The notes beneath the pieces are model-generated. The model had not been told where the DNA came from and ran no database searches. It saw only the letters and a program-made list of their open reading frames with translations. Both the position numbers and the translations under genes were made by a program. Shown here piece after piece: positions 1 through 64,000 of a stretch of DNA of 64,000 nt. Origin of the DNA: Pirellulales bacterium. GTDB lineage: Bacteria; Planctomycetota; Planctomycetia; Pirellulales; JAICIG01. The DNA lies in contig JAICLL010000007.1 in NCBI GenBank assembly GCA_025927475.1, positions 1 to 64,000 on the forward strand, in the 5' to 3' direction. How positions within the stretch are numbered: the stretch's first letter is position 1; every line of letters starts with the position of its first letter.

Positions 1-1
1 C

Positions 2-706
2 TACAGCTTTTTGGATGATGCCCGAGAGCTGGGCATCAAAGGCCTGAGCGTGACCATTCCGCACAAGGAGGCGGTGCTGAAGCGGGTGAACAAGGTCGAT
101 GGAGCGGTGCGCGGCGTGGCGGCGGCCAACACGCTGATCTTCGAAGCGGAGCAACTCGCCGGCTATAACACCGACTACCGTGCGGCGATGGACTGCCTGA
201 CGTCGGCGCTGGAGGCCGACCTGGGCGAAACCGATCTGAACTCGAAAGTCGCCCTGGTGCTGGGCGCGGGCGGCGCGGCCAAGGCTATTGCCTTTGGCTT
301 GCAGCGCCGCGGGGCCGAAGTCGTGATTGCCAGCCGCACGCGGCAACGGGCAGACAAGCTGGCCGAAGCCCTGGGCGGCAAGGCGGTCGACTGGGGCACG
401 CGGCATAATTTCTGGGTCGATCTGCTCATCAATTGCACTCCGGTGGGCATGCACCCTCACGTCGACGAAACCCCCTACGACAAGCACTACCTCAAGCCGT
501 CGATGCTGGTGTTCGACACGGTGTATAATCCGGAGAGCACGTTGCTGGTCAAAGACGCCCGAGCGCGAAGCTGCACGGTGGTGACGGGCGTCGACATGTT
601 CATTCGCCAGGCGGCGTTGCAGTTCAAGCTGTTTACCGACCAGGAAGCGCCGGCCGAGGCGATGCGCGAGGTTCTGAAGCGCGCCATCGGACCCGCCAAG
701 TATTAG
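2..706 (+). CDS. aroE: Shikimate dehydrogenase, 5'-truncated by the window edge
   Basis: This enzyme reduces 3-dehydroshikimate to shikimate with NADPH in the cytoplasmic aromatic amino acid pathway. The reading frame is open to the left edge, so the true start lies outside. Visible landmarks are the substrate-loop motif SVTIPHK, a second catalytic-region motif NTDYRAAM, the Rossmann glycine-rich stretch VLGAGGAAKA followed by SRTRQRA (NADP phosphate recognition), INCTPVGM, and the C-terminal GVDMFIRQAALQF. About 235 residues remain, against roughly 270-290 for stand-alone AroE. In planctomycetes AroE can be fused behind a dehydroquinase (AroD) domain, and this cannot be judged here. Shikimate kinase follows on the same strand, which supports the pathway call. 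Confidence 0.93.
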   Translation, partial: YSFLDDARELGIKGLSVTIPHKEAVLKRVNKVDGAVRGVAAANTLIFEAEQLAGYNTDYRAAMDCLTSALEADLGETDLNSKVALVLGAGGAAKAIAFGLQRRGAEVVIASRTRQRADKLAEALGGKAVDWGTRHNFWVDLLINCTPVGMHPHVDETPYDKHYLKPSMLVFDTVYNPESTLLVKDARARSCTVVTGVDMFIRQAALQFKLFTDQEAPAEAMREVLKRAIGPAKY

Positions 707-745
707 CACGCGAGCGCAATGGTTTCCATAGATGCAGTGGTTTCC

Positions 746-1279
746 ATGAATATCGTGCTGATCGGTTATCGCGGGGCCGGCAAGAGCACCGTGGCCCGCC
801 TGCTGGCATTGAAGCTGGGCTGGCCCTGGGTCGATGCCGACGTCGAGATTGAGTTGAAAGCCGGCAAGTCGATTGCCGCCATCTTTGCCGACGAGGGAGA
901 AGCGGCGTTTCGTGATTTGGAGACCATGGTCCTGGCGGAATTGCTCGATCGCAATGGGCTGATCATCGCGGCCGGAGGCGGGGCCGTGTTGCGCGAGACC
1001 AACCGCCGCCAGTTGCGCGAGCGCGGGCGTGTGGTTTGGCTGCGAGCCGAGCCGGCCGCCCTGCTGGCCCGCACGGCCGCCGATGCCACGACCGCTCAGC
1101 GACGGCCCAACCTGACCACCGCCGGGGGCGCGATCGAAGTCGAGACCATCTTGCGCGAGCGCATTCCGTTGTACGAACAATGCGCCGAACTTTCGCTCGA
1201 CACCGATCGTAAACCTGCCGTGGAAATCGCCGCGGAAATCGCGCGTCACTTCAACCTCTCACCCACGGAAAATCTGTGA
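746..1279 (+). CDS. aroK: Shikimate kinase
   Basis: It phosphorylates shikimate to shikimate 3-phosphate using ATP. The protein of about 177 residues starts almost directly with the P-loop GYRGAGKST. It also has the shikimate-binding residues expected of the family: the Asp of VDADVEIE, the Arg of FRDLE, the AAGGGAV glycine triplet, and the lid-region Arg near RRPNL. An in-frame ATG 27 nt upstream (719) would add nine unrelated residues. The start at 746 places the beta strand NIVLIG at the usual position and is preferred, although neither start has a strong Shine-Dalgarno sequence. The two ATGs sit in near-duplicate contexts (ATGGTTTCCAT and GTGGTTTCCAT). The gene lies 39 nt after aroE, and its stop overlaps the start of the next gene, so the three are probably one operon. 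Confidence 0.93.
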   Translation: MNIVLIGYRGAGKSTVARLLALKLGWPWVDADVEIELKAGKSIAAIFADEGEAAFRDLETMVLAELLDRNGLIIAAGGGAVLRETNRRQLRERGRVVWLRAEPAALLARTAADATTAQRRPNLTTAGGAIEVETILRERIPLYEQCAELSLDTDRKPAVEIAAEIARHFNLSPTENL

Positions 1280-2625
1280 ACGTTTTGCTCCAGCAGCCTC
1301 TGGGCTACCGTCTGGCCGGCGTGTTTGTGATCGGCGTGCTGCTGGGCCATCTGGCCAATGTGGTGGCGTATGCTTTGAGTGACAACCGCCGCCGAAATCC
1401 CTGGTCGCGCGAGCATCCGCGCGACGGCAAAAGCCGCTGGCTCGACCGCCTGCCGCTGGTCGGCTGGTTCCGGCTGCGCCGCAAGGCCACCGAACTTGGA
1501 ACCACTTTCTGGCTGCGGGCGATGGCGGTCGAACTGGCGATGGGTGGTTTGTGCGCCGCGCTCTATTGGTGGGAAATCGACCAATGGGCGCTCTTGCCGC
1601 CCGGCAGATTGGGTCTGGAGGGAAGACCGGGCGCCGAAGGCCTCAGCCCCATCACTCGGAACATCTTACACGCGGTCTACGCCAGCAACCTTCTGCTGAT
1701 CGCCTTTATGTTGGCCGCAACCCTGATCGACATCGACGAGCGGATCATTCCCGACGAAATCACCGTGCCGGGCACGCTACTGGGTCTCTGCACGGCCGCG
1801 GCCTACCCTTGGACGCTGATGCCGGTGTGGATTGCCACCCGCCCGCCGAGCATTCACATCCGCCCACCGGGCATCCAATTTGTCGAATTCATCACCCTGG
1901 CCTATCCGTTCTGCGCCTATCCGCACAATTGGCCTGCCTATCTGGAGGGCCGCGATCAGTTGCTGCCGCTACTCATTGCCCTGGCTGTCTTTGGCTTTTG
2001 GTGCGTTTCCCTGCTCCCGTGGCTCTGGCGACCGCGGCGCGGCTTCGATCACGCCACGCGGCTGCTCATTGCCTACGCCATCCGCTCGCCCAACGCGTTC
2101 AGCGTGCTGCTGGTGGCCTTGTGCGGCTCTGCGGGCATCGGCGTCGTCTGGCGGCTGGGCGGACCCAATTGGGCCGCGCTGCTGACCTCCTTGGCAGGGC
2201 TGGCCATCGGCGGTGGGATGATCTGGATGGTGCGGCTCATCGGCGCCCTGATCTTCCGACGCGAGGCCATGGGCTTTGGCGATGTCACGCTGATGGCCAT
2301 GATCGGAACGTTCTTGGGCTGGCAAGCATGTGTGATTATCTTCTTCGTCGCGCCTTGTTTCGGGTTGGTGATCGGGCTGACCCAGCTTGCATTGGGCCGG
2401 GGTCGCGAAATACCCTACGGGCCGTTCCTGTGCCTCGCCACCGTCGTGGTGATTGCCGGTTGGCGCTGGTTCTTACACAAGGCCATCAACCCCTATCTGC
2501 GCCTGTTTTATGAACAGCCCAAGCTGCTGATGATGCTAGCGGCCTGCATACTAATCCTGCTGGCGGTCGTGCAATTCGCCGTCAGCCTCAGGCGCCGCAA
2601 GGCGATGCGGGCGGAGAACCATTAA
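1276..2625 (+). CDS. Type IV prepilin peptidase-like membrane protease (A24 family), no zinc cysteines
   Basis: This is a polytopic inner-membrane protein of 449 residues resembling PilD/GspO, which cleaves and methylates type IV pilin and pseudopilin leaders. The two catalytic Asp motifs are present: [11 protein letters not shown] (about residue 155) and GFGDVTL (about residue 335). The N-terminal methylase-like domain is recognisable from [12 protein letters not shown] and the following LRAMAVEL helix. It lacks the two CxxC pairs of classical PilD, and a long insertion separates the two catalytic Asp segments. It starts with GTG overlapping the aroK stop (GTGA), so it is translationally coupled to aroK. 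No pilin genes are nearby. It could be a peptidase-only variant. Confidence 0.8.
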
Positions 2626-3596
2626 CCCCGCCCCGCCGGTCGATGGAAGTCGCGCTCGATCGGGTCGTTCACATCGACTGACACAGGGTGATCGCGCCAT
2701 AGCCAGCGCATCATGTCTGGAAAGATGGCGCCGCCTTGCTTCTGACCGTGCAGCCCGATGCCCCAGGCATAGTTCACGTCGTAGCCCTTCGAGGTCAGGG
2801 CCTCGACGAGGCGAACGTTTTGCAAAAACCAGTCGCGTCGCGGGTCGTACTCGCCGCCCCGGCGCGTGCCGCGGTTGTCGTTGCGGCCGTCTTGCAAGAA
2901 AATGCGGATGGGCTTCTTCTCGCTTTGCAGTACGCGCTCGCGGTAAACATCGCCGCCGCGCAGGTTGACAAAGCTGCCCACCATGCTGAGCACCTTGCGG
3001 AATTGATCGGGCCGTTCCCAGGCCACCGAAAACGCCGCGATGGCCCCCGAGCTGGCCCCGCCGATGCCGCGCTGCTCGGGGTCGGCGGAGAGGTTGTACT
3101 CCTTGCCGAGGGCCGGCAGCAGCTCGTCGCAGATCACCCGCGCGTATTTGTCGTCGGGCGTGTTGTATTCCGTCGGGCGATTGGTCGAGCGGTCGCCCCA
3201 GTCTTTCGGCGACGGCTCCGGCTGATCGGGCCTTCGGCCCGGATTGATGAACACCGCGATCATCACCGGAATCTCGCGGCGGAAGATCAAGTTGTCCAGA
3301 ACGTTTTGCGCTCGCACGTCGCCTTTTTCATTCTTGAAGGCCTGCCCATCGTTGAACACCATCAGGCTGGCGGGCTTTGACGCATCGTACTGAGCGGGCA
3401 CATAGACCCAATAGGTGTGCGTGGTGCCCGGATAAACCTCGCAGGGCAGCGTGTGCGGCCCGACGATCTTGCCATGCGGCACGCCTTCTTGTTCCAACGA
3501 ATCGGGACCGAGTTGGTAGAACTGATCGAGACCCTGCCCCCGCGCGGTCGCCGCGGTGAGCGAGAGAGCCAAAGTGAGCAGCATGGTGTGTTTCAT
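2622..3596 (-). CDS. Secreted esterase, esterase D/enterochelin-esterase-like
   Basis: A 324-residue alpha/beta hydrolase with a cleavable signal peptide (hydrophobic stretch in residues 4-20, probably cut near TARGQG). After a short linker, the PF00756-type esterase core starts at [11 protein letters not shown] and continues with a [10 protein letters not shown] strand. The nucleophile elbow GASSGA (GxSxG) lies near residue 181. DGRND and a late His (GLHGQ) could supply the rest of the triad. Such proteins in planctomycetes are probably periplasmic carbohydrate-ester or acyl esterases, but the substrate cannot be read from sequence. The start has a GAGG ribosome site 8-9 nt upstream. It converges with the prepilin peptidase gene, the two ends overlapping by 4 nt. 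Confidence 0.78.
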
Positions 3597-3683
3597 GGAT
3601 CATTCCTCGGGGTTGTCAATGCAGCTTGATTCTGATCGGTTGGGTTGGGCGGCCGAGGTTGGACTTGTTTAGCCGCGAGGAAA

Positions 3684-4085
3684 TCAAATCAGCATGCGCC
3701 GACGCTCTGATTTGATTCGCGCTACTTCGGTCATTAACGCGGCCCGCCGTTCGTCGGCAGGGAGCTGTTTCACTTCCTTCATTGGGTACCATCCTACGGG
3801 CTGCGTACCCCCAAAAGAAAGCTGAAAAAGCATCCGCAACGCTTTTGCATCGGAGAATGAGACAGGAACCCCAAGGTTGAGCCTGGCATAGAGCCAGGAC
3901 GAAAGTACGGAAACCAACGGCCTATAGACTACCAGAGTGGTGATGATACTTGCGGCGATGATAGGAATCACGACATCAGCATTTACGCCGAAGATCTGAT
4001 CATGCACGATGAGCGGGATCAAGCTCGTCGAGACTATCGTCAGACACTTCAAGAGCAGATCCCAAATGTGCGAATAGAATAACAC
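3684..4085 (-). CDS. Small membrane protein of unknown function
   Basis: A 133-residue protein that I do not recognise. It starts with GTG, forced by a stop a few codons upstream. Residues 8-30 and 37-65 are hydrophobic and probably form two membrane spans. A soluble, charged C-terminal tail ends in repeated Arg/Lys (ARIKSERRRM). Composition is more AT-rich than the neighbours, with codons such as TTA and AAA being common, which hints at more recent acquisition or relaxed selection. It begins 15 nt after the end of the PL11 lyase gene on the same strand, so it could be co-transcribed with it. No functional prediction is possible. Confidence 0.5.
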   Translation of the reverse strand: MLFYSHIWDLLLKCLTIVSTSLIPLIVHDQIFGVNADVVIPIIAASIITTLVVYRPLVSVLSSWLYARLNLGVPVSFSDAKALRMLFQLSFGGTQPVGWYPMKEVKQLPADERRAALMTEVARIKSERRRMLI

Positions 4086-4100
4086 TGAGTTCGGATCCCG

Positions 4101-6020
4101 TTAGTGCCGCACGGTTCGGATCGCCGGCCGGGGCGGCGGCGACATGCCGTCGCCCAGGTAAAAGCCCACCTGCGTCGGCTGATTGTAGCCCACGTTTTGC
4201 CAAGCCACGCTGAGCCGGTACAGCGGATCGTGCATCAGCGTCACCATTCGCCGCTCGGTCGGCGCGGTGGTGCTGAAGATCCGCAGCTCGCGGTTGTCGC
4301 GGCTCCGCCAGATCACCTCTTCACGCCAGTCGCCGAACAGGTCGGCCACCAGGCAGGGGTTGGCCTTGCTGCCGTTGTTCGCGGCGCAGTCGTCATCGGC
4401 GGCGTTCAAGAGCAGCCTTGCTTGGCCCCGCTCATAATCCCATTTCTCGATCCGCTCGCCGTCGAGCAACTCGCGCAGCAGGTCGCCGTCCCACCAGACG
4501 CCCATGTTGCAGGCCCGCGGTTTGGCAGAGATTTCTCGCCCGCGGCAGTCGTAAAGGCGATCGAGCCCCGGCCCCGCGGCCCAGCACTCGCAACCCGGGT
4601 GCCGCGGGTCGATGTCCATTGCCACGCCGCGCCCCACGTCGGCCGACGGCTTGCTCCACAAGGTCTCGCCCGTCCGCGCATCGCGAAACTCGATGCCGTG
4701 TTCGTGCCGTGGATGCTCGTGAATGTCGAATACTTCCAAGCCTGGCCGGTCGGGATCGAGGTCCGATAGATGCAGCGCGTCGCCATGCCCGAGCCGCGTC
4801 GTGTAGAGGCCGCGCCCGTCATCGTCGATGGCGCACGCGCCGTAAATGATTTCATCCTTGCCGTCGCCGTCGACATCGCCGACGCTCAGGTTGTGGTTGC
4901 CCTGCCCCGCATACTCGCGGTTGCCGGGCGTGCCGTCGTGGCTGTCGAAGGTCCAGGCCTTCGTCAAGCGGCCGTCGCGCCAGTTCCAGGCGGCCAGCAC
5001 CGTGCGCGTGTAATAGCCGCGGCACATGACCAGGCTCGGGCGTTGGCCGTCGAGATAGGCGATGCAGGCCAAAAACCGATCGACGCGGTTGCCATAATCG
5101 TCGCCCCAGTCAGCCACCTTGCCGCGCGGCGGAACATAGGGCGCCGTGGCCAGCGCGGCGCCCGACCGCCCGTCAAAGATGGTCAGAAACTCAGGACCAT
5201 CGAGCACATAGCCCCGCGGGTTGCGGTAGTCGGCGTCGGCGTCGCCGATGGTCGTGCCTAGTCCGTCTACGGCGCCATCGGCGGTTTTGCAAGCCACCTC
5301 GGCCCGGCCATCTCCATCGAGATCGTAAACCATGAACTGGGTGTAGTGGGCGCCTTCGCGAATGTTGCGGCCCAGGTTGATTCGCCACAGCCGCCGGCCG
5401 GCCAACGTATAGGCTTCGAGCAGCGGCGGTTCGGTCGCGCCGGCCTGCGAATTGTCGCGCCCCCGCGACGCCTGGTGCAGCACGATCTCATACTCGCCGT
5501 CGCCATCGAGATCGCCCACCGAAGCGTCGTTCGGCGTGTAGCCTTCGGGCGTTTCCAGCGGAATCGACAGCCACGCTCGCTGGGGCGGATTGGCCGGCAG
5601 CAACGCCGCGCGGCTGGGCTGCTGCTCGCCGCCATGCACCACCACCCGCACGAAGTAGCTGTTCGATTGCGCCAAATCCGCATTGCGATCCGTAAAGCAC
5701 GTCGCGCCGCCGACGGGCTGTTCGTTCAATTTGACGGCCTCGCCTTTGCCCGCGGCGCGATAGACGTTGAATGCGATCTCGTCGGGATCGGTGGCCAGCA
5801 GCCGCCAACTCACGAACACTTCGCCCGCTCGCTGATGAACGGCCGCGACGCCCCGGCCCAAGAATTCCATCTGCCGCTGCGCCGCCGCCGGGCAGGCCAC
5901 CGCCGCCGTAAGTAGGATGGCCATCCCAGCAATCCCGCTCCCTCGGGAAAAGCTCAGGTGAGGGCCAGCCAAGTTTTTCGTGCACTCGGCTGGGGGCAAA
6001 ATTCGACTTTCATCGTTCAC
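4101..6020 (-). CDS. Secreted rhamnogalacturonan lyase, PL11 family
   Basis: The 639-residue protein resembles YesW/YesX-type lyases that cleave the rhamnogalacturonan I backbone of pectin by beta-elimination. After a hydrophobic export segment (about residues 30-47, ending PAAAQ) come an N-terminal beta-sandwich with QMEFLGRGV and then the eight-bladed propeller. The propeller is marked by repeated calcium-binding loops DLDGDGEYE, DLDGDGRAEVACKT and DVDGDGKDEI, by DADADYRNPRGYVLDGPEFLTIF and by the C-terminal blade GDWREEVIWRSRDNRELRIF. Length and motif order fit the family. The called start is GTG, and an ATG at 5924 directly before the hydrophobic segment is an alternative. A single PL11 gene without neighbouring transporters fits polysaccharide scavenging typical of planctomycetes. 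Confidence 0.9.
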   Translation of the reverse strand: MNDESRILPPAECTKNLAGPHLSFSRGSGIAGMAILLTAAVACPAAAQRQMEFLGRGVAAVHQRAGEVFVSWRLLATDPDEIAFNVYRAAGKGEAVKLNEQPVGGATCFTDRNADLAQSNSYFVRVVVHGGEQQPSRAALLPANPPQRAWLSIPLETPEGYTPNDASVGDLDGDGEYEIVLHQASRGRDNSQAGATEPPLLEAYTLAGRRLWRINLGRNIREGAHYTQFMVYDLDGDGRAEVACKTADGAVDGLGTTIGDADADYRNPRGYVLDGPEFLTIFDGRSGAALATAPYVPPRGKVADWGDDYGNRVDRFLACIAYLDGQRPSLVMCRGYYTRTVLAAWNWRDGRLTKAWTFDSHDGTPGNREYAGQGNHNLSVGDVDGDGKDEIIYGACAIDDDGRGLYTTRLGHGDALHLSDLDPDRPGLEVFDIHEHPRHEHGIEFRDARTGETLWSKPSADVGRGVAMDIDPRHPGCECWAAGPGLDRLYDCRGREISAKPRACNMGVWWDGDLLRELLDGERIEKWDYERGQARLLLNAADDDCAANNGSKANPCLVADLFGDWREEVIWRSRDNRELRIFSTTAPTERRMVTLMHDPLYRLSVAWQNVGYNQPTQVGFYLGDGMSPPPRPAIRTVRH

Positions 6021-6060
6021 AACATCGTCCCATCACGTGGTCGAAGATTTTCACGACGAT

Positions 6061-7179
6061 TTAACCGGCGTGCGGATGGAACCGCGGGCTGTAGGGCAGC
6101 CCGAACGATGCCGCCACCGCCTCGTTGGTGATTTCGTGGTCGATGATATTGATTGCCCGTGCGATCGGCCGCAATGTCTGCGCGGCCGGCAGAATGCCGC
6201 GATTGGCGATCTGTAACGCCCAGGGCAAGGTCACGTTGCAGAGGGCATACGTGCTGGTGCGGCCCACGGCGCCGGGCATGTTCGTGACGCAATAGTGCAC
6301 CACCTGGTCGATGATGAACGTCGGCTCGCTGTGCGTGGTCGGGCGGCTGGTGGCCACGCAGCCGCCCTGGTCGATGGCCACGTCGATAATCACGCTGCCC
6401 GGCTGCATCAGCCGCAGGTCGTCGGCTTCGATCAACCGCGGCGCCTTGGCCCCCGGAATCAGCACGGCGCCAATCACCAGGTCGGCCCGCTTGAGTTGCT
6501 CGCGGACCGTGTGGCGGTCGCTGAACAGGCAATCGACGTTGGGCGGCATGATGTCGTCGAGATAGCGCAGGCGGTCCATGTTGACGTCAAGCAGGCCGAT
6601 ATCGGCGCCGAAGCCGGCGGCCACCTTGGCGGCGTTCGCCCCGACCACGCCGCCGCCAAGAATGGTAATGTTGGCCGGCGCCACGCCCGGCACGCCGCCC
6701 AGCAAGATGCCGCGGCCCATTTGCGGGCGCTCCAGGTATTTCGCGCCTTCTTGAATGCTCATGCGGCCGGCGACCTCGCTCATGGGCGTGAGCAGCGGCA
6801 GCCGGCCCTGGTCGTCGCGCAGCGTCTCGTAGGCGACCGCGGTGACGCCGGAGGCCAGCACCGCCTCGGTCAGTTTGCGGTCGGCGGCGAAATGGAAGTA
6901 GGTGAACACAATCTGCCCGGGCCGCAGCAGCGGCCATTCTTGCGGGAGCGGCTCTTTGACTTTGATGACCAACTCGGCCTGGCCGAAAATCTCTGCGGCG
7001 GTATCGACCAGCTTGGCGCCGTGCTCGGCATAGTGCTCGTCGAGAATGCCCGAGCCGAGTCCCGCATCGCGCTGCACCAGCACGGTATGCCCCGCGCGCG
7101 TCAGTTCTTCGACGCCCACGGGCAGCAGGGCCACACGGTATTCGTCGCGCTTGATTTCCTTGGGAACGCCGACCAGCAT
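6061..7179 (-). CDS. ald: Alanine dehydrogenase
   Basis: It catalyses NAD-dependent oxidative deamination of L-alanine to pyruvate and ammonia, and the reverse. The 372-residue length matches the family exactly. The N-terminal signature MLVGVPKEIKRDEYRVALLP is intact, including the Arg of EYRVAL that binds substrate. The KVKEPLPQEW segment carries the catalytic-region Lys, and YFHFAADRKLT its partner His. The central Rossmann motif ILGGGVVGANAAKVAAGFGA binds NAD, and DQGG with the late TNMPGAV complete the active site. The gene stands alone between the PL11 lyase and the degraded region to its right, on the same strand as both. It probably serves amino-acid catabolism or nitrogen balance. Confidence 0.95.
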   Translation of the reverse strand: MLVGVPKEIKRDEYRVALLPVGVEELTRAGHTVLVQRDAGLGSGILDEHYAEHGAKLVDTAAEIFGQAELVIKVKEPLPQEWPLLRPGQIVFTYFHFAADRKLTEAVLASGVTAVAYETLRDDQGRLPLLTPMSEVAGRMSIQEGAKYLERPQMGRGILLGGVPGVAPANITILGGGVVGANAAKVAAGFGADIGLLDVNMDRLRYLDDIMPPNVDCLFSDRHTVREQLKRADLVIGAVLIPGAKAPRLIEADDLRLMQPGSVIIDVAIDQGGCVATSRPTTHSEPTFIIDQVVHYCVTNMPGAVGRTSTYALCNVTLPWALQIANRGILPAAQTLRPIARAINIIDHEITNEAVAASFGLPYSPRFHPHAG

Positions 7180-7206
7180 GGAAACGAGGAGGCAAAGTGA
7201 AAAAAG

Positions 7207-7369
7207 TCAAGCTTCTGCCGGACTAATCGTGATGGTATGGTTGGCCGCGTGCTGATCGTTGCATCGCAGCTCAACGATCATTTCCCCCGGCTCCTCAATA
7301 ACCACCCCGCGGATCTCCAGCACAAATCCAATGCTTAAAGGAAGCTGCGGCAACGCGCGGCGCGAGATC
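7207..7369 (-). pseudogene. C-terminal coding fragment without a start, overlapping the next gene out of frame
   Basis: On the minus strand, a frame ending with TGA at 7207-7209 reads through about 50 codons of protein-like sequence, including SIGFVLEIRGVVIEEPGEM and CNDQHAANHTITISPAEA. It has alternating hydrophobic residues and a polar turn, as in a beta-rich domain. It lacks a convincing start. Its upper part overlaps the 3' end of the gene at 7295-7690 in another frame. This suggests that a frameshift separated it from the upstream coding frame, so the two may once have been one protein, or the fragment is the tail of a lost gene. Family unknown. Confidence 0.4.
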
Positions 7370-7690
7370 GAATTCGGCGATGTGTTTTAGCCGTGCCAGG
7401 TCGAGCAAATATTCCTCGGAAAATGCGGTGCCGCGCTTTTCGAGCACAACCGCTACGGCGGCCAATGCCGGCTCGTGAGAGAATTGGACGCCCGGCCGGA
7501 ATTCGCGCATGAGCCGCGACACGAAGATTCGCATACCATGCTCCGTGACTTCACCCGTCATCAGCGATTCACGAAGCTCTTTGACGAACAGCGAGCGCCG
7601 TAAAGCTCGGCGCAGGCCCGACGCCGTGGCCGAAACGCCAAGCGATAATAAGAACTCATCGGAAGTCAGGACATCCAGCTTGGCGCTCAT
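7295..7690 (-). CDS. Hypothetical protein, possibly frameshifted at its C-terminus
   Basis: A 131-residue, mostly helical protein of unknown family. It starts at an ATG 12 nt downstream of the upstream degraded frame. Residues 1-110 read as a coherent globular protein (for example VTEHGMRIFVSRLMREF and EEYLLDLARLKHIAEFD). The last 15-20 residues (FKHWICAGDPRGGY) look less protein-like, while a different frame over the same bases carries good coding sequence. That pattern is expected from a recent indel near 7350-7370. No signal peptide or membrane span is seen. Function unknown. Confidence 0.45.
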   Translation of the reverse strand: MSAKLDVLTSDEFLLSLGVSATASGLRRALRRSLFVKELRESLMTGEVTEHGMRIFVSRLMREFRPGVQFSHEPALAAVAVVLEKRGTAFSEEYLLDLARLKHIAEFDLAPRVAAASFKHWICAGDPRGGY

Positions 7691-7702
7691 GCTGATTTCA
7701 AC

Positions 7703-7998
7703 TCAGAGACGATCCGTCCAATACTCCACTTCGAAGTCTTCGCCGCCATTCAGATAGACGTCGCGGATGGCGTGATAGTCTTCGCCAGATTTCGCATCCC
7801 ATTTACTTAATCCCCAAGGGCTCGGACGCGTGGCGTTGAGCGGCCTACCATCCGGACCTTCCAGCGATTTCGACCCACAGATTCTGTTGCCTGAAAGTCG
7901 TTCGGCGGTGCAATGTAATGGGCGATCGATCTGCCGGTTCTCGTTTGCACCTCGATTCGGCGTCGAGGTGTACCGAAGAATCGGGGTTCTTCAAGCAT
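7703..7998 (-). pseudogene. Small gene split by a frameshift
   Basis: Two overlapping minus-strand frames together give one plausible protein of about 97 residues. The first frame starts at ATG 7998 and reads MLEEPRFFGTPRRRIEVQ, then SIAHYIAPPNDFQATE up to RNRWK. It then turns into Arg-rich nonsense and stops at 7807. The second frame takes over near 7845-7862 and continues with EGPDGRPLNATRPSPWGL, KWDAKSGEDYHAIRDVYLNG and GEDFEVEYWTDRL, and stops at 7703. A single-base indel around 7850 would join them. The restored gene would end 12 nt before the next start, so it was probably the first gene of a two- or three-gene unit. Family unknown. Confidence 0.45.
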
Positions 7999-8102
7999 AA
8001 ATCAAGTCCCGCCGCCATCAAAGACCGTTACCAGTTATACGGGTGAAGCGCGGTGATTACAATGGGCAGGTCCACGCACATGATACCGAGTGAAATCCTG
8101 CG

Positions 8103-10118
8103 ATGAACCAACTGATCTTCATCCTGCCGCTGATCCTTTGCGGCGGCGAGATGCTGCGCGCCGAAGTTGTTTCGATCGACATCGCCAGCCGACAACCTTA
8201 TGCCGAAGGTCGGGTGTTTGGCGAGCGAGGCGCCTATGAGCAATGGCGCGGCAGGGTGCGATTCGCCGTCGATCCGAATCTCGAGGCCAACCAGCAGATT
8301 GTCGATCTGGAGCTGGCGCCGCGAAACGCCGACGGCAAAGTCGAGTTCTCGGCCGATCTGGAAATTCTCGCACCGGTCGACTTGAGCAAAGCACGCGGAT
8401 CGCTGCTTTACGACGTCAACAACCGCGGCAACCGCCTGGCGCTGGGGCAGTTCAACGGCGGGGCCGATGAATTCCTGATGCGCGAAGGTTGGATCGTGGT
8501 GTTCAGCGGCTGGATCGCCGAAACCCTGCCCGGCGGCAACCGGTTGCGGCTGACCGCGCCGCTGGCCCGCGACGGAAGCCGGCCAATTCGCGGGCTGGTG
8601 TGCGCCGAGATGACGCCCGATCAACCGGCCGAGCGTTGGAACATCGCTCAGTGGGCCAACCAAGGCAGCTATCCGCCGACCACCAACGGCCCGGACAAAG
8701 CCACGCTCACCTGGCGGCTGCGGCAGCAAGACGCCCGGGTGCCAATTCCCCGCTCGCAATGGCGGCTGGAGCAAAAACAGGTCGAAGCCGACGGCCAGCA
8801 CGGCCAGTTGCCGTTGATCGAAATGGTGCTCGCCGGCGGCTTTCAGCCCGGCTACATCTATGAGCTGATCTACGAAGCCGAGGGACCGTTGGTGCAGGGC
8901 GCCGGGCTGGCCGGCATCCGCGATCTGGTTTCTTGCCTGAAGTACGACGCCACCGAGCGGAATCCGTTGCGGTTGCCCGACGGCACGCCGGCCGCGCGGC
9001 GTGCGCATGGCTTCGGCACTTCGCAGAGCGGGCGGTGCCTGCGGATGTTTCTCTACGATGGCTTCAACGCCGACGAGCAAGGCCGGCAGGTGTTCGACGG
9101 CGTCATGCCTCATGTTTCGGGCGCGGGCTTGGGATTTTTCAATCATCGCTTCGCCTCGCCCACGCGGCACAACAGCCAGCACGACAATCATCTTTATCCC
9201 GCCGACGTGTTTCCCTTCACCTATGGAGAAGAGAAAGATCCGTTCACCGGGCGGACCGACGGCATTTTGCGACGCGCACTGGCCAGCGGCACAGCGCCCA
9301 AGCTGATGCACACACAGTCGTCGTCGGAGTATTGGCACCGCAGCGGCTCGCTGGTTCACACCGATCCGCTGGGAACGCGCGACGCCGAGCTTCCCTCGCA
9401 GGTGCGCATCTACACCTTCGGCGGCTGCCAGCACGGGCCGGGCAACGGCGTCGCGGGGCCACGCGGCAACGGGCAACTGCCGAACTGCCCCAGCGACTAT
9501 CGCCCGTTCTTACGCGCCTTGCTGACCGCCCTCGACGCTTGGGTGTGCGAGGGCCGCCAACCTCCGCCCAGCCTTTATCCGAAGATTTCCGATGGGACGT
9601 TGGCCGACTGGCACGAGGCGGCCAGCGGCTGGCACGCGCTGCCAGGCGTGCGATATCCCGAAGTGATTCAACAGCCCGAACTTCTCGATCGCGGGCCGGA
9701 GTTCCTCACTCACCGCCGCACATCGGTCCAGCCGCCCATCAGCCGCGCGAGTTATGTCGTGCGCGTACCGGCCTATGGCGGCGACGACAATGAGCGGGGC
9801 ACATTGCTGCTGCCGTCGGTGGCCGTGCCAGTGGCAAGCTTCACAAGCTGGAATTTGCGGCACCGCTCAATCGGCGCGGAAACCGAGCTGCTGAGCCTGG
9901 CGGGCGGATACCTTCCGTTCTGCAAGACCGAGGCCGAGCGGCAAGCCGCGGGCGATCCGCGGCCTGCGCTGTTGGAGCGCTACCGCGATTTCGATGAGTA
10001 CCTTGGGCAGTTCACCGCCGCCGCCGCTCGCCTGGCGGAGCTCGGTTACCTGCTGCCCGAAGACCTGCCCCGGCTCGCTGCCATCGCGAAAGCCAATCAA
10101 GCCTTGTTTGCGCGGTAG
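8103..10118 (+). CDS. Secreted alpha/beta hydrolase domain protein (Abhydrolase_10 type)
   Basis: The 671-residue protein has a short hydrophobic leader (about residues 4-18, cut near LRAEVV). The body reads like the large alpha/beta hydrolase domain family common in planctomycetes and proteobacteria. Family landmarks include LLYDVNNRGNR, WIVVFSGWIAE, GLVCAEM and, around residue 305, the nucleophile motif GTSQSGRCLR followed by FLYDGFN. A further conserved segment is MHTQSSSEYWHRSGSLVHTD, with the candidate triad His in GGCQHGPGNG. The substrate is unknown; members are annotated as esterases or lipases of undefined specificity. It stands alone, transcribed away from the degraded region at its left. 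Confidence 0.78.
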   Translation: MNQLIFILPLILCGGEMLRAEVVSIDIASRQPYAEGRVFGERGAYEQWRGRVRFAVDPNLEANQQIVDLELAPRNADGKVEFSADLEILAPVDLSKARGSLLYDVNNRGNRLALGQFNGGADEFLMREGWIVVFSGWIAETLPGGNRLRLTAPLARDGSRPIRGLVCAEMTPDQPAERWNIAQWANQGSYPPTTNGPDKATLTWRLRQQDARVPIPRSQWRLEQKQVEADGQHGQLPLIEMVLAGGFQPGYIYELIYEAEGPLVQGAGLAGIRDLVSCLKYDATERNPLRLPDGTPAARRAHGFGTSQSGRCLRMFLYDGFNADEQGRQVFDGVMPHVSGAGLGFFNHRFASPTRHNSQHDNHLYPADVFPFTYGEEKDPFTGRTDGILRRALASGTAPKLMHTQSSSEYWHRSGSLVHTDPLGTRDAELPSQVRIYTFGGCQHGPGNGVAGPRGNGQLPNCPSDYRPFLRALLTALDAWVCEGRQPPPSLYPKISDGTLADWHEAASGWHALPGVRYPEVIQQPELLDRGPEFLTHRRTSVQPPISRASYVVRVPAYGGDDNERGTLLLPSVAVPVASFTSWNLRHRSIGAETELLSLAGGYLPFCKTEAERQAAGDPRPALLERYRDFDEYLGQFTAAAARLAELGYLLPEDLPRLAAIAKANQALFAR

Positions 10119-10197
10119 CCGGGCGAATGGTGCAAGGGCCACCCTACATGCCTTGGCCTTCCGCGGAAAGGCGGGATGACGCCGGTTCGCCGTTCAC

Positions 10198-10219
10198 GGA
10201 ACGCCACGGAGGGCGTTCC
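10198..10219. terminator. Short hairpin between convergent genes
   Basis: GGAACGCC at 10198-10205 pairs perfectly with GGCGTTCC at 10212-10219 around a 6-nt loop. It lies between the convergent hydrolase and GT2 genes, where a bidirectional terminator is expected. No T-run follows, so it could equally be one of the window's palindromic repeats. Confidence 0.3.
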
Positions 10220-10283
10220 CTACAGACGCTTCGCGGCGAAATAGAAACCAACTAGACACCACGGTTTTGATCGTGAAATGCGA

Positions 10284-11288
10284 TCACGCCGCGCGCGATC
10301 TGGCCGGCAGCGATCCTGCCGGCGGCAAGCGCCGCCCGCGATATTTCCGCAAGGAAGGCAGCTCGCCAAAGGCCCGTGCAATGACCTTCAGACGGGCGCC
10401 GGTCGCCGCGCCGGTGTGGCGAGGATAATGCGAAACCGGCACTTCGTTAAACGGCAGGCCGCTGTGTACGCACTGCGTCATGATCTCCGCATTGATGCAG
10501 GCGCCGGTCGACGTCGTTTGCAGGCGGCCGACTAGCTCGCGGCGGAACAGCTTGAAGGCGCAGTCAAGATCGCGCATCCGCACGCCCAACACGCCGCCCA
10601 CCAATCGTCCCCAGGCCCAGGCGTTCAGTTTGCGGGGCCAACGATCGGCGCGGCTGCGGCGGAATCCGACCACCAAATCATTACCACCCAAGTACACCAA
10701 CAAGTGCGCCACGTCGAGAAAGTTAAACTGCCCGTCGCTGTCGGCAAACATCACCAGCTCGCCGGTGGCGGCCCGCAAAGCCGTGGTCACCGCCGCGCCG
10801 TAGCCGCGATTGACCTCGTGGCGAATCAATCGTACCCGCGAATCGTTTTGGGCGACGGCGGTCACGCGTTTGGCCGTTTCGTCGCGCGAGCCATCATCGA
10901 CGACGACAATTTCAAAGCCGGCGACATAATGTGGCAAAATCGCCCGGGCCGAGCGCAGCGTGGCCGTAATATTGTCTTGCTCGTTGAAGGCGGGCAGACA
11001 AAGCGAAAGCGTCTCGGGCCGCGGAAAGCCCGGTCCGTCGAATTCCGCTCGCAACGACCGCGCCACCCATTGCGCTTGTCGCGCGACGATCTCGTCGGCA
11101 TCGGCGGGGCTGAGCAATCCGCGGCGGATGAGCAGCTCGCCCAGCAGTCCGCCGCCGGTGTGTTGCTCTGCCAGACAGTCTTCGAGATCGGCCACGCGCA
11201 CTTTGCCGACTTGCCGGGCGAACTCGCCAAAACGCGGCCAGCGAACGCTCAGTCGCTCGGCGTGTCGCAGGGAGAGGGTTGCTGTCAT
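10284..11288 (-). CDS. Family 2 glycosyltransferase with an MshEN/GspE-N-like N-terminal domain
   Basis: A 334-residue protein. Residues 93-300 form a GT-A fold like dolichyl/undecaprenyl-phosphate mannosyl- or glucosyltransferases: LCLPAFNEQDNI, VVVDDGSRDET, NRGYGAAVTTAL, MFADSDGQF (DxD) and the conserved RDLDCAFKLFRRELV. Unlike many DPM1-like enzymes, it has no C-terminal membrane spans. The first 80 residues resemble the MshEN module of type II secretion ATPases, with LLGELLIRRGLLSPADADE followed by ARQ. In MshE such repeats bind cyclic di-GMP. The ArnT-like transferase lies immediately upstream on the same strand, with a 23-nt gap. A natural model is that this GT2 makes the polyprenyl-phosphate sugar used by the upstream membrane transferase. 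Confidence 0.82.
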   Translation of the reverse strand: MTATLSLRHAERLSVRWPRFGEFARQVGKVRVADLEDCLAEQHTGGGLLGELLIRRGLLSPADADEIVARQAQWVARSLRAEFDGPGFPRPETLSLCLPAFNEQDNITATLRSARAILPHYVAGFEIVVVDDGSRDETAKRVTAVAQNDSRVRLIRHEVNRGYGAAVTTALRAATGELVMFADSDGQFNFLDVAHLLVYLGGNDLVVGFRRSRADRWPRKLNAWAWGRLVGGVLGVRMRDLDCAFKLFRRELVGRLQTTSTGACINAEIMTQCVHSGLPFNEVPVSHYPRHTGAATGARLKVIARAFGELPSLRKYRGRRLPPAGSLPARSRAA

Positions 11289-11311
11289 GAGGGGCGCCCC
11301 GTTAATCCACT

Positions 11312-13123
11312 TCAGTTCGCATGCGTCGCGTGGTTCGAGCGCGCCGAAAGGCGCGGTCCGTCACGGCCCAGCAACAAGATTTCACGCGATCGCAGAAACC
11401 ATGGCCGGCGATCAAGCACCGCCACGTCGGTGGGCAAGAGGTCAGCCAGCCGCGCGTAATCTTTATCATTGGTAAACACGAAGGCGTCGTTCGGATGCTC
11501 ACGGAAGAAGGCGCCGACATCTTCCGGCGCGAAGACCTGCCGCACCGGCTGTCGGGCGTAATACACCAGGCTTGGCCGGTAATATCCAAAAGCGCGAATC
11601 GCCGGCGCGGTTCCGGCCGCGGCTTGATGAATGACCCCGGCAAAGGAAGCACTCGTCTGATGGCGATCGACGCGCGGCCCCGCCCAGGCGAACAACGTCA
11701 GGCTCCAGACCGCGGCGGCGGCGGCCAACGACCAAGCGGCGCCCAACGGCTCGGTCCGCCGGCTGAACCGCCAGGCCATCGCCGCGCCGGCGATGAGCGG
11801 CACTCCGCAGAGCAACAGAATCGGATCGCCATGCAAGTATTTGGCCGCCACGATCGGCGCCGCAATCATCATCGCCAGTCCGACCAGCCCGAGTGTCAGC
11901 CACGCGGCGGTCAAGTCGCTTCGGGCAGCCAGTTGCGGTCGCCGCAGCCAGGCCTCGATCCAACTGCCTACCAGCAACGCCAACGCGGGATAGATGGGCA
12001 AGATATAGTTGGGCAGCTTGGTTCTGGCGGAGGAAAGCACCACCAGATAGACACCGATCCAACAGGCCAAGAACAAATAGCTCGGTTGCCATCTTCGCTC
12101 GAGGCGCATTTGCTGAGCCGCCCGGCGCAAAGCAGGACCAAGAAACACCGACCAGGGGAATAGTCCGATCAGCACCGCGATGACGTAGTAAAAGAACGGC
12201 CCGCTGTGGTGCTCCATCGGCCGCAAGAACCGGCCCAGGTTGTGGACTCCAAAAAAGCCGGCGGGCCAGGCGCCGTCGGTGCGCACGCCCACCCACACAT
12301 ACCAAGGTCCCGCCACCGCCAGGATCGCCACGATGGCCGTCAGCGGTCGCATACTCCAGGTCGTCCGCAGCACGTGCCCGGGGTGAAACACCGCCGCGAT
12401 GAATCGGACCAAACGGCCCATCCGCGCGGTCCATGTCGCGCGCCCGTCGTCGGCCGGCGGTTTTTCAGATCGGTTTAATCGGGCGATGAGCAGATACATG
12501 CCGAGAGTGGCTGTCGGCAGCACCACGCCCACGGGACCTTTGGCCAGGGCCGCGACGCCCATCGCCGCGTAGACGGCAAGGTAATCTCGCCACCGCAGAT
12601 TGGCGCTCAGCGGCAACGTGGCCTCGTTGGCCACGGGTAGCTCGCTCTTACGGGGCCGCCGCGCGGCGCCCGCCACAAAGGCATACAGAGCGATCGCCGA
12701 AAAGAACACCAAGAGCGAATCGGGCGTTGCCGCCCGCATCACCACATCAAAGTTCAAGCTCGTGGCCAATACGACGCCGGCCCAAAAGCCGACCTGCGCT
12801 GAGAAGAGTTTGCGCCCCAATTGCCACGTGAGCAGCACGCTGGCCACGCCGAACAGCGCCGAACCGCAACGGGCGGCAAACTCGGTGGCCCCGAACATCA
12901 GATACCCGCCGATCATCACCCAATACATCAACACCGGCTTGTCGGGCAAAACCTGGCCGTTGAAGTAAGGGACGACCCAATCACCGCGGTCGAGCATTTC
13001 AAGCGCGGCGCCGGCGAAGATCGGCTCGTCTTCGTCCCAAAGCTGAGCGGTGCCCAGCCGGGTGAAAAGCACCACCGCCGCCAGGGTCAACAAAACAACA
13101 AACTGCTTGGCGGGATGTGCCAT
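11312..13123 (-). CDS. ArnT/PMT-like membrane glycosyltransferase (GT39/GT83 type)
   Basis: A polytopic inner-membrane protein of about 603 residues that would transfer a sugar from a polyprenyl phosphate donor to lipid or protein on the periplasmic side. The N-terminal periplasmic loop has the catalytic acidic motif LWDEDEPIFAGAALEM just after the first span. It is followed by FNGQVLPDKPVLMYW and AARCGSALFG, all typical of the ArnT/PMT superfamily. About eleven hydrophobic spans follow. The ATG at 13123, directly before the first hydrophobic segment, is preferred over an upstream in-frame ATG that would add 36 unlikely residues. It pairs with the downstream GT2. Confidence 0.83.
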   Translation of the reverse strand: MAHPAKQFVVLLTLAAVVLFTRLGTAQLWDEDEPIFAGAALEMLDRGDWVVPYFNGQVLPDKPVLMYWVMIGGYLMFGATEFAARCGSALFGVASVLLTWQLGRKLFSAQVGFWAGVVLATSLNFDVVMRAATPDSLLVFFSAIALYAFVAGAARRPRKSELPVANEATLPLSANLRWRDYLAVYAAMGVAALAKGPVGVVLPTATLGMYLLIARLNRSEKPPADDGRATWTARMGRLVRFIAAVFHPGHVLRTTWSMRPLTAIVAILAVAGPWYVWVGVRTDGAWPAGFFGVHNLGRFLRPMEHHSGPFFYYVIAVLIGLFPWSVFLGPALRRAAQQMRLERRWQPSYLFLACWIGVYLVVLSSARTKLPNYILPIYPALALLVGSWIEAWLRRPQLAARSDLTAAWLTLGLVGLAMMIAAPIVAAKYLHGDPILLLCGVPLIAGAAMAWRFSRRTEPLGAAWSLAAAAAVWSLTLFAWAGPRVDRHQTSASFAGVIHQAAAGTAPAIRAFGYYRPSLVYYARQPVRQVFAPEDVGAFFREHPNDAFVFTNDKDYARLADLLPTDVAVLDRRPWFLRSREILLLGRDGPRLSARSNHATHAN

Positions 13124-13406
13124 CTGTGGCGTGAAATGCAAAGTAAGAGCGCGGCACGAGCGCGAGGGGCGTGACCGGCGGTTTCCGCCTGAATGTGCGG
13201 CGATGCTACCTTCGCACTCCACCCGCGGCAAGCCCGGTTTTCAGAGAACCGAGCACCGGAAACCGTATCCCGATCGTGACACAGAAAAGCGAGCATTGGC
13301 ATTCTTGCTTGGCCGATTCTCGGGCCGCGTATTGCGATCGGGCGAACATCTAGTCCCCGAAGGGGCGGTTGAATGATTATTATCTATCGGTAATCGGAAC
13401 GATCGC

Positions 13407-14762
13407 TCAGGGCTGACTTACCAAAACTCTGCCCACCAGGCCCGCGTCGGGAAAGTTGGCCAACAGATAGGTGTTCCGGCCGTCGCTGATCGTAATTTCC
13501 TGATTAGCCGCGGCGCCGGCCAGGCCATACGCGGTGAGCGGCGAAAGCCCGACCTGGTGGCGGCCCGCCGGCAACTCTAGCCGCAAGACCTGAATCTTGT
13601 CGGGTAGCAGCCCCCAGCAACGTGTGTCGGCGGCCTCGGTGGCTTCCCAGGCAATGCCCGCCACGTCCAGGGCCACACTGGTCAGTGTCGCCTGATTGGC
13701 GCCCATCGCTTCCTTCGTGCCAAACACCACGCCTTTTTTGACCACGCGCCGCACGACCGCACGCGCGAGGATCGAGGGATAGACCGCCGCATGCTGTTCG
13801 ACAGCCATCCGCCCCACGTCGGTAATGGTGTCGGCGGCGCCCGCCGGCTGGCCATCGATCGCCACGCCGATCCGAGCAATCGCATTCGGCGGCGCCACCA
13901 TCCGCGGCACTTTCACCGGCGCGATGGTGGGCGGCAGACTGTAGCGATTGGTGGCGCTCAGGATGCGGTCGGCAATCAAGAGCGACACCGTGGTGGGCAT
14001 CTCAAGCACTTCTTGTTTGTAAGGACCGCGGCCCACCAGCGCGAACACATAGAGCACGCCATGGCCCGGCGCCGAGTGCCGCCCGTGCCTTGCCCGCTCC
14101 AGATCGCCGCGGCCATAAGCAAAGCCCGGCTGCCAGCTCACCACCAGGGCACTGGCCCGGGCGACATCGTCGTAGTTCGCATGAGTCGCCTCACGGATCA
14201 TGCCGTGCAGATAGGGACCCAACGCCACTTGCTTGTAAGCCAGCTTGGGATTTTGCCCGTCTGTCTCGGTCGTTTCGGTGGCGGCCTGCACGATCTGCCG
14301 TTGCTTATCGGCAATTTGCAGGGCATAGGCCGCGGCGTCCTGGCCATCGCTCAGGAGATTGGCCAGCGCCAGCATCGCACGGATGAGCACCTTTTCATGG
14401 TCTTCGCCGGCGTACGACTTGCGCGTGTCGTCGGTGAGCATGGCCAGGGCCGATTCGCCCAGGCTGGCTTGCTCGAGGTAGTCGAAGCGGTCGCGGACCG
14501 CGCGCAGCGCCTGTTCGCAGGCTTTGGGGTTGCCGCCGGCCAGGTCGACCATCGCGCGCTCCAACAGCAGCACTTCGCGGTCGCGGTGGCCGCGCTTCAG
14601 CCCGGCATCGAGGGTCTCGGCGGCGCTGGTCAGATCGCCGACGTAAAAGCTGTCGCGCACCGCGAGCAGACGGCGTTCATGCGTCGCGCAGCCGGCGCAC
14701 ACAGCCAGCGATACAAGCACGGCGAGCCGGCACGCAATGGATTCGGCAACGGAATGCGGCAT
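13407..14762 (-). CDS. COG3014-like lipoprotein with tetratricopeptide-like helices
   Basis: The protein of about 451 residues has a lipoprotein-type leader (hydrophobic residues 14-25, acylated Cys in AVCAGCATH). Residues 35-180 are helical repeat-like (AETLDAGLKRGHRDREVLLL, ERAMVDLAGGNPKACEQAL). The C-terminal half is a beta-rich domain ending with a surface-associated fold. The overall arrangement matches the uncharacterised COG3014 family. The ATG at 14762 is chosen because it places the leader at the N-terminus; the frame extends 30 codons further upstream only through a palindromic repeat. It lies downstream of the LpoB-like lipoprotein gene on the same strand. Homologues of both are found together, which suggests a role at the cell envelope. 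Confidence 0.7.
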   Translation of the reverse strand: MPHSVAESIACRLAVLVSLAVCAGCATHERRLLAVRDSFYVGDLTSAAETLDAGLKRGHRDREVLLLERAMVDLAGGNPKACEQALRAVRDRFDYLEQASLGESALAMLTDDTRKSYAGEDHEKVLIRAMLALANLLSDGQDAAAYALQIADKQRQIVQAATETTETDGQNPKLAYKQVALGPYLHGMIREATHANYDDVARASALVVSWQPGFAYGRGDLERARHGRHSAPGHGVLYVFALVGRGPYKQEVLEMPTTVSLLIADRILSATNRYSLPPTIAPVKVPRMVAPPNAIARIGVAIDGQPAGAADTITDVGRMAVEQHAAVYPSILARAVVRRVVKKGVVFGTKEAMGANQATLTSVALDVAGIAWEATEAADTRCWGLLPDKIQVLRLELPAGRHQVGLSPLTAYGLAGAAANQEITISDGRNTYLLANFPDAGLVGRVLVSQP

Positions 14763-14765
14763 TCG

Positions 14766-14868
14766 GTAGGGTGGGCCGAGCGGAGCGAGTCCCACCACAG
14801 GGCGCAAAAAGCCATTCATCGCGGCGCCATCCATAAGCGGTGGGACTCGCAAGCTCGTCCCACCCTAC
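14766..14868. repeat. Long imperfect inverted repeat (REP-like)
   Basis: The left arm (14766-14796, beginning GTAGGGTGGGCCGAGC) and right arm (14839-14868, ending GTCCCACCCTAC) are near-perfect reverse complements separated by about 42 nt. The element lies between the two lipoprotein genes, directly before the chosen start of the COG3014-like gene, and would fold into a long hairpin in the shared transcript. No T-run accompanies it. It looks like a dispersed palindromic repeat rather than a terminator, although it could attenuate expression of the downstream lipoprotein. Confidence 0.7.
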
Positions 14869-14906
14869 GGGCTGTTTGTCAAAACCGACCAGGCCGTCGC
14901 GAGGCG

Positions 14907-15569
14907 TCACCCTCGGAACGGATTCATGCTCCGCAGGCGCCCCAGGCGAGAATGATAATAGCCTTTGCTCAGCGTGGCCGATTGCTTGTCGTACTGCCCG
15001 GTGTGTACGTTCACCAGGTCCAGCGTCAGCAGGTAATCGCGTTGATAGTTGCGGTTGTCGCGTGTGGTGCCCGATGTCACCGTGGCATACAGCAAATAAT
15101 CGAACGGCTGGCCTTGCTGCTCCAGCGTGGCGGCGAAGGCCCGCATGTTTTCGGGCACCATCAGCGAATCGGGCCGCAAGCGGGTTTGCATCAGTCCCGC
15201 ATCGACAAACCGTTTGCTGACGGGCTGAAACACATGGCTCTCTAAAATCCGCGCATCGATCTGCTGATAAATCTGATCTTTGAAGTCGCCCATTTCTTCG
15301 GCGCTGAGGTTCTCGACCGCCACGAAGCAGATGCGCGCGGGCCGCGGTCGGCCGTCGGGGCCGGGTTGCTGGACAACGGCCTGCCGCCCGAGCAATTTAG
15401 CGACCGCTTCATCGATCAGCGGTCGATAGGTTTCCTCGCCGGCTTGATGGCTGCCGACCATGCCCGGCTCGCCGGGGTGCATGACCTTGGCGTACTGATT
15501 GCCACGACAACCAAGGCAAGCAGCCGCGATCGCCAACAGGCCGAGCTCGATCAAATCGCGTCGTCGCAT
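14907..15569 (-). CDS. LpoB-like outer-membrane lipoprotein
   Basis: A 220-residue lipoprotein with leader MRRRDLIELGLLAIAAACLG and acylated Cys in LGCRGN. The core resembles PF13036 (LpoB, activator of penicillin-binding protein 1B): a small alpha/beta domain with ARICFVAVENLSAEEM, a helix FKDQIYQQIDARILES, and DYLLYATVTSGTTRDNRNY followed by YLLTLDLVNVHTG. Proteins of this type sit in the outer membrane and reach through the periplasm. Whether the planctomycete version regulates peptidoglycan synthesis is inference. It is the upstream gene of a pair with the COG3014-like lipoprotein. Confidence 0.72.
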   Translation of the reverse strand: MRRRDLIELGLLAIAAACLGCRGNQYAKVMHPGEPGMVGSHQAGEETYRPLIDEAVAKLLGRQAVVQQPGPDGRPRPARICFVAVENLSAEEMGDFKDQIYQQIDARILESHVFQPVSKRFVDAGLMQTRLRPDSLMVPENMRAFAATLEQQGQPFDYLLYATVTSGTTRDNRNYQRDYLLTLDLVNVHTGQYDKQSATLSKGYYHSRLGRLRSMNPFRG

Positions 15570-15695
15570 GAACTCGCTTCCAGCAAATGACAGAGTTTCT
15601 GGCGGCGGAGAGCATAGCGAAACACGGCGATTGGGGCTATGTTAAAATGGAGAGATTCGGAGGGAGGCACTTCTGTATTTTGTAAGGTAGTTGGG

Positions 15696-15890
15696 ATGAC
15701 TGACCAGGGATCCGTCCTGTACGAAATCGAAAATCTACCGGAGAATCTTCTGCCTGAAGTCCTTGAGCATGTCAGACAGTTAAAGCTGTCAGGGGCGTTA
15801 GACCGAAGCCCAACTGCAATTGCGGGCGAACAGGTGCTAGCGAAGGACTGGATGCTGAAAGAGGAGGACGACGCGTGGCGCGATTTATGA
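15696..15890 (+). CDS. Putative antitoxin (DUF2281-like) of an orphan toxin-antitoxin unit
   Basis: A protein of about 64 residues reading MTDQGSVLYEIENLPENLLP, then EVLEHVRQLKLS, and ending KEEDDAWRDL. The pattern is typical of short antitoxins of the DUF2281/YycB type: an N-terminal 'I..LP..LL.EVLDFV..L' segment and an acidic tail. The ATG at 15696 is preferred over the upstream 15639 start because it matches the family N-terminus and follows GTTGGG. The partner toxin frame begins inside its 3' end but stops after 12 codons (see next entry). The gene is AT-richer than the surroundings. Confidence 0.5.
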   Translation: MTDQGSVLYEIENLPENLLPEVLEHVRQLKLSGALDRSPTAIAGEQVLAKDWMLKEEDDAWRDL

Positions 15891-15913
15891 AAGTTAATAT
15901 CTTTACGCGTTGA
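15875..15913 (+). pseudogene. Stub of a toxin gene (possibly PemK/MazF-like)
   Basis: A GTG overlapping the antitoxin 3' end opens the frame VARFMKVNIFTR and is then stopped by TGA. The GTG follows a strong GAGGAGG purine run (15861-15867). 'VARF-' is how many PemK/MazF toxins that overlap a DUF2281-like antitoxin begin. No continuing toxin-like frame is seen before the cyclase start at 16006, so the toxin has been deleted or truncated. Confidence 0.35.
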
Positions 15914-16005
15914 CCCGCCGGCGTAGCGGAGGCCGCTCGACAGGCAAAGCGTATCGAAATACACTGGCGTCGTTTTAATGATTGCTTTGTTTCGAGCTTG
16001 CCCCG

Positions 16006-17967
16006 ATGGTTGAAGCCGAGAGGTTGAACCGCGCCTACCAACTCGCTTGCCGCGAGCTGCTTGCGCGCCGGACGCCCGCCGGTCATTGGGAAGGATGCCT
16101 GGCTAGTTCGGCTTTGGCGACGGCGACAGCGGTGAGCGCGCTGAGCCTCGTTCAGAAGGAACGCGGTGGTGAGCCGCCTACGGCTGGTCTGTCTCGCCCG
16201 GCGTATGAGCGATGCAAGCCTGATGAATTGATTTCCCGCGGCCTCGCCTGGCTGGCGCGGGCGCAGAACGCCGATGGCGGTTGGGGAGATACCGATAAGA
16301 GCCTCTCGAACATCGCCACCACCATGCTGGTGCGGGCCGCCTTTGAATTGGCGGGCGCCGCGCAAGACCATGCCCGTCTGCTCATCCGCGCCGAAGAGTA
16401 CATCGCTTCGCAAGGCGGCGTGGCTGGCTTGCGACGACGCTATGGCCGCGACAAAACGTTCGCGGCGCCAATTCTGACGAATTGCGCATTGGCGGGCCTT
16501 GCCTCGTGGCGAGAAGTTTCGGCGCTGCCCTTCGAGTTGGCGTGTTTGCCGCAGTCGTGGTATCGCTTCTTGCGATTGCCCGTGGTGAGTTACGCCATTC
16601 CGGCCTTAGTCGCCATCGGACAAGCTCGCTATTTCCACCGCCGGCCGCTGAATCCGTTGGTGCGGCTATGGCGTTCGGCGGCGGTGAGGCGCAGCCGGCG
16701 GGTGTTGGAACAAATGCAACCGGCCAGCGGCGGATTCTTAGAAGCGACGCCGCTGACGAGTTTTGTGGTGATGAGTCTGGCCAGCGTCGGCCACCTCGGG
16801 CATCCCGTGACGCAGCGCGGACGGGAGTTCCTCGTTCGATCTGCTCGCCCCGATGGCTCATGGCCGATCGATACGAACCTGGCCACCTGGGTGACGACGT
16901 TGTCGATCAATGCGCTCGCCGATGATTCTGCTTCGCTCGCGCAATGCGCGCCATCGCTCGATTGGCTGCTCGATTGCCAATGCCAACAGACGCATCCCTA
17001 TACGGGCGCGGCGCCGGGCGGGTGGGGCTGGAGCGATCTGAGCGGGTCGGTACCCGACGCCGATGATACGCCTGGCGCGCTGTTGGCGTTGGCAAAGCTC
17101 GACGAGCTAGATCGTTCGCGTTCGGACGGCCGGCCCCAAGGGCCGGGGCAAGCAAACCGGCCACAAGGGGCGGGGCTACCGGAAGACGTGCGCCGCGATG
17201 GCATCGTCCAGGCGGCCCGGCGCGGCATGGTTTGGTTGCTCGATTTGCAAAACTCCGATGGCGGCTGGCCCACGTTCTGTCGCGGTTGGGGCAAGCTGCC
17301 GTTCGACCGCAGCGGCGCCGACCTGACGGCGCATGTCGTAAGGGCGTTGGCGGTCTGGCGAAATAAGCCGTCGCTGTGGGCTGGCGAACAACAAAAGCAC
17401 GCGCGACGCATCGACCGGGCCATCGAGCGGGGCTTCGCGTTTTTATCGCGGCGGCAGCAACCCGACGGCTCTTGGCTGCCACTCTGGTTCGGGAACCAAT
17501 ACCATCCGCAGGAGGAAAACCCGATTTACGGCACCGCTCGTGTACTTCTGGCCTACCACGAACTGGGGCGGTCTGGGTCGCCCGCCGCCCAGCGAGGCCG
17601 GGCGTGGCTGGTCTCGCAACAACGCCGCGACGGCAGTTGGGGCCTTGCCCTTTCTGCCGCCCACACAAGCGTTTGCGGCGAGGCGTCGAGCGTGGAAGAG
17701 ACAGCCCTGGCCGTCGAAGCCCTCGTGCGAGAAGCCGCCAGCCCGCAAGAGCGGCAGGCGATCGAGCGTGGGGTGGCTTGGCTGGTCGAAGCCGTCGAAT
17801 CGGGCCGGTGGCAGGAAAGCTCGCCCATCGGTTTCTACTTCGCCAAGTTATGGTATTATGAGACCCTCTATCCGCTGATCTTTACGGTCGCGGCCCTCGG
17901 GCGGGCCGTGGCTCGACCGGCGGACAGCCAGCCCCAAGCCCACCACCTGAACGAACTCTGCGCCTGA
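16006..17967 (+). CDS. Class II terpene cyclase, squalene-hopene cyclase family
   Basis: A protein of about 653 residues with the alpha/alpha-barrel repeats of squalene-hopene cyclases. QW-type motifs are plain: QNADGGWGDTD (about residue 85), LQNSDGGWPTF, RRQQPDGSWLPLWFGNQ and QQRRDGSWG. The protonating motif DxDD is present as DADD at residues 351-354. The enzyme should cyclise a linear polyprenyl chain by protonation, probably peripherally bound to the membrane. Substrate could be squalene or a C30-C35 polyprene. Hopanoid genes hpnCDE are not nearby, whereas a polyprenyl synthase follows 21 nt downstream. Residues about 373-393, rich in Gly, Pro and Gln, are encoded by a repeat (next entry). 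ATG 16006 is preferred over an in-frame TTG at 15982. Confidence 0.85.
   Translation: MVEAERLNRAYQLACRELLARRTPAGHWEGCLASSALATATAVSALSLVQKERGGEPPTAGLSRPAYERCKPDELISRGLAWLARAQNADGGWGDTDKSLSNIATTMLVRAAFELAGAAQDHARLLIRAEEYIASQGGVAGLRRRYGRDKTFAAPILTNCALAGLASWREVSALPFELACLPQSWYRFLRLPVVSYAIPALVAIGQARYFHRRPLNPLVRLWRSAAVRRSRRVLEQMQPASGGFLEATPLTSFVVMSLASVGHLGHPVTQRGREFLVRSARPDGSWPIDTNLATWVTTLSINALADDSASLAQCAPSLDWLLDCQCQQTHPYTGAAPGGWGWSDLSGSVPDADDTPGALLALAKLDELDRSRSDGRPQGPGQANRPQGAGLPEDVRRDGIVQAARRGMVWLLDLQNSDGGWPTFCRGWGKLPFDRSGADLTAHVVRALAVWRNKPSLWAGEQQKHARRIDRAIERGFAFLSRRQQPDGSWLPLWFGNQYHPQEENPIYGTARVLLAYHELGRSGSPAAQRGRAWLVSQQRRDGSWGLALSAAHTSVCGEASSVEETALAVEALVREAASPQERQAIERGVAWLVEAVESGRWQESSPIGFYFAKLWYYETLYPLIFTVAALGRAVARPADSQPQAHHLNELCA
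17129..17180 (+). repeat. GC-rich palindromic repeat inside the cyclase coding sequence
   Basis: Two adjacent copies of a GCCGGCC-CAAGGGCCGGGGC-type palindrome (17129-17149 and 17154-17180) lie in frame within the cyclase gene. The second copy matches, with few changes, the intergenic tandem repeat at 39231-39286. It encodes the low-complexity segment DGRPQGPGQANRPQGAGLP between the DxDD motif and the next QW repeat. Confidence 0.65.
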
Positions 17968-17988
17968 CCGACCTCTTGAGGCCCCACC

Positions 17989-19809
17989 TTGGCGACCGCC
18001 CCCGTCGAATCTCAACCTGTTTCGCACTCCGCCGCGGCGCCGAAAAAGCCGCGGCGCCGCAACACCAGTCACCTGAAGCTCGTGCCCGAAACTCGCGCCT
18101 TGCGCGAGCAGGTGCGGGCCGCTTGCGCCCAAACGGCTGAGCGGCTCGATAAATCGCGCCCCTTGAGCAAAGACGAGCTGGAAGCCATTGCCCGCGGCGT
18201 GCTGGCCGCGCACGACTGGCCCGAGGGCTTTTTGGGCTGGGCCATGGTCGAGGTGGCCAGCCATTTCTGGTCGTCGCAGGTGGCGGCGGTTCCCTTTGAA
18301 CGGCGGCTCTTCTTGTTGCCGCACTGCCTGAAACATGCTGAAGGCTGCCCGGCAGACTATGACGATTTCGGGCTCGATTGCCGGAAGTGCGGCGCCTGCC
18401 GCATTGCCGACTTCCGCACGCAAGCCGAAGAGCTGGGCTATAAAGTGTTGGTGGCCGAGGGCTCGCCGATCGTGCTAAAAATCATCGTCGGCGGTTATGT
18501 CGATGCGATCGTCGGCGTGGCCTGCCTGAACGTGTTGGAGAAAGCGATCGACAAGATTCTCTTGGCCGGCATTCCCTGTCTGGCGGTGCCGTTGCTCTCA
18601 AGCGATTGCCGCAATACTTCGGTCGATGAAGACTGGGTGTTCGAGGCGATTCATCGCCGGGAAGAGGCGCCCCAAACGCAGACCAAGACTTATCTGCACC
18701 TGATGCGCGCCGCGACCAGCCTGTTCGAGCCAGACAAGCTCGAACGCCTGGCCCCGCGGCTGCGCGGCGGTCCGTCGCTGGCTGAGCGCAACGGGCAGGG
18801 CCTGCTGGGCATCGACCCGGTTGCCGGTACCGAGCTAATCGCCTACGACTTTCTGGCCAAGGGGGGCAAGCACTCGCGGCCCTTTATCACGCTGGCCATC
18901 TACGACGCGCTGACCGGCGGCCAAGGCGCCGCGGCCGGCGGCGCCGAGCATCTGGCCACGCTGCCCGACTGGGTCAAACGGGCGGCCCTTTCCATCGAAA
19001 CCTTTCACAAAGCCTCGCTCGTCCATGACGACATCGAAGACAACGACCCTTATCGCTATGGCGACGCCACCTTGCACCGGAAATTTGGCATCGCCACGGC
19101 GATCAATGTGGGCGACTATCTGATTGGGCTGGGCTACCGGCTCATCAGCCGCGATGCCGCCCACATGGGAGCCGAAGCCGCCGCCGACATCGTCGACCGC
19201 CTGGCCGACGCTCATTTGAAGCTGGCCGAGGGACAAGGCGCCGAGCTGCTGTGGCGCGACTCGCTCGAAAAGAAGCTCACGCCGCTCGACGCTTTGAAGA
19301 TTTACGCGCTCAAAACCGCCCCGGCTTTCGAGGCCGCCATTTATTCCGGGCTGCGGCTGGCCGGGCCGCCAGCCGACGCCGCCTGGGTGAGCCAATTTGC
19401 GCGAAACCTGGGCGTCGCCTTTCAGATTCTCAACGATCTGAACGATTGGCAATCCGACGAGCACAACAAGCTGGTCGCCGCGGGCGATGTGCTGGGCGGC
19501 CGACCGACCGTGCTGTGGGCGTTGGCGCTCGAAGGGCTGGATGCCGAAAACCGCGCCGAGTTGGAATCGCTCGTCACGGCCGATACGGTGAGCGACGCCA
19601 CGCTACAACGAGTTCGCCAACTCTATGCTTCGGCCGGCGTATTCGATAACGCGGCACGGCTGGTCGATAAATATCAGCAGCGCTGCGAGCAGGTAGCCGA
19701 CGCGGTCGAGCCAGAAGAGCTGCGGCGGCTGCTCTATTACTTGGTAGATACCGTATTGGAACGTCCCGCCGCCGAAGAGCCGCAAGTGTTGGCGCTGACG
19801 CTGCCATGA
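17989..19809 (+). CDS. DUF116-polyprenyl diphosphate synthase fusion
   Basis: A 606-residue two-part protein. Residues about 25-235 resemble DUF116, a cysteine-rich domain with [12 protein letters not shown], then [13 protein letters not shown], and a hydrophobic [18 protein letters not shown]. The cysteines could hold a metal or Fe-S cluster. Residues about 285-590 are a trans-prenyltransferase: GGKHSRPF binds the allylic diphosphate, and the first aspartate-rich motif is DDIED at 347-351. The second motif is NDLND (482-486), in place of the usual DDxxD. The start is TTG at 17989, 8 nt after GAGG; no ATG offers a comparable site. It probably supplies the linear prenyl diphosphate for the cyclase just upstream. 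Confidence 0.82.
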
Positions 19810-19888
19810 GTTGTTGTGGGGCGGCCTGCCGGGGTTCCCCACGACCGGACGACTCGCCACGATGATTGATCATTCCCACTCGAACCCG

Positions 19889-19931
19889 AAGCGCAAGCGA
19901 GGAACGACAATGAACTTGCCTCGCTTACGCT
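19889..19931. repeat. Short inverted repeat of the AGCG-AAGCGAGG type
   Basis: AGCGCAAGCGAGG (from 19889) is followed about 20 nt later by an approximately complementary CTCGCTTACGCT segment, giving a stem with one or two mismatches. Related AAGCGAGG/CCTCGCTTA pairs occur at 39122-39165. It lies in the leader of the chorismate-lyase-like gene and looks like a dispersed element. Exact arm ends are approximate. Confidence 0.4.
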
Positions 19932-19964
19932 TTGCCTTGGTGTAAAACCAACGCGGAAAGAGGC

Positions 19965-20519
19965 ATGTCGACGCCCGCGCATCCCGTCATTCCCGACCTG
20001 CAAACGCTGGCGCGGTTGTTTTATCCATCGCCCGACGCGCTGGGCGAAATCACCGAGGTGGCGGTCGGCGACCTGCCGCCCGACTATCGGCAACTGCTGG
20101 CCCATAACGACCACATGACGGTGACGGTCGAAGCATTTCACGGCTCGCTGGTCGATGTGCGGATTCTCGATCGCCAGGTCACGCCTACGCACTACGCGCG
20201 CAAGATTTTATTGACCAGGCAATCGGACGGCGGCGTCGTGCAGTTCGGCATCATGCGCGTGAACTTTGCCTATTTGCCGCCTGAAGTGCGCCAGCAAATC
20301 GAGCGCGAGCAAACGCCGCTGGGCCGCATCCTGATCGAACACAACGTTCATCGCCGCGTGCAGTTGTTTTCGCTCCGCAGAATTGCGATGGCTGAAGAGC
20401 TGCGCCGGCTGTTTGGCCACCCGTCGTCGGGCGTCACCTATGGCCGCACGGCGGTCATCGACTGCAACGACGCGCCGGCGGTTGAGCTGTTGGAGATTGT
20501 CGCGCCCGTGCCTGGCTGA
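19965..20519 (+). CDS. Chorismate-lyase-like protein (UbiC/DUF98 fold)
   Basis: A 184-residue protein. The arrangement resembles the chorismate pyruvate-lyase fold: an antiparallel sheet with DHMTVTVEAFHGSLVDVRIL, HYARKILLTRQSDGGVVQFG and the late segment QTPLGRILIEHNVHRR, in which the PLG..L motif and a basic residue contact product in UbiC-type enzymes. If active, it would convert chorismate to 4-hydroxybenzoate and pyruvate. The start at 19965 has AAAGAGG a few bases upstream; an in-frame ATG at 19932 would add 11 unlikely residues. Its position between a polyprenyl synthase and a hydroxybenzoyl-CoA-thioesterase-like gene suggests an aromatic or meroterpenoid building block. Confidence in the fold is moderate. 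Confidence 0.6.
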   Translation: MSTPAHPVIPDLQTLARLFYPSPDALGEITEVAVGDLPPDYRQLLAHNDHMTVTVEAFHGSLVDVRILDRQVTPTHYARKILLTRQSDGGVVQFGIMRVNFAYLPPEVRQQIEREQTPLGRILIEHNVHRRVQLFSLRRIAMAEELRRLFGHPSSGVTYGRTAVIDCNDAPAVELLEIVAPVPG

Positions 20520-20565
20520 GACCCTGTGTTGCTGAATCGCCCAAGCCACGAGAGGTGAATGTGCC

Positions 20566-20991
20566 ATGGCCGCTTATCGCACCACCCGCCGCGTTGAGTT
20601 CCGCGACACCGATGCCGCCGGCATTGTCCATTTCTCGGCCTTCTTCAACTATATGGAAGAAGTGGAGCACGAGTTCTTACGATCGCTCGGGCTGAGCGTC
20701 TTGATGCGCGACGCCGAGGGCGTGCTCAGTTGGCCGCGCGTGGCCGTCAGTTGCCAATTTCAATCGGCCGTGAAGTTTGAAGACGTGCTCGACATTGAAC
20801 TGCGGCTGGTGCGCGTGGGCGAGAAGAGTGTGACCTACGGCTTTTCGTTCGCGCACCAAGGCCGGCCGGTGGCCGCCGGAGAGCTGACAGCGGTTTGTTG
20901 CCGCATGCAGTCGGGCGCCGCGCCGCGGTCGGTGGTCATTCCCGAAGCGATGGCCCAAAAACTCGCCGCGAGCGGTGACAGCGGATCATAA
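20566..20991 (+). CDS. Hotdog-fold acyl-CoA thioesterase (YbgC/4-hydroxybenzoyl-CoA type)
   Basis: A 141-residue single-hotdog protein with the family signature FRDTDAAGIVHFSAFFNYME near the N-terminus. The Asp of this signature is the usual catalytic residue in YbgC-like and hydroxybenzoyl-CoA thioesterases. A conserved VKFEDVLDIEL strand follows. A GAGAGGTGA ribosome site precedes the ATG. It hydrolyses acyl- or aroyl-CoA thioesters in the cytoplasm. Next to a chorismate-lyase-like gene, an aromatic thioester substrate is attractive, but YbgC homologues also act on short acyl-CoA or ACP. It is 46 nt from the upstream gene. Confidence 0.85.
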   Translation: MAAYRTTRRVEFRDTDAAGIVHFSAFFNYMEEVEHEFLRSLGLSVLMRDAEGVLSWPRVAVSCQFQSAVKFEDVLDIELRLVRVGEKSVTYGFSFAHQGRPVAAGELTAVCCRMQSGAAPRSVVIPEAMAQKLAASGDSGS

Positions 20992-21024
20992 GAACGGCCC
21001 CTTCGTCTGAACCGACCTTTCCGC

Positions 21025-21195
21025 AGGACCTTGAGAATTGACTTTCGCTGCGATGAACACGGTAACGTGCCCGACGGACATAACGCCTATCGATCGATCC
21101 CGATGCGCCGCGGCGCGTGATCCGCGGCTTATCCGAGGCGGAAAAACGAGCCTTCGTCTTCGCCTTGAACATGGCCCGGCGCAATCTTGTCACCG
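21025..21195 (+). pseudogene. Degraded ParB-like nuclease domain fragment
   Basis: Two plus-strand frames carry adjacent pieces of a ParB/Sulfiredoxin-type N-terminal domain. The first frame reads DEHGNVPDGHNAYRSI (resembling the 'D.DGNVLDGHNRY' core) and then meets a stop at 21118-21120. The second frame, shifted by one base, reads RVIRGLSEAEKRAFVFALN then MARRNL (resembling the 'GLSEAEKRALALALNLHRRHL' helix). No complete gene surrounds them. They are the remains of a plasmid-, phage- or transposon-type gene. Confidence 0.45.
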
Positions 21196-21313
21196 GTCCC
21201 AAAGGCAGGCGGCGCTGACGGCCATGAAGTCCGTCGCCTATGCAGCCCTGAAACTTCAGCCCCGAAACTTCAGTCCCTAGCCCCCAGTCCTTCTGCCATG
21301 TACGCTAGGCGGC

Positions 21314-22246
21314 ATGAATTACCTGGAAGCACTCATGCTGCGGTTGGCGAACGGGACGGCCCAATTTGCCGAGGCGTTTCGGACGCGGCACGCCGATTAT
21401 CTGCGGCGAGCGCAGCAAGCAGACGGCGGCTTCGCCGGACGCGAAGGACTCAGCGATCTGTATTACACCGGCTTCGCCTTGCGCGGATTGGCGCTGCTGG
21501 GCGAGTTGCAGGACGACGTCGCGCGGCGGGCCGGCGATTACCTGCGCAGCCGTCTGCGCGGTCAGACGCCGATGATCGATTTCTTGTCGTTGATTCAAAG
21601 CGCCATGCTACTGGAAGCAACCGCGGGAATTGATGTCTTCGCCGCCGCGCCACACGGCTGGCGCGAGGCCGCCGGCGAGATGTTCGAGCAGTTCCGCCGC
21701 CCCGATGGCGGCTACGCCAAAACCGACGAGGGCCATGCCAGCAGCACCTATCACACGTTTCTGATTGTCGTCACGCGGCAGATGATTGGTCAGGCGCCGG
21801 TCGAGCCACACCGCCTCATTGATTTTGCCCGAGCGCGCCAGCGCGACGACGGAGGATTTGTCGAGATCGGTCCGATGCGAAAAAGCGGCGCCAACCCCAC
21901 CGCCGCCGCCATCGGCCTGCTCAAGACGCTGGAATCGCTGGATGACGACGTGCGGCAGGCCGCCGTCGATTTTCTCGCCGACATGCAAAGCGACGAGGGA
22001 GGCATCAAGGCCAACACTCGCATCCCCATCGCTGATTTGCTCAGCACCTTCACCGGCCTGCACACGCTGATCGACCTGGGCGCGATCGACGCCATCGACC
22101 TGCCGGCCGCGCGGCACTATGCCGATTCGCTACAGCTTGAGCGCGGCGGTTTCCGCGGCGCCGCTTGGGACGAGGCGGCCGATGTCGAATATACGTTTTA
22201 CGGTCTCGGCGCCCTGGCCCTTTGCGGCCGGGTCGATGGGCAGTAG
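21314..22246 (+). CDS. Prenyltransferase/squalene-oxidase-repeat protein (GGTase-beta-like)
   Basis: A 310-residue protein made of alpha/alpha-toroid repeats of the protein-prenyltransferase beta subunit and terpene cyclase superfamily. Repeated 'DGGF/GGY' turns are visible: QQADGGFAGREGLSDLYYT, FRRPDGGYAKTDEGHASSTY, RQRDDGGFVEIG, QSDEGGIKANTRIPIADLLS and RGGFRGAAWDEAADVEYTFY. The repeat spacing and size fit a single-barrel protein. I see no DxDD motif, so it is not a standard class II cyclase. A zinc triad as in GGTase-II could be formed by D, C and H but is not obvious. It may be a cyclase partner or a lipid-modifying enzyme. The LolD-like ATPase begins 11 nt downstream, so the two are probably co-transcribed. 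Confidence 0.7.
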   Translation: MNYLEALMLRLANGTAQFAEAFRTRHADYLRRAQQADGGFAGREGLSDLYYTGFALRGLALLGELQDDVARRAGDYLRSRLRGQTPMIDFLSLIQSAMLLEATAGIDVFAAAPHGWREAAGEMFEQFRRPDGGYAKTDEGHASSTYHTFLIVVTRQMIGQAPVEPHRLIDFARARQRDDGGFVEIGPMRKSGANPTAAAIGLLKTLESLDDDVRQAAVDFLADMQSDEGGIKANTRIPIADLLSTFTGLHTLIDLGAIDAIDLPAARHYADSLQLERGGFRGAAWDEAADVEYTFYGLGALALCGRVDGQ

Positions 22247-22257
22247 GAATCCGCGGT

Positions 22258-22959
22258 ATGGCCGACTTGAGCATTCAGCAAATCACCAAGGAATTTCCCA
22301 CTCGCGGCCAGCCGCTGGTGGTCTTGCGCGGCTGCTCGTTGGAGCTCTCGCGGGGCGAGAGCCTGGCGATTCTCGGTCCCAGCGGTTCGGGCAAGAGCAC
22401 GCTGTTGCAAATCGTCGGCACGCTCGATCGGCCCACCAGCGGCGAGGTTATGCTGGCCGGCCAGCAACCGTTCTCGTTGAGCGAACGGAAGCTAGCGGCC
22501 TTTCGCAATCAGCAGATCGGCTTTGTGTTTCAAGACCACCACTTGCTGCCGCAATGTTCGGTGTTGGAGAACGTGCTGCTGCCCACGCTGGCCGGCGGCG
22601 GCGCCACCGGCGAAGCTTTTGATCGTGCCCGAATGCTGTTGGATCGCGTGGGTCTGAGCGAGCGACTCGAGCATCGCCCGGCGGAGCTTTCGGGCGGCGA
22701 GCGGCAGCGGACGGCCATCGCTCGGGCGGTGATTTGCCAACCGGTGTTGCTGCTGGCCGACGAGCCGACCGGCAACCTCGACCGCTCGACGGCCTCGGTG
22801 ATCGGCGATTTACTGCTGGAATTGCAGCGGCAGGAGCAAACCATGCTGATCGTGGTGACGCACAGTTTGGAGCTGGCCGGCCGTTTTCAGCGGCAGGTGG
22901 AGCTGGATGGCGGCCGGCTGGTCGGCTTGCCCGGCAGGAGCGCAAGTTTGACAGGCTGA
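22258..22959 (+). CDS. ABC transporter ATP-binding protein, LolD/MacB-like
   Basis: A 233-residue ATPase with Walker [11 protein letters not shown]-loop [13 protein letters not shown], signature LSGGERQR and Walker [13 protein letters not shown] followed by the H-loop VVTH. The sequence order and DEPTGNLD are typical of the LolD/MacB/FtsE group, which work with membrane permeases in lipoprotein or lipid extraction and efflux. The expected permease gene is not adjacent: the next frames are a zinc-ribbon protein and an unknown. The start ATG at 22258 gives the standard length. It may move the lipid product of the cluster, or act with a permease encoded elsewhere. Confidence 0.88.
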
Positions 22960-23000
22960 AAACGGCCCCAGCGAGCTGCTGTCCTTTTGCCATCTACCCT

Positions 23001-23043
23001 GTGCCGGCTGCCACGCCGTCGTAGGCGGCGTGGCAGCCGGCAC
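23001..23043. repeat. Perfect 17-bp inverted repeat downstream of the ABC ATPase gene
   Basis: GTGCCGGCTGCCACGCC at 23001-23017 is perfectly complementary to 23027-23043 around a 9-nt loop. There is no T-run. It could act as a factor-dependent terminator or an mRNA-stabilising hairpin for the upstream cluster, or be a dispersed palindrome. Confidence 0.6.
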
Positions 23044-23099
23044 CGGGTTTCAGCCATCCACCGTTTGCTTTGCCGTGTGTGCCCGGCGACAATAACGAC

Positions 23100-23273
23100 A
23101 TGAACCCCAAGCTGCTTCTCGCGGTCGGTCTCGGATGCGGCGGCGCAATTGTGCTCTTCGTGGCCTGCGCCGGTTTCTTGGGTTTCGCGTTTTGTCGCAA
23201 GTGCGGCGGCAAATATGCCGCTTCGGCCCGCTTCTGCCCGCACTGCGGCGAGAAGGTGGCCGCCGAACAATAA
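23100..23273 (+). CDS. Small membrane-anchored zinc-ribbon protein
   Basis: A 57-residue protein with one N-terminal hydrophobic span (KLLLAVGLGCGGAIVLFVAC) and a C-terminal zinc ribbon made of CRKCGGKY and FCPHCGEKV. Such proteins sit in the inner membrane with the ribbon in the cytoplasm; function unknown. The ATG at 23100 is chosen since it directly precedes the span. The next gene starts 4 nt after its stop, so they form a pair. Confidence 0.6.
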   Translation: MNPKLLLAVGLGCGGAIVLFVACAGFLGFAFCRKCGGKYAASARFCPHCGEKVAAEQ

Positions 23274-23277
23274 CACC

Positions 23278-23625
23278 ATGACTCAAGATGAAGCCATGCA
23301 CCGCCTCGACGCACTCGCCAGCCATGTCTGGATGGTGCGCACGTTCGTCAAACATTCCGAAGAAGCCGAGGACGACGAAGAACTGATGGAGATCGTCCGC
23401 ACGTTGTACGATTTTTGCCTGTCGCTAGGACCGGCTTGGACGGCACAAGATGCGGCAGAGTATCTGAAGGTGGCGAATAAAAAGCTCCATCGGCTTCAGG
23501 CAGCGGCCGAGCAATTTGCCGAAGTGCAGCCCCAAGTGTCGGATCATACCAACTTTAAGATGGCGGTGCGGTCGCTCGCGGCCGCGGTGGCCGAGATCGC
23601 GCGTGTCTTGGAGACGACGACCTAA
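23278..23625 (+). CDS. Conserved hypothetical helical protein
   Basis: A 115-residue acidic, all-helical protein of unknown family. It starts MTQDEAMHRLDALASHVWMV and includes a segment FVKHSEEAEDDEELMEIVRT and a C-terminal helix FKMAVRSLAAAVAEIARVLE. It has no signal peptide or cysteines. It begins 4 nt after the zinc-ribbon gene, and its end overlaps the convergent hydrolase gene by 4 nt. No function can be assigned. Confidence 0.6.
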   Translation: MTQDEAMHRLDALASHVWMVRTFVKHSEEAEDDEELMEIVRTLYDFCLSLGPAWTAQDAAEYLKVANKKLHRLQAAAEQFAEVQPQVSDHTNFKMAVRSLAAAVAEIARVLETTT

Positions 23626-24518
23626 TCCGCGGGCGAGGCATGTTTGGCCACAAAGTCCAGCAGCGCGCGCCCGCATGGATCGTCGACATCCGGGATTCTG
23701 GTGAGGATATTGATGTGATTGCGGCCTTCGATCTTGAGCGTCTCGGCCGCCACGTTTTGGTCGCGCAAGGCCTTGGCGAATGCTTCGCTGGCCCGATCGC
23801 AAGAAGGAAAATCCTTGGCGGCGTAAACAATCAAGAACGGCGGACAGCCGGCCCGCACGTGACGCAGCGGAGATGCATTGTCGCGCACCACGGGGTCTTC
23901 GCCAAACACCTTGCTGAAGAACTTGTCGGGAATCGAATAGACGCCGCTGATGGTGATCGCCCCGCGCACGTCATCGGACGAGCAACCCACCCCCTTTAAA
24001 TAGCTTTCGTCGGCGGCCAACAGGGCAGTCAGATGCGCACCGGCCGAGTGGCCGCAGACAAAAAGCTGGTCGGGGCGCCCGCCGTGGTCGGCGATGTGAG
24101 CCTTGACCCAAGCGAACGCGCGGGCCACGTCTTGGACGTGTTCGGGGTGCTTGACGCTGGGCGAGAGGCGGTAACTTATGACGGCGGCGCCGATGCCATG
24201 CCGAGCGAACAGCCGACCCACCGCCTCGTACAGGCCAAAATTCTTCCGATCGCCAGTCGTCCAGGCGCCGCCGTGGACAAACAGCACGACCGGAAAGTCC
24301 TTTTTGCTCTGCGGCAGATAAAGATCGAGCTTGTGTTTTTTGGCGTCGGCCTCGGCGCCTTCGACATACGCCAAATCGCGCACCGCAACCACCTCGCATT
24401 CAGGGGCCGGCGCGATCGCCGCATCGTCTTGCGGCGCGGCGCGCACGACGCCGAGCGAGATGGTAAATACACCAGTCAGGAAGGCGCCGAGCAGTGCCAG
24501 CGGTGAGAAAGCGTTCAT
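23622..24518 (-). CDS. Secreted alpha/beta hydrolase, BD-FAE/carboxylesterase-like
   Basis: A 298-residue esterase with a signal peptide (hydrophobic residues 5-24, cut near VRAAPQ). The hydrolase core shows the oxyanion motif FVHGGAWTTGDR, nucleophile elbow CGHSAGAHL (GxSxG, about residue 168) and a late catalytic His in EGRNHINIL. The acid is probably in AAKDFPS. This matches the bifunctional feruloyl/acetyl-xylan esterase-like group (BD-FAE) frequent in planctomycetes. ATG 24518 is preferred because the leader then begins at residue 1; the upstream in-frame extension of 50 codons lacks membrane character. Probably a periplasmic ester hydrolase acting on decorated polysaccharides. Confidence 0.82.
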   Translation of the reverse strand: MNAFSPLALLGAFLTGVFTISLGVVRAAPQDDAAIAPAPECEVVAVRDLAYVEGAEADAKKHKLDLYLPQSKKDFPVVLFVHGGAWTTGDRKNFGLYEAVGRLFARHGIGAAVISYRLSPSVKHPEHVQDVARAFAWVKAHIADHGGRPDQLFVCGHSAGAHLTALLAADESYLKGVGCSSDDVRGAITISGVYSIPDKFFSKVFGEDPVVRDNASPLRHVRAGCPPFLIVYAAKDFPSCDRASEAFAKALRDQNVAAETLKIEGRNHINILTRIPDVDDPCGRALLDFVAKHASPAD

Positions 24519-24607
24519 GTGGCCGTAGGCCGTTGCTGCAGAATAACAGGGCATCAGTTTAGGCCGGACGATCGGTGCGGGCAAGCGCACTGGCGAAGCA
24601 AACCAGG

Positions 24608-25813
24608 TTAGCCGGTGGCGCCCGCTCGGCGCAAGGCTGCGATTTGGTCGGCGCCATAGTCGAGCCAATCGAGCAGCACTTCATCGGTGTGCTGACCCAA
24701 ATCGGGCGGGGCAACGGCGGTCCGCGGCGGTTGATCTTGCCAATGCACCGCGCCGCCCAGCAACCGATATCGCCGGCCCGAGACATCGGTGGTGTCCAGC
24801 ACCATCTCGCGGGCAGCCACCTGCGGCGAAGCGATGACTTCATCCAGCGGCACGACCGGCGAATGGGGCACTTCGGCTGCGGTGAGCAACTGTTGCCAGG
24901 CGGCCGTCGTCTGTTGGCGAAACAAGGGTTGCAGGAGCGGAATCAATGCCTCGCGGTTTTCCACGCGGGCCGGATTGGTTTGAAAGCGGCGATCGGCGGC
25001 CCAATCGGCACGATCGACGGCTTTGCAAAACCGCTGCCACTGGCGATCGGCGCCGATGGCCAACACCAGATGGCCGTCACTGGTGGCGAAAGCTTCGTAT
25101 GGCACAATTTGAGGATGTGCGTTGCCCCAGCGCGTGGGCCGCTGGCCCGTGAGCAAAGTGGCTTGGGCCACGTTGACCAGGCTGGCCAGAGTGCAATCGG
25201 CCAAGGCCAGGTCGAAAGCCGCGGCCGGCGCGCCGCGATCGCGGCCCACCAGTCCGGCCAGCACGCTGGTGGCGGCGTACAGCCCGGTGATGACATCGGT
25301 GATCGCCACGCCCACTTTCATGGGCATGCCCTCGGGCTCGCCCGTGATCGACATGATGCCCGCCGACGCCTGCATCATCAGGTCGTAGCCGGGCAAATTG
25401 GCCAATGGCCCCGAGCGGCCATAGCCAGAGATCGAGCAGGTCACCAGCCGCGGGTTCAACTGCCGCAGCCGCTGGGGCGCCAGACCCAATTTATCGAGCG
25501 AGTCGGGCAAGAAATTCTCGATCATGACGTCGGCCCGGCGAAGCAGGTCGTCGAGCACCGTGCGGCTGGCCCCGTGTTGCAAGTCGAGCGCCAGCGACCG
25601 TTTGCCGCGATTACACGAGAGGTAATATCCGCTCGGCCCGTCGGCTTCGAGAAACGGCGGTCCCCATTGGCGCGTATCGTCGCCGCCGCCCGGGCGTTCG
25701 ACCTTCACGACATCGGCGCCCAGATCGGCCAAAAGCTGAGTGCAGACCGGCCCCGCCAAGACCCGCGACAGGTCGAGCACGCGAACGCCTGAGAGCGGCG
25801 GAGAAACGGTCAT
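24608..25813 (-). CDS. Class III CoA-transferase (CaiB/BaiF family)
   Basis: A 401-residue cytoplasmic enzyme moving CoA between carboxylic acids. The N-terminal signature LSGVRVLDLSRVLAGPVCTQ, then LADLGADVVKVERP, is typical. It continues with NRGKRSLALDLQ, ADVMIENFLPDSLDKLGL, ITGEPEGMPMKVGVAITDVI, and the C-terminal segment PTRWGNAHPQIVPYEAFATS. Length fits the family (about 400). The substrate acid cannot be predicted; formyl-, carnitinyl- and succinyl-CoA transferases share these motifs. It is a single gene preceded by mini-repeats. Confidence 0.9.
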   Translation of the reverse strand: MTVSPPLSGVRVLDLSRVLAGPVCTQLLADLGADVVKVERPGGGDDTRQWGPPFLEADGPSGYYLSCNRGKRSLALDLQHGASRTVLDDLLRRADVMIENFLPDSLDKLGLAPQRLRQLNPRLVTCSISGYGRSGPLANLPGYDLMMQASAGIMSITGEPEGMPMKVGVAITDVITGLYAATSVLAGLVGRDRGAPAAAFDLALADCTLASLVNVAQATLLTGQRPTRWGNAHPQIVPYEAFATSDGHLVLAIGADRQWQRFCKAVDRADWAADRRFQTNPARVENREALIPLLQPLFRQQTTAAWQQLLTAAEVPHSPVVPLDEVIASPQVAAREMVLDTTDVSGRRYRLLGGAVHWQDQPPRTAVAPPDLGQHTDEVLLDWLDYGADQIAALRRAGATG

Positions 25814-25983
25814 GGGGGCTTGGGATTGGGGATTGGAGACTGGGGATTGGGGATTCGTCGCCGTTTCGCAATGAGGATTGTGGCATTATACTGTCTCGCA
25901 TTCACCAGCAATCGCAATGCGGTTCGCCCCGGCCCCCGACACCCAAACCCGACCCCAATCCCCAGCCCCTAATCCCAACCCCT
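25808..25983. repeat. GGGATTGGGGATT mini-repeats flanking an intergenic gap, in opposite orientation
   Basis: The gap between the CoA-transferase and the 73-residue gene contains direct copies of GGGATTGG(G)GA(T/C)T at 25808-25852. Their approximate reverse complement (CCCCAATCCCCAGCCCCTAATCCC-type, here described only) lies at 25951-25980. The two blocks could pair into a long imperfect hairpin. Similar G-rich mini-repeats (GGGTTCAGGGTTCAG) occur at 38339-38366 and 48701-48729. Confidence 0.55.
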
Positions 25984-25984
25984 G

Positions 25985-26206
25985 ATGGCAAACGCATACG
26001 ACCCCTACCGCGAAGCCCTGGTCGTCGAAGAAAACACGATCTGGCCCGACGAATACGACGCCTGGGACGAGGCCCAGCGCGACGATGTCGCGCGCCGCCT
26101 GCACGCACAGCCGCAGGCCGCCGCCAACCTCGACTATGTGCGCCTGCACACGGGCTTCTGCCGCCAGATTGTTGTCACGCCCGAAGACATCGAGCGGGTC
26201 CAGTGA
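25985..26206 (+). CDS. Hypothetical acidic protein upstream of aroB
   Basis: A 73-residue acidic protein, MANAYDPYREALVVEENTIW followed by PDEYDAWDEAQRDD and a C-terminal part with LDYVRLHTGFCRQIVVTP. It has no membrane span and no recognised domain. Its stop TGA overlaps the GTG start of aroB, so the two are translationally coupled and the frame is likely to be a real gene. Confidence 0.55.
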   Translation: MANAYDPYREALVVEENTIWPDEYDAWDEAQRDDVARRLHAQPQAAANLDYVRLHTGFCRQIVVTPEDIERVQ

Positions 26207-27339
26207 GCGCCCCCTTGTTCGGCCCGCCGTCGGAGCAGCCCGCCGTTTTCGTTCCGCTGGGCGAGCGCAGCTATACGATCGAGATTGGCACGGGCAACCT
26301 GAACCGCACAGCGCGATTCCTGCTCGAGCGCCGCCGAGCCAGGCACGCGGTGATTTTCACCGACGAGCACGTCGAAGAACCGCACGCGGCGGAAGTCGTG
26401 GCCTCGCTGGTCGAGCAGAAGTTCGACGTCGATCTGGTGGTGATCGAGTCGGGCGAGCTTTCCAAATCGGTCGAAACCGCGCAGGAGCTGTGGCAAAAGC
26501 TGCTCGATCTGGGGGCCGATCGGCGGACGGTGGTGATTGCGGTTGGCGGCGGCGTGATCGGCGATCTGGCCGGCTTTGTGGCGGCAAGTTATGCCCGCGG
26601 CATTCCGTTTTTGCAGATTCCCACCACGCTGTTGGCCCAGGTCGACAGCTCGGTGGGCGGCAAAGTGGGCGTCAATCTGCCCGGCGCCAAAAACATGGTG
26701 GGAGCATTTTGGCAGCCGCTGGGCGTGCTCATCGACACCGACGTGCTGGGCACGTTGCCCGACCGCGAGTATCGCTCGGGTCTGGCCGAGGTCGTCAAAT
26801 ACGGCGTGATTCTCGATGCGGAGTTTTTTGAGTTTTTGGAAAGCCACCTTGGCGAGTTGAACCGCCGTGACGCCGCGACGCTGCGGCGCGTCGTCGCGCG
26901 GTCCTGCCAGCTTAAAGCATGGGTCGTGAGCCAAGACGAGCGCGAAGAGACCGGATTGCGGGCGGTGCTCAACTATGGTCACACGTTTGCCCACGCCCTG
27001 GAGGCGCTCGGCGGCTACAGCGGTCTATTGCACGGCGAAGCGGTGGCCATTGGCATGCTTTGCGCCTCGCGGTTGGCCGAGGGCCTCGGGCGGATCGATG
27101 CCGCGTTGACACTGCGGCAGCGGCAATTGCTCACGGCGCTGCGCCTGCCCGTCGCCGTGCCGCCGGAATTCGACGCCGGCGCGCTGGTGCGCGCCATGTC
27201 GCACGACAAAAAAGCGGAGCAAGGCCGATTGCGGTTTGTGCTTCCCACGCGGCTGGGCCACGTGGAGCTGGTCGGCAACGTGCCGGAAGCGGAGGTCTTC
27301 GCGGCGCTGGAAGCAGGCGATGAACAGGCAACCGCGTAA
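26203..27339 (+). CDS. aroB: 3-dehydroquinate synthase
   Basis: It converts DAHP to 3-dehydroquinate with NAD and a divalent metal, the second step of the shikimate pathway. The 378-residue protein has the NAD-binding GGGVIGDLAGFVAA, PTTLLAQVDSSVGGKVGVN, and the substrate-binding KNMVGAFWQP. Metal ligands come from EVVKYGVI(LDAEFF), NYGHTFAHALE and HGEAVAIGM. It starts with GTG inside the stop of the upstream small gene. AroE and AroK of the same pathway are 25 kb away, so the pathway genes are dispersed. Confidence 0.95.
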   Translation: MSAPLFGPPSEQPAVFVPLGERSYTIEIGTGNLNRTARFLLERRRARHAVIFTDEHVEEPHAAEVVASLVEQKFDVDLVVIESGELSKSVETAQELWQKLLDLGADRRTVVIAVGGGVIGDLAGFVAASYARGIPFLQIPTTLLAQVDSSVGGKVGVNLPGAKNMVGAFWQPLGVLIDTDVLGTLPDREYRSGLAEVVKYGVILDAEFFEFLESHLGELNRRDAATLRRVVARSCQLKAWVVSQDEREETGLRAVLNYGHTFAHALEALGGYSGLLHGEAVAIGMLCASRLAEGLGRIDAALTLRQRQLLTALRLPVAVPPEFDAGALVRAMSHDKKAEQGRLRFVLPTRLGHVELVGNVPEAEVFAALEAGDEQATA

Positions 27340-27425
27340 AAATCAAGAACCGCGGATCATTCGGAGGGGCAGTTTGTTGGTGGCGGAGCGGAGGAAATCT
27401 CGCGCAAACCGCGCGCCGGCGCGTC

Positions 27426-29456
27426 TCAAGGCAGCCGCCCCGCCGGTCGCGACTCGGCCAGTTCGTAGCGGCGGATTTTGCGGTCGAGCGTCGACCGCTC
27501 GATGCCCAAAAGCTGGGCGGTCTGGCTTTTGTTCCAGTTGGTGGCCTTGAGCGTGGCCAGAATGTGGCGGCGTTCCATTTCGGCCAGCGAGACGGGCTTG
27601 AACTCCTGCCCCGTTGGCAGCGATTCGCCGGTGTCGCCGGTCGTGGGCAACTTCGAGAGCATCAGGTCTTCCTGCGCGATGAAGTCGCCGGCGGCCAGCA
27701 CAATCGCCCGCTCGACCACGTTTTTCAGCTCGCGCACAGTGCCCGGCCAACGGTAGCGCACCATTTGGTCCATGGCTTCCGGGGTGAAGCCCCGCAGCCG
27801 CCGGCCGGTTTCAAGATTGTATTTGTTGAAGAAGTAATGAGCCAGTTCGGGAATGTCGTCGGGCCGTTTGCGCAGAGGCGGCACATAGACCTCCAGCACG
27901 TGCAGCCGGAAATAAAGATCGCGGCGAAACCGGCCTTCAGCCACGTCCTTCTCGAGGTCGCGGTTGGTGGCGGCAATCACCCGCACGTCGACCTTCACCG
28001 GCTCGCTGCCGCCGACGCGCTCGAAAGGATGCCCCTCGAGCACGCGCAGAAACTTGGCCTGAATCGTGGGGCTCATCTCGCCGATTTCGTCGAGCATCAG
28101 GGTGCCCTGGTGGGCGGCTTCGAACTTGCCGATCTTGCGGTTGACGGCGCCGGTGAAGGCGCCTCGCTCGTGGCCGAACAACTCGCTTTCGAGCAGGCTT
28201 TCGGACAGCGCGGCGCAGTTGAGGCAGACGAACGCGCCTTTCCGCCGCGGGCTGGAAAAATGCACCGCCCGGGCAACCAACTCTTTGCCCACGCCGCTTT
28301 CGCCGCGGACCAGCACCGTGGCGCTGGTCGGGGCGGCGCGGCCCACCTCTTCGGTCACGCGGGCCATGGCCCGGCTCTTGCCGATGATCTCGCTCTGCAC
28401 GCCCAGCCGCTCGCGCAACTGCACGTTTTCATCGCGTATCTGGTTCAGGTTTTCGGCCAGCTCCTGACGGCGATGCAGGTTTTGCAAGGCCACCGCCACC
28501 GTGTCGGCCACCGCCAGCGTAAACTCCAGGTCGTCGGGGTCGGGCACGCGGTTCGACACCGTGGCGTACAGATGAATCAGACCGAACACTTTTTTGCCGC
28601 GGCGAATCGGGGCACAGATGACACTATTAGCCGACATATCGCCTTTGCTGTCGCGGCTGCCGAGCTTGCTGTCGCCCATGATGTTGCGGGCCATGACGGC
28701 TTCGCTTTCGCGCAGCACGGTAGCGGCCAGAAAGGGCGAGACGCGGTGATAGGGCGCATCGGTGTCGGTGCGTGAAGCGACCAGGTCAAGATCGGCGGCG
28801 GTGGGTTCGCCCGCCAGCTCGCGCCGCAGCAGCAACAATCCGCCGGCGTCCATTTGCGTGCCTTCAAACAGTCCGGCCAACGCCAGCTTGGCCATGGCCA
28901 CGGCATCGGGGGCCTTGGCCAACTCGAACGCCAGGCGACAGAGCTTGGCAGCCGAACGCCCGACCTTCGAGGCGCCGGCGTCGGTATCTTCGTCGTGTGG
29001 CTCTAAGTAACGCGTCTGGCCGCGGCGGTGGGTGATGGTGGCCGGCTCGGCGGCATCGAGCACATTCGGCTCGCTGGCGGCGGCTGCGGCGCCGGGCGCC
29101 CCGGCCGATTCGCCGTCGGCAGTACGCAAGGTGCTGGCGGCGTCGGGGAAGGCTTTGGTCAGATCGTGTACAAAAGCAAGCTGCGAGTTGCCGATGCGCA
29201 CGATGTCTCCGGCGGTCAGCACTCGGTCTCCCTGAATCAGCATGCCGCTGACCGAAGTGCCGTTGCGGCTGTCGAGATCGCGCAGCGTCCACTGCCCGCC
29301 CGACATAAACAACTCGGCATGGCAGCGGCTGCAGCGTTCGTCCTTAACGACGATCTGATTGGTGGGGGCGCGCCCAATGGTCACCGACTGACCGGGAATG
29401 AGCCGGAAAACATCGGTCCACTTGGAACCTTCGCGGATGACCAGGTAAGCCAACAT
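27426..29456 (-). CDS. FHA-GAF-sigma54 activator with Fis-type DNA-binding domain
   Basis: A 676-residue transcription activator for sigma-54 RNA polymerase. Domains in order are an FHA phosphothreonine-binding module at residues 1-100 ([22 protein letters not shown]), a GAF sensor at about 160-340, a coiled linker, and an AAA+ ATPase at about 365-590. The AAA+ domain has Walker A GESGVGKE, the sigma-54 contact loop GAFTGA, and LDEIGEMS (Walker B). A Fis-type helix-turn-helix ([20 protein letters not shown]) ends the protein. An FHA domain in place of a receiver suggests that a Ser/Thr kinase, such as the one at 51.6 kb, may control it. It is monocistronic and convergent with aroB. Confidence 0.92.
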
Positions 29457-29796
29457 CCAATGATGTGCCAGCGTTGGGGAATCTTACCCATCCATCCTAA
29501 TCGCCGGCCGGCGTTTGACCAAGGGATGGGGCGCAGCCACTGCCCGCCGGCATAGTCGCCGAAGCCGAGCTTCGAACCCGCACGTGGCATAGCACGGGAG
29601 CTGGAGCGGCGATATGCCGGCTAACCTAAGGCATATTCTGCAGACCGCCGATCGCGGCTGCCCAGCAACATGCTCGTCTTGCGTACCATCGCGGCCGGTG
29701 TACAATGCACGCCTCAGGGTAGTGTGAAGGAAGCCGACGTGGTGGAAACATTGACTTCCGCTATGCCGGTTTTTTTTGGTCCCAGGGTAATTCGCG
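29457..29796. other. Intergenic region upstream of divergent regulator and desaturase genes
   Basis: About 340 nt without a supported gene. It separates the divergently transcribed sigma-54 activator and the desaturase and must contain both promoters. A run of eight T residues lies at about 29768-29775, and a TTGACT box at about 29751, but no paired -10 element can be called with confidence. No tRNA or repeat was seen. Confidence 0.4.
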
Positions 29797-30981
29797 ATGA
29801 TTGCGTCGGAGTCGGTGGGCTCGGTAGCGTGTGACGATGACGTGCGCGGGCTGGCCGAGCCCCTGCCCGTGGCGGCGCCGGGCACCTTGAAGTTCGCGCC
29901 GGGCGATCGGTTTCTGCCCGAGCTGCGGCGGCGCGTCGAGCAGTATTTTGCCAGCACCGGTCGGCGTCCGCGCGACTGCCCGGCGATGTATCTGAAGACC
30001 GTCGTGTTTTTCGGTTGGCTGGCGGTCTCATACGTCGGTCTGGCCTGCTGGACGGAAAGCGCGTGGACGTCGCTGCCGCTGGCCATTTCGCTGGGGCTGG
30101 CGATGGCGGCCGTCGGATTCAATGTGCAACACGACGGCGGGCACCAGGCCTTCTCGAACCGCCGCTGGGTCAACAAGCTGATGGCCCTGAGCCTCGATCT
30201 GCTCGGCGGCAGCTCGTACGTCTGGGACAAAAAGCACAACGCGGTCCATCACAGCTACACCAACGTCACCGGGCACGACGACGACATCAACATTGGATTC
30301 TTCGGCCGATTGTCGCCGCATCAGCCACGCTTGCGTTTTCATCGTTTGCAACATTTTTATCTCTGGGTGCTGTACGGCTTTCTACCGATCAAGTGGCAGC
30401 TTTACGACGATTTTCGCGATGTGTTGCTGGGCCGGGTCGGCGGACATCGAATGGCGCGGCCCAAAGGCTGGGACCTGCTGATGTTCATTGCCGGCAAGGC
30501 GGCGTTCGTGGGCTTGGCGTTCGGCGTGCCGTTGCTGTGGCACAGCGCGGGGCCGGTGTTGCTGGCCTATCTCGTGACTTCGTGGACCCAGGGGGTCGTG
30601 CTCAGTACGGTGTTTCAAGTGGCGCACTGCGAGGAAAATGCCTCGTTTCCACTGCCACGGTCTGCCGACGGCCGAATGGGTGCGGCCTGGGCGGTGCATC
30701 AGGTCGAGACGACGGTCGACTTTGCTCGCGGCAACCGGCTGCTGTCGTGGTTCGTCGGGGGCTTGAATTTTCAAATCGAGCACCATCTTTTCCCACGCGT
30801 TTGCCATATTCATTATTCGGCGCTGGCGCCCATCGTCGAATCGACGTGCCAGCAGTTTGGAGTGCGATATACCGCGCGCGAATCCTTCGGCACGAGCCTG
30901 GCGGCCCACTTCCGCTGGTTGCGGCGGATGGGCGCGGCGGCCGCCGAGCACGACTCCGCCTTTGAGCACCGCGTTCCTTAA
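29797..30981 (+). CDS. Membrane fatty acid desaturase (front-end/delta-6-like)
   Basis: A 394-residue di-iron membrane desaturase. Three histidine boxes are intact: HDGGHQAF (about residue 110), [10 protein letters not shown] (about 148) and QIEHHLFP (about 326). The third box begins with Gln instead of His, as in front-end (delta-5/delta-6) desaturases. Four hydrophobic stretches flank the boxes. No cytochrome b5 domain is fused, so an external ferredoxin or cytochrome must donate electrons. It would introduce double bonds into acyl chains at the cytoplasmic face of the membrane, perhaps for polyunsaturated lipids or cold adaptation. Its end overlaps the convergent DUF1501 gene by 4 nt. Confidence 0.9.
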
Positions 30982-32291
30982 ACCAGCAACTCGGCCAGCG
31001 GCACACCGCCGTCGGTGATCGGCACCGGGCGGTCGTCGGGCGTGTAAAGCTCTTCGGCGGGGTCGATGGACAATGCGCAGTGGATCGTGGCGTGCAAGTC
31101 GGGCACGGAGACGGGCCGCTCGACAATATTCATGCCCAGCTCGTCGGTCACCCCGATCGTCTTGCCGTTTTGCAGTCCGCCGCCGGCCAGCGCGACGGTA
31201 AACGATTTGCCGTGATGGCCGCGGCCGCCGCCGCCATCAAAGCCGGCCGGCCGACCAAACTCACTGGCAACGACCACCAGCGTGCTGTCGAGCATTTTTT
31301 GCCGCTCCAGATCGAGCACCAAGGCAGACAGCGCCTCGTCGAGCTCGCGAATCAGCAAGTGCTGGTTGAGAATGCCCTCGTTGTGCGTGTCCCAGCCGGT
31401 GCCGTTGATGAAATTCAAATTGTGCGACACCTCGACAAACCGCACGCCGGCTTGCAGCAGACGCCGAGCCAGCAGGCAGCGTTGGCCGAATTCGCCGCCA
31501 TACGCCGAGCGCAGAGCGGCCGACTCGCGATCGAGTTGAAACACGTTCAAAAACTGCGGGCCGGACAGCCGCAGCGCCGCGCCGATTGTGGCGTCGTAAT
31601 CTTGCACGTCGTGGCTTGGATTCGCGGCGAGATAATCCGCGCGCGTTTGCCCGAGCAACCGTTCGCGCCGGCTTTGCCGCTCGGCTGCGACATCCGCCGG
31701 CGGCGTGAAGCCCGCCGGGCCGGAAGCCGTGTCGGTAAGATAAATATAGCCGGCCTTGGCGCCCAAAAATCCCGGCCCCCGTGTGACGTTCGGATAGCCG
31801 ATCAACACATACGCCGGGGCCTGCGGGTTCACAGGCCCGCGCTGGTGCGCCACAATCGAACCGATCGACGGATAGACGACGGTGCCGTTGGTCAGCCGGC
31901 CGGTGTGCATGCGATTGGTGGCCGCGGCATGCTCGTCAATGACTTCATGGTGAACCGTCCGAACCAGATTAAAGCGATCGAGCACCGCCGCGCATTTCGG
32001 CAAATGTTCGCAAACCTGCGTGCCCGCGATGGCCGTGTCGATCGCTTCGTAATACGAGCCGGGCTGCTTGGTTTTTGGATCTCCCTTTCGTTTTGGATCC
32101 CACGTGTCGATCTGGCAAGCGCCGCCGCCCAACCAGATGAGAATGCAATGCTCGGCCCGCCCCCGCGGGGGCGCGGGCCCCGTGTCTTCCGCCAGCGCCG
32201 GCCGCGCCGAAAGCGCCGCCCCCGCGGAAATGGCCAAACCCGCCCGGGCCGTATCGGCCAGAAACGCACGCCGTGTGGTGAGTGGGGTCAT
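30978..32291 (-). CDS. DUF1501 family protein with a Tat signal
   Basis: A 437-residue protein whose leader [20 protein letters not shown] resembles a twin-arginine signal (a TRRAFL core). The body is of the DUF1501 (alkaline-phosphatase-fold, sulfatase-related) family abundant in planctomycetes: [28 protein letters not shown]-type segments, [39 protein letters not shown] and the C-terminal [12 protein letters not shown]. Metal ligands of the phosphatase fold are probably in IDTWD and WDTH. Molecular function is unknown. Such genes almost always pair with DUF1549/DUF1553 genes, as here, with the partner immediately upstream on the same strand. Confidence 0.9.
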
Positions 32292-32363
32292 GTTATTGTC
32301 GCATTCAAGTTACAGTGATTTTACGATCAAACGTCTGTAAGGAACTCGCGTCACCTTACCACT

Positions 32364-32543
32364 GGTGGCTGGGGCAGAGGCTTGCCGATGCCCCGGAAAC
32401 CGATGAGCCGGGGCCTCGCTTAGGAGCGGACGAAAAATAACTTCGGCAAATGTCTTGGCCCTCACCTGACCTCTCCCGGAGGGAGAGGGATGTGTATGTC
32501 GAAGTTATTTTTCGTCCGCCCCTTAGGCTCTGCCCCAGCCACC
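32364..32543. repeat. Nested inverted repeat containing the stop codon of the DUF1553 gene
   Basis: Outer arms are GGTGGCTGGGGCAGAG (32364-32379) and its perfect complement (32528-32543). Inner arms are GCGGACGAAAAATAACTTCG (32426-32445) and its perfect complement (32500-32519). In the middle lies a CTCTCCC-GGAGGGAGAGG palindrome. The whole 180 nt can fold into one long hairpin after the DUF1549/1553 gene. Its right half encodes the last 27 or so residues of that protein. Confidence 0.8.
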
Positions 32544-35500
32544 GGGGCATTTGCCGAACCGCATGGCAAAAACACAAATTCCGGTGAGTTGACCAAAACC
32601 CAAAGCAGGTCTTCCAGGCGCTCGCGCCAGTCGGATTGCAAACGTCGCGTGGGCGGATCGCCCTCGCGCACGCGCTTTTCCAGCGCGGCCTTGAATTCGC
32701 TCGCCTCGGGCGCCAGGTGGTTCGACCACGAAACCAACTGCCGCACCGGTTCCGCCGTCACCAGCGGCGCGTCGATGCGGCGATCGTCGTAACCCGCCTC
32801 GAGCACGTCGCACCACGCCGATCGCTCGGCGTCGGACGGCAAGCGAGAAAGCAACCGCAGATAGACTTGCCGCACCAACTCATCCAGCGGCTGCTCGATC
32901 AATGCCAGGCGGGTGAAGGCGCTATCGTCCGAGAGCCGCACAATGCGGGCGGTGAGCGTGCCGTTGGCCATCATCGCCGGCTGCAAAACTTCCGCCGAGT
33001 CGGGACGCACGGTAAGCGGGTCTTGCCGCGAGCCGCGCCAGCCGAAAGCTTCCATCAAGGTGACAAACGGCTGAGCCTGCGGTAGGGCCAGGCTGGGCCG
33101 GTCGCGCTCGTTCGACAGCGACGTAAAGTGCCACGCCCGCGTCGCCAGGCCGAGATTGAGCGAACTCGATTGCGGACGCGCGCCGTCGATGTCGATGTTG
33201 ATCGGCCCCGCGTCCAATGGCTTACCAGCCGCGGCAAACAGCGAATCGACAAGCTGCTCGGCCGACATCCGCCGCCTAGTCGGAGACAGGCCCTGGGCCA
33301 CGCTATCGCCGGCCCCGCCGATTTCGCCCACGGCGCTTTGATAAACCCGCGAGTTGAGGATCAGCCGGGCAACATGCTTCAGATCGTAATCGTGCGCGAT
33401 CAACTCGCGCGCCAGCAGTTCGAGCAGCTCGGGATGCGCAGGCTCAGCGCCGTCCCAATCGTCGACCGGTTCGACCAGGCCGCGGCCCAGGTAACGCCGC
33501 CAAAGTCGATTGACGATCATCTTGGCGAAGCGGTCGTTGCGCGGCGAGGTGACCAGCGCGGCCAACCGTTCGCGAGGGTCGTCTGGCGCCCGCAGCACCC
33601 TTTCGGGGAAGTCGCCGGCGCTGAGCTGCGCAAAAGGCCATTCGGGGGCGATTTCTTCGCCCGGCTTCAACGTCACCTTGATGATGAGCGATTGCAGCGC
33701 CGCTTCGTCGCCGGGCACGGTGCTGGTCTTGGGCACTTCCTGCGGGCCGCGCCGCAGCATCGCCGCCATGCTGAACCGATCGCGCTGCTTGAAGTCGTGC
33801 CGCGGATCGTCGTGGCATCGGGCACACTTCATATCGAGGCCGAGAAACGCCTGGCCGATCACGCGGGCCTTGACCGCCATCGGAGCGTCGTCCTGCGTCG
33901 AAAGCTCAAAACCGGCCGGCCCGCCGAAATACTTGCTCCCCTCCATCATGATCAACTCGGTGGCGAAACGGTCGAACGGCTTGTTGTCGCTGAACGACTC
34001 GTGAATCCACCAGCGAAATGGCCCCGTGTTGCTCAACGTCGGATTGACCAGGTTTGGGTTCTCGCCCAAGACGTCTTGCCAATAACCCATCCAATTGTCG
34101 GCCCAAGCGGCATCGTCGAGCAAGCGGTCGATCAGCTTCGCGCGGCGGTCGCCGCGGCCGGGTTCCGACGTCAACTCGGCAATCGCCGCGGGCGTGGGTA
34201 TCGTGCCGATCACATCGAGCGTCACACGGCGAACGAAAGCGTAGTCGTCGATTGGCTTCAGCGGCGACAGGCCCGCCTCAACCAGCTTCTTGTCGACCAG
34301 CCAATCGATGAGGTTCTCGGTCGGCGGCGGCTCGTTCTGCGGACCAAAGTCGAGCGGCGGGCGCGCCGCCAGCTCTTGTCTCGCCCAATCGTGTCTCCGC
34401 CGCCAGTATTCCGTCTCCTCGCGGCTCGCGGCCTGGCGTGCCTCGCGGTTCAACACGGCCAGACGGGCCCGCTCGTCTGCCGCGAAAGTTTGCCAACCTT
34501 CGTCGGTCAATGGCACGCTCATTCTCGGCCCGAAAATCTCAAACTCGCCCCCCGGCTCGGCCAGGCTCAGCGAGCTTTCTCCGAGCTCGGGTCGATGTCC
34601 TTGCCCGCCGACGATCATTTCCCAAACGATTTCATGTTCGCGGCCATCGCCGGCGAGATCGACATACTGCTGGGCGTCGCCGCGCGGCAAGGGGCGAATC
34701 TGCGGGGCGAGGCTGGCATCGAGCGGCGTGACCTGCCCGTGGCCGCTGTTGGAAATGTGGTAAAATGGCGTCTCCGCGATCAGCTCGCCATCGAGATAAA
34801 GCCGCGCGGCGTTGCGGCTGCGCATCAAGAGGCGGCGTGGCCCTGGCGGCAGCGTCAGGCGCGTCATCGCCCGCAACAGAAACGGATCGCTGCGATCGAC
34901 CTTCAGGCCGCGGGACGAATACTTGTTGGGCACATCGACCAGCGCGGCGGCGGCCGTGGTAAAACTGTCCGTCGGTTCGGACAGCGTGAACCGCCAAGAC
35001 TTCTTGTCGGCGATGCCTTCGTAAATCTCGACCAGCATGCTGTCGGAGGGCACGCGGTCGGCCGCGAAGCGCGGCGCGGGCGACGTATAGCGATAGCGGG
35101 CCGCAATTCGCTCGGGCGGCAGGGCTTGACGATAGAGGGCCACTTCGTCGAGCAAGCCGTGGAACGTGCTGGCCGTCTGGCCGCCCAGCGACGAGCCGAT
35201 CCACAAGTCATCGTCGTCCACGACGGGCGATCGGTCGCTCTCGCCCGCCATGTCCCACTTGCCACTGGTGCTCTCGCCGTCGATGTAGCCGCGCAGGCTC
35301 TTGGGCTCGCCAAAGCGATACGTCACGGCCACGTGGTGCCAACCATCGCCGCAGGCCAACGTCGCGCTGGAGGTCCAGCGGTGCCAAGCGCCGTCGTCGC
35401 CGGCGGAATGAAACAGAAAGCTGAGGGCGGCCTTCTCGCCGGCCAGCGCTTTCAAACGCAGCGCGTAGTTCTGGTTCTTGGCCAGTTCGCCCGCCGCTTC

Positions 35501-35959
35501 GGTGCGCCCCTTGCCGATGAGGTAATGAAACTCTCCGCCGGGCGAGGCCTGCGGACTGACCCAAGCCTCCAGCGTGATCGCGTCGCCATTGGCAAAATCG
35601 AGCGGGCTGTTGGCGCCGGGGTCGGCGATGCGAATCAATCCGCCGCCGGCAAACTCGACCGCCTGATTGTCGGGCTCGAACAGCGGGAACTCTCCGGCCC
35701 GCGGCCCGAACGACGCCAGCCGCACTTCGCCCGTGATCGTGCCGTCGAGCGAGACGGCCGAGTCGGGCAGCTCGACCTCATTCACCACGCGATCCGCTTC
35801 GGTCTGCTGCAAGCGCCAGTAAGCGACCGGCTGGTCGGCCAGCACGACTTCAGCATAATTCTCAGCGGCTCCGGCAACCGCGGGCAGGCAGGCGCTCGCC
35901 GCCAGCGCGGCCATCACGAACCGGCGGCCTAGTACGGTAAACAGCGCGTACTTGATCAA
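32462..35959 (-). CDS. LamG-DUF1549-DUF1553 (PSD1-type) secreted protein
   Basis: A large exported protein of about 1165 residues typical of planctomycetes. After a leader ending near PAVAGAA comes a concanavalin/LamG domain (AYWRLQQTEADRVVNEVELP; ITLEAWVSPQASPGGEF; WHHVAVTYRFGE). It continues with DUF1549 (IDWLVDKKLVEAGLSPLKPI, RRVTLDVIGTIPTPAAI, and the heme-like ARCHDDPRHDFKQ motif) and C-terminal DUF1553 (NDRFAKMIVNRLWRRYLGRG; PTRRRMSAEQLVDSLFAAAG). The start is set at a TTG (35959) because GGAGG lies 7 nt upstream and the leader then begins MIKYALF; the frame is open 33 codons further. The C-terminal tail (RTKNNFDIHIPLPPGEVR) comes from an inverted repeat. Function unknown; possibly an outer-surface polymer-processing complex with the DUF1501 partner. 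Confidence 0.9.
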   Translation of the reverse strand: MIKYALFTVLGRRFVMAALAASACLPAVAGAAENYAEVVLADQPVAYWRLQQTEADRVVNEVELPDSAVSLDGTITGEVRLASFGPRAGEFPLFEPDNQAVEFAGGGLIRIADPGANSPLDFANGDAITLEAWVSPQASPGGEFHYLIGKGRTEAAGELAKNQNYALRLKALAGEKAALSFLFHSAGDDGAWHRWTSSATLACGDGWHHVAVTYRFGEPKSLRGYIDGESTSGKWDMAGESDRSPVVDDDDLWIGSSLGGQTASTFHGLLDEVALYRQALPPERIAARYRYTSPAPRFAADRVPSDSMLVEIYEGIADKKSWRFTLSEPTDSFTTAAAALVDVPNKYSSRGLKVDRSDPFLLRAMTRLTLPPGPRRLLMRSRNAARLYLDGELIAETPFYHISNSGHGQVTPLDASLAPQIRPLPRGDAQQYVDLAGDGREHEIVWEMIVGGQGHRPELGESSLSLAEPGGEFEIFGPRMSVPLTDEGWQTFAADERARLAVLNREARQAASREETEYWRRRHDWARQELAARPPLDFGPQNEPPPTENLIDWLVDKKLVEAGLSPLKPIDDYAFVRRVTLDVIGTIPTPAAIAELTSEPGRGDRRAKLIDRLLDDAAWADNWMGYWQDVLGENPNLVNPTLSNTGPFRWWIHESFSDNKPFDRFATELIMMEGSKYFGGPAGFELSTQDDAPMAVKARVIGQAFLGLDMKCARCHDDPRHDFKQRDRFSMAAMLRRGPQEVPKTSTVPGDEAALQSLIIKVTLKPGEEIAPEWPFAQLSAGDFPERVLRAPDDPRERLAALVTSPRNDRFAKMIVNRLWRRYLGRGLVEPVDDWDGAEPAHPELLELLARELIAHDYDLKHVARLILNSRVYQSAVGEIGGAGDSVAQGLSPTRRRMSAEQLVDSLFAAAGKPLDAGPINIDIDGARPQSSSLNLGLATRAWHFTSLSNERDRPSLALPQAQPFVTLMEAFGWRGSRQDPLTVRPDSAEVLQPAMMANGTLTARIVRLSDDSAFTRLALIEQPLDELVRQVYLRLLSRLPSDAERSAWCDVLEAGYDDRRIDAPLVTAEPVRQLVSWSNHLAPEASEFKAALEKRVREGDPPTRRLQSDWRERLEDLLWVLVNSPEFVFLPCGSANAPVAGAEPKGRTKNNFDIHIPLPPGEVR

Positions 35960-37089
35960 TTCGAGTCCTCCGAGTGCCGGAGCGTGCAAAACAAAATCGC
36001 GTGCCCTAATTCTAGCCATCGGGCACCCCTTCCGTCGCCTGTTGTGACGGCGAAACACACCCGCAATGTTCTCGTTCCGGATTTTTGCCGTGCCCGGTCC
36101 CTTCTGCCCCCAACTTTTTGGCGCCAGCGCAAGCTGATTGCATCATATCGTCGATTTGCTTGCGAAGAACAAGGCTCGTATAGCTCGCTCGGTCGGCCCA
36201 ATGCCTTGGTGCGCAGAACTTTGCAACCACGCTGTAAAACATCGACATTGGCTTATGCAAGCGCGGTCGGGGGTCAGGGGTGGCCTGCGCAAAATCTGTG
36301 CTATCCCATGGAGGATGTTCACCCTGCTTTTGTTCCGCCACGACGGAGCTTGCCTCCGTCGAGCGATGATTGACCGCTAGACGCATTGGCTCAACATTCC
36401 CTCCCGTTTCCGCGTGGCGTCCGCCGCCTTCGGCGGACGCCACGCGGAAACGGGGAAAAAAACGGGGGCGCGGTTTGCGTTTCTAGCGTTCAATCAGCGC
36501 TCCACCGGGGCAAGCCCGGATGGTGGCGGAGTGGAACTCGCCTTTTCGTCTTGTCGCTCGTTCGCCGCATTGCTCAGTTGCCGCGCCGCCTTTCGCTCCC
36601 TCTCTGGTCCTCCGTCCGTAGTCACTAGCCCCTGATCTCAGATCCCTGCCCTGATCCCCGAATCCCGCCCCCTGCTTCTTCCCCTCTCCGCATTGTCCCA
36701 ACCAAGTGGCTTCATCGGTTTTTAGCGTCCGGCACCGACCGATCAAGCCCGCCATAACTCACATCGCTGCAAACAGTTATATCGCGGCAGCAGTGTGCGA
36801 AATCGGTTTGATTCAAAAAGCACCAAAAAGACGAATTGACTTGACGGCGCGCGTGCGTCGATCTCGCGGCGCCTGTCACAGCCTGGCATCCCAATACGTC
36901 GTGTTTCTTCGAGCCGCGCGCGGGTGTATAACCGCTGCACTATAACCGACAGCTCGCTGGCCAGGCCGGGCAAGCGGGGCGTCATTGGCTTGGCTCAATA
37001 GAAACGAAGTTATCGACCACAGATTACACGAATGGGCGCGGATAAGAAATAAAAAAATCCGTGCCCATCAGTGCTTTCCGTGGTCGTCT
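35960..37089. other. Gene-poor intergenic kilobase with palindromes and repeats
   Basis: No convincing gene was found. Short frames exist on both strands but read as low-complexity Arg-rich sequence. The region contains one perfect hairpin (separate entry). Near 37010-37085 there is a segment of the type ACCACAGATTACACGAATGG that resembles a dispersed intergenic sequence I associate with other planctomycete genomes. The left end carries the promoter of the DUF1549/1553 gene. Confidence 0.45.
36403..36454. repeat. Perfect 24-bp inverted repeat with a 4-nt loop
   Basis: The left arm 36403-36426 (CCCGTTTCCGCGTGGCGTCC and on) is perfectly complementary to the right arm 36431-36454, with loop CCTT. 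A run of seven A follows on the plus strand at 36456-36462. For plus-strand transcription the A-run is on the wrong side for an intrinsic terminator, and on the minus strand the corresponding T-run comes before the stem. So it is more likely a mobile palindromic element. Confidence 0.85.
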
Positions 37090-38331
37090 TCATCTCGTTT
37101 CGGGCACGGGAAACGATTCGCAAAGATTGCTCACCTCGCCGCGAATGCGCCGGCTGAGCGCCGCGTCGTCGGGCGATCGCAACACCGCCAAAATCCAGTC
37201 GCCGATACGGACCATTTCTGCCGTGCCCATGCCGCGGGTGGTCAAGGCCGGCGTGCCGATGCGAATGCCCGACGGGTCGAGCGGCTTGCGCTCGTCGTAG
37301 GGTATCATGTTCTTGTTGACGGTAATCTCGCAGCGGCCCAGCGCTTCTTCGGCCTGTTTGCCGGTGAGTCCCAGCGTGGTGACGTCGGCCAGCATCAGGT
37401 GGTTGTCGGTGCCGCCGCTCACCAGTCGCACGCCGCCAGAAAGCAGCCGCTCGGCCAACGCCCGAGCATTGTCGATGATCTGCCGGGCGTAGCGTTTGAA
37501 TTCGGGACGCAGCGCTTCGGCGAAGCAAACGGCCTTCCCGGCCACGACGTGCATGAGCGGGCCGCCCTGCAAACCGGGAAACACGCTGCGATCGATGTCT
37601 TTGGCGTATTGCTCGCGGCACATGGTCAGCCCAGCCCGCGGCCCGCGCAGCGTCTTGTGGGTGGTGGTGGTCACAAAATCGGCCACCGGCACCGGGTTGT
37701 GGTGCAACCCCGCCGCCACCAGCCCGGCGTAGTGTGCCATATCGACAAACAGCTTTGCCCCGCAACTTTCGGCGATCTCGGCGAAGCGGTCGTGCGGAAT
37801 TTCGCGTGGATAAGCGCTGGCGCCGGCCACAATCAGCTTAGGCTTGTGCTCTTTTGCAAACGCGGCCACCTGGTCGAAGTCGATGCGGTGGGCATCGCGC
37901 GTCACGCCATAGCTGATAAAGTGATAGAGCTTGCCCGAGAGGTTCAGCTTCATGCCGTGCGTCAGATGTCCGCCGTGGGCCAGGTCGAGCCCCAGCACGG
38001 TGTCGCCGGGTTCCAGAGCGGTCAGATAGACGGCCTGATTGGCCTGGCTGCCCGAGTGCGGCTGCACGTTGACGTGCTCGGCGCCGAACAGCGTTTTGGC
38101 TCGTTGGCGGGCCAGCTCTTCGACCTGATCGACAAACTCGCAACCGCCATAGTAGCGGCGGCCGGGGTAGCCTTCGGCATATTTATTGGTCAGCACGCTG
38201 CCCACCGCCTGCATCACGGCGGGGCTGACGTAATTCTCGCTGGCGATCATTTCCAGCCCGTCTTGTTGACGGCGAATTTCGTGGGCGATGGCGGACCAGA
38301 CTTCCGGGTCTTCTTGTTCGATGAAATTCAC
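37090..38331 (-). CDS. glyA: Serine hydroxymethyltransferase
   Basis: A PLP enzyme that converts serine and tetrahydrofolate to glycine and 5,10-methylene-THF. The 413-residue length is standard. Visible signatures are [35 protein letters not shown], the PLP-lysine motif [15 protein letters not shown] (Lys in HK), and [20 protein letters not shown] upstream of it. The C-terminal domain includes [14 protein letters not shown] and [14 protein letters not shown]. It is transcribed alone, with the gene-poor gap downstream and the DUF4160/DUF2442 pair upstream on the same strand. Confidence 0.96.
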
Positions 38332-38410
38332 GGGACGAAGGGTTCAGGGTTCAGAGTTCAGGGTTCCGTATTTATATCGGTGTGGCCCTGAATGGTCGAG
38401 TCTCGTAGAA

Positions 38411-38680
38411 TTACTCCGAACGCTGTTTTGGTGGTGGCGCCGGCACGCCGTCCAGCATGCCGCGGGCACTAAGGTCCTCGTCGATATCTGGCCAGTGAAC
38501 GCCTTCCCCGTTTCCAAGGATCTCGAAATTGTTGCGCTGCGCTTCCGTCGCGTTTGCCAAGCGCCAGGACCAGACCAACGGTACACTGATGGTCCGCCCG
38601 TCAACTAGCCGCGCGGTGATCAAGTCGTCCGTTACCTCGATTGACGCAATTCGCGCATCCTTATTCGCCGCAATGCTCAT
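38411..38680 (-). CDS. DUF2442 family protein
   Basis: An 89-residue protein containing the DUF2442 pattern: a beta-hairpin start RIASIEVTDDLITARLVDGR, then TISVPLVWSWRLANATEAQR and the ending GEGVHWPDIDEDLSARGML. Genes of this family follow DUF4160 genes in many genomes and the pair is suspected to be a toxin-antitoxin-like module. Here the start overlaps the DUF4160 gene by 20 nt, which implies coupled translation. The downstream intergenic stretch carries GGGTTCAGAGTTC mini-repeats (38339-38366). Confidence 0.8.
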   Translation of the reverse strand: MSIAANKDARIASIEVTDDLITARLVDGRTISVPLVWSWRLANATEAQRNNFEILGNGEGVHWPDIDEDLSARGMLDGVPAPPPKQRSE

Positions 38681-38900
38681 CCCAGGCCTCGATGATCGTA
38701 GTCAAATTGTCCGCAATGATCGCTCGAATTCGATTCAATTCTTTCGCCGAAAAGCCGTTGTTGTTCGCTAGCGCGATCGGTTCAAGCCAGAACTTGCAGA
38801 GATTGCGGTCGCGACGGGCATGCACGTGTTTGGGCTCACTACAGTCGAAACTGTAGAAGAAAAAACGATACGATCCGGCAATTCCCGGGATTGTCGGCAT
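38661..38900 (-). CDS. DUF4160 family protein, partner of DUF2442
   Basis: A 79-residue protein. Family hallmarks are the N-terminal MPTIPGIAGSYRFFFYSFDC and EPKHVHARRDRNLCKFWLEP, with the typical 'EPPHVHV' strand, and then ALANNNGFSAKELNRIRAII with a helix ending in WDEHCGE. It is the first gene of the two-gene unit with DUF2442. The proposed toxin-antitoxin role of such pairs is not established. Composition is AT-richer than its neighbours, fitting horizontal movement. Confidence 0.8.
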   Translation of the reverse strand: MPTIPGIAGSYRFFFYSFDCSEPKHVHARRDRNLCKFWLEPIALANNNGFSAKELNRIRAIIADNLTTIIEAWDEHCGE

Positions 38901-39287
38901 GCTTCGGCCCGTCGGGTAGCCCCACTTCGAGTATATCGTGTTGGGCGCGCGGCGTCATGTAAGGTCGCCGCCAAGTCGTCTTGCGGCCACGACACGCGTC
39001 CGGTTACCTTCAAAGATAGTGCCGTAAACCGGAGCATCTACGTGCCGCGATGGCAACTGGTAACCGTTACCAGTTGAATTTCCGAACCCGGATGATTCAC
39101 CAGCCCGTGGAAGCCCGACCCGTAAGCGAGGTTCGTAGACCGGCTTTCCCTCGCTTAGGCGTCGGGCTTCCATGCCCCAGGCTGCCGTGCGCATAGAGAC
39201 GCTGCTGGAGTAATCCGCGGTAAGCGAGTTAGCCGGCCACAAGGGCCGGGGCTACCACCAAGCCGGCCACAAGGGCCGGGGCTACCG
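38901..39287. other. Intergenic region with several palindromic repeats
   Basis: About 390 nt with no supported gene. It contains a perfect palindrome at 39054-39076 (11-bp arms CAACTGGTAAC/GTTACCAGTTG around a single C). It also has an AAGCGAGG/CCTCGCTTA hairpin at about 39122-39165. A tandem duplication of a 26-bp unit beginning AGCCGGCCACAAGGGCCGGG lies at 39231-39256 and 39261-39286, ending one base before the lgt start codon. Confidence 0.65.
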
Positions 39288-40640
39288 ATGTTGCAAACGC
39301 TGTTCTACATTCCGCGTGAAATCGCCGGCGTGCCGGTGTTCGGCGTGGGCTGGCTCTTGGCGGTCTGGGCGGTCGTCTCGGTTGGCTGGCTGGCGTGGCT
39401 CGCGCGCCGGCATGGCTTCGGGCCCGAGGTCACCGCCAACCTGCCCTTGTTGGTCACACTGGGCGCGGTGATCGGCTGGGTTTTGCCGCAATTGTGCGAG
39501 CCGCAAGGTCTGCCGATCCGCGGCTATGGCGTGATGCTGCTGCTGGGGCTGGCATCGGGCGTCGGATTGGCCGCCTATCGCGCCCGGCAAATCGGCCTGA
39601 ATCCGGAGATGATTTATTCGCTGGCTTTCTGGATGTGCATTTCGGGCATTGTGGGCGCGCGGGTGTTTTATGTCATTGAGTATTGGCCCGAGTATCAACG
39701 CCCCACGCTCTTGCAAACCCTGCAGGCCATGGCCAACTTTACCAAAGGCGGTCTGGTGGTGTTCGGCTCGGCCATCGGGGCCGGGCTGGCCCTGTGGACT
39801 TTCGTGCGGAAGTATCGCCTGCCGGGGCTGGCGCTGGCCGACCTGATCGCGCCCAGCGTGATGGTTGGGCTGGCCTGTGGCCGCGTCGGCTGCTTTTTCA
39901 ACGGCTGCTGCTTCGGCGGAGCGTGCGAGTTGCCTTGGGCGGTGCAGTTCCCCTGGAAAAGCCCGCCGCACGTGCGGCAAGTGGAGTTGGGCCTGACGGC
40001 TCTGCACGGGCTGACAATTACCGGCGAGCCAGACGATCCGGCCGTGATCCAATCGGTGCTGGCCGATTCGCCCGCGGCGCGGGCAGGGCTGAAGCCCGGT
40101 CAAACCATTCGCGACGTGCTCATCAACGGCCGCGGTATGGTGAGCGAGTCGAATGGTTCGGGGGGCTGCCGGCAGGCTGGCGAAGCGCCGAAATACCTGC
40201 CCGCCGACACGGTGCGCGAGGTGCAATTCTCGCTGCTCGAAGCGAGTCGCCGCGGCAGCCAAGTGACCGTTTATACGCGCGATCGCGCGCAGCCGGCCAT
40301 CTTCACCGTGCGCTCGGCGCCCGCGCGAAGCTTGCCGGTCCATCCCGCCCAGATTTACAGCGCCGTCGATGCCCTGCTGCTTTGCTTGTTCCTTTTGGCC
40401 TACTACCCCTATCGCCAGCACGATGGCGAGGTCTTTGCGTGGATGATAACCATTCACCCCATCTCTCGGTTCCTGCAAGAGGTGATTCGCATTGACGAGT
40501 CGTCGGTGTTTGGCACCGGTCTGAGCATTTCGCAGAATATCAGCATTCTGATGTTGATTGCGGCGTTAGGGCTGTGGTGGCATTTGCTGGGAAGGCCGCG
40601 GGGGCTGGCCTGGCCGGGAAGCGCTGCTGGGCCTCGGTAG
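39288..40640 (+). CDS. lgt: Prolipoprotein diacylglyceryl transferase with a PDZ-like insertion
   Basis: An inner-membrane enzyme that transfers diacylglycerol from phosphatidylglycerol to the lipobox cysteine of prolipoproteins. Family landmarks are PIRGYGVMLLLGLASG, KGGLVVFGSAIGAGLAL, GRVGCFFNGCCFG (Arg, Asn and Gly of the signature) and, after a gap, PVHPAQIYSAVDALLLCLFL and FAWMITIHPISRFLQEVIR. At 450 residues it is about 150 longer than E. coli Lgt. The extra part (about 235-345) sits in a periplasmic loop and includes IQSVLADSPAARAGLKPGQT, a PDZ-type segment. The start codon follows the repeat directly with no ribosome site, so initiation could be at a later codon. Confidence 0.87.
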   Translation: MLQTLFYIPREIAGVPVFGVGWLLAVWAVVSVGWLAWLARRHGFGPEVTANLPLLVTLGAVIGWVLPQLCEPQGLPIRGYGVMLLLGLASGVGLAAYRARQIGLNPEMIYSLAFWMCISGIVGARVFYVIEYWPEYQRPTLLQTLQAMANFTKGGLVVFGSAIGAGLALWTFVRKYRLPGLALADLIAPSVMVGLACGRVGCFFNGCCFGGACELPWAVQFPWKSPPHVRQVELGLTALHGLTITGEPDDPAVIQSVLADSPAARAGLKPGQTIRDVLINGRGMVSESNGSGGCRQAGEAPKYLPADTVREVQFSLLEASRRGSQVTVYTRDRAQPAIFTVRSAPARSLPVHPAQIYSAVDALLLCLFLLAYYPYRQHDGEVFAWMITIHPISRFLQEVIRIDESSVFGTGLSISQNISILMLIAALGLWWHLLGRPRGLAWPGSAAGPR

Positions 40641-40702
40641 GGAGCGGATTCCCTTCCGTCTGCGGCGAATGCCGCGGCCGTAGCTCCACGGGGCGCCGCG
40701 TA

Positions 40703-42931
40703 CTATCTTGGCGTCCCACCGGAGGCCGCCTGCGCCGGAGCATCGGTCTGGGCGGCGTCGGCGCTCGGCGGAAGAAACTGCGCCAATACTTCGACCAGCT
40801 TTTCGCGACTCAGTGGCTTCACCACGTGCCGATTGAAACCTTTGGAAAGCGCGGTTTGCACGTCGTCGGCCTGACCGTAGCCGGTCACCGCCACCAGGTA
40901 CGTGCGCTCGCCCAAATTGCGGCGCACATATTCGGCGACCTCATAACCGTCGATGCCGGGCAGCCCGATATCGACAAGCGCGGCCACCGGACTGAACCGC
41001 TCGATGGCCAAAAGGCCTTCCTGGCCACTGGCGGCCGCGTAGACGGCAAATCCATGCGACTCGAGCAGCGCCCGCAGCATATCGCGATTATCGGCGTCGT
41101 CTTCCACGATGACCACCAGTTTATCGCGGACGAACAAGGGCGGGGCGTCGCTCGCCGGCGCGGGCAGTTGCGGCGGGGCCGCCGCCCGCGGCAGCCGGAT
41201 GATGAATTCGCTGCCCTTGCCGGCGCCCGCGCTGTACGCGTTCACCTCGCCTCCATGAAGCTCGGCGATCGATCGCACGACCGACAGACCCACGCCCATA
41301 CCACCCGAAGAGCGCGCCAGCGTCTGGTGGCTTTGCACGAACAAATCAAACACGCTGCTCAATAGGTGCGGTTCGATGCCGACGCCGGTGTCTTTGACGC
41401 GGATCACCACGTGGCCGTCGTCGGGCTGCATCGAGAGCACGATGCGGCCCTCGGCCGGCGTGTATTTGATGGCGTTGTCCAACAAGTTGGCCAGCGCCTG
41501 TTGCAGGCGCGATGCATCGCCATTGACCCACAGCGGCGCCGCGGCGATTTCGCGCAAGAACTGATACCGGCCCTCTTCCAGTCGCTTCTGCACCGCCGCG
41601 ACCGCGTCGGGCACGATGTCGCTCAAGTTAAACACCCGCTTTTGCATCGGCATCTTGTTCTGCGTCATGCGTGACACATCGAGTAATTCATCGAGCAGCT
41701 TGGCCATGTGCGCCCCTTGCCGTTCGATGATTTCATAGGCGTGCCGCGCGGTGTCGGGCGGCACATTAGGGAGCCGCATCAAAGCCGTTGCGCTGACGAT
41801 GGCGTTGAGCGGGTTGCGCAGTTCGTGGGAGAGCATGGCCAGGAATTGGTCGCGCCGCCGCACCGCATCCGACAACTGCGACTCGGCCTTTTTCAGCGCG
41901 GTGACATCCACTAGCGTCAGCACCGCGCCGCGCGTCGATTTGCGCGCCTGGTAGGGCAAGATGCGCAGCAAATAGTGCAAGCCGTGCCGGTCGCGCACCT
42001 CGCGCTGTCGCGGCTCGCCGCTGCGGAGCACCTCTTCCACGTCGTCTACCAGCCGCTCGTGCAAGATGTTGTGCACGAAGCTGTCAATCCGGCGCCCCAC
42101 GTCTTGCTGCAACAGGTTGAAAGCGGCGCTGACCGACGGAGTGAACTTGCGGATGCGCAGGTCGTGATCGAGGAAGATGGTGCCGATGTCGGTGGCCGCC
42201 AGCAACGCCTCCAGGTCGGCGTGCAGCTCCATCAACTCGCTGATTTTCTTCTGGTACTCAGCATTGACCGTATACAGCTCTTCGTTGACCGAGTGCAGTT
42301 CTTCGTTGGTGCTTTGCAGTTCCTCGTTCGAAGCCACCAGCTCTTCATTGGTGGCCTGCAACTCTTCGTTGCTCGTCTCCACCTCTTCGATGGTGGCCTG
42401 CAAATTCTCTTTGGTGTAACGCAGCTCCGCTTCGAGGCCTTCGATGCGGTCGCGCGACAGCCGCCGCACATCGGAATCGAGCGGCGGGGCCGAGTCGCCT
42501 TCCGCCGGCTGCTCGGCCATCTCGACGATCGCCACAAACATTTGCAGCGCTTTGCTCCGCTGGTTCTCGACCGGCTCGACGCTCACGCGATACAGTCCCT
42601 CGCGCCCGCCGACCGACAGCCGGATGCCCGAATAGTGCACGGGCTGCCAATCTTTTTGGGCCTTTTGCAGGGCGCCGGTGACGGCGGCTTTGAGGTCGTC
42701 GTCGAGCAGGTCGAGGGCGTCGCTGCTGGGCCGCCCCGGCTTGATGCGCAAAAACTGCTGCGCATCGCCGAAGACATGCAATAGCTCGCGGCCTTCGCTG
42801 ATCAGCAGCCCCGGCGGCATATAGCGCGACAAGAGCGCGTCGTATGCTCCCACCAATGACACGTCGGGAAATGCCCGGGACGATGGCGACGGCAGCAGCG
42901 GCGGCCGGCGCAGCGCTTCGGGAGAGCGCAA
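40703..42931 (-). CDS. PAS-histidine kinase-receiver hybrid, 3' part of a broken CheB/CheR hybrid gene
   Basis: A 742-residue open frame. After about 35 residues at the junction come a PAS-like domain ([20 protein letters not shown]), a long coiled coil (about 145-215; repeated [20 protein letters not shown]), a second PAS ([18 protein letters not shown]), and the dimerisation H-box [13 protein letters not shown]. The ATPase boxes [17 protein letters not shown] and [11 protein letters not shown] follow. A C-terminal receiver has [13 protein letters not shown], phosphoacceptor Asp in [11 protein letters not shown], and KPLSREKL. Normally this arrangement follows CheB and CheR in one chain. Here its 5' end overlaps the CheB-CheR frame in another frame, so it may be untranslated or need a new start. 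Confidence 0.8.
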
Positions 42932-44253
42932 CTGCCCCCGCGCGTCGGCGGACGATCGAGCTTCGTGAACGGCGCGTCTTTGATGATGTTATGCGGCGCA
43001 AACACAATCATCTGCCGCAGGTCTTGGCGGACGTGATAGCCGTCGGCCTTCCGCTGAAAGTACCGCTGTCGCCACTCCTCGCGGATATCGACCAAGGCTT
43101 GCTCGCTAAACACGCCCAGGCTCGCTGCTTCGAGCGAAACCCGATGCGCGTCGGTGGCGAACACTTTGGCGCTGATGGGCCGCGGTTCCTGCTCGAGCAG
43201 GCTGTGCAGCAACATCGCCACGCTATAAGCCTCCTCGCCGGTGGCGCAGCCTGCCACCCAGACACGGATCTCTTGGTCGCTCGGAACGCGTCGCACGAGT
43301 TCGGGCAGCACCTCGTGTTCGAGCTTTTCAAACGCCGCCGGATCGCGGAAAAAGCGCGTCACTCCGATCAGCAGGTCTTTGTAAAGCGCGTCGAGCTCGC
43401 CGGCGTTGTTACGCAGCCGCTCGGTGTATTCCCGCAGGTCTTCAATGCGGTTCATCGACAACCGGCGATGGATGCGCCGCCCCACCGTGGTGCTTTTGTA
43501 ATGCGAGAAATCGAGTCCATGCTCCTGGTTCAGCAGGTCAAAAATAGGGGTAAACTCCAGTTGCTCGGCCGCCGGCTGGTCGTCGGAATGAACACGCTGC
43601 GCGAGGTTGGCCACGTGGTTCATCAGCGCCTGGGGGATCTGGTCGGGTGGCAGCACCAGGTCGACCACTCCGGTGTCGATGGCGTTAACCGGCATGCCGT
43701 CGAATTTGGCGGTATTGAGACTTTCACAGATCACCAACCCGCCGGCCGCGTGGATGTCGCGAATGCCGCGCGACCCGTCGCTGCCGCTGCCCGACAAGAC
43801 GACCCCCACGGCCGCGGCGCCCGCCTCCTGCGCCAACGAGCGGAAGAAATGGTCGATGGGCAACGCCAGACCTTGGTTGGGATCTTTATCGGTCAGCAGA
43901 AGTTTCCGCTGCGAAATGATCATGTCCTTCCGCGGCGGAATGAGATAGATGTGGTTGGGCTGAACCTCCATCTCGTGCTCGGCGCGGCGGATGGGAATCT
44001 CGGTATAACGCGCCAGAAGTTCGTCCATGAAGCTTTTGAAGTCGGGCGAGAGGTGCTGAATGAGCACGAAGGCCATGCCCGGCTTCGGCGGCATGTTGCG
44101 AAACATCTGCTCGAGCGATTCCAGCCCACCGGCCGAGGCGCCGATGCCCACGATATGGAAAGCAACCCCGTCGCCGTCTTCTGGAGCGACCGCGGGAGAC
44201 TCGGGGGAAAGGTCCGGCAAGACCGACCAATCGAGATCCGGATTCATCGGCAA
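42802..44253 (-). CDS. CheB-CheR fusion, truncated by frameshift/deletion
   Basis: A 483-residue frame. A CheB methylesterase domain (about 30-215) shows VGIGASAGGLESLEQMF (Ser), LIQHLSPDFKSFMDELL (His) and VVLSGSGSDGSRGI (Asp). A CheR domain (from about 225) includes TSFFRD-type GVTRFFRDPAAFEKLE, the SAM-binding VWVAGCATGEEAYSVAML and KVFATDAHRVSLEAASLG. At IIKDAPFTKLD the family continues with a LI.CRN.LIYF motif, but here the frame runs into Arg/Cys-rich nonsense and stops. That matches a deletion with frameshift near 42960. The CheR active region is therefore incomplete. No receiver is fused to CheB, as usual for this hybrid class. Confidence 0.78.
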   Translation of the reverse strand: MPMNPDLDWSVLPDLSPESPAVAPEDGDGVAFHIVGIGASAGGLESLEQMFRNMPPKPGMAFVLIQHLSPDFKSFMDELLARYTEIPIRRAEHEMEVQPNHIYLIPPRKDMIISQRKLLLTDKDPNQGLALPIDHFFRSLAQEAGAAAVGVVLSGSGSDGSRGIRDIHAAGGLVICESLNTAKFDGMPVNAIDTGVVDLVLPPDQIPQALMNHVANLAQRVHSDDQPAAEQLEFTPIFDLLNQEHGLDFSHYKSTTVGRRIHRRLSMNRIEDLREYTERLRNNAGELDALYKDLLIGVTRFFRDPAAFEKLEHEVLPELVRRVPSDQEIRVWVAGCATGEEAYSVAMLLHSLLEQEPRPISAKVFATDAHRVSLEAASLGVFSEQALVDIREEWRQRYFQRKADGYHVRQDLRQMIVFAPHNIIKDAPFTKLDRPPTRGGSCALPKRCAGRRCCRRHRPGHFPTCHWWEHTTRSCRAICRRGC

Positions 44254-44536
44254 ACTCCCAGCAAGCGCAACGAATCATTGCGGCCCCGGCGCCTCTGTGC
44301 GAAATTACCTCGCGGCGCGGTTCAATGGCCGCCTAGTTAGAGAGACGCGGTGCAAGCAAATCATGTACCGACCAGCAAAGTTCGATCACAAGTCCAATTG
44401 TTACATCGGCTTGAGCGCTGCGCGGCTCATTGCGGCTTGGCTCCGTGACTGCCAACTTGGCCGACGCACATCGTAACGGACGTTGTCGGGCGTGCCAGAG
44501 GCGGAATACCGCCGACGAATTCGCGCGAAGTGGATA

Positions 44537-45055
44537 TCAGTCTCCCACGCCGATGTCGGTGCAGAAGCATTCGTAAATCAAATCCACCTCACGCGCGTAA
44601 TGGCTCCGAATTGCCGCGAGCAAATCCGCGGCGTGTTGACGAATGGACGAAAAATCGGCGAGAGCCTCGGCGGGTTCGACCGAACGCGCCAGCGCCGACC
44701 CCATTTCGAGCAACTTGGCGTGCTCGATGCGCAACTGTTCGACTCGATAACCGAGCTCGGGTTGCGCTGCCGCCAGTTCGCGGCAAAGCCCCTCAGCGCC
44801 TTCGGCGGATTCGACGTGCGCGCGAAGGTAGTCGCGCACGGGGCGCAGCTCGTGCCCCACCCGACCCGACCAGGGGCCTTCACGTCCTGGGGCGGGCGAA
44901 GCAAGCGCCGCTTCCAACCGGTGCATCGCCTCGAGCAGGAAATCGTGTTCGCCGCGGGTGCGCCGAGACAGCCAATCGCGCTGTGCCGCCACGCCCGCAC
45001 CGGCTTGGCCTGCTTCACCGTGATGAGCGCCGTGCTTCATGGCCACCACCCTCAT
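44537..45055 (-). CDS. Hemerythrin-like helical-bundle protein
   Basis: A 172-residue, four-helix-type protein with spaced His/Glu residues resembling HHE hemerythrins: RGEHDFLLEAMHRLEAAL, PVRDYLRAHVESAEGAEGL, QLRIEHAKLLEMGSALA, and HYAREVDLIYECF at the end. These could hold a di-iron or oxygen/NO-sensing centre, but the ligand set is not complete enough to be sure. It may be only a helical accessory protein. Its ATG overlaps the stop of the HPF-sigma gene (ATGA), so it is translationally coupled to that gene. This suggests a joint role, perhaps sensing or anti-sigma function. Confidence 0.55.
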   Translation of the reverse strand: MRVVAMKHGAHHGEAGQAGAGVAAQRDWLSRRTRGEHDFLLEAMHRLEAALASPAPGREGPWSGRVGHELRPVRDYLRAHVESAEGAEGLCRELAAAQPELGYRVEQLRIEHAKLLEMGSALARSVEPAEALADFSSIRQHAADLLAAIRSHYAREVDLIYECFCTDIGVGD

Positions 45056-46098
45056 TGCTCCGCGCCTGCCGTGACTGCCGCCGGCTCCCGGCTTTCACCC
45101 AACCGGGCGGCCTCATCTGACTGGCCGGCTTCGCCCCGCAACAGGTCTTTCAATGCCCGACGCGCAGATTCGATGTCGGCCCTCACCTCCGATTCGGGTC
45201 GATCTTGAATCATCGCAATCTCCGCCGCATCGAAGCCTTCCAGAAAGAATTGAATGAACGCGTCGCGCCGCGCCCCCGGCATCGTTCGCAGCAACCGGTC
45301 GATCCGACTTTGTTGCTCGAGCTCGCCCAAATCTTCCCAGGGCTGGCCCCCCTCGTCGCCCGGCAACAACTGCTCCATGGTCATGGCCGAGGAGGTGGCA
45401 TCGTCGCCTTCGCGGTCCATCGCGACGGCCACGTGGCGCCCCGCCAGCCGCACGGGCCGAGCCTCGTTGCGCAGCTTGGTCAGAAAATCGTCCATCAGGT
45501 CCATCAACCAGACGTCGAGCTCCCAACCGGGCGGGCGATCGTCAAACTCTTCCCATGCTCGCAGCACGACTTCGCCCACCGCGTCGCCGGCGGTGACCTC
45601 GCCCCGTCCGAGGGCGCCTTGCTGCTCCAGCAGTCGCAGTTCGCGGCGCGCGTGCTCTTTCAGCGGTTTCAAGATCGGCAGCAGCAACTCAACAAACGCT
45701 TCGCGGCGGCGCTCGCGGCGGTCTTGCGCAAGCAAGGGTCCCGCCGCCGCCAGTTCGTCTCGACGGCGATTCTTGCGGCGATACACCCAGTCGTTCCGCA
45801 GGCGCGCACGATGCCGCCTGATTTCCGTCGCCAAGAGATCGACCAGGCGATCGACCACCGAGCGATGGTCGGCATCGCTGGCGCTGGCCACCAGCGTGTG
45901 CGACGGCAATTGCAGCACCGTGCGGCCTTCATAACCACCGCGAGCCCGGTGCCAGTAAATCGAGATCGTCAGTTCGTGCAGCCCCTCGGGGAAGGTCGTG
46001 AGAAGGCGCTCCAAGCGGGGCGCCTTCTTGCTCCAGTACGCCTCAATCTCGGTTTTGATCAGATCATCGCAATCGTGGTATACCCATCGGGTGCGCAT
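45052..46098 (-). CDS. HPF/RaiA-like domain fused to a sigma-70-like module
   Basis: A 348-residue protein with two recognisable halves. Residues 1-115 match the ribosome hibernation/S30AE pattern: WSKKAPRLERLLTTFPEGLH, an ELTISIYWHR strand, TVLQLPSHTLVASASDADHR, and DLLATEIRRHRARLRNDW followed by a basic tail. Residues about 135-320 look like a divergent sigma-70/ECF protein. The region-2-like helices are VGEVVLRAWEEFDDRPPGWE and DVWLMDLMDDFLTKLRNE. The region-4-like part is RTMPGARRDAFIQFFLEGFD, AAEIAMIQDRPESEVRADIE and SARRALKDLL. It lies in a run with three Hsp20 genes and a hemerythrin-like gene. It may link ribosome status or heat stress to transcription; this is inference. Confidence 0.72.
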   Translation of the reverse strand: MRTRWVYHDCDDLIKTEIEAYWSKKAPRLERLLTTFPEGLHELTISIYWHRARGGYEGRTVLQLPSHTLVASASDADHRSVVDRLVDLLATEIRRHRARLRNDWVYRRKNRRRDELAAAGPLLAQDRRERRREAFVELLLPILKPLKEHARRELRLLEQQGALGRGEVTAGDAVGEVVLRAWEEFDDRPPGWELDVWLMDLMDDFLTKLRNEARPVRLAGRHVAVAMDREGDDATSSAMTMEQLLPGDEGGQPWEDLGELEQQSRIDRLLRTMPGARRDAFIQFFLEGFDAAEIAMIQDRPESEVRADIESARRALKDLLRGEAGQSDEAARLGESREPAAVTAGAEQ

Positions 46099-46174
46099 CG
46101 GTGTTGTCCTCCCCTGTCTGAACTACAGTCGCCCGGCGTGAAGCAGTGCTTCGCACCGGGCTGTTTTATCGACA

Positions 46175-46654
46175 TCAGTTCGACACGGTGACCGGAATTC
46201 GCTTGGGCGCTGCCTCCGGCGATTTGGCGATCTTCACCGTCAGCACCCCGTGAGCGTAATCGGCCGTCACCTGGTCGGCGTCGATTCCCGCCGGCAGCGA
46301 GATCTCGCGCCGGAACGACCCGAAGCGACGCTCGGAGTGGCGGACACCGTTGCCTTGCTTCTCTTCCGCTTCTTTCTTTTCACCGGAGAGCACCAGCACA
46401 TTGCCGGCCACCGAGATGTTGATGTCATCGGGCTTGACGCCGGGAACCTCCGCCCGCACCATGATGGCGTCGTCCGTTTCGCGGACGTCGAGCGACGGGT
46501 TCCACGGGCTGGAGAAGCCCCACTCGGGCCAGGCGAACGGTTCGCGCAAGAACGAATCGAACAGCCGGTCGACTTCGCGGCGAAACTCCGACAAGGGAGC
46601 GAGATCGCCACGTTGAGTTTCTTGATGTTTGTTCCTCCAAGGAATTAAGGACAT
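46175..46654 (-). CDS. Small heat-shock protein, Hsp20/alpha-crystallin family
   Basis: An ATP-independent holdase chaperone of 159 residues. The alpha-crystallin domain is typical: WNPSLDVRETDDAIMVRAEV, PGVKPDDINISVAGNVLVLS, GEKK, then RHSERRFGSFRREISLP and DYAHGVLTVKIAKSPE. The C-terminal RIPVTV is an I-x-V oligomerisation motif. The start at 46654 has a perfect AAGGAGGT ribosome site, so the in-frame ATG seven codons upstream is rejected. It is the third Hsp20 gene of the run and lies 76 nt before the HPF-sigma gene. Confidence 0.93.
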   Translation of the reverse strand: MSLIPWRNKHQETQRGDLAPLSEFRREVDRLFDSFLREPFAWPEWGFSSPWNPSLDVRETDDAIMVRAEVPGVKPDDINISVAGNVLVLSGEKKEAEEKQGNGVRHSERRFGSFRREISLPAGIDADQVTADYAHGVLTVKIAKSPEAAPKRIPVTVSN

Positions 46655-46696
46655 GGTGTACCTCCTTCTTTCCAACGTATCGTCAGTGCCTTTTGG

Positions 46697-47107
46697 TCAG
46701 CGTGTTTTTACTTTAATCTTCCGCGGCTTGGCGGCTTCGACTTTGGGCAGGTGAAGCGTCAGTACGCCGTCTTTGTATTCGGCGTGAATCTTGGCGGCGT
46801 CGACCGACTCGCTCACGGTAAAGCTGCGGTAGTAATCGCCGACGCCGTATTCTCGCAGTAGGAAATGGGTCGCGTCGTCCTGGCGCGGTGCGGCGGGGGC
46901 GTGAATCATCAGTTCTCCATTCTCGAATTGAATATCGATCTCACTGCCCGCGGCGCCTGGAACATCGGCTCGCACCAGCAGTTCATCGTTTTTTTCGAGG
47001 ATATCGACGTTGGGCCGGTAAAAGCGGCCGCTACGGGTGCGCTCGGAAGCTGAGCGAGACGGCTCAACTTGCTTCTGCACCTCGCCCGTGATGGTTTCGG
47101 TAGGCAT
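46697..47107 (-). CDS. Small heat-shock protein, Hsp20 family
   Basis: A 136-residue Hsp20 with the crystallin core FYRPNVDILEKNDELLVRAD, VPGAAGSEIDIQFENGELMI, then YRSFTVSESVDAAKIHAEYK and DGVLTLHLPKVEAAKPRKI. The N-terminal arm is short and Ser/Arg/Glu-rich. The C-terminal end (PRKIKVKTR) closely resembles that of the neighbour at 47138-47584 (PRRIQVKTA), so these two are likely sister paralogues, with the third more distant. An AAAGGAGA ribosome site precedes the ATG. It is the middle gene of the Hsp20 run. Confidence 0.93.
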   Translation of the reverse strand: MPTETITGEVQKQVEPSRSASERTRSGRFYRPNVDILEKNDELLVRADVPGAAGSEIDIQFENGELMIHAPAAPRQDDATHFLLREYGVGDYYRSFTVSESVDAAKIHAEYKDGVLTLHLPKVEAAKPRKIKVKTR

Positions 47108-47137
47108 GAGATAGGTCTCCTTTATCGTTGTCTGGGA

Positions 47138-47584
47138 TCAAGCGGTTTTGACCTGAATTCTGCGCGGCTTGGCGGCCTCGGCTTTGGGAAGCGTGATGAG
47201 CAGCACCCCGTCGGCCAGCTTGGCCTCGATCTTGTTGACATTGACTTCGATGGGCAACCGCAGAGCGCGATAGAATTCGCCCACGCCCCGTTCGCGGCGG
47301 TGATACACGGCGTTCTGTTCTTCGAGATCCATCCGTTTGCCTTGGATGACCAACTCCCCGCCGACAACCGAGATATCGACGTCGCCGACTTTCAAGCCGG
47401 GCAGTTCGGCCTCGACGTACAACTCCTCGCCTCGCTCCCAGACGTTCAGCGCCGGGAATCCGCAACCCGCCACGTGACGCCCGGTGTCCCCTGCACCCCC
47501 GCCGAAGAAATCGGTAAACAGGCGATCCACCTCGCCGCGCAACTGGGTCATCGGATGCGCTCCGTTCGACTGCACCCTGGACAT
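47138..47584 (-). CDS. Small heat-shock protein, Hsp20 family, first of three
   Basis: A 148-residue Hsp20. The crystallin domain reads FPALNVWERGEELYVEAELP, GLKVGDVDISVVGGELVIQG, RRERGVGEFYRALRLPIEVN and ADGVLLITLPKAEAAKPRRI. An N-terminal helix TQLRGEVDRLFTDFFGG matches the Hsp20 pattern. The ATG at 47584 has GCGGAGG 8 nt upstream, while the open frame continuing 38 codons upstream is rejected. It is the promoter-proximal gene of the run, divergent from an ECF sigma gene. Confidence 0.93.
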   Translation of the reverse strand: MSRVQSNGAHPMTQLRGEVDRLFTDFFGGGAGDTGRHVAGCGFPALNVWERGEELYVEAELPGLKVGDVDISVVGGELVIQGKRMDLEEQNAVYHRRERGVGEFYRALRLPIEVNVNKIEAKLADGVLLITLPKAEAAKPRRIQVKTA

Positions 47585-47903
47585 GGTTCGATCCTCCGCT
47601 TCAATGGAAACATTGTTTAAGACATGGATGCGTTTGCCTTGCAACCGACAGCCAAAGGCAGGCACCGCCAGACAGCTGAAGCAAAACAGATGCCGCATAC
47701 TGCTGACGATTCACAGGCCATTGCGGGATAAAATGTTACGTCAAACAGTCCACGCCACGCCCCGCCTCTGATGGGCGTCAAATTGGCAGGGCATCGCCGC
47801 GTCTCGCCGAAGACGCTGTCGCACAGCGGTGGGCGCTCGCATTTGACAGCCGCGGCGACGCCCCGGATGATGGAACTTTTGCCTCCCTGCTCGCGTCGAA
47901 GGT
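47585..47903. promoter_or_regulatory. Divergent control region between the hsp20 run and the ECF sigma gene
   Basis: About 320 nt without a supported gene, holding promoters for both directions. On the minus strand, the hsp20 leader close to the start has a palindrome AAACAATGTTT and a small stem-loop CAATG-TTTC-CATTG just before the GGAGG site. A small leader hairpin could act as a thermosensor, but it is short and unproven. TTGCAA upstream could serve as a -35 box. No CIRCE-type repeat was found. Confidence 0.35.
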
Positions 47904-48473
47904 ATGATTGCCGTGGCGGCTGACGACCAGCTTATCGAAGCTGCCCTGAAGGGCGACTCGGCCGCCTTTGGCTGCCTGGTGCGAAAGTACCAGGACCGGC
48001 TGTATAACACCATGCTGCATGTGGTCGGCTCGCCCGACGACGCCCGCGACGTGGTGCAAGACGCCTTTGTCAAAGCCTTCCTGAAGTTAGAGACGTTTCG
48101 GCGTTCGAGCGCGTTTTACACCTGGCTCTATCGGATTGCTTTTAACACGGCGATGAGCGGGGGGCGGCGCCGGCGGCCCGTGCAGTCGCTCGACCAGCAG
48201 CGCGAGGCGGGGCAAGAACCGCTCGACGCGGGCGCCACGCCAAGCGACCGGCTGGAACAAGAAGAGTTGGCCGAACAGGTCCGCGCCGCCCTGGACACGC
48301 TCAGCGACGAACACCGCACGGTGGTCGTGCTGCGCGAAGTCGACGGCCGCGGATACGATGAGATTGCCGAAATCCTGGAGGTGCCGGTGGGCACGGTGCG
48401 CAGCCGGCTTCACCGGGCAAGGATGCAATTGCGAGAACAACTCAAAGCAACGTTGCAGCCCGATCAAATATGA
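47904..48473 (+). CDS. ECF RNA polymerase sigma factor (RpoE/SigW-like)
   Basis: A 189-residue group-4 sigma factor. Region 2 is VRKYQDRLYNTMLHVVGSPD, then DARDVVQDAFVKAFLKLETF and the SAFYTWLYRIAFNTAMS promoter-melting helix. Region 4 is LSDEHRTVVVLREVDGRGYD followed by the HTH EIAEILEVPVGTVRSRLHRA. The gene after it starts inside its last codons (ATGA overlap) and encodes a membrane anti-sigma factor, so the pair forms a classic envelope-stress switch. It is divergent from the Hsp20 run, which suggests, without proof, shared stress control. Confidence 0.93.
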   Translation: MIAVAADDQLIEAALKGDSAAFGCLVRKYQDRLYNTMLHVVGSPDDARDVVQDAFVKAFLKLETFRRSSAFYTWLYRIAFNTAMSGGRRRRPVQSLDQQREAGQEPLDAGATPSDRLEQEELAEQVRAALDTLSDEHRTVVVLREVDGRGYDEIAEILEVPVGTVRSRLHRARMQLREQLKATLQPDQI

Positions 48474-50137
48474 ACCATCCTGCCGACGAAGAACTGCTGA
48501 GCGCTTATCTCGACGGCGAATTGGCCGACGATGAGCGGGCGCGCGTCGAGCAGTTGCTGAGCGAGCTGCCCGAAAGCCGGCAATTGCTGGAAGAGTTGCG
48601 GGCGGTGAAACAGCGGTTGCAGTCGCTGCCCGCGGCGCGCTTGGGCGAAGACTTTGCCGAGCGCGTGCTGCGGCAGGCGGAGCGTGAGATGCTGACGGAA
48701 GGGTTCAGGGTTCAGGGTTCAGGGTTCAGCAATCTGTCCTCTGGACAGGATTGTGAAATTGGATCATCGTCCGCGTCGCAATCAAAAATCGGAAATCCAA
48801 AATCCAAAATCGGCCGCCATCGACGCTCCGTGGTTTGGGCCGCGCTGGCACTGGCGGCGGGGCTGTTGGTGATGCTTTTCGATCGAGACCGGCACGATCG
48901 CCGCGCCGAAAAGCAGGTGGCCATGGCGCCCCAGGGCGCCGACAACGATAACCGGAGCGGCGCGCTGCCGAGAAATGCTGAAATCGGGGCGGCGCCGCTG
49001 GGTGGCCCCGCGACCGACGAGGCCGAGCGAACGCCGCGAGAACTGAGCGACCTGCGTGCGGAGCCGCAAAGCTCGGAAGCCGACGAAAACCAAGCAGCGA
49101 CAGCCGCACCTGCGGAAGACAAATCGTCGTCCGCGCGCCGCCGCATGAAGCAACTCGATGAAACCGTCGGCGAGCGAACGGGCAAAGGCAATCGGCGAGC
49201 ACGTCAGGCAGGCGGCGAGCCGATCAACCAGCGGTTTGCGTTCCTCGGCGACTCGGGCGGCGAACCGCCGCTGGTCGACGACCAGACCTTGGTCGTTTGG
49301 TGCGAGCTATCGCCCGACGCCCCGTCTGAGGAAAACTTCTCGCAGTTGCTCGCGCAACAAAACATTGCCTGGCAACCTGCCAGCGATGCGGAACAAGGCG
49401 CCTCGCATGCCTTGGGGCGAGCTGGTCGATCGGGACAGCCGGAAGCCTTTTTCGCTCAAAACCAAGCAGGAAGAACGATGTCGGTCGATCCGGCCAAACT
49501 GGTCGAAACCTTGAAACGGCGCGGCGACCAGCAGGCGACCCGAGAGCCCAAGGCGCCCGCGCTGGAATCGCTTCAATCGCCCGGCGCGCAGATGGTTTTG
49601 GTCGAAGCCACCGATACGCAGGTCGAAGCGGTGCTCGAAGCCATGGACCAGGATCGCCAGACCTATCGAACGGTGGAAGTCGAACCGGCGCCACAGGCGC
49701 CGCGACAGCAATCGCTGGCTCAGTATTCGCGCTCGGCGCGCCATTTGAAAAAAGAAGAAGCCGAACGCGCGGGCCGAATGTCGGTGCAAAACCTGGCCGC
49801 CGATCCACGGCTGCCCCAAGGACGCGCGGTGCGGCTCCAGTTGCAAGCCGGGCAAGCGGCGGCAGCCAAAAAAACCGACGAGCCTGCTGCGCCGCCCCCG
49901 GCCTCGGGAACCGAAAAAAAGGAGAAGCTTGCCAGGTCAGCGCCCGCCCCCGCCGCATCCCCTGCCCTGTCTTCGGAGGTTCGCGAGCCGCAGTCAGCCG
50001 CAGGCGCGCGGCGATCCGAGCCGGTCTACCGTGTGCTTTTCGTCCTGGTTCCGCCCATTCAGGCGGATGCCAAACCTGCCGCGGCCGCTCCCGCGAAAGA
50101 GCAAGCACCGCCCCGCGAAGAGCCAAAGAACCCGTGA
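48470..50137 (+). CDS. Membrane anti-sigma factor with a repeat-derived insert
   Basis: A 555-residue protein. Residues 1-75 resemble an anti-sigma N-terminal domain without zinc ligands (EELLSAYLDGELADDERARV, EQLLSELPESRQLLEELRAV). One transmembrane span lies at about 119-136 (VVWAALALAAGLLVMLF). The long periplasmic part is Ala/Pro/Gln-rich, with two short ordered segments near LVVWCELSPDAPSEENFSQL and MVLVEATDTQVEAVLEAMDQ. Residues about 78-117, just before the span, are encoded by mini-repeats (FRVQGSGFSN, SKIGNPKSKIG). It should hold the upstream ECF factor at the membrane until proteolysis. Confidence 0.82.
   Translation: MNHPADEELLSAYLDGELADDERARVEQLLSELPESRQLLEELRAVKQRLQSLPAARLGEDFAERVLRQAEREMLTEGFRVQGSGFSNLSSGQDCEIGSSSASQSKIGNPKSKIGRHRRSVVWAALALAAGLLVMLFDRDRHDRRAEKQVAMAPQGADNDNRSGALPRNAEIGAAPLGGPATDEAERTPRELSDLRAEPQSSEADENQAATAAPAEDKSSSARRRMKQLDETVGERTGKGNRRARQAGGEPINQRFAFLGDSGGEPPLVDDQTLVVWCELSPDAPSEENFSQLLAQQNIAWQPASDAEQGASHALGRAGRSGQPEAFFAQNQAGRTMSVDPAKLVETLKRRGDQQATREPKAPALESLQSPGAQMVLVEATDTQVEAVLEAMDQDRQTYRTVEVEPAPQAPRQQSLAQYSRSARHLKKEEAERAGRMSVQNLAADPRLPQGRAVRLQLQAGQAAAAKKTDEPAAPPPASGTEKKEKLARSAPAPAASPALSSEVREPQSAAGARRSEPVYRVLFVLVPPIQADAKPAAAAPAKEQAPPREEPKNP
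48701..48812 (+). repeat. Mini-repeats inside the anti-sigma coding sequence
   Basis: Two low-complexity blocks lie in frame. The first is GGGTTCAGGGTTCAGGGTTC and a short continuation at 48701-48729. The second is an AATC-rich block with CAAAATC units (AAATCCAAAATCCAAAATC) at 48780-48812. The first block matches the intergenic mini-repeat at 38339-38366. Confidence 0.7.
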
Positions 50138-50163
50138 CAACAAGCCGAAACGCGAGTTTTCGT

Positions 50164-50757
50164 CTAGGGGAGGCGCGCCGCGGAACCAGGGCGCACCACG
50201 CGCGCCGGTTGGTAAAAGACACCAGCGCCGCCGGCATGACTATGCTCGGGCGAGTTCCAGCCTAGGCCCTCCGCTTCCTGCAGGAGCTGCTCGCGGCGGT
50301 TCCGCACGATCGCCGCCCGTGCATTGCTGCGTTTGGTGATTGTCTCCCGCAGTTTTTTTACCTTGGCCTCAATCCGCGAAAGTTCCAGCTCGCGCACCTG
50401 TTGCTGCACGTCGAACTGTTTACTGATCGTTTCTTCCAGTTCGTTGACCAGCCCAGTGCGTTCGGCGTCGTCCTCAGTCTCGGCAAGTTTCTCGACGAGC
50501 GATTGCGATTGCTGGGCCAATTCGGCTTCCTGCTGCTTGAACTTCTGCAATTCGTAATTCTCGTGTGACAGCGTGAGGGGGACGCGCCTGCGTATCCCGT
50601 TGGGATCGGCAGTCTCCACCTCCACGACAAGCGATTGGCCATTGCTTGCTGCCCCCGCGCGCGGCTCGTCAGCCACCTGGCCCACGGCAGTCTTCGCGCC
50701 CCAGGCGGCCACGCAGGCCGCCATGACCAATAGTCTGCAAAGAATGGTACGTCGCAT
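50164..50757 (-). CDS. Secreted coiled-coil protein of unknown function (paralogue 1)
   Basis: A protein of about 197 residues with a signal peptide (RRTILCRLLVMAACVAAWGA, cut near AVGQ) and a long charged helix at about residues 65-160. The helix has heptad character (LVEKLAETEDDAERTGLVNE, LEETISKQFDVQQQVREL). It ends with RNRREQLLQEAEGLGW and a short Gly/Pro tail. It is clearly related to its neighbour at 50800-51603: both have RRTI at the start, KQFD-QQ-REIE, and RR-QL---AEG-GW. Probably periplasmic. ATG 50757 is preferred as it gives the shared MRRTI start. Confidence 0.6.
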   Translation of the reverse strand: MRRTILCRLLVMAACVAAWGAKTAVGQVADEPRAGAASNGQSLVVEVETADPNGIRRRVPLTLSHENYELQKFKQQEAELAQQSQSLVEKLAETEDDAERTGLVNELEETISKQFDVQQQVRELELSRIEAKVKKLRETITKRSNARAAIVRNRREQLLQEAEGLGWNSPEHSHAGGAGVFYQPARVVRPGSAARLP

Positions 50758-50799
50758 GGGTTCACTCCTCAAGGTTTGTGATGACGGCCTTTCGTCAAT

Positions 50800-51603
50800 T
50801 CACTCTTGGCGGGCCGCTGGCGGTTCAATACCGGGCACCGGCCCGCCCGGATCAATTGGACGCGTCATGCTCGATCGCGTTGGGCCCGGCCGCGGTTTGT
50901 TGCTTCGGTTCCAAAGGGGCAGGGAATAGCGGGCCGGCTGCGGCGCCCCGTACGGCGGCGCCCCGTATGGGTCGAACGCCGCGTTTGGAGTTGCAGTGCC
51001 CGCCCCGCCCGCCGACGACCAGCCAAACCCTTCGGCATCGTCGATCAACTGCTGCCGCCGGCGATCGACAATCGTCTTTCGGGCGGCATTGCGTTTGTTG
51101 ATCAGCTCGCGCAGCTTCTTGACGCGCTCTTCGATGCGGGTCACCTCGATTTCGCGAATCTTTTGCTGAGCGTCAAATTGCTTTTCCAGGACGTCGCTCA
51201 GCTTGTCTTTGAGCTCCTGACCGGCCTGGTCGTCTTTCTCGGGCGACTCGGCAAGCTGATTCACTAACGTTCGCGAATCGTGCTCCAACTGCTGATCGAG
51301 CCGATTCAGCTCGGCAACTTCAGGGTCGGCCTCGAACGCGGCAAGGCGGCTAACATAGGGCGTCGGAGTCTGGATAGGAAAATAGGTAGCAGTTTGACCG
51401 GGCGGCAAAGCAACGATCGCAGGCCCTTGCTCGCTACCCGGTAGGCCCAGCGGCAAGGCAAGATCGGCGCGGGGCGGGCTACCCGGTTGCCCACCGCCTC
51501 CCGCGGGCGGTTGCTGTCCGTCGCTGCCCGGTGGCTGTTGTGAAACGGCGATTCCGGCGGCCAGCGAAACGGCCACCGCGGTGAAAATGATGGTTCGTCG
51601 CAT
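50800..51603 (-). CDS. Secreted coiled-coil protein of unknown function (paralogue 2)
   Basis: A 267-residue protein with leader MRRTIIFTAVAVSLAAGIAV, then a Pro/Gly/Gln-rich stretch, a coiled-coil region (about 92-185: LNRLDQQLEHDSRTLVNQLA, LSDVLEKQFDAQQKIREIEV, RVKKLRELINKRNAARKTIV) and a C-terminal Pro-rich tail with DPYGAPPYGAP. It is the longer paralogue of the gene at 50164-50757 and lies 42 nt upstream of it. Both follow the kinase and ECF genes on the same strand and could be their output or simply co-located. Family not recognised. Confidence 0.6.
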   Translation of the reverse strand: MRRTIIFTAVAVSLAAGIAVSQQPPGSDGQQPPAGGGGQPGSPPRADLALPLGLPGSEQGPAIVALPPGQTATYFPIQTPTPYVSRLAAFEADPEVAELNRLDQQLEHDSRTLVNQLAESPEKDDQAGQELKDKLSDVLEKQFDAQQKIREIEVTRIEERVKKLRELINKRNAARKTIVDRRRQQLIDDAEGFGWSSAGGAGTATPNAAFDPYGAPPYGAPQPARYSLPLWNRSNKPRPGPTRSSMTRPIDPGGPVPGIEPPAARQE

Positions 51604-51641
51604 AGATAAGGCTCCTTGGGGTGTTCAGTAGAGATTGGTCA

Positions 51642-53237
51642 TCATGGCGCCCCCTCGGCCCAACGCCGCTCGAGGGCTTCGGTTTCCACGTCGATCGATT
51701 CCGGGGAAACGGCTTCGGGCAAGAGCGCCTCGGCGGCCGGCCGCGTCAATTGCCGCTCGAGCTCTGCAATTTCGCGCTGTGCCTGGGCAACTTCGCTGTC
51801 AAAGAAGTTCCAGTCGGCCATTCGCTGGTACGAGTGGTTCGCGCCATTGGCCGCTTGCCCAGGCGCGGCGTCTGTGTCTGTTTGCTTATCCGCGATTTGC
51901 GTTTCATCACCGTGCGGATCATTGGACGGCCACCAGTACACTGCCGCCGCCAGGCAGACGAGCGCCGGCAGGGCGAACAAGATCGTCGGTGAAATCGCCC
52001 GCATGGCCCGGCGCCGTTTGACGCGCCGCAGCCGCGCGGGACGCGGCTCCAGCGCCGGCTGCTGCAAATGAGCCAAATGCCGCCCGAGCAAATCAGCCAC
52101 TTCTTCGGCCGACTGGAACCGCTCGGTCGGACTTTTGGCGTGCAGCGTTTCGACAATCTCAGCGAACCAGTCGGGAATCTCCGGATTGGTCTCGCGAATG
52201 GGCCGCGGCATGTCTTCGCACAATCGCCGCCAGACGCCCAAAAACGTCTCGGCGCGAAACGGCGAGCGACCCGTCGACAGCGCATAGAGCACGCTGCCCA
52301 GGCTGAACAGGTCGCAGCGGTGATCGACGGGCTCGCCGCGGGCTTGTTCCGGGGCCATGTATTGCGGCGTGCCCGCCACCACGCCGCTCTGCGTCTGGCT
52401 GGCGTCGTCGATCGTCCGCGCCAGGCCGAAGTCGGTGATTTTGACGCGTTCGACGCCGTTTTCGAGCAGGATGTTCGCCGGCTTGATGTCGCGGTGTACC
52501 AGCCCCTGCGCGTGCGCGGCGGCCAGGCCGGCGGCCACCTGCATGCCGATGCGGAGCGTTTCTTTCAACTCCAGCGGACCTTGCCGGTCAAGCCGATCCT
52601 GCAGCGAGCAGCCGGCGATATACGGCATGACCAGGTACGGCAGGCCGTCGTTCTCGGCCACGGCGTGGATGGCCACCACGTGGTCGTGAACCACGGCGGC
52701 CGCCGCTTGGGCCTCTCGGGCAAAACGCCGCCGCGCGGCGCCGCTGGCCGCCAGGTGCGGCGCGAGCACTTTGACCGCCACATAGCGATTGAGCGTGGCG
52801 TCGAACGCCTTGAGCACCACGCCAAAGCCGCCCGAACCGATGACATCACTCACTTCATAAGGACCGAGCCGGCCCAAGAACGCCGCATTGTCGCTGGGCG
52901 CCAAAAAGCCCAGCCACGGCTGCTGATCGGCGCCGCGCCGCGCATCATTCCCATCACGGCGGGCGTCCTGAAGCGGCTCATCGTAGGATGGCCTTCCAGG
53001 CCGTCTCGTTGCAACGGACCCGCCCGGCGCCGCTTCTTCCACGGTGGCCAGGTGCGACTGCGCCTTCCGCCACCACTCGCGGCCGGCGGCGAGTGATTCG
53101 AGCTGCGTGCGGCATTCATCGCATTGTTCGAGATGGTGGGCCAGTTCGTGATGTGCCGCGTCGCGCAAGCGATCATCGAGCGCCAGTTTTAATCGCGCCA
53201 GATCACACGAAAATCGGGGTGAAACCATGGCCATCAC
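51642..53237 (-). CDS. Membrane Ser/Thr protein kinase with N-terminal zinc-finger anti-sigma domain
   Basis: A 531-residue protein. An anti-sigma-type zinc finger (HHELAHHLEQCDECRTQLES, H-x3-C-x2-C) occupies residues 25-50. The kinase domain (about 125-395) has IGSGGFGVVLKAFD, catalytic Lys in VAVKVLAP, HRDIKPANILLENG, DFGLARTID and GTPQYMAPEQARGEPVDHRC. A single transmembrane span lies at about 418-438, followed by a mainly polar, helical periplasmic part. The start overlaps the end of the ECF sigma gene (ATGA). This arrangement is the pattern of planctomycete ECF/kinase pairs, in which the kinase protein probably acts as membrane anti-sigma factor or signal receiver. Confidence 0.92.
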   Translation of the reverse strand: MMAMVSPRFSCDLARLKLALDDRLRDAAHHELAHHLEQCDECRTQLESLAAGREWWRKAQSHLATVEEAAPGGSVATRRPGRPSYDEPLQDARRDGNDARRGADQQPWLGFLAPSDNAAFLGRLGPYEVSDVIGSGGFGVVLKAFDATLNRYVAVKVLAPHLAASGAARRRFAREAQAAAAVVHDHVVAIHAVAENDGLPYLVMPYIAGCSLQDRLDRQGPLELKETLRIGMQVAAGLAAAHAQGLVHRDIKPANILLENGVERVKITDFGLARTIDDASQTQSGVVAGTPQYMAPEQARGEPVDHRCDLFSLGSVLYALSTGRSPFRAETFLGVWRRLCEDMPRPIRETNPEIPDWFAEIVETLHAKSPTERFQSAEEVADLLGRHLAHLQQPALEPRPARLRRVKRRRAMRAISPTILFALPALVCLAAAVYWWPSNDPHGDETQIADKQTDTDAAPGQAANGANHSYQRMADWNFFDSEVAQAQREIAELERQLTRPAAEALLPEAVSPESIDVETEALERRWAEGAP

Positions 53238-53839
53238 TCCGCGCTGCCGCGCCCTTCGACTTCTTCAATTTTTTCGCGCAGCCGCGCCATCACTCGGCTG
53301 CGCGCAATGTAAACGGCTCCGACGCTCATCTGCAGTTCTTCGGCGGCTTGTTGCGGCTTGCGTCCCTCGACGCCGGTGAGCCAGAACGCCCGCCAGGTGG
53401 CCTCTCGAAACTCCGCCCGCACCTGCTGGGCGGCCCAATGAAAAAGCTGCCGCTCGTATTGAAGATCGAGCAGCCGTGATTCTTCGTCTTCGGCCGGCTG
53501 CGCTTCCAGCAATCGCCGCGCATCGCTCGTGCCGGTGGCGTTGAACTGTCGTTGCCGCGCCCGCAACGTGTTGATCATCACGTTCCGGGCGATCTGAAAC
53601 AGCCAAGGCCGAAACGCTCCGCGATCGGGCCGGGCTTGCCATCGCTCGATCGCTTTCGCGGCGGCCTGAAACACCTCTTGGCACAAATCGGCGGCGTCGG
53701 CGTCTTGGAACCCCCGCCGCCGCGCCTGCCGATAGATCAGCGGCTCATAAATCTCCATAAACTCGCGCCAGGCTTGCTCATCGGACGGCTGCACAAGCCG
53801 AGCCAGCAAGCTATAGCGGGTAGTCGGGCTACTTTCCAT
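53234..53839 (-). CDS. ECF sigma factor paired with the Ser/Thr kinase
   Basis: A sigma factor of about 201 residues. Region 2 is FMEIYEPLIYRQARRRGFQD, ADAADLCQEVFQAAAKAIER and FRPWLFQIARNVMINTLR. Region 4 includes FREATWRAFWLTGVEGRKPQ and QAAEELQMSVGAVYIARSRV. The AEEL.MS.GAVY.ARSRV pattern matches planctomycete-specific ECF groups. The kinase/anti-sigma gene starts within its stop codon, so the two are translationally coupled. An upstream in-frame start (53872) is possible, but ATG 53839 gives the usual N-terminus. Confidence 0.9.
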   Translation of the reverse strand: MESSPTTRYSLLARLVQPSDEQAWREFMEIYEPLIYRQARRRGFQDADAADLCQEVFQAAAKAIERWQARPDRGAFRPWLFQIARNVMINTLRARQRQFNATGTSDARRLLEAQPAEDEESRLLDLQYERQLFHWAAQQVRAEFREATWRAFWLTGVEGRKPQQAAEELQMSVGAVYIARSRVMARLREKIEEVEGRGSAE

Positions 53840-53962
53840 CGGGGCGGTTCTCTCTGCTACCGTTATAGACAACCGCCCGATGAAAATCTTTCAATCTACG
53901 ATTGCACGGCGTTTTGCACGTGCGTAAGCTTTGGTTGATTTGACCCACGACCGAGTAGCGGT

Positions 53963-54460
53963 ATGCCGGGGGATGTTTCGAAAACCGAGTTCCCGCCTCT
54001 TCTCCCGGGCGGTTTTTGGCCGATGTCGCTCACGGAGATGCGAGCCAAGTGTGTGGGTGCTTTCCCATTTTCACGATCTCGACATCTGATTTTCGACGGC
54101 ATTGAGCACCTTATCACGCGGCTCAGCACCGCAGATATCGCTGGGGAACTCTGGATCGACGGTAGCTTCGTTACAGAGAAGCTCGACCCCGGCGATGCCG
54201 ATATTCTCGTTCGCGTATCGTCTCAGATTTATGATAACGACCCGAAGAAACGGCTGGTCGTGGGCTGGGCGACAGACCCGAATCGGCTTTCAGATCATCG
54301 CTGTGATTCGTATCGGTGGATAGAATATAGAAGAGGGCACCCGGCTTTTGCATTAAGCGAAGACGATCGTAAGTATTGGTCAGACTGGTTTGGGCATAGC
54401 CGCGCGGGCGTTTCCAAGGGCATTGTCGTTATTGAATTCCCTTTGGTGCATCATGAATGA
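53963..54460 (+). CDS. Nucleotidyltransferase-fold protein, DUF6932-like
   Basis: A 165-residue protein whose core LWIDGSFVTEKLDPGDADIL resembles the GS-x(n)-DxD motif of minimal nucleotidyltransferases, in the manner of the DUF6932 family. The N-terminal part FPPLLPGGFWPMSLTEMRAK also fits the family pattern 'LP.G...ts..e...rF'. The gene is AT-richer than its surroundings and overlaps the next small gene by 8 nt, a layout common in toxin-antitoxin and mobile defence-like units. Whether it transfers nucleotides, and to what target, is unknown. It is divergent from the ECF sigma gene. Confidence 0.62.
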   Translation: MPGDVSKTEFPPLLPGGFWPMSLTEMRAKCVGAFPFSRSRHLIFDGIEHLITRLSTADIAGELWIDGSFVTEKLDPGDADILVRVSSQIYDNDPKKRLVVGWATDPNRLSDHRCDSYRWIEYRRGHPAFALSEDDRKYWSDWFGHSRAGVSKGIVVIEFPLVHHE

Positions 54461-54683
54461 TTTAGCGAGAATTCAGGCGCAACTCGATATGGCGAAGAAG
54501 CGAGTTATTGCCATCGAGCAAATGTTGGCGGACCATCCAGAGTATCCGTCGATCGTTGCGAATTTGGAATCCGCAAGGCGGATCAAGGAAAAACTAGAGG
54601 CGCAATGCGCCGAAGTGTCCGAAAGAGAAAGCCGGTTGTCGCGGAACGCATTCACGACTACCGTTCCGCCTCCGCCGGATTGA
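54453..54683 (+). CDS. Small coiled-coil partner of the nucleotidyltransferase-like protein
   Basis: A 76-residue, charged, helical protein (MNDLARIQAQLDMAKKRVIA, IEQMLADHPEYPSIVANLES, ARRIKEKLEAQCAEV). Two helices likely form a hairpin or dimerising coiled coil. The ATG lies inside the last codons of the DUF6932-like gene (8-nt overlap), which supports co-expression and a complex with it. Its 3' end overlaps the convergent sulfatase gene by 26 nt. The family is not recognised; antitoxin or accessory subunit is a reasonable guess only. Confidence 0.55.
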   Translation: MNDLARIQAQLDMAKKRVIAIEQMLADHPEYPSIVANLESARRIKEKLEAQCAEVSERESRLSRNAFTTTVPPPPD

Positions 54684-56130
54684 TCGGCTTGCCCTCCCAG
54701 AACCAAACTCCGTTTTCCCGCGTCAGCAGCCGCATGGCGCTGCCGGGCACGGGCGGCGCGTCGCTGGCCGGCAGCCACCGCGCGTGCTCGCCCAAGACGT
54801 CGGCATAGCGCGGGTCGTCGGCCAGATTGTTCCACTCGTGCGGATCGGCCCCGTGATCGTACAACTCCTCCGAGCCGTCCGCATAACGGATATACCGCCA
54901 GTGCTCACTTCGCACGGCATGATTGCCTTGATTGTGCGTCGTCAGCGCGGGCCACCGGCGAATCGCCCCGGCGTCGCGCAACTGCGGCGAGAGGCTATGA
55001 CCCTCCAGGCGTTCATTGGCGGGCAAACCACAGCATTCAATCAAGGTCGGATACAGATCGAGCAATTCCACCGGCTGAGCGCAGCGCGCGCCCGCCGCCA
55101 CACCGGCGCCGGCAACGATCAATGGCACGTGCGTCGAGCGTTCCCAGAGAGAATTCTTGCCGGTAATGCCCTTCTCGCCCAAGTGCCAACCATGATCCGA
55201 CCAAAGTACGACGAGCGTCTCATCGGCGCGCCCCGATGCATCCAGCGCGTCGAGCAGGCGGCCGATCTGGCTATCGACAAAACTGATGCTCGCCAAATAG
55301 GCGCGCACCAGCGGGCGCCACTGGCCGGCCTGCCGCAGCCACGACAGCCGCGGTTCGGGCAGCTTCCAATGCAGATACCAGGCAAAGGGCGGCACATCGC
55401 CGCGATCGTCGGCCTTCACCGGCGGCATGACCAGCGAGTTGTCGGGATAGAGATCGAACCACGTTTGCGACGCGAAGCACGGCACATGCGGCAAGCGGAA
55501 ACCGGCGGCGATAAAGAACGGCTTCGCGCCGGTCTGCGCCCGCAGTTGCGCGATCGCCGAATCGGCAATCTTCCAGTCGGCCTGCTCTTCGTCTCGTGAC
55601 GGGAAAACGCCCCAGTCCATGGCGCGGATCTCGGCGGGGGTGGCGACCAGCTTTTTGGGCGGAAAAACCACCGCGCCCGAATCGCCCCAGACGTCGAACT
55701 CTTCGCCACGCCGCTCGCGGGCGATCGAGCCATCGTGAAACACCTTGCCGGCGGTGAACGTGCGGTAGCCGTGCCGGGCAAAATACTGAGGCAGGGTGAT
55801 GTGTGCTTGCAGCGAAGCCACGGCGCGAATGCCCGGTTGCAGGCCATAAATACCGGTGGTCGAAGGTCGCAGCCCGGTCAATAAGCTGGCGCGCGATGGA
55901 TTGCATAGCGGCGCCTGGCAGTGTGCGTTGGTAAACAGCGTTCCGCGGCGCGCGAGCCGATCGATGTTCGGCGTCTTGACCTGCGGATGCCCCTCGAGGC
56001 AGCCGACCCAATCATTCAGGTCGTCGACGGCGATGAACAGCACATTGGGCCGACCTGGTTCGGCGGCAGGCAAAGCGCGGATGCAGGCCGAAATAAAAAC
56101 CGCCAGAACCAGATGGGCGACTCGCTTCAT
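54658..56130 (-). CDS. Secreted sulfatase (iduronate-2-sulfatase-like)
   Basis: A 490-residue type I sulfatase with a signal peptide (hydrophobic residues 7-20, cut near LPAAEP). The N-terminal metal motif NVLFIAVDDLNDWVGCLEGH is followed by the formylglycine motif CNPSRASLLTG (Cys converted by an FGE or anSME enzyme). Then come TGIYGLQPG, RTFTAGKVFHDG and the second metal site VVLWSDHGWHLGEKGITGKN, and it ends with the substrate-side segment EHWRYIRYADGSEELYDHGA. Length and motifs fit the S1 sulfatases that desulfate algal or animal polysaccharides, which are numerous in planctomycetes. Substrate unknown. Confidence 0.93.
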   Translation of the reverse strand: MKRVAHLVLAVFISACIRALPAAEPGRPNVLFIAVDDLNDWVGCLEGHPQVKTPNIDRLARRGTLFTNAHCQAPLCNPSRASLLTGLRPSTTGIYGLQPGIRAVASLQAHITLPQYFARHGYRTFTAGKVFHDGSIARERRGEEFDVWGDSGAVVFPPKKLVATPAEIRAMDWGVFPSRDEEQADWKIADSAIAQLRAQTGAKPFFIAAGFRLPHVPCFASQTWFDLYPDNSLVMPPVKADDRGDVPPFAWYLHWKLPEPRLSWLRQAGQWRPLVRAYLASISFVDSQIGRLLDALDASGRADETLVVLWSDHGWHLGEKGITGKNSLWERSTHVPLIVAGAGVAAGARCAQPVELLDLYPTLIECCGLPANERLEGHSLSPQLRDAGAIRRWPALTTHNQGNHAVRSEHWRYIRYADGSEELYDHGADPHEWNNLADDPRYADVLGEHARWLPASDAPPVPGSAMRLLTRENGVWFWEGKPINPAEAER

Positions 56131-56326
56131 GCGGTAATCCTAACACGCCGCGCTGAAGTGCGGTACCACGGCCCATCAAGATATTTGAGACCGTTATCCG
56201 GCCGACAGTGGGTAGTACGCGCAAATCGGCGGCGCTTGGCGGTCTATCGTAGACAGGCCAACGGCGCCTCGCGTGGACTAAGACGCCCTGGTTGCTTGCG
56301 TTGGTTCAGATGACGGACTGGCTCGG

Positions 56327-56593
56327 CTATAGCCCGATTACGGCAGAAAGAGCCGTCAGGGAATCCGGCGAATCCAAGTTGCGATTGTTGGTAATCAGGA
56401 CCAGTTGCTCTTCTTGGCATTTATGCCAAATCTCTTCGTCGGTCGAGGTAGCCGTGAGATTCACGTCCTCAAAGGCAAAGAGAGCCAATTTGAGTTCGTT
56501 CCAGAACTCGACCCAGGAGACTGCCTGCATGGCGCGGACGAGGTCAGCGACCGGCCCCGTCATATGGATATCGGCGAGAATGCGCTTAACCAT
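56327..56593 (-). CDS. PIN/DUF5615-like toxin candidate
   Basis: A protein of about 88 residues starting MVKRILADIHMTGPVADLVR, with TSTDEEIWHKCQEEQLVLIT and NNRNLDSPDSL. The 'ILAD', 'TDEEIW..C....LVLITNN' elements recall PIN-like DUF5615 toxins, in which Asp residues bind a metal for RNA cleavage. The chain is short and its C-terminus seems cut compared with complete PIN domains, so activity is doubtful. The start (ATGGTTAA) overlaps the stop of the DUF433 gene by 8 nt. Confidence 0.5.
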   Translation of the reverse strand: MVKRILADIHMTGPVADLVRAMQAVSWVEFWNELKLALFAFEDVNLTATSTDEEIWHKCQEEQLVLITNNRNLDSPDSLTALSAVIGL

Positions 56594-56945
56594 TGTTCCC
56601 GGCATGCCGCTGGTGCAATTTCGCCTTCAGCCGAGCAATCCGTTGCTCCTGCGGTAGCGTGGGGTCGATTGCCGGAAGCAAGCCCTTAGCTTTTTGCGAC
56701 GCGATCCCCTGCTGAATAAACTCTTCGGCTCGACGATCTGCTTCGACCAGTTCGTCGAGATGCGCTTTCACGTACTCCTCCACAACATCGAATTCAGCGC
56801 GGCTGAGCGTGGGCATGATCCGCTGAATGGCGGCAAAATCGTAGCCGCGGTGCAGATAGTAAAAGATGTCGAGTACGGTAATCCGCGTCGTCGAAAGTTG
56901 AGGTCCGCGACCGCAATCGATGATTTGGATAGTTTCAGTCTTCAT
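56586..56945 (-). CDS. DUF433-like antitoxin of the pair
   Basis: A 119-residue protein. The central CGRGPQLSTTRITVLDIFYY, then LHRGYDFAAIQRIMPTLSRA and EFDVVEEYVKAHLDELVE fit the DUF433 fold (a winged helix-like antitoxin: 'ig.ptl.GTRItV.dil..l..G.s...i...yP.lt...v..al.y'). The C-terminal 45 residues are a charged extension that probably wraps the toxin. It is upstream of and overlaps the PIN-like gene, the usual order. Likely also represses its own promoter. Confidence 0.65.
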   Translation of the reverse strand: MKTETIQIIDCGRGPQLSTTRITVLDIFYYLHRGYDFAAIQRIMPTLSRAEFDVVEEYVKAHLDELVEADRRAEEFIQQGIASQKAKGLLPAIDPTLPQEQRIARLKAKLHQRHAGNNG

Positions 56946-57176
56946 ACAAGAAACTCGTTCGCCGCCACCCCTTTGGTGGAAATCGTTGAGGCGTGTTCCA
57001 GTATAACAGAGAAGTCGAAACGGCCGACAGATCGACGAACGCCGATATCGCTTCGCCTCTCGACCAACTGCGTAGCCCCGTCGGCGCCTAAGCGAGGCCC
57101 CGCTGGTCTTGACGCGCCGTACCTAGGTGGCCTAGGCTAGCGACCGTGTCGAGGTGGGCCGCCGGAGCAACGCGCG

Positions 57177-57515
57177 ATGGATTCCAGTTTGTTGTGGGGA
57201 GTCGTGGATCTGCTCATTTTGGAAGTTCTTTCCGATGGGCCGAACTATGGGTACGAGATCTCGCAGTTGGTCACGGGCCGCTCGCGGGGCTATTTCGAGC
57301 TGAAAGAAGGAAGTTTTTATCCGGCCCTGCACCGGCTCGAACGGCAGAAACTGCTGGTCGGGTCTTGGCAAGCGGCCGAGTCGGGCCGTCGACGCAAATA
57401 TTATCGGCTGACGCCCGCCGGCCGCCGCACGTTGGAGGCGAAGCGCGCGGAGTGGTCAAAGTTTGCGACCGGCGTGCAAGGGGTGTTGGGGCTGCGGCAA
57501 GGCGCGATCGCGTAA
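57177..57515 (+). CDS. PadR-family transcriptional regulator
   Basis: A 112-residue winged-helix regulator. Typical motifs are LLILEVLSDGPNYGYEISQL, GYFELKEGSFYPALHRLERQ, the wing KLLVGSWQAAESGRRRKYYR and LTPAGRRTLEAKRAEWSKFA. PadR proteins repress nearby genes and are released by stress or small molecules. The next gene encodes a protein with the permease-prefix-type N-terminus often found after PadR, so an operon with it is likely, although a palindromic repeat separates them. Confidence 0.92.
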   Translation: MDSSLLWGVVDLLILEVLSDGPNYGYEISQLVTGRSRGYFELKEGSFYPALHRLERQKLLVGSWQAAESGRRRKYYRLTPAGRRTLEAKRAEWSKFATGVQGVLGLRQGAIA

Positions 57516-57521
57516 TGTCAC

Positions 57522-57564
57522 CTTTCGCTCCGCGAAAGTAGCGCTACTTTCGCGGAGTGGAAAG
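57522..57564. repeat. Palindromic repeat between PadR and the next gene
   Basis: CTTTCGCTCCGCGAAAGTAG (57522-57541) pairs with CTACTTTCGCGGAGTGGAAA and a final G (57544-57564), one mismatch, with a 2-nt centre. A shorter relative, CCTTTCGC-CGA-GCGAAAGG, occurs at 60162-60180. Likely a dispersed palindrome; it could also modulate read-through from padR. Confidence 0.75.
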
Positions 57565-57585
57565 CGAACTGGCGGCAAAGCAACG

Positions 57586-58851
57586 ATGGACGGCGAGCAC
57601 AGAATCGAATCGCGACTGCCCGCTCCGCGCGGCGATGAACCGCCCGCTCTGCGCCAAGACATCGCCGATGAACTGAACGACCATCTGCAACAGGCGCTGG
57701 CCCGGGAGCGGCGGCGCGGCACCGATGAACAAATGGCGCGCAAAGCGGTCCTTGACCGTTTTGGCGACCCGGCCAGTGTGGCACGGAGGCTCTGGTTCGA
57801 TTCCATGAAGGAGACGATCATGAAAGAACGAATGACGATGGTGGCGATGTTGGCCGTCATTACGGCCAGCGTGATGGCGTGCGTCGGCATGTGGCTGCTG
57901 CTCGAGCAAAGCCGCCAAGCCAATGCGGCGGTCCTGGCCGAACTCAAATCGCTCCACGCGGCCGCCGCGCAACCACCGGTCATGTATGATTGGGCCTCGG
58001 CTACTGTGGCGTGCGTGTTCGAGGGCGACGACGCCAGGCCGGCGCCGGGCATGGTGGTCAAGCTTACTGGCCGGGCGATCAATCCCGCCGACGAGATCAC
58101 GCTCACCGAAACCACCGGCGACGACGGCACGGTTCGTTTCAAACCGATCCGGCCGGGGCGGTATCGAATGGCAATCGTCTCGCCCGGCAAATGGGGATCT
58201 TTCCGAACCACCGAAATCATCATTTTGCCGGGCAACGATTATTCAGAGCGAATCGTTTGCCCCTCGACCGTGCTTCAAGAGACGAACGTCACGGTCCGAT
58301 TGAAATGGCCGGAGGGCGAGAAGCTCGAGCCGAGCGTGCGGCTGGAGTGCCTGCTCTATCCGAGCAACGGCGGCCGATGGATAGAAATCGACGGCGCTTG
58401 GTGGAGCGCGCCAAGTCCGCCGCAGGTGGCCTTGCCGATCGGCGAAACTGGCGAGTTTTCGATGCCGCAAACGCCCGGCGGCTACGAGCCTTACGGCGAC
58501 TATCCATCAGCGCCGGTCCCATCGCCAGGGCCGTACGCGGGCGCAGCCGCATCGTGGCCCAACCTGGTGTCGCCTCACGCGGCGAAATGCGCCGTCGCGG
58601 CGGTAGGGTATGTGCGCGCTTGGAAACTATTCGGCCCCGCGGTCGTACAAAACAGCCCCTATGCCGCGGCGGTCTCGACGCAATCGTTCGCGATGGTCGA
58701 AGAGCCTCAGCAGGGCGATGAGGCGCCCGTCCTCCAAGCGCATCCTGGCCAAGACAACGTTTGGACGATTGAGGTATCGAAGGAATTCGTCGAGCAAATC
58801 AACGCGGAAGCCAAGCGGTTGGCGACGCCGCCCCCCTATGCCAGCCAATAG
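57586..58851 (+). CDS. Membrane protein with permease-prefix N-terminus and carboxypeptidase-regulatory-like domain
   Basis: A 421-residue protein. Residues 10-75 resemble the prefix domain that follows PadR genes (LRQDIADELNDHLQQALARE, KAVLDRFGDPASVARRLW). One transmembrane span lies at about 85-108 (MVAMLAVITASVMACVGMWL). The outer part starts with a carboxypeptidase-regulatory/CnaB-type beta-sandwich (GMVVKLTGRAINPADEITLT, ETTGDDGTVRFKPIRPGRYR) and continues as a less ordered Pro-rich region. It may be a PadR-controlled anti-stress or surface protein. The ATG at 57586 is chosen; the frame is open 41 codons upstream through the repeat. Confidence 0.65.
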   Translation: MDGEHRIESRLPAPRGDEPPALRQDIADELNDHLQQALARERRRGTDEQMARKAVLDRFGDPASVARRLWFDSMKETIMKERMTMVAMLAVITASVMACVGMWLLLEQSRQANAAVLAELKSLHAAAAQPPVMYDWASATVACVFEGDDARPAPGMVVKLTGRAINPADEITLTETTGDDGTVRFKPIRPGRYRMAIVSPGKWGSFRTTEIIILPGNDYSERIVCPSTVLQETNVTVRLKWPEGEKLEPSVRLECLLYPSNGGRWIEIDGAWWSAPSPPQVALPIGETGEFSMPQTPGGYEPYGDYPSAPVPSPGPYAGAAASWPNLVSPHAAKCAVAAVGYVRAWKLFGPAVVQNSPYAAAVSTQSFAMVEEPQQGDEAPVLQAHPGQDNVWTIEVSKEFVEQINAEAKRLATPPPYASQ

Positions 58852-59314
58852 CGAAACAATCATCAGCCGCTCGCTTGGCGTAATCCTGGCGGCGTTGCCG
58901 GAGGGAGGGTTGATTCCGCGCGAGGAGCGGTTCGATGCCGTGTTGTCGTCGCTCGAATACTTTATTCCCGACGTGCTTGCGGAAGTCCATTATGAATGGC
59001 GCCGCGAAGGCTTGGATGGCGTGCTGCCGCTTCGTGCTAGAAAAGTAAGCGAGTTGGAAGCCGAATTGGTCGGCCACTGCATTCTCATCTCCGACCAGAC
59101 CGTCGTGCCCTTCCACTTGCGCCTGCGAATCGATCCGTCAGATGACAAAGTATCGTGGTTGGAACTTCGCCTTGGTCAGCGCGGTGAGCGGGGAATGATG
59201 AGAACACCCTATGACACCCTCCCCGCCTCGGGCAAACTATTGCAGGTCTTGGAGAATGCGACAGACCGCATCCAGTGGGCGTACGAAGTGACCTACGGCG
59301 AGCGACGTGGTTAA
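58838..59314 (+). CDS. Hypothetical protein
   Basis: A 158-residue cytoplasmic protein of unknown family. It has a mixed alpha/beta pattern: PREERFDAVLSSLEYFIPDV, LAEVHYEWRREGLDGVLPLR, VPFHLRLRIDPSDDKVSWLE, LRLGQRGERGMMRTPYDTL. The start overlaps the preceding gene by 14 nt, so it belongs to the padR operon. No catalytic motif was seen. Confidence 0.55.
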   Translation: MPANSETIISRSLGVILAALPEGGLIPREERFDAVLSSLEYFIPDVLAEVHYEWRREGLDGVLPLRARKVSELEAELVGHCILISDQTVVPFHLRLRIDPSDDKVSWLELRLGQRGERGMMRTPYDTLPASGKLLQVLENATDRIQWAYEVTYGERRG

Positions 59315-59382
59315 TGCGCAGAATCTACCGGGCATCGCCGGTTCATAGCAGCCGCGCCAGGTGCATTGCTGCAAGCTGTTTG

Positions 59383-60126
59383 TCACCGAATCCGATCGTT
59401 CCATTGTGACCGCGAATACTTGGTGTCTACTAACGCTGCCATCCGCCACACGGGCGGTTCGGCCGCCGCGCCACTTAGTGGCCAGGCCGATTTGACGATC
59501 GAGCGAAGCTGGTCTGCTGGCACCGGCAGATTGGTGACAAACGCCTCGTGCGGACGGCCGGCGCGATAGTCGGGCTGGCGCGGCGGAAACGTCAGGCATG
59601 AGGCAATCAGCGGCAGCGGAAAATCGTAAAGCAGCGTGCCGTGATAAAGCAGATGGCTGCGCCGCACGCGCATGCTGTTGCCCGAAAACTTCAGCCCGCC
59701 GATCGCCAGGTCGCTGATGCCGCATTGCTCGGCGGCGAGGCCGTGACGGCGCAAGGCGGCGGCCAAGGTTCCCAGCACAAAGGCATGGGCCGAGTCGATG
59801 GCCCGCAAGGCGGGACGCAGTTCAAGATTGAGCACCACGGCGTACATCAGGCAACCCGGGCCGCTGACAATCGCCGCCCCGCCGCTGGACCGCCGCAAAA
59901 TGGGCACGCCCTCGCGCCGGCAAAACTCGGCGTTCACTTCGGCGGCCACCGACGACGAGCGGCCAATCACGACCAGCGGACGGGCCGGCTCCCAAAGACG
60001 CAGCCACTCGCACGGCTGGCCGCCGCCCCGCTCGGCGATTTCCTCCGCCTCGTCGAGCAGCGCCTCGTCGAGAGCCAGGTTTTCCTCGGGGGTGGGCAGC
60101 GTGAGTTCGAGTAAACGCATCTTCAC
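59383..60126 (-). CDS. Lipoate-protein ligase A/octanoyltransferase family protein
   Basis: A 247-residue member of the biotin/lipoate transferase fold. Features include ENLALDEALLDE at the N-terminus, LWEPARPLVVIGRSSSVAAE, RREGVPILRRSSGGAAIVSG (the RR-x-GGG/A loop that binds lipoyl-AMP or octanoyl), SDLAIGGLKFSGNSMRVRRS (Lys that contacts the adenylate or forms the acyl intermediate) and LLYHGTLLYDF. The first two residues allow a start at M1 or M3. It could be LplA-like (scavenging) or LipM-like (octanoyl transfer); the lack of an LplA C-terminal domain favours the transferase. It acts on lipoyl domains of 2-oxoacid dehydrogenases and glycine cleavage H protein. Confidence 0.85.
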   Translation of the reverse strand: MKMRLLELTLPTPEENLALDEALLDEAEEIAERGGGQPCEWLRLWEPARPLVVIGRSSSVAAEVNAEFCRREGVPILRRSSGGAAIVSGPGCLMYAVVLNLELRPALRAIDSAHAFVLGTLAAALRRHGLAAEQCGISDLAIGGLKFSGNSMRVRRSHLLYHGTLLYDFPLPLIASCLTFPPRQPDYRAGRPHEAFVTNLPVPADQLRSIVKSAWPLSGAAAEPPVWRMAALVDTKYSRSQWNDRIR

Positions 60127-60241
60127 CCGGGATATTTCGCCTCGGATCGCGGACAGACGCTCCTTTCGCCGAGCGAAAGGCGACGATCGGCCAATGGCCG
60201 TGGATTGACTGCCCGCACCGGTTCTCTACACTTAAGTTTAC

Positions 60242-61354
60242 ATGCCTACCGACGACGTTTACATGCCTACCGACGACCCCGGAAACACGTTTTCTTCCGC
60301 CGACCAGTTGCCGCCGGTCGAGCCGCCCAACCCCGGCTTTATCGTGCAACTGTTTGTGATTCCGGCGTTGATTGTGCTGATCATGTTTCTGGTGGGGGCG
60401 GGCATCAAGCTGCTGGTCGAGCACGACACCAATCCCCGAGCCTACGTCGAATTGCTGCGGCGAAACAGCGCCGCCCGGTTTCAGGCGGCCCACGACCTGG
60501 CCGACGTGTTGCGGAACCCGAGCAACGAAAAGCTGAAGAACGACGCCGACCTGGCCGGCGATCTGGCCGGCATCTTGAATGGTGAAATCGACGCCGCCGG
60601 CATGGATGAAAACCCGATCAAGCTGCGGACCTATTTGTGCCACGCCCTGGGCGAGTTTCACGTGCCCGACGTGCTGCCGGTGCTGGTCAAGGCGGCCCGT
60701 ACCGAGCGCGACCCGCGCGAGGCGCCGGTGCGGTTCGCGGCCCTCAAATCGCTGGCGGTTTGGCTGTCGAACGCGTCGGCGGGAGAAGCGAGCGGCCACG
60801 CGCAGCTTATGCCCGCCCTGCTGGCGGCTTCGCGCGACGAGCGGCCGCTGCTGCGCTCGACGGCGGCGTTTGCCTTGGGCGCGGCCGACACGCCCGAGGC
60901 CATCAGCCGTTTACAGCGGATGCTGGGCGACGGCTCGCCCGACGTGCGTTACAACGCGGCCACCATGCTGGCCAGGCAGGGCGACGATCGCTCGCTGGGC
61001 GTGCTGGGCGAAATGCTCGATCCGCGTCAGACCCAAGCGCTGGCCGCTGAAGAAGAGGCCGACGGGCGCCAGTACAAGCGAGATTTGATTCTCGTCAACG
61101 GTTTGCGAGCCGCCAAAGGGCTGGCCGAAAAAAACGACCAGGCCAATTTGGCGCCGTTGGTCAAAGCGGTCGAGCAGTTGACCGCCCCCGAACTGCCGCG
61201 GGCCATCCGCGTGCAGGCTGAAGAAGTCTTGATCGAACTCAAACAACGCAGGAGTACACGCCATGCCGACGAATCAGGAAGTGATCGAGATGCTCAAGGC
61301 CGCCTACAGCATGGAGCTGGAGACGGTGATGAATTACCTGGCCAACAGCATTAA
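60242..61354 (+). CDS. Membrane-anchored HEAT-repeat protein
   Basis: A 370-residue protein. One transmembrane span lies at about 33-54 (FIVQLFVIPALIVLIMFLVG), with a large helical-repeat domain following (LRTYLCHALGEFHVPDVLPV, RFAALKSLAVWLSNASAGEA, LRSTAAFALGAADTPEAISR, VRYNAATMLARQGDDRSLGV), i.e. HEAT or PBS-lyase-type repeats for protein binding. The first 12 residues are a tandem duplication (MPTDDVYMPTDD), so initiation could occur at either ATG (60242 or 60263). The last 31 residues are read from bases that also encode the next gene in another frame and look like non-coding translation, which suggests that the original stop was lost. Confidence 0.75.
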   Translation: MPTDDVYMPTDDPGNTFSSADQLPPVEPPNPGFIVQLFVIPALIVLIMFLVGAGIKLLVEHDTNPRAYVELLRRNSAARFQAAHDLADVLRNPSNEKLKNDADLAGDLAGILNGEIDAAGMDENPIKLRTYLCHALGEFHVPDVLPVLVKAARTERDPREAPVRFAALKSLAVWLSNASAGEASGHAQLMPALLAASRDERPLLRSTAAFALGAADTPEAISRLQRMLGDGSPDVRYNAATMLARQGDDRSLGVLGEMLDPRQTQALAAEEEADGRQYKRDLILVNGLRAAKGLAEKNDQANLAPLVKAVEQLTAPELPRAIRVQAEEVLIELKQRRSTRHADESGSDRDAQGRLQHGAGDGDELPGQQH

Positions 61355-61712
61355 CCTCGATGGGGTGCGGGCCGAAGAAATCAAGAAATCGCTCGGGGCC
61401 GACATCACCGAAGAACTGGGGCACGCCACGCGGCTTGGCAACCGCATCAAGCAGCTTGGCGGCATGGTGCCCGGCTCGATGAAGGTGAAGCTTGGCGGTC
61501 AGCCGCAGCCTGCCGAAAACACCACCGACGTGGTGGGCGTCATCAAGGCGGTAATCAGCGCCGAAGAGGCGGCCTGCGCGCAATATCGCAAGATCATCAA
61601 AGCCACCGAAGGCGAAGACTACGTCACCCAGGATCTTTGCATTCAGCTTCTGGGAGCCGAAGAGCAGCACCTGGTGCTCTTCCAAGGCTTTTTGAAGGAA
61701 TACACGCAGTAA
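61263..61712 (+). CDS. Ferritin-like (bacterioferritin/Dps-related) protein
   Basis: A 149-residue four-helix protein. Pairs of Glu/His in a di-iron arrangement are visible: YSMELETVMNYLANSINLDG, ITEELGHATRLGNRIKQLGG, ISAEEAACAQYRKIIKATEG and QLLGAEEQHLVLFQGFLKEY. This fits the ferritin-like superfamily and suggests iron storage or peroxide detoxification in the cytoplasm. A GCAGGAG ribosome site lies 8 nt before the ATG. Its first 92 nt overlap the 3' end of the HEAT gene. Confidence 0.85.
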   Translation: MPTNQEVIEMLKAAYSMELETVMNYLANSINLDGVRAEEIKKSLGADITEELGHATRLGNRIKQLGGMVPGSMKVKLGGQPQPAENTTDVVGVIKAVISAEEAACAQYRKIIKATEGEDYVTQDLCIQLLGAEEQHLVLFQGFLKEYTQ

Positions 61713-62113
61713 GCGGCGGGCAGCACACGCAGCGGGCAGCGCAAAAAAAACTCCCGGAAAGAACAGGTCCCAGGGGGGCAGAGGACGCGATTCTTTTCCG
61801 GGAGCGATTGGACGGCGAAGGGTTTTCTTCGCGCCGCTAAAACGAAGCGTGCCGCTAGCATCCTTGCCGGCGGACGGCGCTTCTCGGTCCGCAGAAGGGC
61901 TTTGGTAAACCCTTCCGGTGCAGACCCAACCACATGGTGTACGAATGATCTGCCAGCGAGCGTTGGGCTGACTTTTCGCTCAGCCGTTGGGGCCAACGCT
62001 CGTTGAGGCGGGAAAATAGAAGATTCGTTTTTGGCGGTCAAGGCCGATTCCCACGGTGCTAGGCGCGGATTACAGTGGTGGCATCCAGCATCGATTCGAG
62101 ACAGGAAATCGCC
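61713..62113 (-). ncRNA. Hairpin-rich gap; candidate structured minus-strand RNA
   Basis: No protein gene is supported in this 400-nt gap. Read on the minus strand it contains consecutive stems: CGAGCGTTGG/CCAACGCTCG (61957-61966 with 61993-62002, extended by GCTGA/TCAGC inside), AAGGG/CCCTT (61895-61914), GCGGAC/GTCCGC (61870-61892), GCGAAG/CTTCGC (61815-61832), then an intrinsic terminator (separate entry). Such a chain ending in a terminator is what a small structured RNA of about 200-250 nt would look like. No known RNA family was recognised and no promoter could be fixed, so boundaries are the limits of the gap. Confidence 0.3.
61743..61804 (-). terminator. Intrinsic terminator on the minus strand
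   Basis: Arms CTCCCGGAAAGAA (61751-61763) and its complement TTCTTTTCCGGGAG (61791-61804, one bulged base) form a long stem. On the minus strand the stem is followed by eight T (A-run 61743-61750 on the plus strand). On the plus strand no T-run follows, so it serves minus-strand transcription, although no minus-strand gene lies upstream before fabI. Confidence 0.6.
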
Positions 62114-62587
62114 ATGTTTCAAACCGGCCCGATTGACGGCGTGGTCTTCAAGGCGCTCAACCGCTATCGTGACCCGCGCGGCTGGCTGGTCGAGCTTTAC
62201 CGCCACGATGAGCTCGCTGCCGGCGACCGCCCGGTAATGGGCTATGTGAGCGAAACGCTGCCCGGCGTGGCCCGCGGCCCGCACGAGCACGTCGACCAGT
62301 CGGACTATTTCGCGTTCCTTGGGCCGGGCGATTTCAAGCTCTATCTGTGGGATGCGCGCGAAGCCTCGGCCACGTTCCGCCACCGCCAGACCGCGGTGGT
62401 CGGCGAATCGAACTGTCAGGCCGTGCTGATTCCGCCGGGCGTGGTCCACGCCTACAAGAACGTCGGCGAGCGGCCTGGCTGGGTGATCAACTGCCCCAAC
62501 CGCCTCTATGCCGGCGAAGGACGCCAGCAGCCGATCGACGAAATCCGCCATGAGGACCAAGTCGATACACTGTATGTGCTCGACTGA
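62114..62587 (+). CDS. dTDP-4-dehydrorhamnose 3,5-epimerase-like cupin
   Basis: A 157-residue RmlC-fold protein. Segments include FKALNRYRDPRGWLVELYRH, GYVSETLPGVARGPHEHVDQ (the His pair in the sugar-binding cupin), DYFAFLGPGDFKLYLWDARE and IPPGVVHAYKNVGERPGWVI. RmlC enzymes are usually about 180 residues and have a strongly conserved His-Asp catalytic dyad. The GPHEH here probably supplies the His, but the family is broad and includes isomerases of other nucleotide sugars. ATG 62114 follows GACAGGAAA; it is preferred over a start 39 nt upstream. It stands alone. Confidence 0.8.
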   Translation: MFQTGPIDGVVFKALNRYRDPRGWLVELYRHDELAAGDRPVMGYVSETLPGVARGPHEHVDQSDYFAFLGPGDFKLYLWDAREASATFRHRQTAVVGESNCQAVLIPPGVVHAYKNVGERPGWVINCPNRLYAGEGRQQPIDEIRHEDQVDTLYVLD

Positions 62588-62684
62588 AAAGGTATGATCG
62601 ATTTGGCCTGACTGTCAGCGAGGTAGTGTCGATGAGCGATGCTTTTTACGACTAGCCGGCGAACGGCGGCACAACATCGTAACT

Positions 62685-63485
62685 TTAGCCGCGCATCGCG
62701 CGCTCAATCAGCTCTCGATCGAAATAGTTCACCTCCATCCCGGCGTCGACTACGATCCGCTGAGCGGTGATGCCGCTGGATCGCGGGCTCAGCAGAAATG
62801 CGGCGACATTGGCCACCTCTTCGGTTTGCAGGGCCTGTTTGCGGAGCGTCGCTTGCTCGGCATAGAGATAGGCGTCGACATAACCGGGAATGCCCGCCGA
62901 AGCCGAAGTCTTCAAGAGGCCCGGCGCGACGGCGTTGAACCGCACGCGCGAAAACTTGCTGAACGACTTGGCCAGAAACGCCAGCGACGAATCGAGCGCG
63001 GCCTTGACCGGGGCCATGAAACCGTAGTTTTCGCTGGCCATGCGGGTAGTCGAAATCGAGATCGTCACCACCGAGGCATCGGGATCAAGAGCGTGCTGAA
63101 ACGCCCGCGACAGCGCGATCAGCGAATAGCACGAAATATCGACCGACCGCAAGAACGCCTTCTTCGAGGTCTCGTGGAAGGGCCGCGGAACGTCGTCGTA
63201 GTCGGCAAAGGCAATCGAGTGGACCAGCCCGTGCCACACCGGGCGCCGCGGTCCCACCTCGTCGGCCAGCCGCGCAATCTGATCTTCGTGCTCGACGTCG
63301 CACACATAAATCTCGGCATTGCCCACCAGCCTGGCGACCGACTCTTTTCGCTCAGGCGTGCGCACCACGTAGACCACATCGGCCCCCGCCTCTTCCAGCA
63401 CTCGGGCGATGTGCAGCGCCACGCTTTTGCGGTTCGCCACGCCGAATACCAAGATCGACTTGCCCGATAGTTGCAAAAAATCCAT
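62685..63485 (-). CDS. fabI: Enoyl-[acyl-carrier-protein] reductase (NADH), FabI type
   Basis: It carries out the last reduction of each cycle in type II fatty acid synthesis. The 266-residue short-chain-dehydrogenase-like protein begins [20 protein letters not shown] with the FabI form of the nucleotide loop. The segment [13 protein letters not shown] and the catalytic Tyr-Lys pair in [18 protein letters not shown] (Y-x6-K) follow. Then come [20 protein letters not shown] and the C-terminal [18 protein letters not shown], which corresponds to the FabI 'G.t...vD.G' end. Triclosan- and isoniazid-type inhibitors target this family. The regulator gene ends 4 nt upstream on the same strand. Confidence 0.92.
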
Positions 63486-63489
63486 AACA

Positions 63490-64000
63490 TCACCGGTCGA
63501 TGCCGTATTCCTCGAGTTTGCGATAAAGCGTGGCCCGGCCCAGGCCCAAGAGCTGCGCCGCTTCGGGCACGTGGCCGCCGGCGCGGACCAGCGCCTCGCG
63601 GATCAGGTGTTGCTCCCACTCGTCGAGCCGCAGCGAATCGCCGACGGCGGGCTTGCCGGGCGAAGCTGCTTCTTTGGGCGCTTGCTGTGCGAGCCGCTCC
63701 CGTTCGGCCTGCCAGCGTTGTTCGTCGCGCAAACGCACCAGCGCTAACACCGCCGCGTTGGCCACGGAAATAGCGAAGTCGAAGTGCGACTGGCGGAAAC
63801 GGCCTTGCTCAAGATACACGTACAATGCACCCAGCGCCGGCGACTCACGCTTTTCGCTTGCCCGTGCGTCGACCAGCGGCACACACAGCGCATCGGCATG
63901 ATGCCGCACGTCGTCGGGCGCCGCTTGTTGATTGGCGATCCACACGGCGTGCCCCGCGTCGCATACCAGCGTCGTGAGTGATTCGCTCAGCACGATCGGA
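63490..64000 (-). CDS. GAF-Fis regulator, 5' part beyond the window edge
   Basis: The frame is open to the right edge, so only the C-terminal 170 residues are visible. They contain the end of a GAF sensor domain ([60 protein letters not shown]), a short linker, and a Fis-type helix-turn-helix ([40 protein letters not shown]). Unlike the regulator at 27.4-29.5 kb, no AAA+ sigma-54 domain separates the two. It may bind DNA without sigma-54 contact. It lies immediately upstream of fabI and could regulate it or be co-transcribed with it. Confidence 0.78.

Follow-up and report, generated by a model that had tools for sequence, protein, structure and literature searches.

Among glycosyltransferases, direct control by cyclic di-GMP (c-di-GMP) has been described for membrane-bound synthases of the processive type (NfrB and cellulose synthase), the control of cellulose synthase being exerted through PilZ. 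The polyprenyl-phosphate GT2 enzymes of the ArnC/GtrB type carry C-terminal transmembrane helices. For E. coli NfrB, residues for c-di-GMP binding and for glycosyltransferase activity were both found to be required for infection by phage N4, and this work indicates that activation of a GT2 domain through MshEN is possible (PMC8669469). NfrB carries its MshEN domain at the C terminus and has two putative membrane helices and glycosyltransferase motifs of the processive type (PMC8669469). The work that described the domain as two 24-residue motifs joined by a 5-residue spacer already states that fusions of MshEN to glycosyltransferases can occur (PMC5013675).

The 334-residue protein described here is encoded in a 64,000-nucleotide stretch of DNA from a Pirellulales bacterium (the whole stretch analysed, henceforth the window). 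It shares with NfrB the joining of a GT2 domain to MshEN and, as a proposal in the present case, the use of c-di-GMP as a regulator of surface polysaccharide; unlike NfrB, it has only an MshEN_N, placed at the N terminus ahead of an ArnC/DPMS-like catalytic domain, and hydropathy shows no membrane helix. With the MshEN domain of Vibrio cholerae MshE and the GSPII-B domain of Thermus thermophilus PilF it has in common the two 24-residue motifs, the 5-residue spacer and four helices (here predicted), and like PilF GSPII-B it has Leu as the first residue of motif II. It differs from MshE and PilF in having neither MshEN_C nor an ATPase, in an A-R-Q sequence that replaces hydrophobic core residues of motif I, and in an apparently eroded pocket for the second guanine. 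ArnC, GtrB and dolichyl-phosphate mannose synthase (DPMS) are the best fold matches of its full-length model, and the gene beside it, ArnT-like in the window and in genome G004 and of family GT87 in G035, is as would be expected of a lipid-linked sugar donor of their kind; the protein departs from these enzymes in lacking C-terminal membrane helices and in carrying an extra sensor-like domain. A GT2-MshEN fusion is thus known from NfrB, and what is new here is the N-terminal, MshEN_N-only form on a soluble ArnC/DPMS-type enzyme, to which the family-specific A-R-Q of motif I and the gene cluster add further distinct features. A search of titles and abstract openings in a partial literature collection found no N-terminal MshEN on an ArnC/DPMS-type GT2.

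An MshEN homologue at the N terminus of a GT2 protein

The features of the locus are as follows.

10284..11288, minus strand: GT2 gene from the ORF list, encoding a 334-aa protein with an MshEN-like N-terminus and a GT2 domain
11076..11234, minus strand: MshEN_N-like domain, residues 19-71 (53 aa), matched by NF053729 at 53/53 positions
11163..11234, minus strand: motif I, residues 19-42, with R19, G21, L35, L39, Q42 and F20
11076..11147, minus strand: motif II, residues 48-71, with L48, A64 and V68; G50, G57 and Q71 kept
10389..11015, minus strand: GT2 catalytic domain, about residues 92-300, ArnC/GtrB/DPMS-like (PF00535, Foldseek), with DSDGQ at 183-187
11312..13231, minus strand: ArnT-like GT-C protein (PMT_2; PF13231, NF009784), 23 bp upstream of the GT2 gene

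About 90 residues precede the GT2 domain. Residues 19-71 match the NCBIfam model NF053729 (a c-di-GMP motif model, MshE-related) over its full length, with 33.5 bits (E 2.7e-8) for the full protein, 36.8 bits for residues 1-91 alone and 37.4 bits (E 1.6e-8) in a whole-genome search, all three scores lying below the curated cut-off of 38 bits. The same model has two matches in the genome, this protein and a PilB/GspE-like ATPase (51.9 bits). The ATPase (G000:C52:46824-46973) passes the cut-off despite a degenerate motif I, with D, T, Q and A at positions 1, 3, 21 and 24. A Pfam search of the 334-aa protein gave no T2SSE_N/MshEN match at E up to 1, so that the assignment rests on NCBIfam and on searches of PDB sequences. 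In the latter, phmmer aligned PilF with residues 18-90 (E 1.6e-5) and recovered MshE 5htl only weakly (E 0.69). A profile built from the window protein and seven other family members found PilF at 1.4e-12 and MshE 5htl at 1.1e-6, with both alignments falling on the motif region. The NfrB model scored 11.9 bits on the isolated N-terminus, against a cut-off of 1170. Judged by its NF053729, PilF and MshE matches, the N-terminal region of the window GT2 is a homologue of MshEN.

A preliminary description of this DNA had placed an MshEN-like repeat in residues 1-80, and the NF053729 and family-profile matches bear this out. It had considered only one of the two repeats clear, a view that has to be revised, as motif I (19-42), the spacer (43-47) and motif II (48-71) give the canonical 24+5+24 arrangement of 53 residues. 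The HMM search that it proposed gave a mixed outcome, with a significant but sub-threshold NCBIfam match and nothing for the Pfam T2SSE_N/MshEN profiles. The Arg and Gly ligands, whose absence would have told against its reading, are largely in place (R19, G21, G28, G50 and G57), although the second Arg is replaced by Leu.

An AlphaFold model of the isolated domain, built with two sequences in the alignment, had a pLDDT of 73.3 and a pTM of 0.58, with block means of pLDDT of 78-90 over residues 21-80. After a short N-terminal helix it contains four helices (20-27, 32-46, 49-55 and 61-83). The first 12 of 40 Foldseek rows were MshE/PilF domains, none of them significant (E 0.43-3.2), and VIA-align gave a Z of 4.3 to MshE 5htl_A, tied with unrelated fumarases (4.0). 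The fold comparison of the predicted domain is consistent with MshEN and too weak to count alone.

The two guanine pockets

Contact residues were taken from the list in PMC5013675, the window number being that of the V. cholerae MshE residue plus 10. The contacts of the first guanine (MshE R9, G11, L25, L29, Q32 and L39) are complete in the window protein as R19, G21, L35, L39, Q42 and L49. Those of the second guanine (R38, G40, L54, L58, Q61 and L10) correspond to L48, G50, A64, V68, Q71 and F20, and on this alignment the second pocket is eroded at L48, F20, A64 and V68. Against the extended strict consensus, motif I of the window copy fits at 7 of 11 positions and motif II at 9 of 11.

The published work on MshE and PilF bears on these substitutions in different ways. 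GSPII-B of PilF has Leu instead of the second Arg and binds c-di-GMP at 6 nM (PMC11731258). In MshE, altering any single conserved hydrophobic residue reduced affinity more than 10-fold (PMC5013675); A64 of the window protein stands where MshE has the large Leu54. Another study describes the exact large hydrophobic residues as less important and the motif alone as insufficient for binding; in PilF GSPII-A a perfect consensus failed to restore binding until further features were altered too (PMC12002112), so that motif residues by themselves are no proof of binding. The lack of MshEN_C in the window protein need not matter, because MshE 1-62, which is MshEN_N alone, binds c-di-GMP with a KD of 0.35 uM (PMC5013675). 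With the second guanine pocket decayed, c-di-GMP sensing by the window copy is probably weaker than that of its relatives or already lost.

Across the nine domains of the family described below, the twelve c-di-GMP contact positions have a mean pairwise identity of 0.671, compared with 0.429 over all 53 positions (permutation p 0.0007). For the first-guanine set the identity is 0.745 (p 0.004); for the second it is 0.597 (p 0.077), not clearly above the rest. These p values overstate independence because the nine sequences are related. The residues equivalent to MshE G11, L29 and Q32 are invariant in 9/9. Under a permissive rule (R/K/L; L/I/V; F accepted for L10), all twelve contacts are present in six of the nine proteins, with 11 in the window protein and in G035 and 8 in that of Planctomycetales bacterium SW_37; as the rule was set after the family had been seen these counts are generous, and the permutation test is independent of it. 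By the strict measure, G201 alone combines a perfect motif II with the exact residue at each of the twelve contacts, motif II of G436 being unscored. NF053729 passes its cut-off in 3/9 N-termini, those of G035 (38.2 bits), G201 (45.7) and G157 (39.2).

The family also has peculiarities of its own. Position 7 of motif I, where the consensus is L/V/I, is R in 9/9; R-Q stands at positions 7-8 in 9/9, preceded by Ala in 8/9. The middle Gly of motif I is missing from 7/9 and kept only by the window protein and G213. R25, Q26, A72, W74 and A76 are invariant in eight aligned sequences, and none of them is a known ligand contact. The 24+5+24 spacing is exact in 8/9 proteins, the exception being G436, whose motif II is longer by two residues; a script check of seven relatives, G436 not among them, put the motif starts 29 residues apart in all seven.

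Distribution and origin of the architecture

A search of 246 genomes of the order with the 334-aa protein gave 32 matching places (E up to 1e-30). Of these, seven extend into the N-terminal domain, starting at or before residue 14 (G000, which is the window's own genome, G035, G213, G110, G201, G157 and G098); the remaining 25 begin at residue 73 or later. A profile of the N-terminus and the start of the GT2 domain matched six of 397 genomes of the class, adding G436 and G483, and only the window's own genome among 392 of the phylum. G213, G201 and G157 are not among the class matches, presumably because they lie outside that sample, although a miss is possible. The architecture is thus present in at least nine planctomycete genomes, these sets being samples in which scoring mostly covered 8 to 11 first-look candidates from each genome, so that all counts are minima. 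The preliminary description had advised a check for other fused GT2 genes, and the samples of order, class and phylum supply them. The G483 sequence is the same as that of the SW_37 record (L033), whose frame (L033:2898-3821) stops at 3794, at about query residue 278; the tblastn match continues to 3821, close to where the contig ends.

In a tree of 38 GT2 domains, some of whose outer rows have very long branches, all nine MshEN-bearing proteins fall in one ten-member clade (98/91). The tenth member is G004, the only other genome from the window's family in the sample, whose GT2 has no MshEN domain; it is sister to the window protein (98/92), with G035 closer by path length. The single NF053729 match of G004 lies on a different contig from its GT2. 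One clade with a domain-less member inside it therefore makes it most likely, as far as the tree can tell, that the MshEN domain was gained once and lost in G004.

Catalytic domain and gene neighbourhoods

The GT2 domain is matched by PF00535 over residues 95-253 (102.3 bits), and D183, D185, G186 and Q187 of its DxD-like motif are invariant in eight sequences. The full-length AlphaFold model (pLDDT 82.5, pTM 0.84), for which the alignment held seven sequences, two of them with the N-terminal domain, has as its best Foldseek matches ArnC 9asc_A (E 2.6e-16), GtrB 9nyd_A (E 3.2e-15) and DPMS 5mlz (E 2.6e-12). Soluble glucosyl-3-phosphoglycerate synthases come next, for example 4y7f at E 2.4e-11, and the strength of these matches leaves a lipid acceptor unproven. 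The 334-aa protein has no hydrophobic membrane segment by Kyte-Doolittle hydropathy, its maximum over 19 residues being 1.27; no 19-residue stretch reaches 1.6 in it or in six MshEN-bearing orthologs, and the domain-less frame of G004 has one such stretch, at 1.71.

The ArnT-like ORF of the window ends 23 bp upstream of the GT2 gene on the same strand. It was counted from the first TTG, and its real start is possibly further in. Its product matches PF13231 (E 1.3e-17) and NF009784 (E 2.5e-38), the 132 bits of the latter being far below the ArnT cut-off of 567. G004 has the same pair of GT2 and GT-C genes, its GT-C protein being 48% identical to that of the window; G035 has a GT87 gene upstream of the GT2 and WecA-like and O-antigen-ligase-like genes downstream. 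Twenty of the 25 order matches without the N-terminal domain sit in frames of 817-866 aa, and the one such frame tested, from G153, joins the GT2 to an ArnT-like PMT domain. This fusion supports a link between GT2 and ArnT-like activities as donor and user. Beside the GT2 region, at 15982-19809 on the plus strand of the window, lie a squalene-hopene-cyclase-like gene and then a DUF116-polyprenyl synthetase gene (PF01976 + PF00348).

In six of the nine genomes the GT2-MshEN gene is the first of a polysaccharide cluster, for which Pfam names were assigned from the G157 cluster only. In G110, G201, G157 and G098 the row is GT2-MshEN, GT4, two PF01663 phosphodiesterase-like genes, a flippase (Wzx-like), an HlyD/RND adaptor and a TPR gene. 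G213 has the first five of these genes, the flippase gene reaching the contig end, and G436 has GT2, GT4, one phosphodiesterase-like gene, flippase and HlyD. With E limited to 1e-40, seven of ten genomes gave a match to the cluster GT4, in G483 on a different contig from the GT2; at that threshold it was not found in G004, in G035 or in the window's genome, an assembly 88.68% complete with 5.32% contamination. The literature search, over the same titles and abstract openings, returned no description of a GT2-MshEN/GT4/phosphodiesterase/flippase/HlyD/TPR cluster.

GGDEF domains occur in all eight genomes tested, with ten matches in that of the window; nine stretches cover all ten, and six of the nine have GG[DE]EF together with an upstream D-x-D-x-F. 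PilZ domains occur in 8 of 10 genomes, with three matches in the window's. These matches suggest that the organism of the window probably makes c-di-GMP and has other possible receptors.

Discussion

On balance, and with a slight lean in its favour, we read this family as c-di-GMP-gated lipid-sugar synthases in which sensing by the window copy has weakened or been lost. In such a scheme a soluble GT2 of the ArnC/GtrB/DPMS kind, probably working at the inner membrane face, would attach a sugar to polyprenyl phosphate as its presumed acceptor. The N-terminal four-helix sensor of MshEN_N type would clamp c-di-GMP between its two 24-residue motifs, one guanine to each, and the bound ligand would move the catalytic domain or change how it assembles, with an effect on activity in either direction, so that c-di-GMP would alter how much sugar reaches a surface glycan. 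The user of the lipid-linked sugar would be the ArnT-like neighbour in the window and the GT4/flippase/HlyD cluster in the relatives. As the most likely mechanism, c-di-GMP control is quite plausible for the cluster of G201, G157 and G098 and doubtful for the window copy.

The preliminary description had named the enzyme a polyprenyl-phosphate glycosyltransferase beside an ArnT-like enzyme and had proposed control of surface glycosylation by a second messenger. The neighbour is real, being matched by PF13231 at the position and orientation given above. The assignment of the glycosyltransferase holds at the level of its ArnC/GtrB/DPMS-like fold, and the soluble-synthase matches keep it from extending to the lipid acceptor. 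The proposal of second-messenger control draws support from the MshEN homology, the glycosyltransferase fold, the ArnT-like neighbour and intact GGDEF signatures, but the eroded second pocket and the domain-less sister G004 weigh against it at this locus.

A broader and more speculative version, to which we would give somewhat less than an even chance, is that planctomycete c-di-GMP gates a soluble enzyme that loads sugar onto polyprenyl phosphate, through an N-terminal MshEN_N and ahead of a surface-glycan cluster, with control at the supply of donor lipid rather than at polymerisation or export; the window would then preserve a switch in decay following the pairing of the enzyme with an ArnT-like partner. 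If this were true, c-di-GMP sensing by a soluble lipid-sugar synthase would act ahead of any polymerase, at a control point that is new, and would provide a testable c-di-GMP output for planctomycetes.

The principal alternative is that the domain descends from MshEN, has lost the ability to bind c-di-GMP and now has a structural or protein-docking role, such as bringing the soluble enzyme to a membrane partner. Homologues that do not bind are described, namely XpsE (PMC5013675) and Xanthomonas PilB (PMC10333796), and a docking role would suit both the five invariant residues outside the known contacts (R25, Q26, A72, W74 and A76) and the erosion of the pocket in the window protein, G035 and SW_37, as well as the loss of the domain in G004. 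Such a module would not, however, be expected to hold MshE contacts G11, L29 and Q32 invariant in all nine proteins, to conserve the contact set above the rest of the domain, or to include a member, G201, with all twelve contact residues, and we consider this explanation rather unlikely, though by no means negligible.

Much less probable is that one guanine half-site has been kept and that another guanine ligand, such as GDP from a GDP-sugar, pGpG or cGAMP, is sensed in place of c-di-GMP. The complete first pocket of the window protein and the higher family conservation of that pocket than of the second would fit, but both pockets are kept in 6/9 proteins under the permissive rule, a GDP-sugar donor has no sequence evidence, and the portions consulted of the papers cited here offer no precedent. 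A chance likeness of leucine-rich helices ahead of an ordinary GT2, to which the sub-threshold NF053729 score, the missing Pfam match and the weak structural matches of the isolated domain might point, is scarcely credible given the genome-wide E of 1.6e-8, the recovery of both MshE and PilF by the family profile, the exact spacing in 8/9 proteins and the conservation of contact positions.

For the preferred reading, a c-di-GMP-gated synthase family, the nine orthologs form a natural series for binding experiments, with pockets that run from intact in G201 to worn in the window protein and SW_37, and with the loss in G004 beyond them.

MshEN-type motifs may occur in a further setting in these genomes. 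At G157:C1:2459862-2460179 and G110:C65:173367-173696, about four 24-residue motifs of this type can be seen by eye in a row, with no ATPase in the frame, and overlapping NF053729 matches are also present at G213:C312, G201:C251 and G098:C37.

Follow-up and report, generated by a model that had tools for sequence, protein, structure and literature searches.

Known hibernation factors act on ribosomes. Hibernation of RNA polymerase has been described separately, in the form of inactive dimers or octamers (PMC11102965). HPF fusions with other ribosome-acting modules exist, as in HibA with its CBS module (PMC13324472), and degenerate sigma domains are known from PhyR; the combination of the two was not found in the literature searched. 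A sequence-only reading of the locus described here had proposed a single protein with an HPF/RaiA (S30AE) domain and a sigma-70-like module, and knew of no characterised example. We likewise found no description of an S30AE/HPF-sigma architecture in that literature, and the family may overlap with the planctomycete groups ECF87-89.

The gene lies in the window, the whole stretch of 64,000 nucleotides of Pirellulales DNA that was analysed. Its open reading frame runs on the minus strand from an ATG at 46098 to a stop codon at 45054-45052, and GGGGAGG, about 10 bases 5' of the ATG, is a plausible Shine-Dalgarno sequence. The gene and the parts of its product are as follows:

45052..46098, minus strand: HPF-sigma fusion gene, 348 aa (open reading frame and translation; equally long homologs in other genomes).
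45787..46098, minus strand: HPF/RaiA (S30AE) domain, residues 1-104 (Pfam across members, PDB profile search, AlphaFold2 order E-H-E-E-E-H, Foldseek).
45715..45867, minus strand: continuous long helix, residues 78-128, made up of HPF helix 2, its basic stretch included, and extending into the sigma-like part (AlphaFold2; basic charge kept in most members).
45457..45705, minus strand: sigma2-like domain, residues 132-214, with the R/K-P...W-L signature (hhalign to ECFs, AlphaFold2 helices, residue and charge analysis, invariance).
45325..45456, minus strand: variable, low-confidence sigma2-sigma4 linker, residues 215-258 (AlphaFold2 pLDDT <50 at 219-238; pairwise identity 0.21).
45139..45324, minus strand: sigma4-like helix-turn-helix, residues 259-320, with an acidic recognition helix (PF08281 above cut-off; hhalign to ECFs, 2e-18; helix charge).

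Taken alone, the window protein suggests both halves, with the HPF half not yet firm. It falls below the cut-off for Pfam S30AE (18.9 bits, cut-off 23.7, E=0.0026) and passes that for Sigma70_r4_2 (PF08281) over residues 265-316 (27.7 bits, cut-off 25.7), and a PDB search returns HPF at 1e-4 and SigH at 0.008. ECF profiles cover residues 165-319 at 4e-8, and the curated ECF cut-off is missed (TIGR02937, 25 bits against 42.9). The family speaks more plainly. S30AE (PF02482) is matched by 24 of 26 members at E<=1 (best 2e-11) and NCBIfam yfiA by 11 (best 1e-9), and a profile built from the 18 full-length members retrieves an HPF in the PDB (8uu4) at 5e-12 over profile positions 9-103. The AlphaFold2 model places strands at 2-8, 42-50, 55-63 and 68-75 and helices at 12-35 and 78-128, and its Foldseek search returns HPF at 1.5e-4, with TM scores by target of up to 0.90 (V. 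cholerae HPF).

The charge of this half varies within the family. Over residues 78-118 most members have a net positive charge (+7 in the window protein), but L022 has -2. Both L022 and L029, which are full-length, have net acidic HPF domains (-8 and -10, respectively), which suggests that these two have lost ribosome binding; it may therefore not be general. The window's genome contains two further S30AE genes, one of them strong (65.6 bits), so that the HPF-sigma protein is an accessory copy. A third S30AE protein of this genome, L074 (G000:C145), is extremely basic, at about +20 over the domain.

The C-terminal half is related to ECF sigma factors by several measures. Sigma70_r4_2 is matched by 18/26 members (best 2e-11), as is the generic ECF model of NCBIfam (18/26, best 6.5e-15), and the full-length family profile finds an ECF sigma (7qh5) at 8.5e-17 over profile positions 145-334 and SigH at 3.9e-14 in the PDB. 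Pfam sigma region 2 is weak (5/26 members, best 0.006), and sigma2, as the weakest part by Pfam, was tested separately by hhalign. Alone, it aligned with planctomycete ECFs at 1.1e-9 in the long form of the family and at 2.5e-9 in the short, sigma4-less form, against 0.044 (probability 1%) for HPF as a negative control. Since Pfam region 2 barely sees the family, ECF catalogues may have missed it. Work by Wiegand in 2020 reportedly dealt with planctomycete ECFs that carry N-terminal extensions.

AlphaFold2, run on a 26-row alignment, gave a pLDDT of 84 and a pTM of 0.49, so that the domains are reliable and their relative placement is not. The sigma half shows sigma2-like helices at 132-159, 170-183 and 194-211, a disordered linker and helix-turn-helix helices within 259-335. 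Foldseek returned SigH at 3.7e-5, with sigma H, sigmaE-type factors and HPFs as top matches, and essentially all of the top 50 PDB matches were sigma-family or HPF. Family profiles, the predicted model and Foldseek thus agree on the two halves: the C-terminal half shares ancestry with ECF sigma factors and the N-terminal half with HPF. The bounds of the sequence-only reading, 1-115 for HPF and 135-320 for sigma regions 2 and 4, lie close to those found here, and the S30AE match, the sigma region 2 and 4 matches and the helix-turn-helix that it had named as decisive are all present. Its alternative, a helical extension that only resembles a sigma factor, fails on ancestry, where profiles, fold and conservation count against it; on function it may hold.

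Surveying the fusion taxonomically, as had also been suggested, we found the full-length form in 11 of 297 genomes of the order (Pirellulales). Among genomes drawn evenly from the phylum, about nine more, belonging to five other families, carry it. A full-length relative in the same family shares 66% identity, and others occur in several further families of the order; the N-terminal part of the G386 homolog is hidden by an assembly gap. Across the Planctomycetota genomes sampled the distribution is patchy. The survey profile included sigma4 and matched 352 of 392 genomes, its C-terminal part recognising ordinary ECFs; only matches covering the HPF part were counted, and L027, L040 and L041, which are ECFs and not family members, were left out. 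A whole-collection scan with the single protein, which needs near-exact peptides, found one relative and is uninformative on phyla outside Planctomycetota. The HPF-sigma fusion is real, and is neither isolated nor an artefactual join. In three members of another family (L030, L034 and L036), the frame that leads into the gene from upstream resembles a conserved upstream gene read out of frame.

A shorter form with HPF and sigma2 occurs in nine of the 297 genomes, and the window's genome and G001 each carry both forms, which align over HPF and sigma2 at 1.6e-21. This sister family of about 245 aa comprises L011 (G000:C293, 958-1797, minus strand), L008, L023, L025, L026, L039, L042 and L058, and has its own conserved C-terminal end, WLE.LIDPSV...E.eNis..R. 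In Foldseek, its AlphaFold2 model (pLDDT 85.7) matches HPFs best (4.7e-6); among sigma factors, region 2 of E. coli sigmaE comes first, at a weak E-value of 0.1 (probability 0.99). A second, separate form without sigma4, of 262-267 aa (L037 and L038), comes from another family of the phylum and points to repeated loss of sigma4; in the tree sigma4 is absent in two separate places. The HPF-sigma modules split from all 18 ECFs with support of 100/99, in a tree that holds these 18 ECFs only and has long branches, and this separation is consistent with one origin.

To characterise the sigma half, the 26 members (18 full-length and 8 sigma4-less) were aligned with 18 ECFs, of which 17 were the family profile's own ECF matches in the phylum and one came from the window. 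The region-2.2 Gln, whose equivalent in E. coli sigma70 supports core binding, is present in 18/18 ECFs and in 0/26 family members, where the position is acidic in 23; with its loss from all 26, affinity for core could be lost. The region-2.3 Asn is found in 16/18 ECFs against 0/26. Across regions 2.3-2.4 (residues 194-214) the mean net charge is -1.5 in the long and -2.6 in the short form, against +4.2 in ECFs, and the sigma4 recognition helix averages -2.2 against +2.3, its Ser-Arg being mostly gone in the family. The region 2.2 helix is more acidic than in ECFs, at a mean of -3.6 in both forms against -1.5; D172 is D or E in 26/26 members and E176 is acidic in 24/26. Sigma2 is further marked by an insertion of about 10 residues and the signature R/K-P-x7-W-L, in which P189 and W197 are invariant across the 26 sequences. 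With a mean pairwise identity of 0.32-0.33 against 0.26, the sigma modules are conserved at least as well as HPF. The DNA-facing chemistry is lost, and the fold and the acidic face that meets the beta' clamp in ECFs are retained. With its charge reversed and its Gln lost, the sigma module probably does not work as a sigma factor that reads promoters, and is better taken as a mimic.

The gene sits in a one-directional series of Hsp20, Hsp20, Hsp20, HPF-sigma and hemerythrin genes, followed by a CheB/CheR-PAS-histidine kinase gene:

47138..47698, minus strand: Hsp20 small heat-shock protein, third of three upstream (PF00011, 2.6e-21).
46697..47107, minus strand: Hsp20 small heat-shock protein, second (PF00011, 3.8e-19).
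46175..46675, minus strand: Hsp20 small heat-shock protein, first (PF00011, 8e-25).
44537..45055, minus strand: hemerythrin-domain protein (PF01814, 8.7e-6), whose start codon overlaps with the stop codon of HPF-sigma in ATGA.
40703..44253, minus strand: CheB-CheR-PAS-histidine kinase-receiver gene in two frames, both aligning to a single 1350-aa CheB/CheR/PAS/HK/REC protein beside the L082 homolog.

Three of the genome's four Hsp20 matches lie directly upstream of HPF-sigma, and the ATGA overlap makes it probable that HPF-sigma and the hemerythrin are co-translated; in G001 a hemerythrin gene again directly follows the homolog. The two overlapping CheB/CheR frames correspond to residues 19-420 (frame of 483 aa) and 500-1323 (frame of 742 aa) of the L082 protein, so the window copy is either frameshifted or damaged, or reflects a sequencing error; intact copies are found elsewhere. 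The arrangement recurs in another family, where the homolog (L082; G127, 31% identical) has three Hsp20 genes on one side and a 1350-aa CheB/CheR/PAS/kinase gene on the other. Other homologs have HtrA, Hsp20, a DisA-type cyclase or Dps nearby, and several of the loci read have no stress gene.

We are now able to propose, tentatively, that the protein is an accessory stress or dormancy factor, in which a ribosome-directed HPF domain is joined to a sigma mimic that is blind to promoters and whose most likely contact is RNA polymerase core. As with other HPF/RaiA proteins, the HPF domain would be expected in idle ribosomes, at the 30S decoding region. The C-terminal half, as an ECF-sigma-derived mimic unable to read promoters, would most likely dock through its acidic region-2.2 face on the basic beta' clamp helices. 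Docking would keep part of the core RNA polymerase from sigma and DNA, or tether it to idle ribosomes, during a stress that would also see the Hsp20 and hemerythrin genes expressed. In summary, the mimic may dock on RNA polymerase core or on an anti-sigma. Its binding partner, be it RNA polymerase core, an anti-sigma or another molecule, is the least certain point of the proposal; the sigma-like domain of PhyR is a precedent for a degenerate sigma fold that serves an anti-sigma.

Several observations bear on this model. Passages of a review of ECF sigma factors (PMC8103513) give sigma2.2-beta' as the main core contact of sigma, and describe an acidic sigma2 motif that contacts the positive beta' clamp helices and is essential for holoenzyme formation. 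The retention of an acidic region 2.2 (D172, E176), with the DNA-facing charge reversed, therefore counts for clamp docking, and the relatives that keep sigma2 and lose sigma4 are as expected if the contact between sigma2 and its partner is essential. Three Hsp20 genes, hemerythrin and the other stress neighbours count for a role in stress or dormancy, whereas the loci lacking a stress gene count against it. A more specific form of the proposal, possible at best, is that one protein rests both machines, its HPF domain holding idle ribosomes and its sigma mimic occupying the beta' clamp, so coupling hibernation to RNA polymerase sequestration.

Two serious rivals have to be weighed against this proposal. 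The first, which we consider doubtful, is a PhyR-like decoy: the sigma-like half would bind an anti-sigma and free a real ECF sigma, the HPF half would report idle ribosomes, and the decoy would be free or hidden according to ribosome binding. The Pfam PhyR_sigma-like model matches 14/26 members (best 5e-8; under cut-off for the window protein alone), the family profile finds PhyR-type response regulators in the PDB (9by5, 2.6e-9; 3n0r, 3.8e-8), and passages of PMC8103513 credit PhyR with a correct ECF structure in which the parts that bind promoter and core are degenerate, which fits the lost charge and Gln. Sigma70_r4_2 nevertheless fits better (2e-11), and sigma4 is wholly absent in some relatives. 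Divergent from the Hsp20 operon, at 47904-50137 on the plus strand, lie a gene for an ECF sigma and one for a 555-aa partner whose N-terminus looks anti-sigma-like by eye. This pair is a possible partner of the mimic, but was not seen beside the other homologs at the loci read, and ECFs are plentiful in these genomes.

The second rival, somewhat less probable again, keeps the protein on the ribosome. The sigma-derived half would be a protein-protein or dimerisation module, unconnected with transcription, that either stands in for the C-terminal domain of long HPF when 100S particles form or recruits a client. Other HPF fusions, the loss of the DNA-facing surfaces, the dispensability of sigma4 in some relatives and the long helix connecting the two halves all speak for it. 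However, the acidic region-2.2 residues are nearly always kept, the sigma fold is conserved at least as well as HPF, and the net negative charge of the sigma half disfavours contact with rRNA.

That the protein is an active ECF sigma, regulated by its HPF extension and released from ribosomes as translation resumes or stops, has a very small probability. Its ECF ancestry is clear, and passages of PMC8103513 report planctomycete ECFs with N-terminal extensions (original groups ECF87-89) whose content those passages do not describe. Nonetheless, the residue and charge analysis disfavours this reading and makes it unlikely, since the recognition helix and region 2.4 are acidic and both the region-2.3 Asn and the region-2.2 Gln are missing throughout, and curated ECF cut-offs are not reached. 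A resemblance by chance, or an artefact of assembly or of a frameshift, can appeal to the window protein's sub-threshold S30AE score, but is ruled out by homologs of the same architecture in many separately assembled genomes and by independent evidence from profiles and fold.

The protein may link the translation and transcription machines in some Planctomycetota. With a conserved HPF protein that has a sigma-derived half, the idea that one molecule serves some bacteria to shut down or store both machines becomes directly testable. If so, the sigma fold would have one more role, next to initiation and the titration of an anti-sigma by PhyR, and there would be a concrete candidate for a phylum whose stress physiology is little worked out.

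Compared with known systems, the N-terminal 104 residues share with short HPF/RaiA (S30AE, PF02482) the beta-alpha-beta-beta-beta-alpha order and, in most members, a basic helix 2, but the HPF-sigma protein is a divergent, accessory copy with a sigma-derived C-terminal half. Long HPF likewise joins an HPF domain to a C-terminal module, which in HPF-sigma is sigma2/sigma4 and not a dimerisation domain; the window protein has no Pfam match to PF16321, the dimerisation domain of long HPF. In HibA, the archaeal HPF-CBS fusion (PMC13324472), the second module is N-terminal and CBS, to which the window protein has no Pfam match. ECF sigma factors, including planctomycete ECFs with N-terminal extensions, share the order and fold of sigma2 and sigma4 and the helix-turn-helix, whereas the HPF-sigma family has lost the promoter-facing residues and charge, has the sigma2 insertion and the R/K-P...W-L signature, and misses the ECF cut-offs. 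PhyR, an anti-anti-sigma response regulator, also carries a degenerate sigma-like domain within a larger protein; HPF-sigma differs in having HPF, in sometimes losing sigma4 and in lacking a receiver domain (no Pfam match to Response_reg in the window protein). Finally, NusG acts on translating ribosomes and HPF on idle ones. Although its fold is unrelated to HPF-sigma, NusG, which binds the clamp helices (PMC12364105), resembles it in the bridge that is predicted for HPF-sigma, from the RNA polymerase clamp helices to the ribosome.
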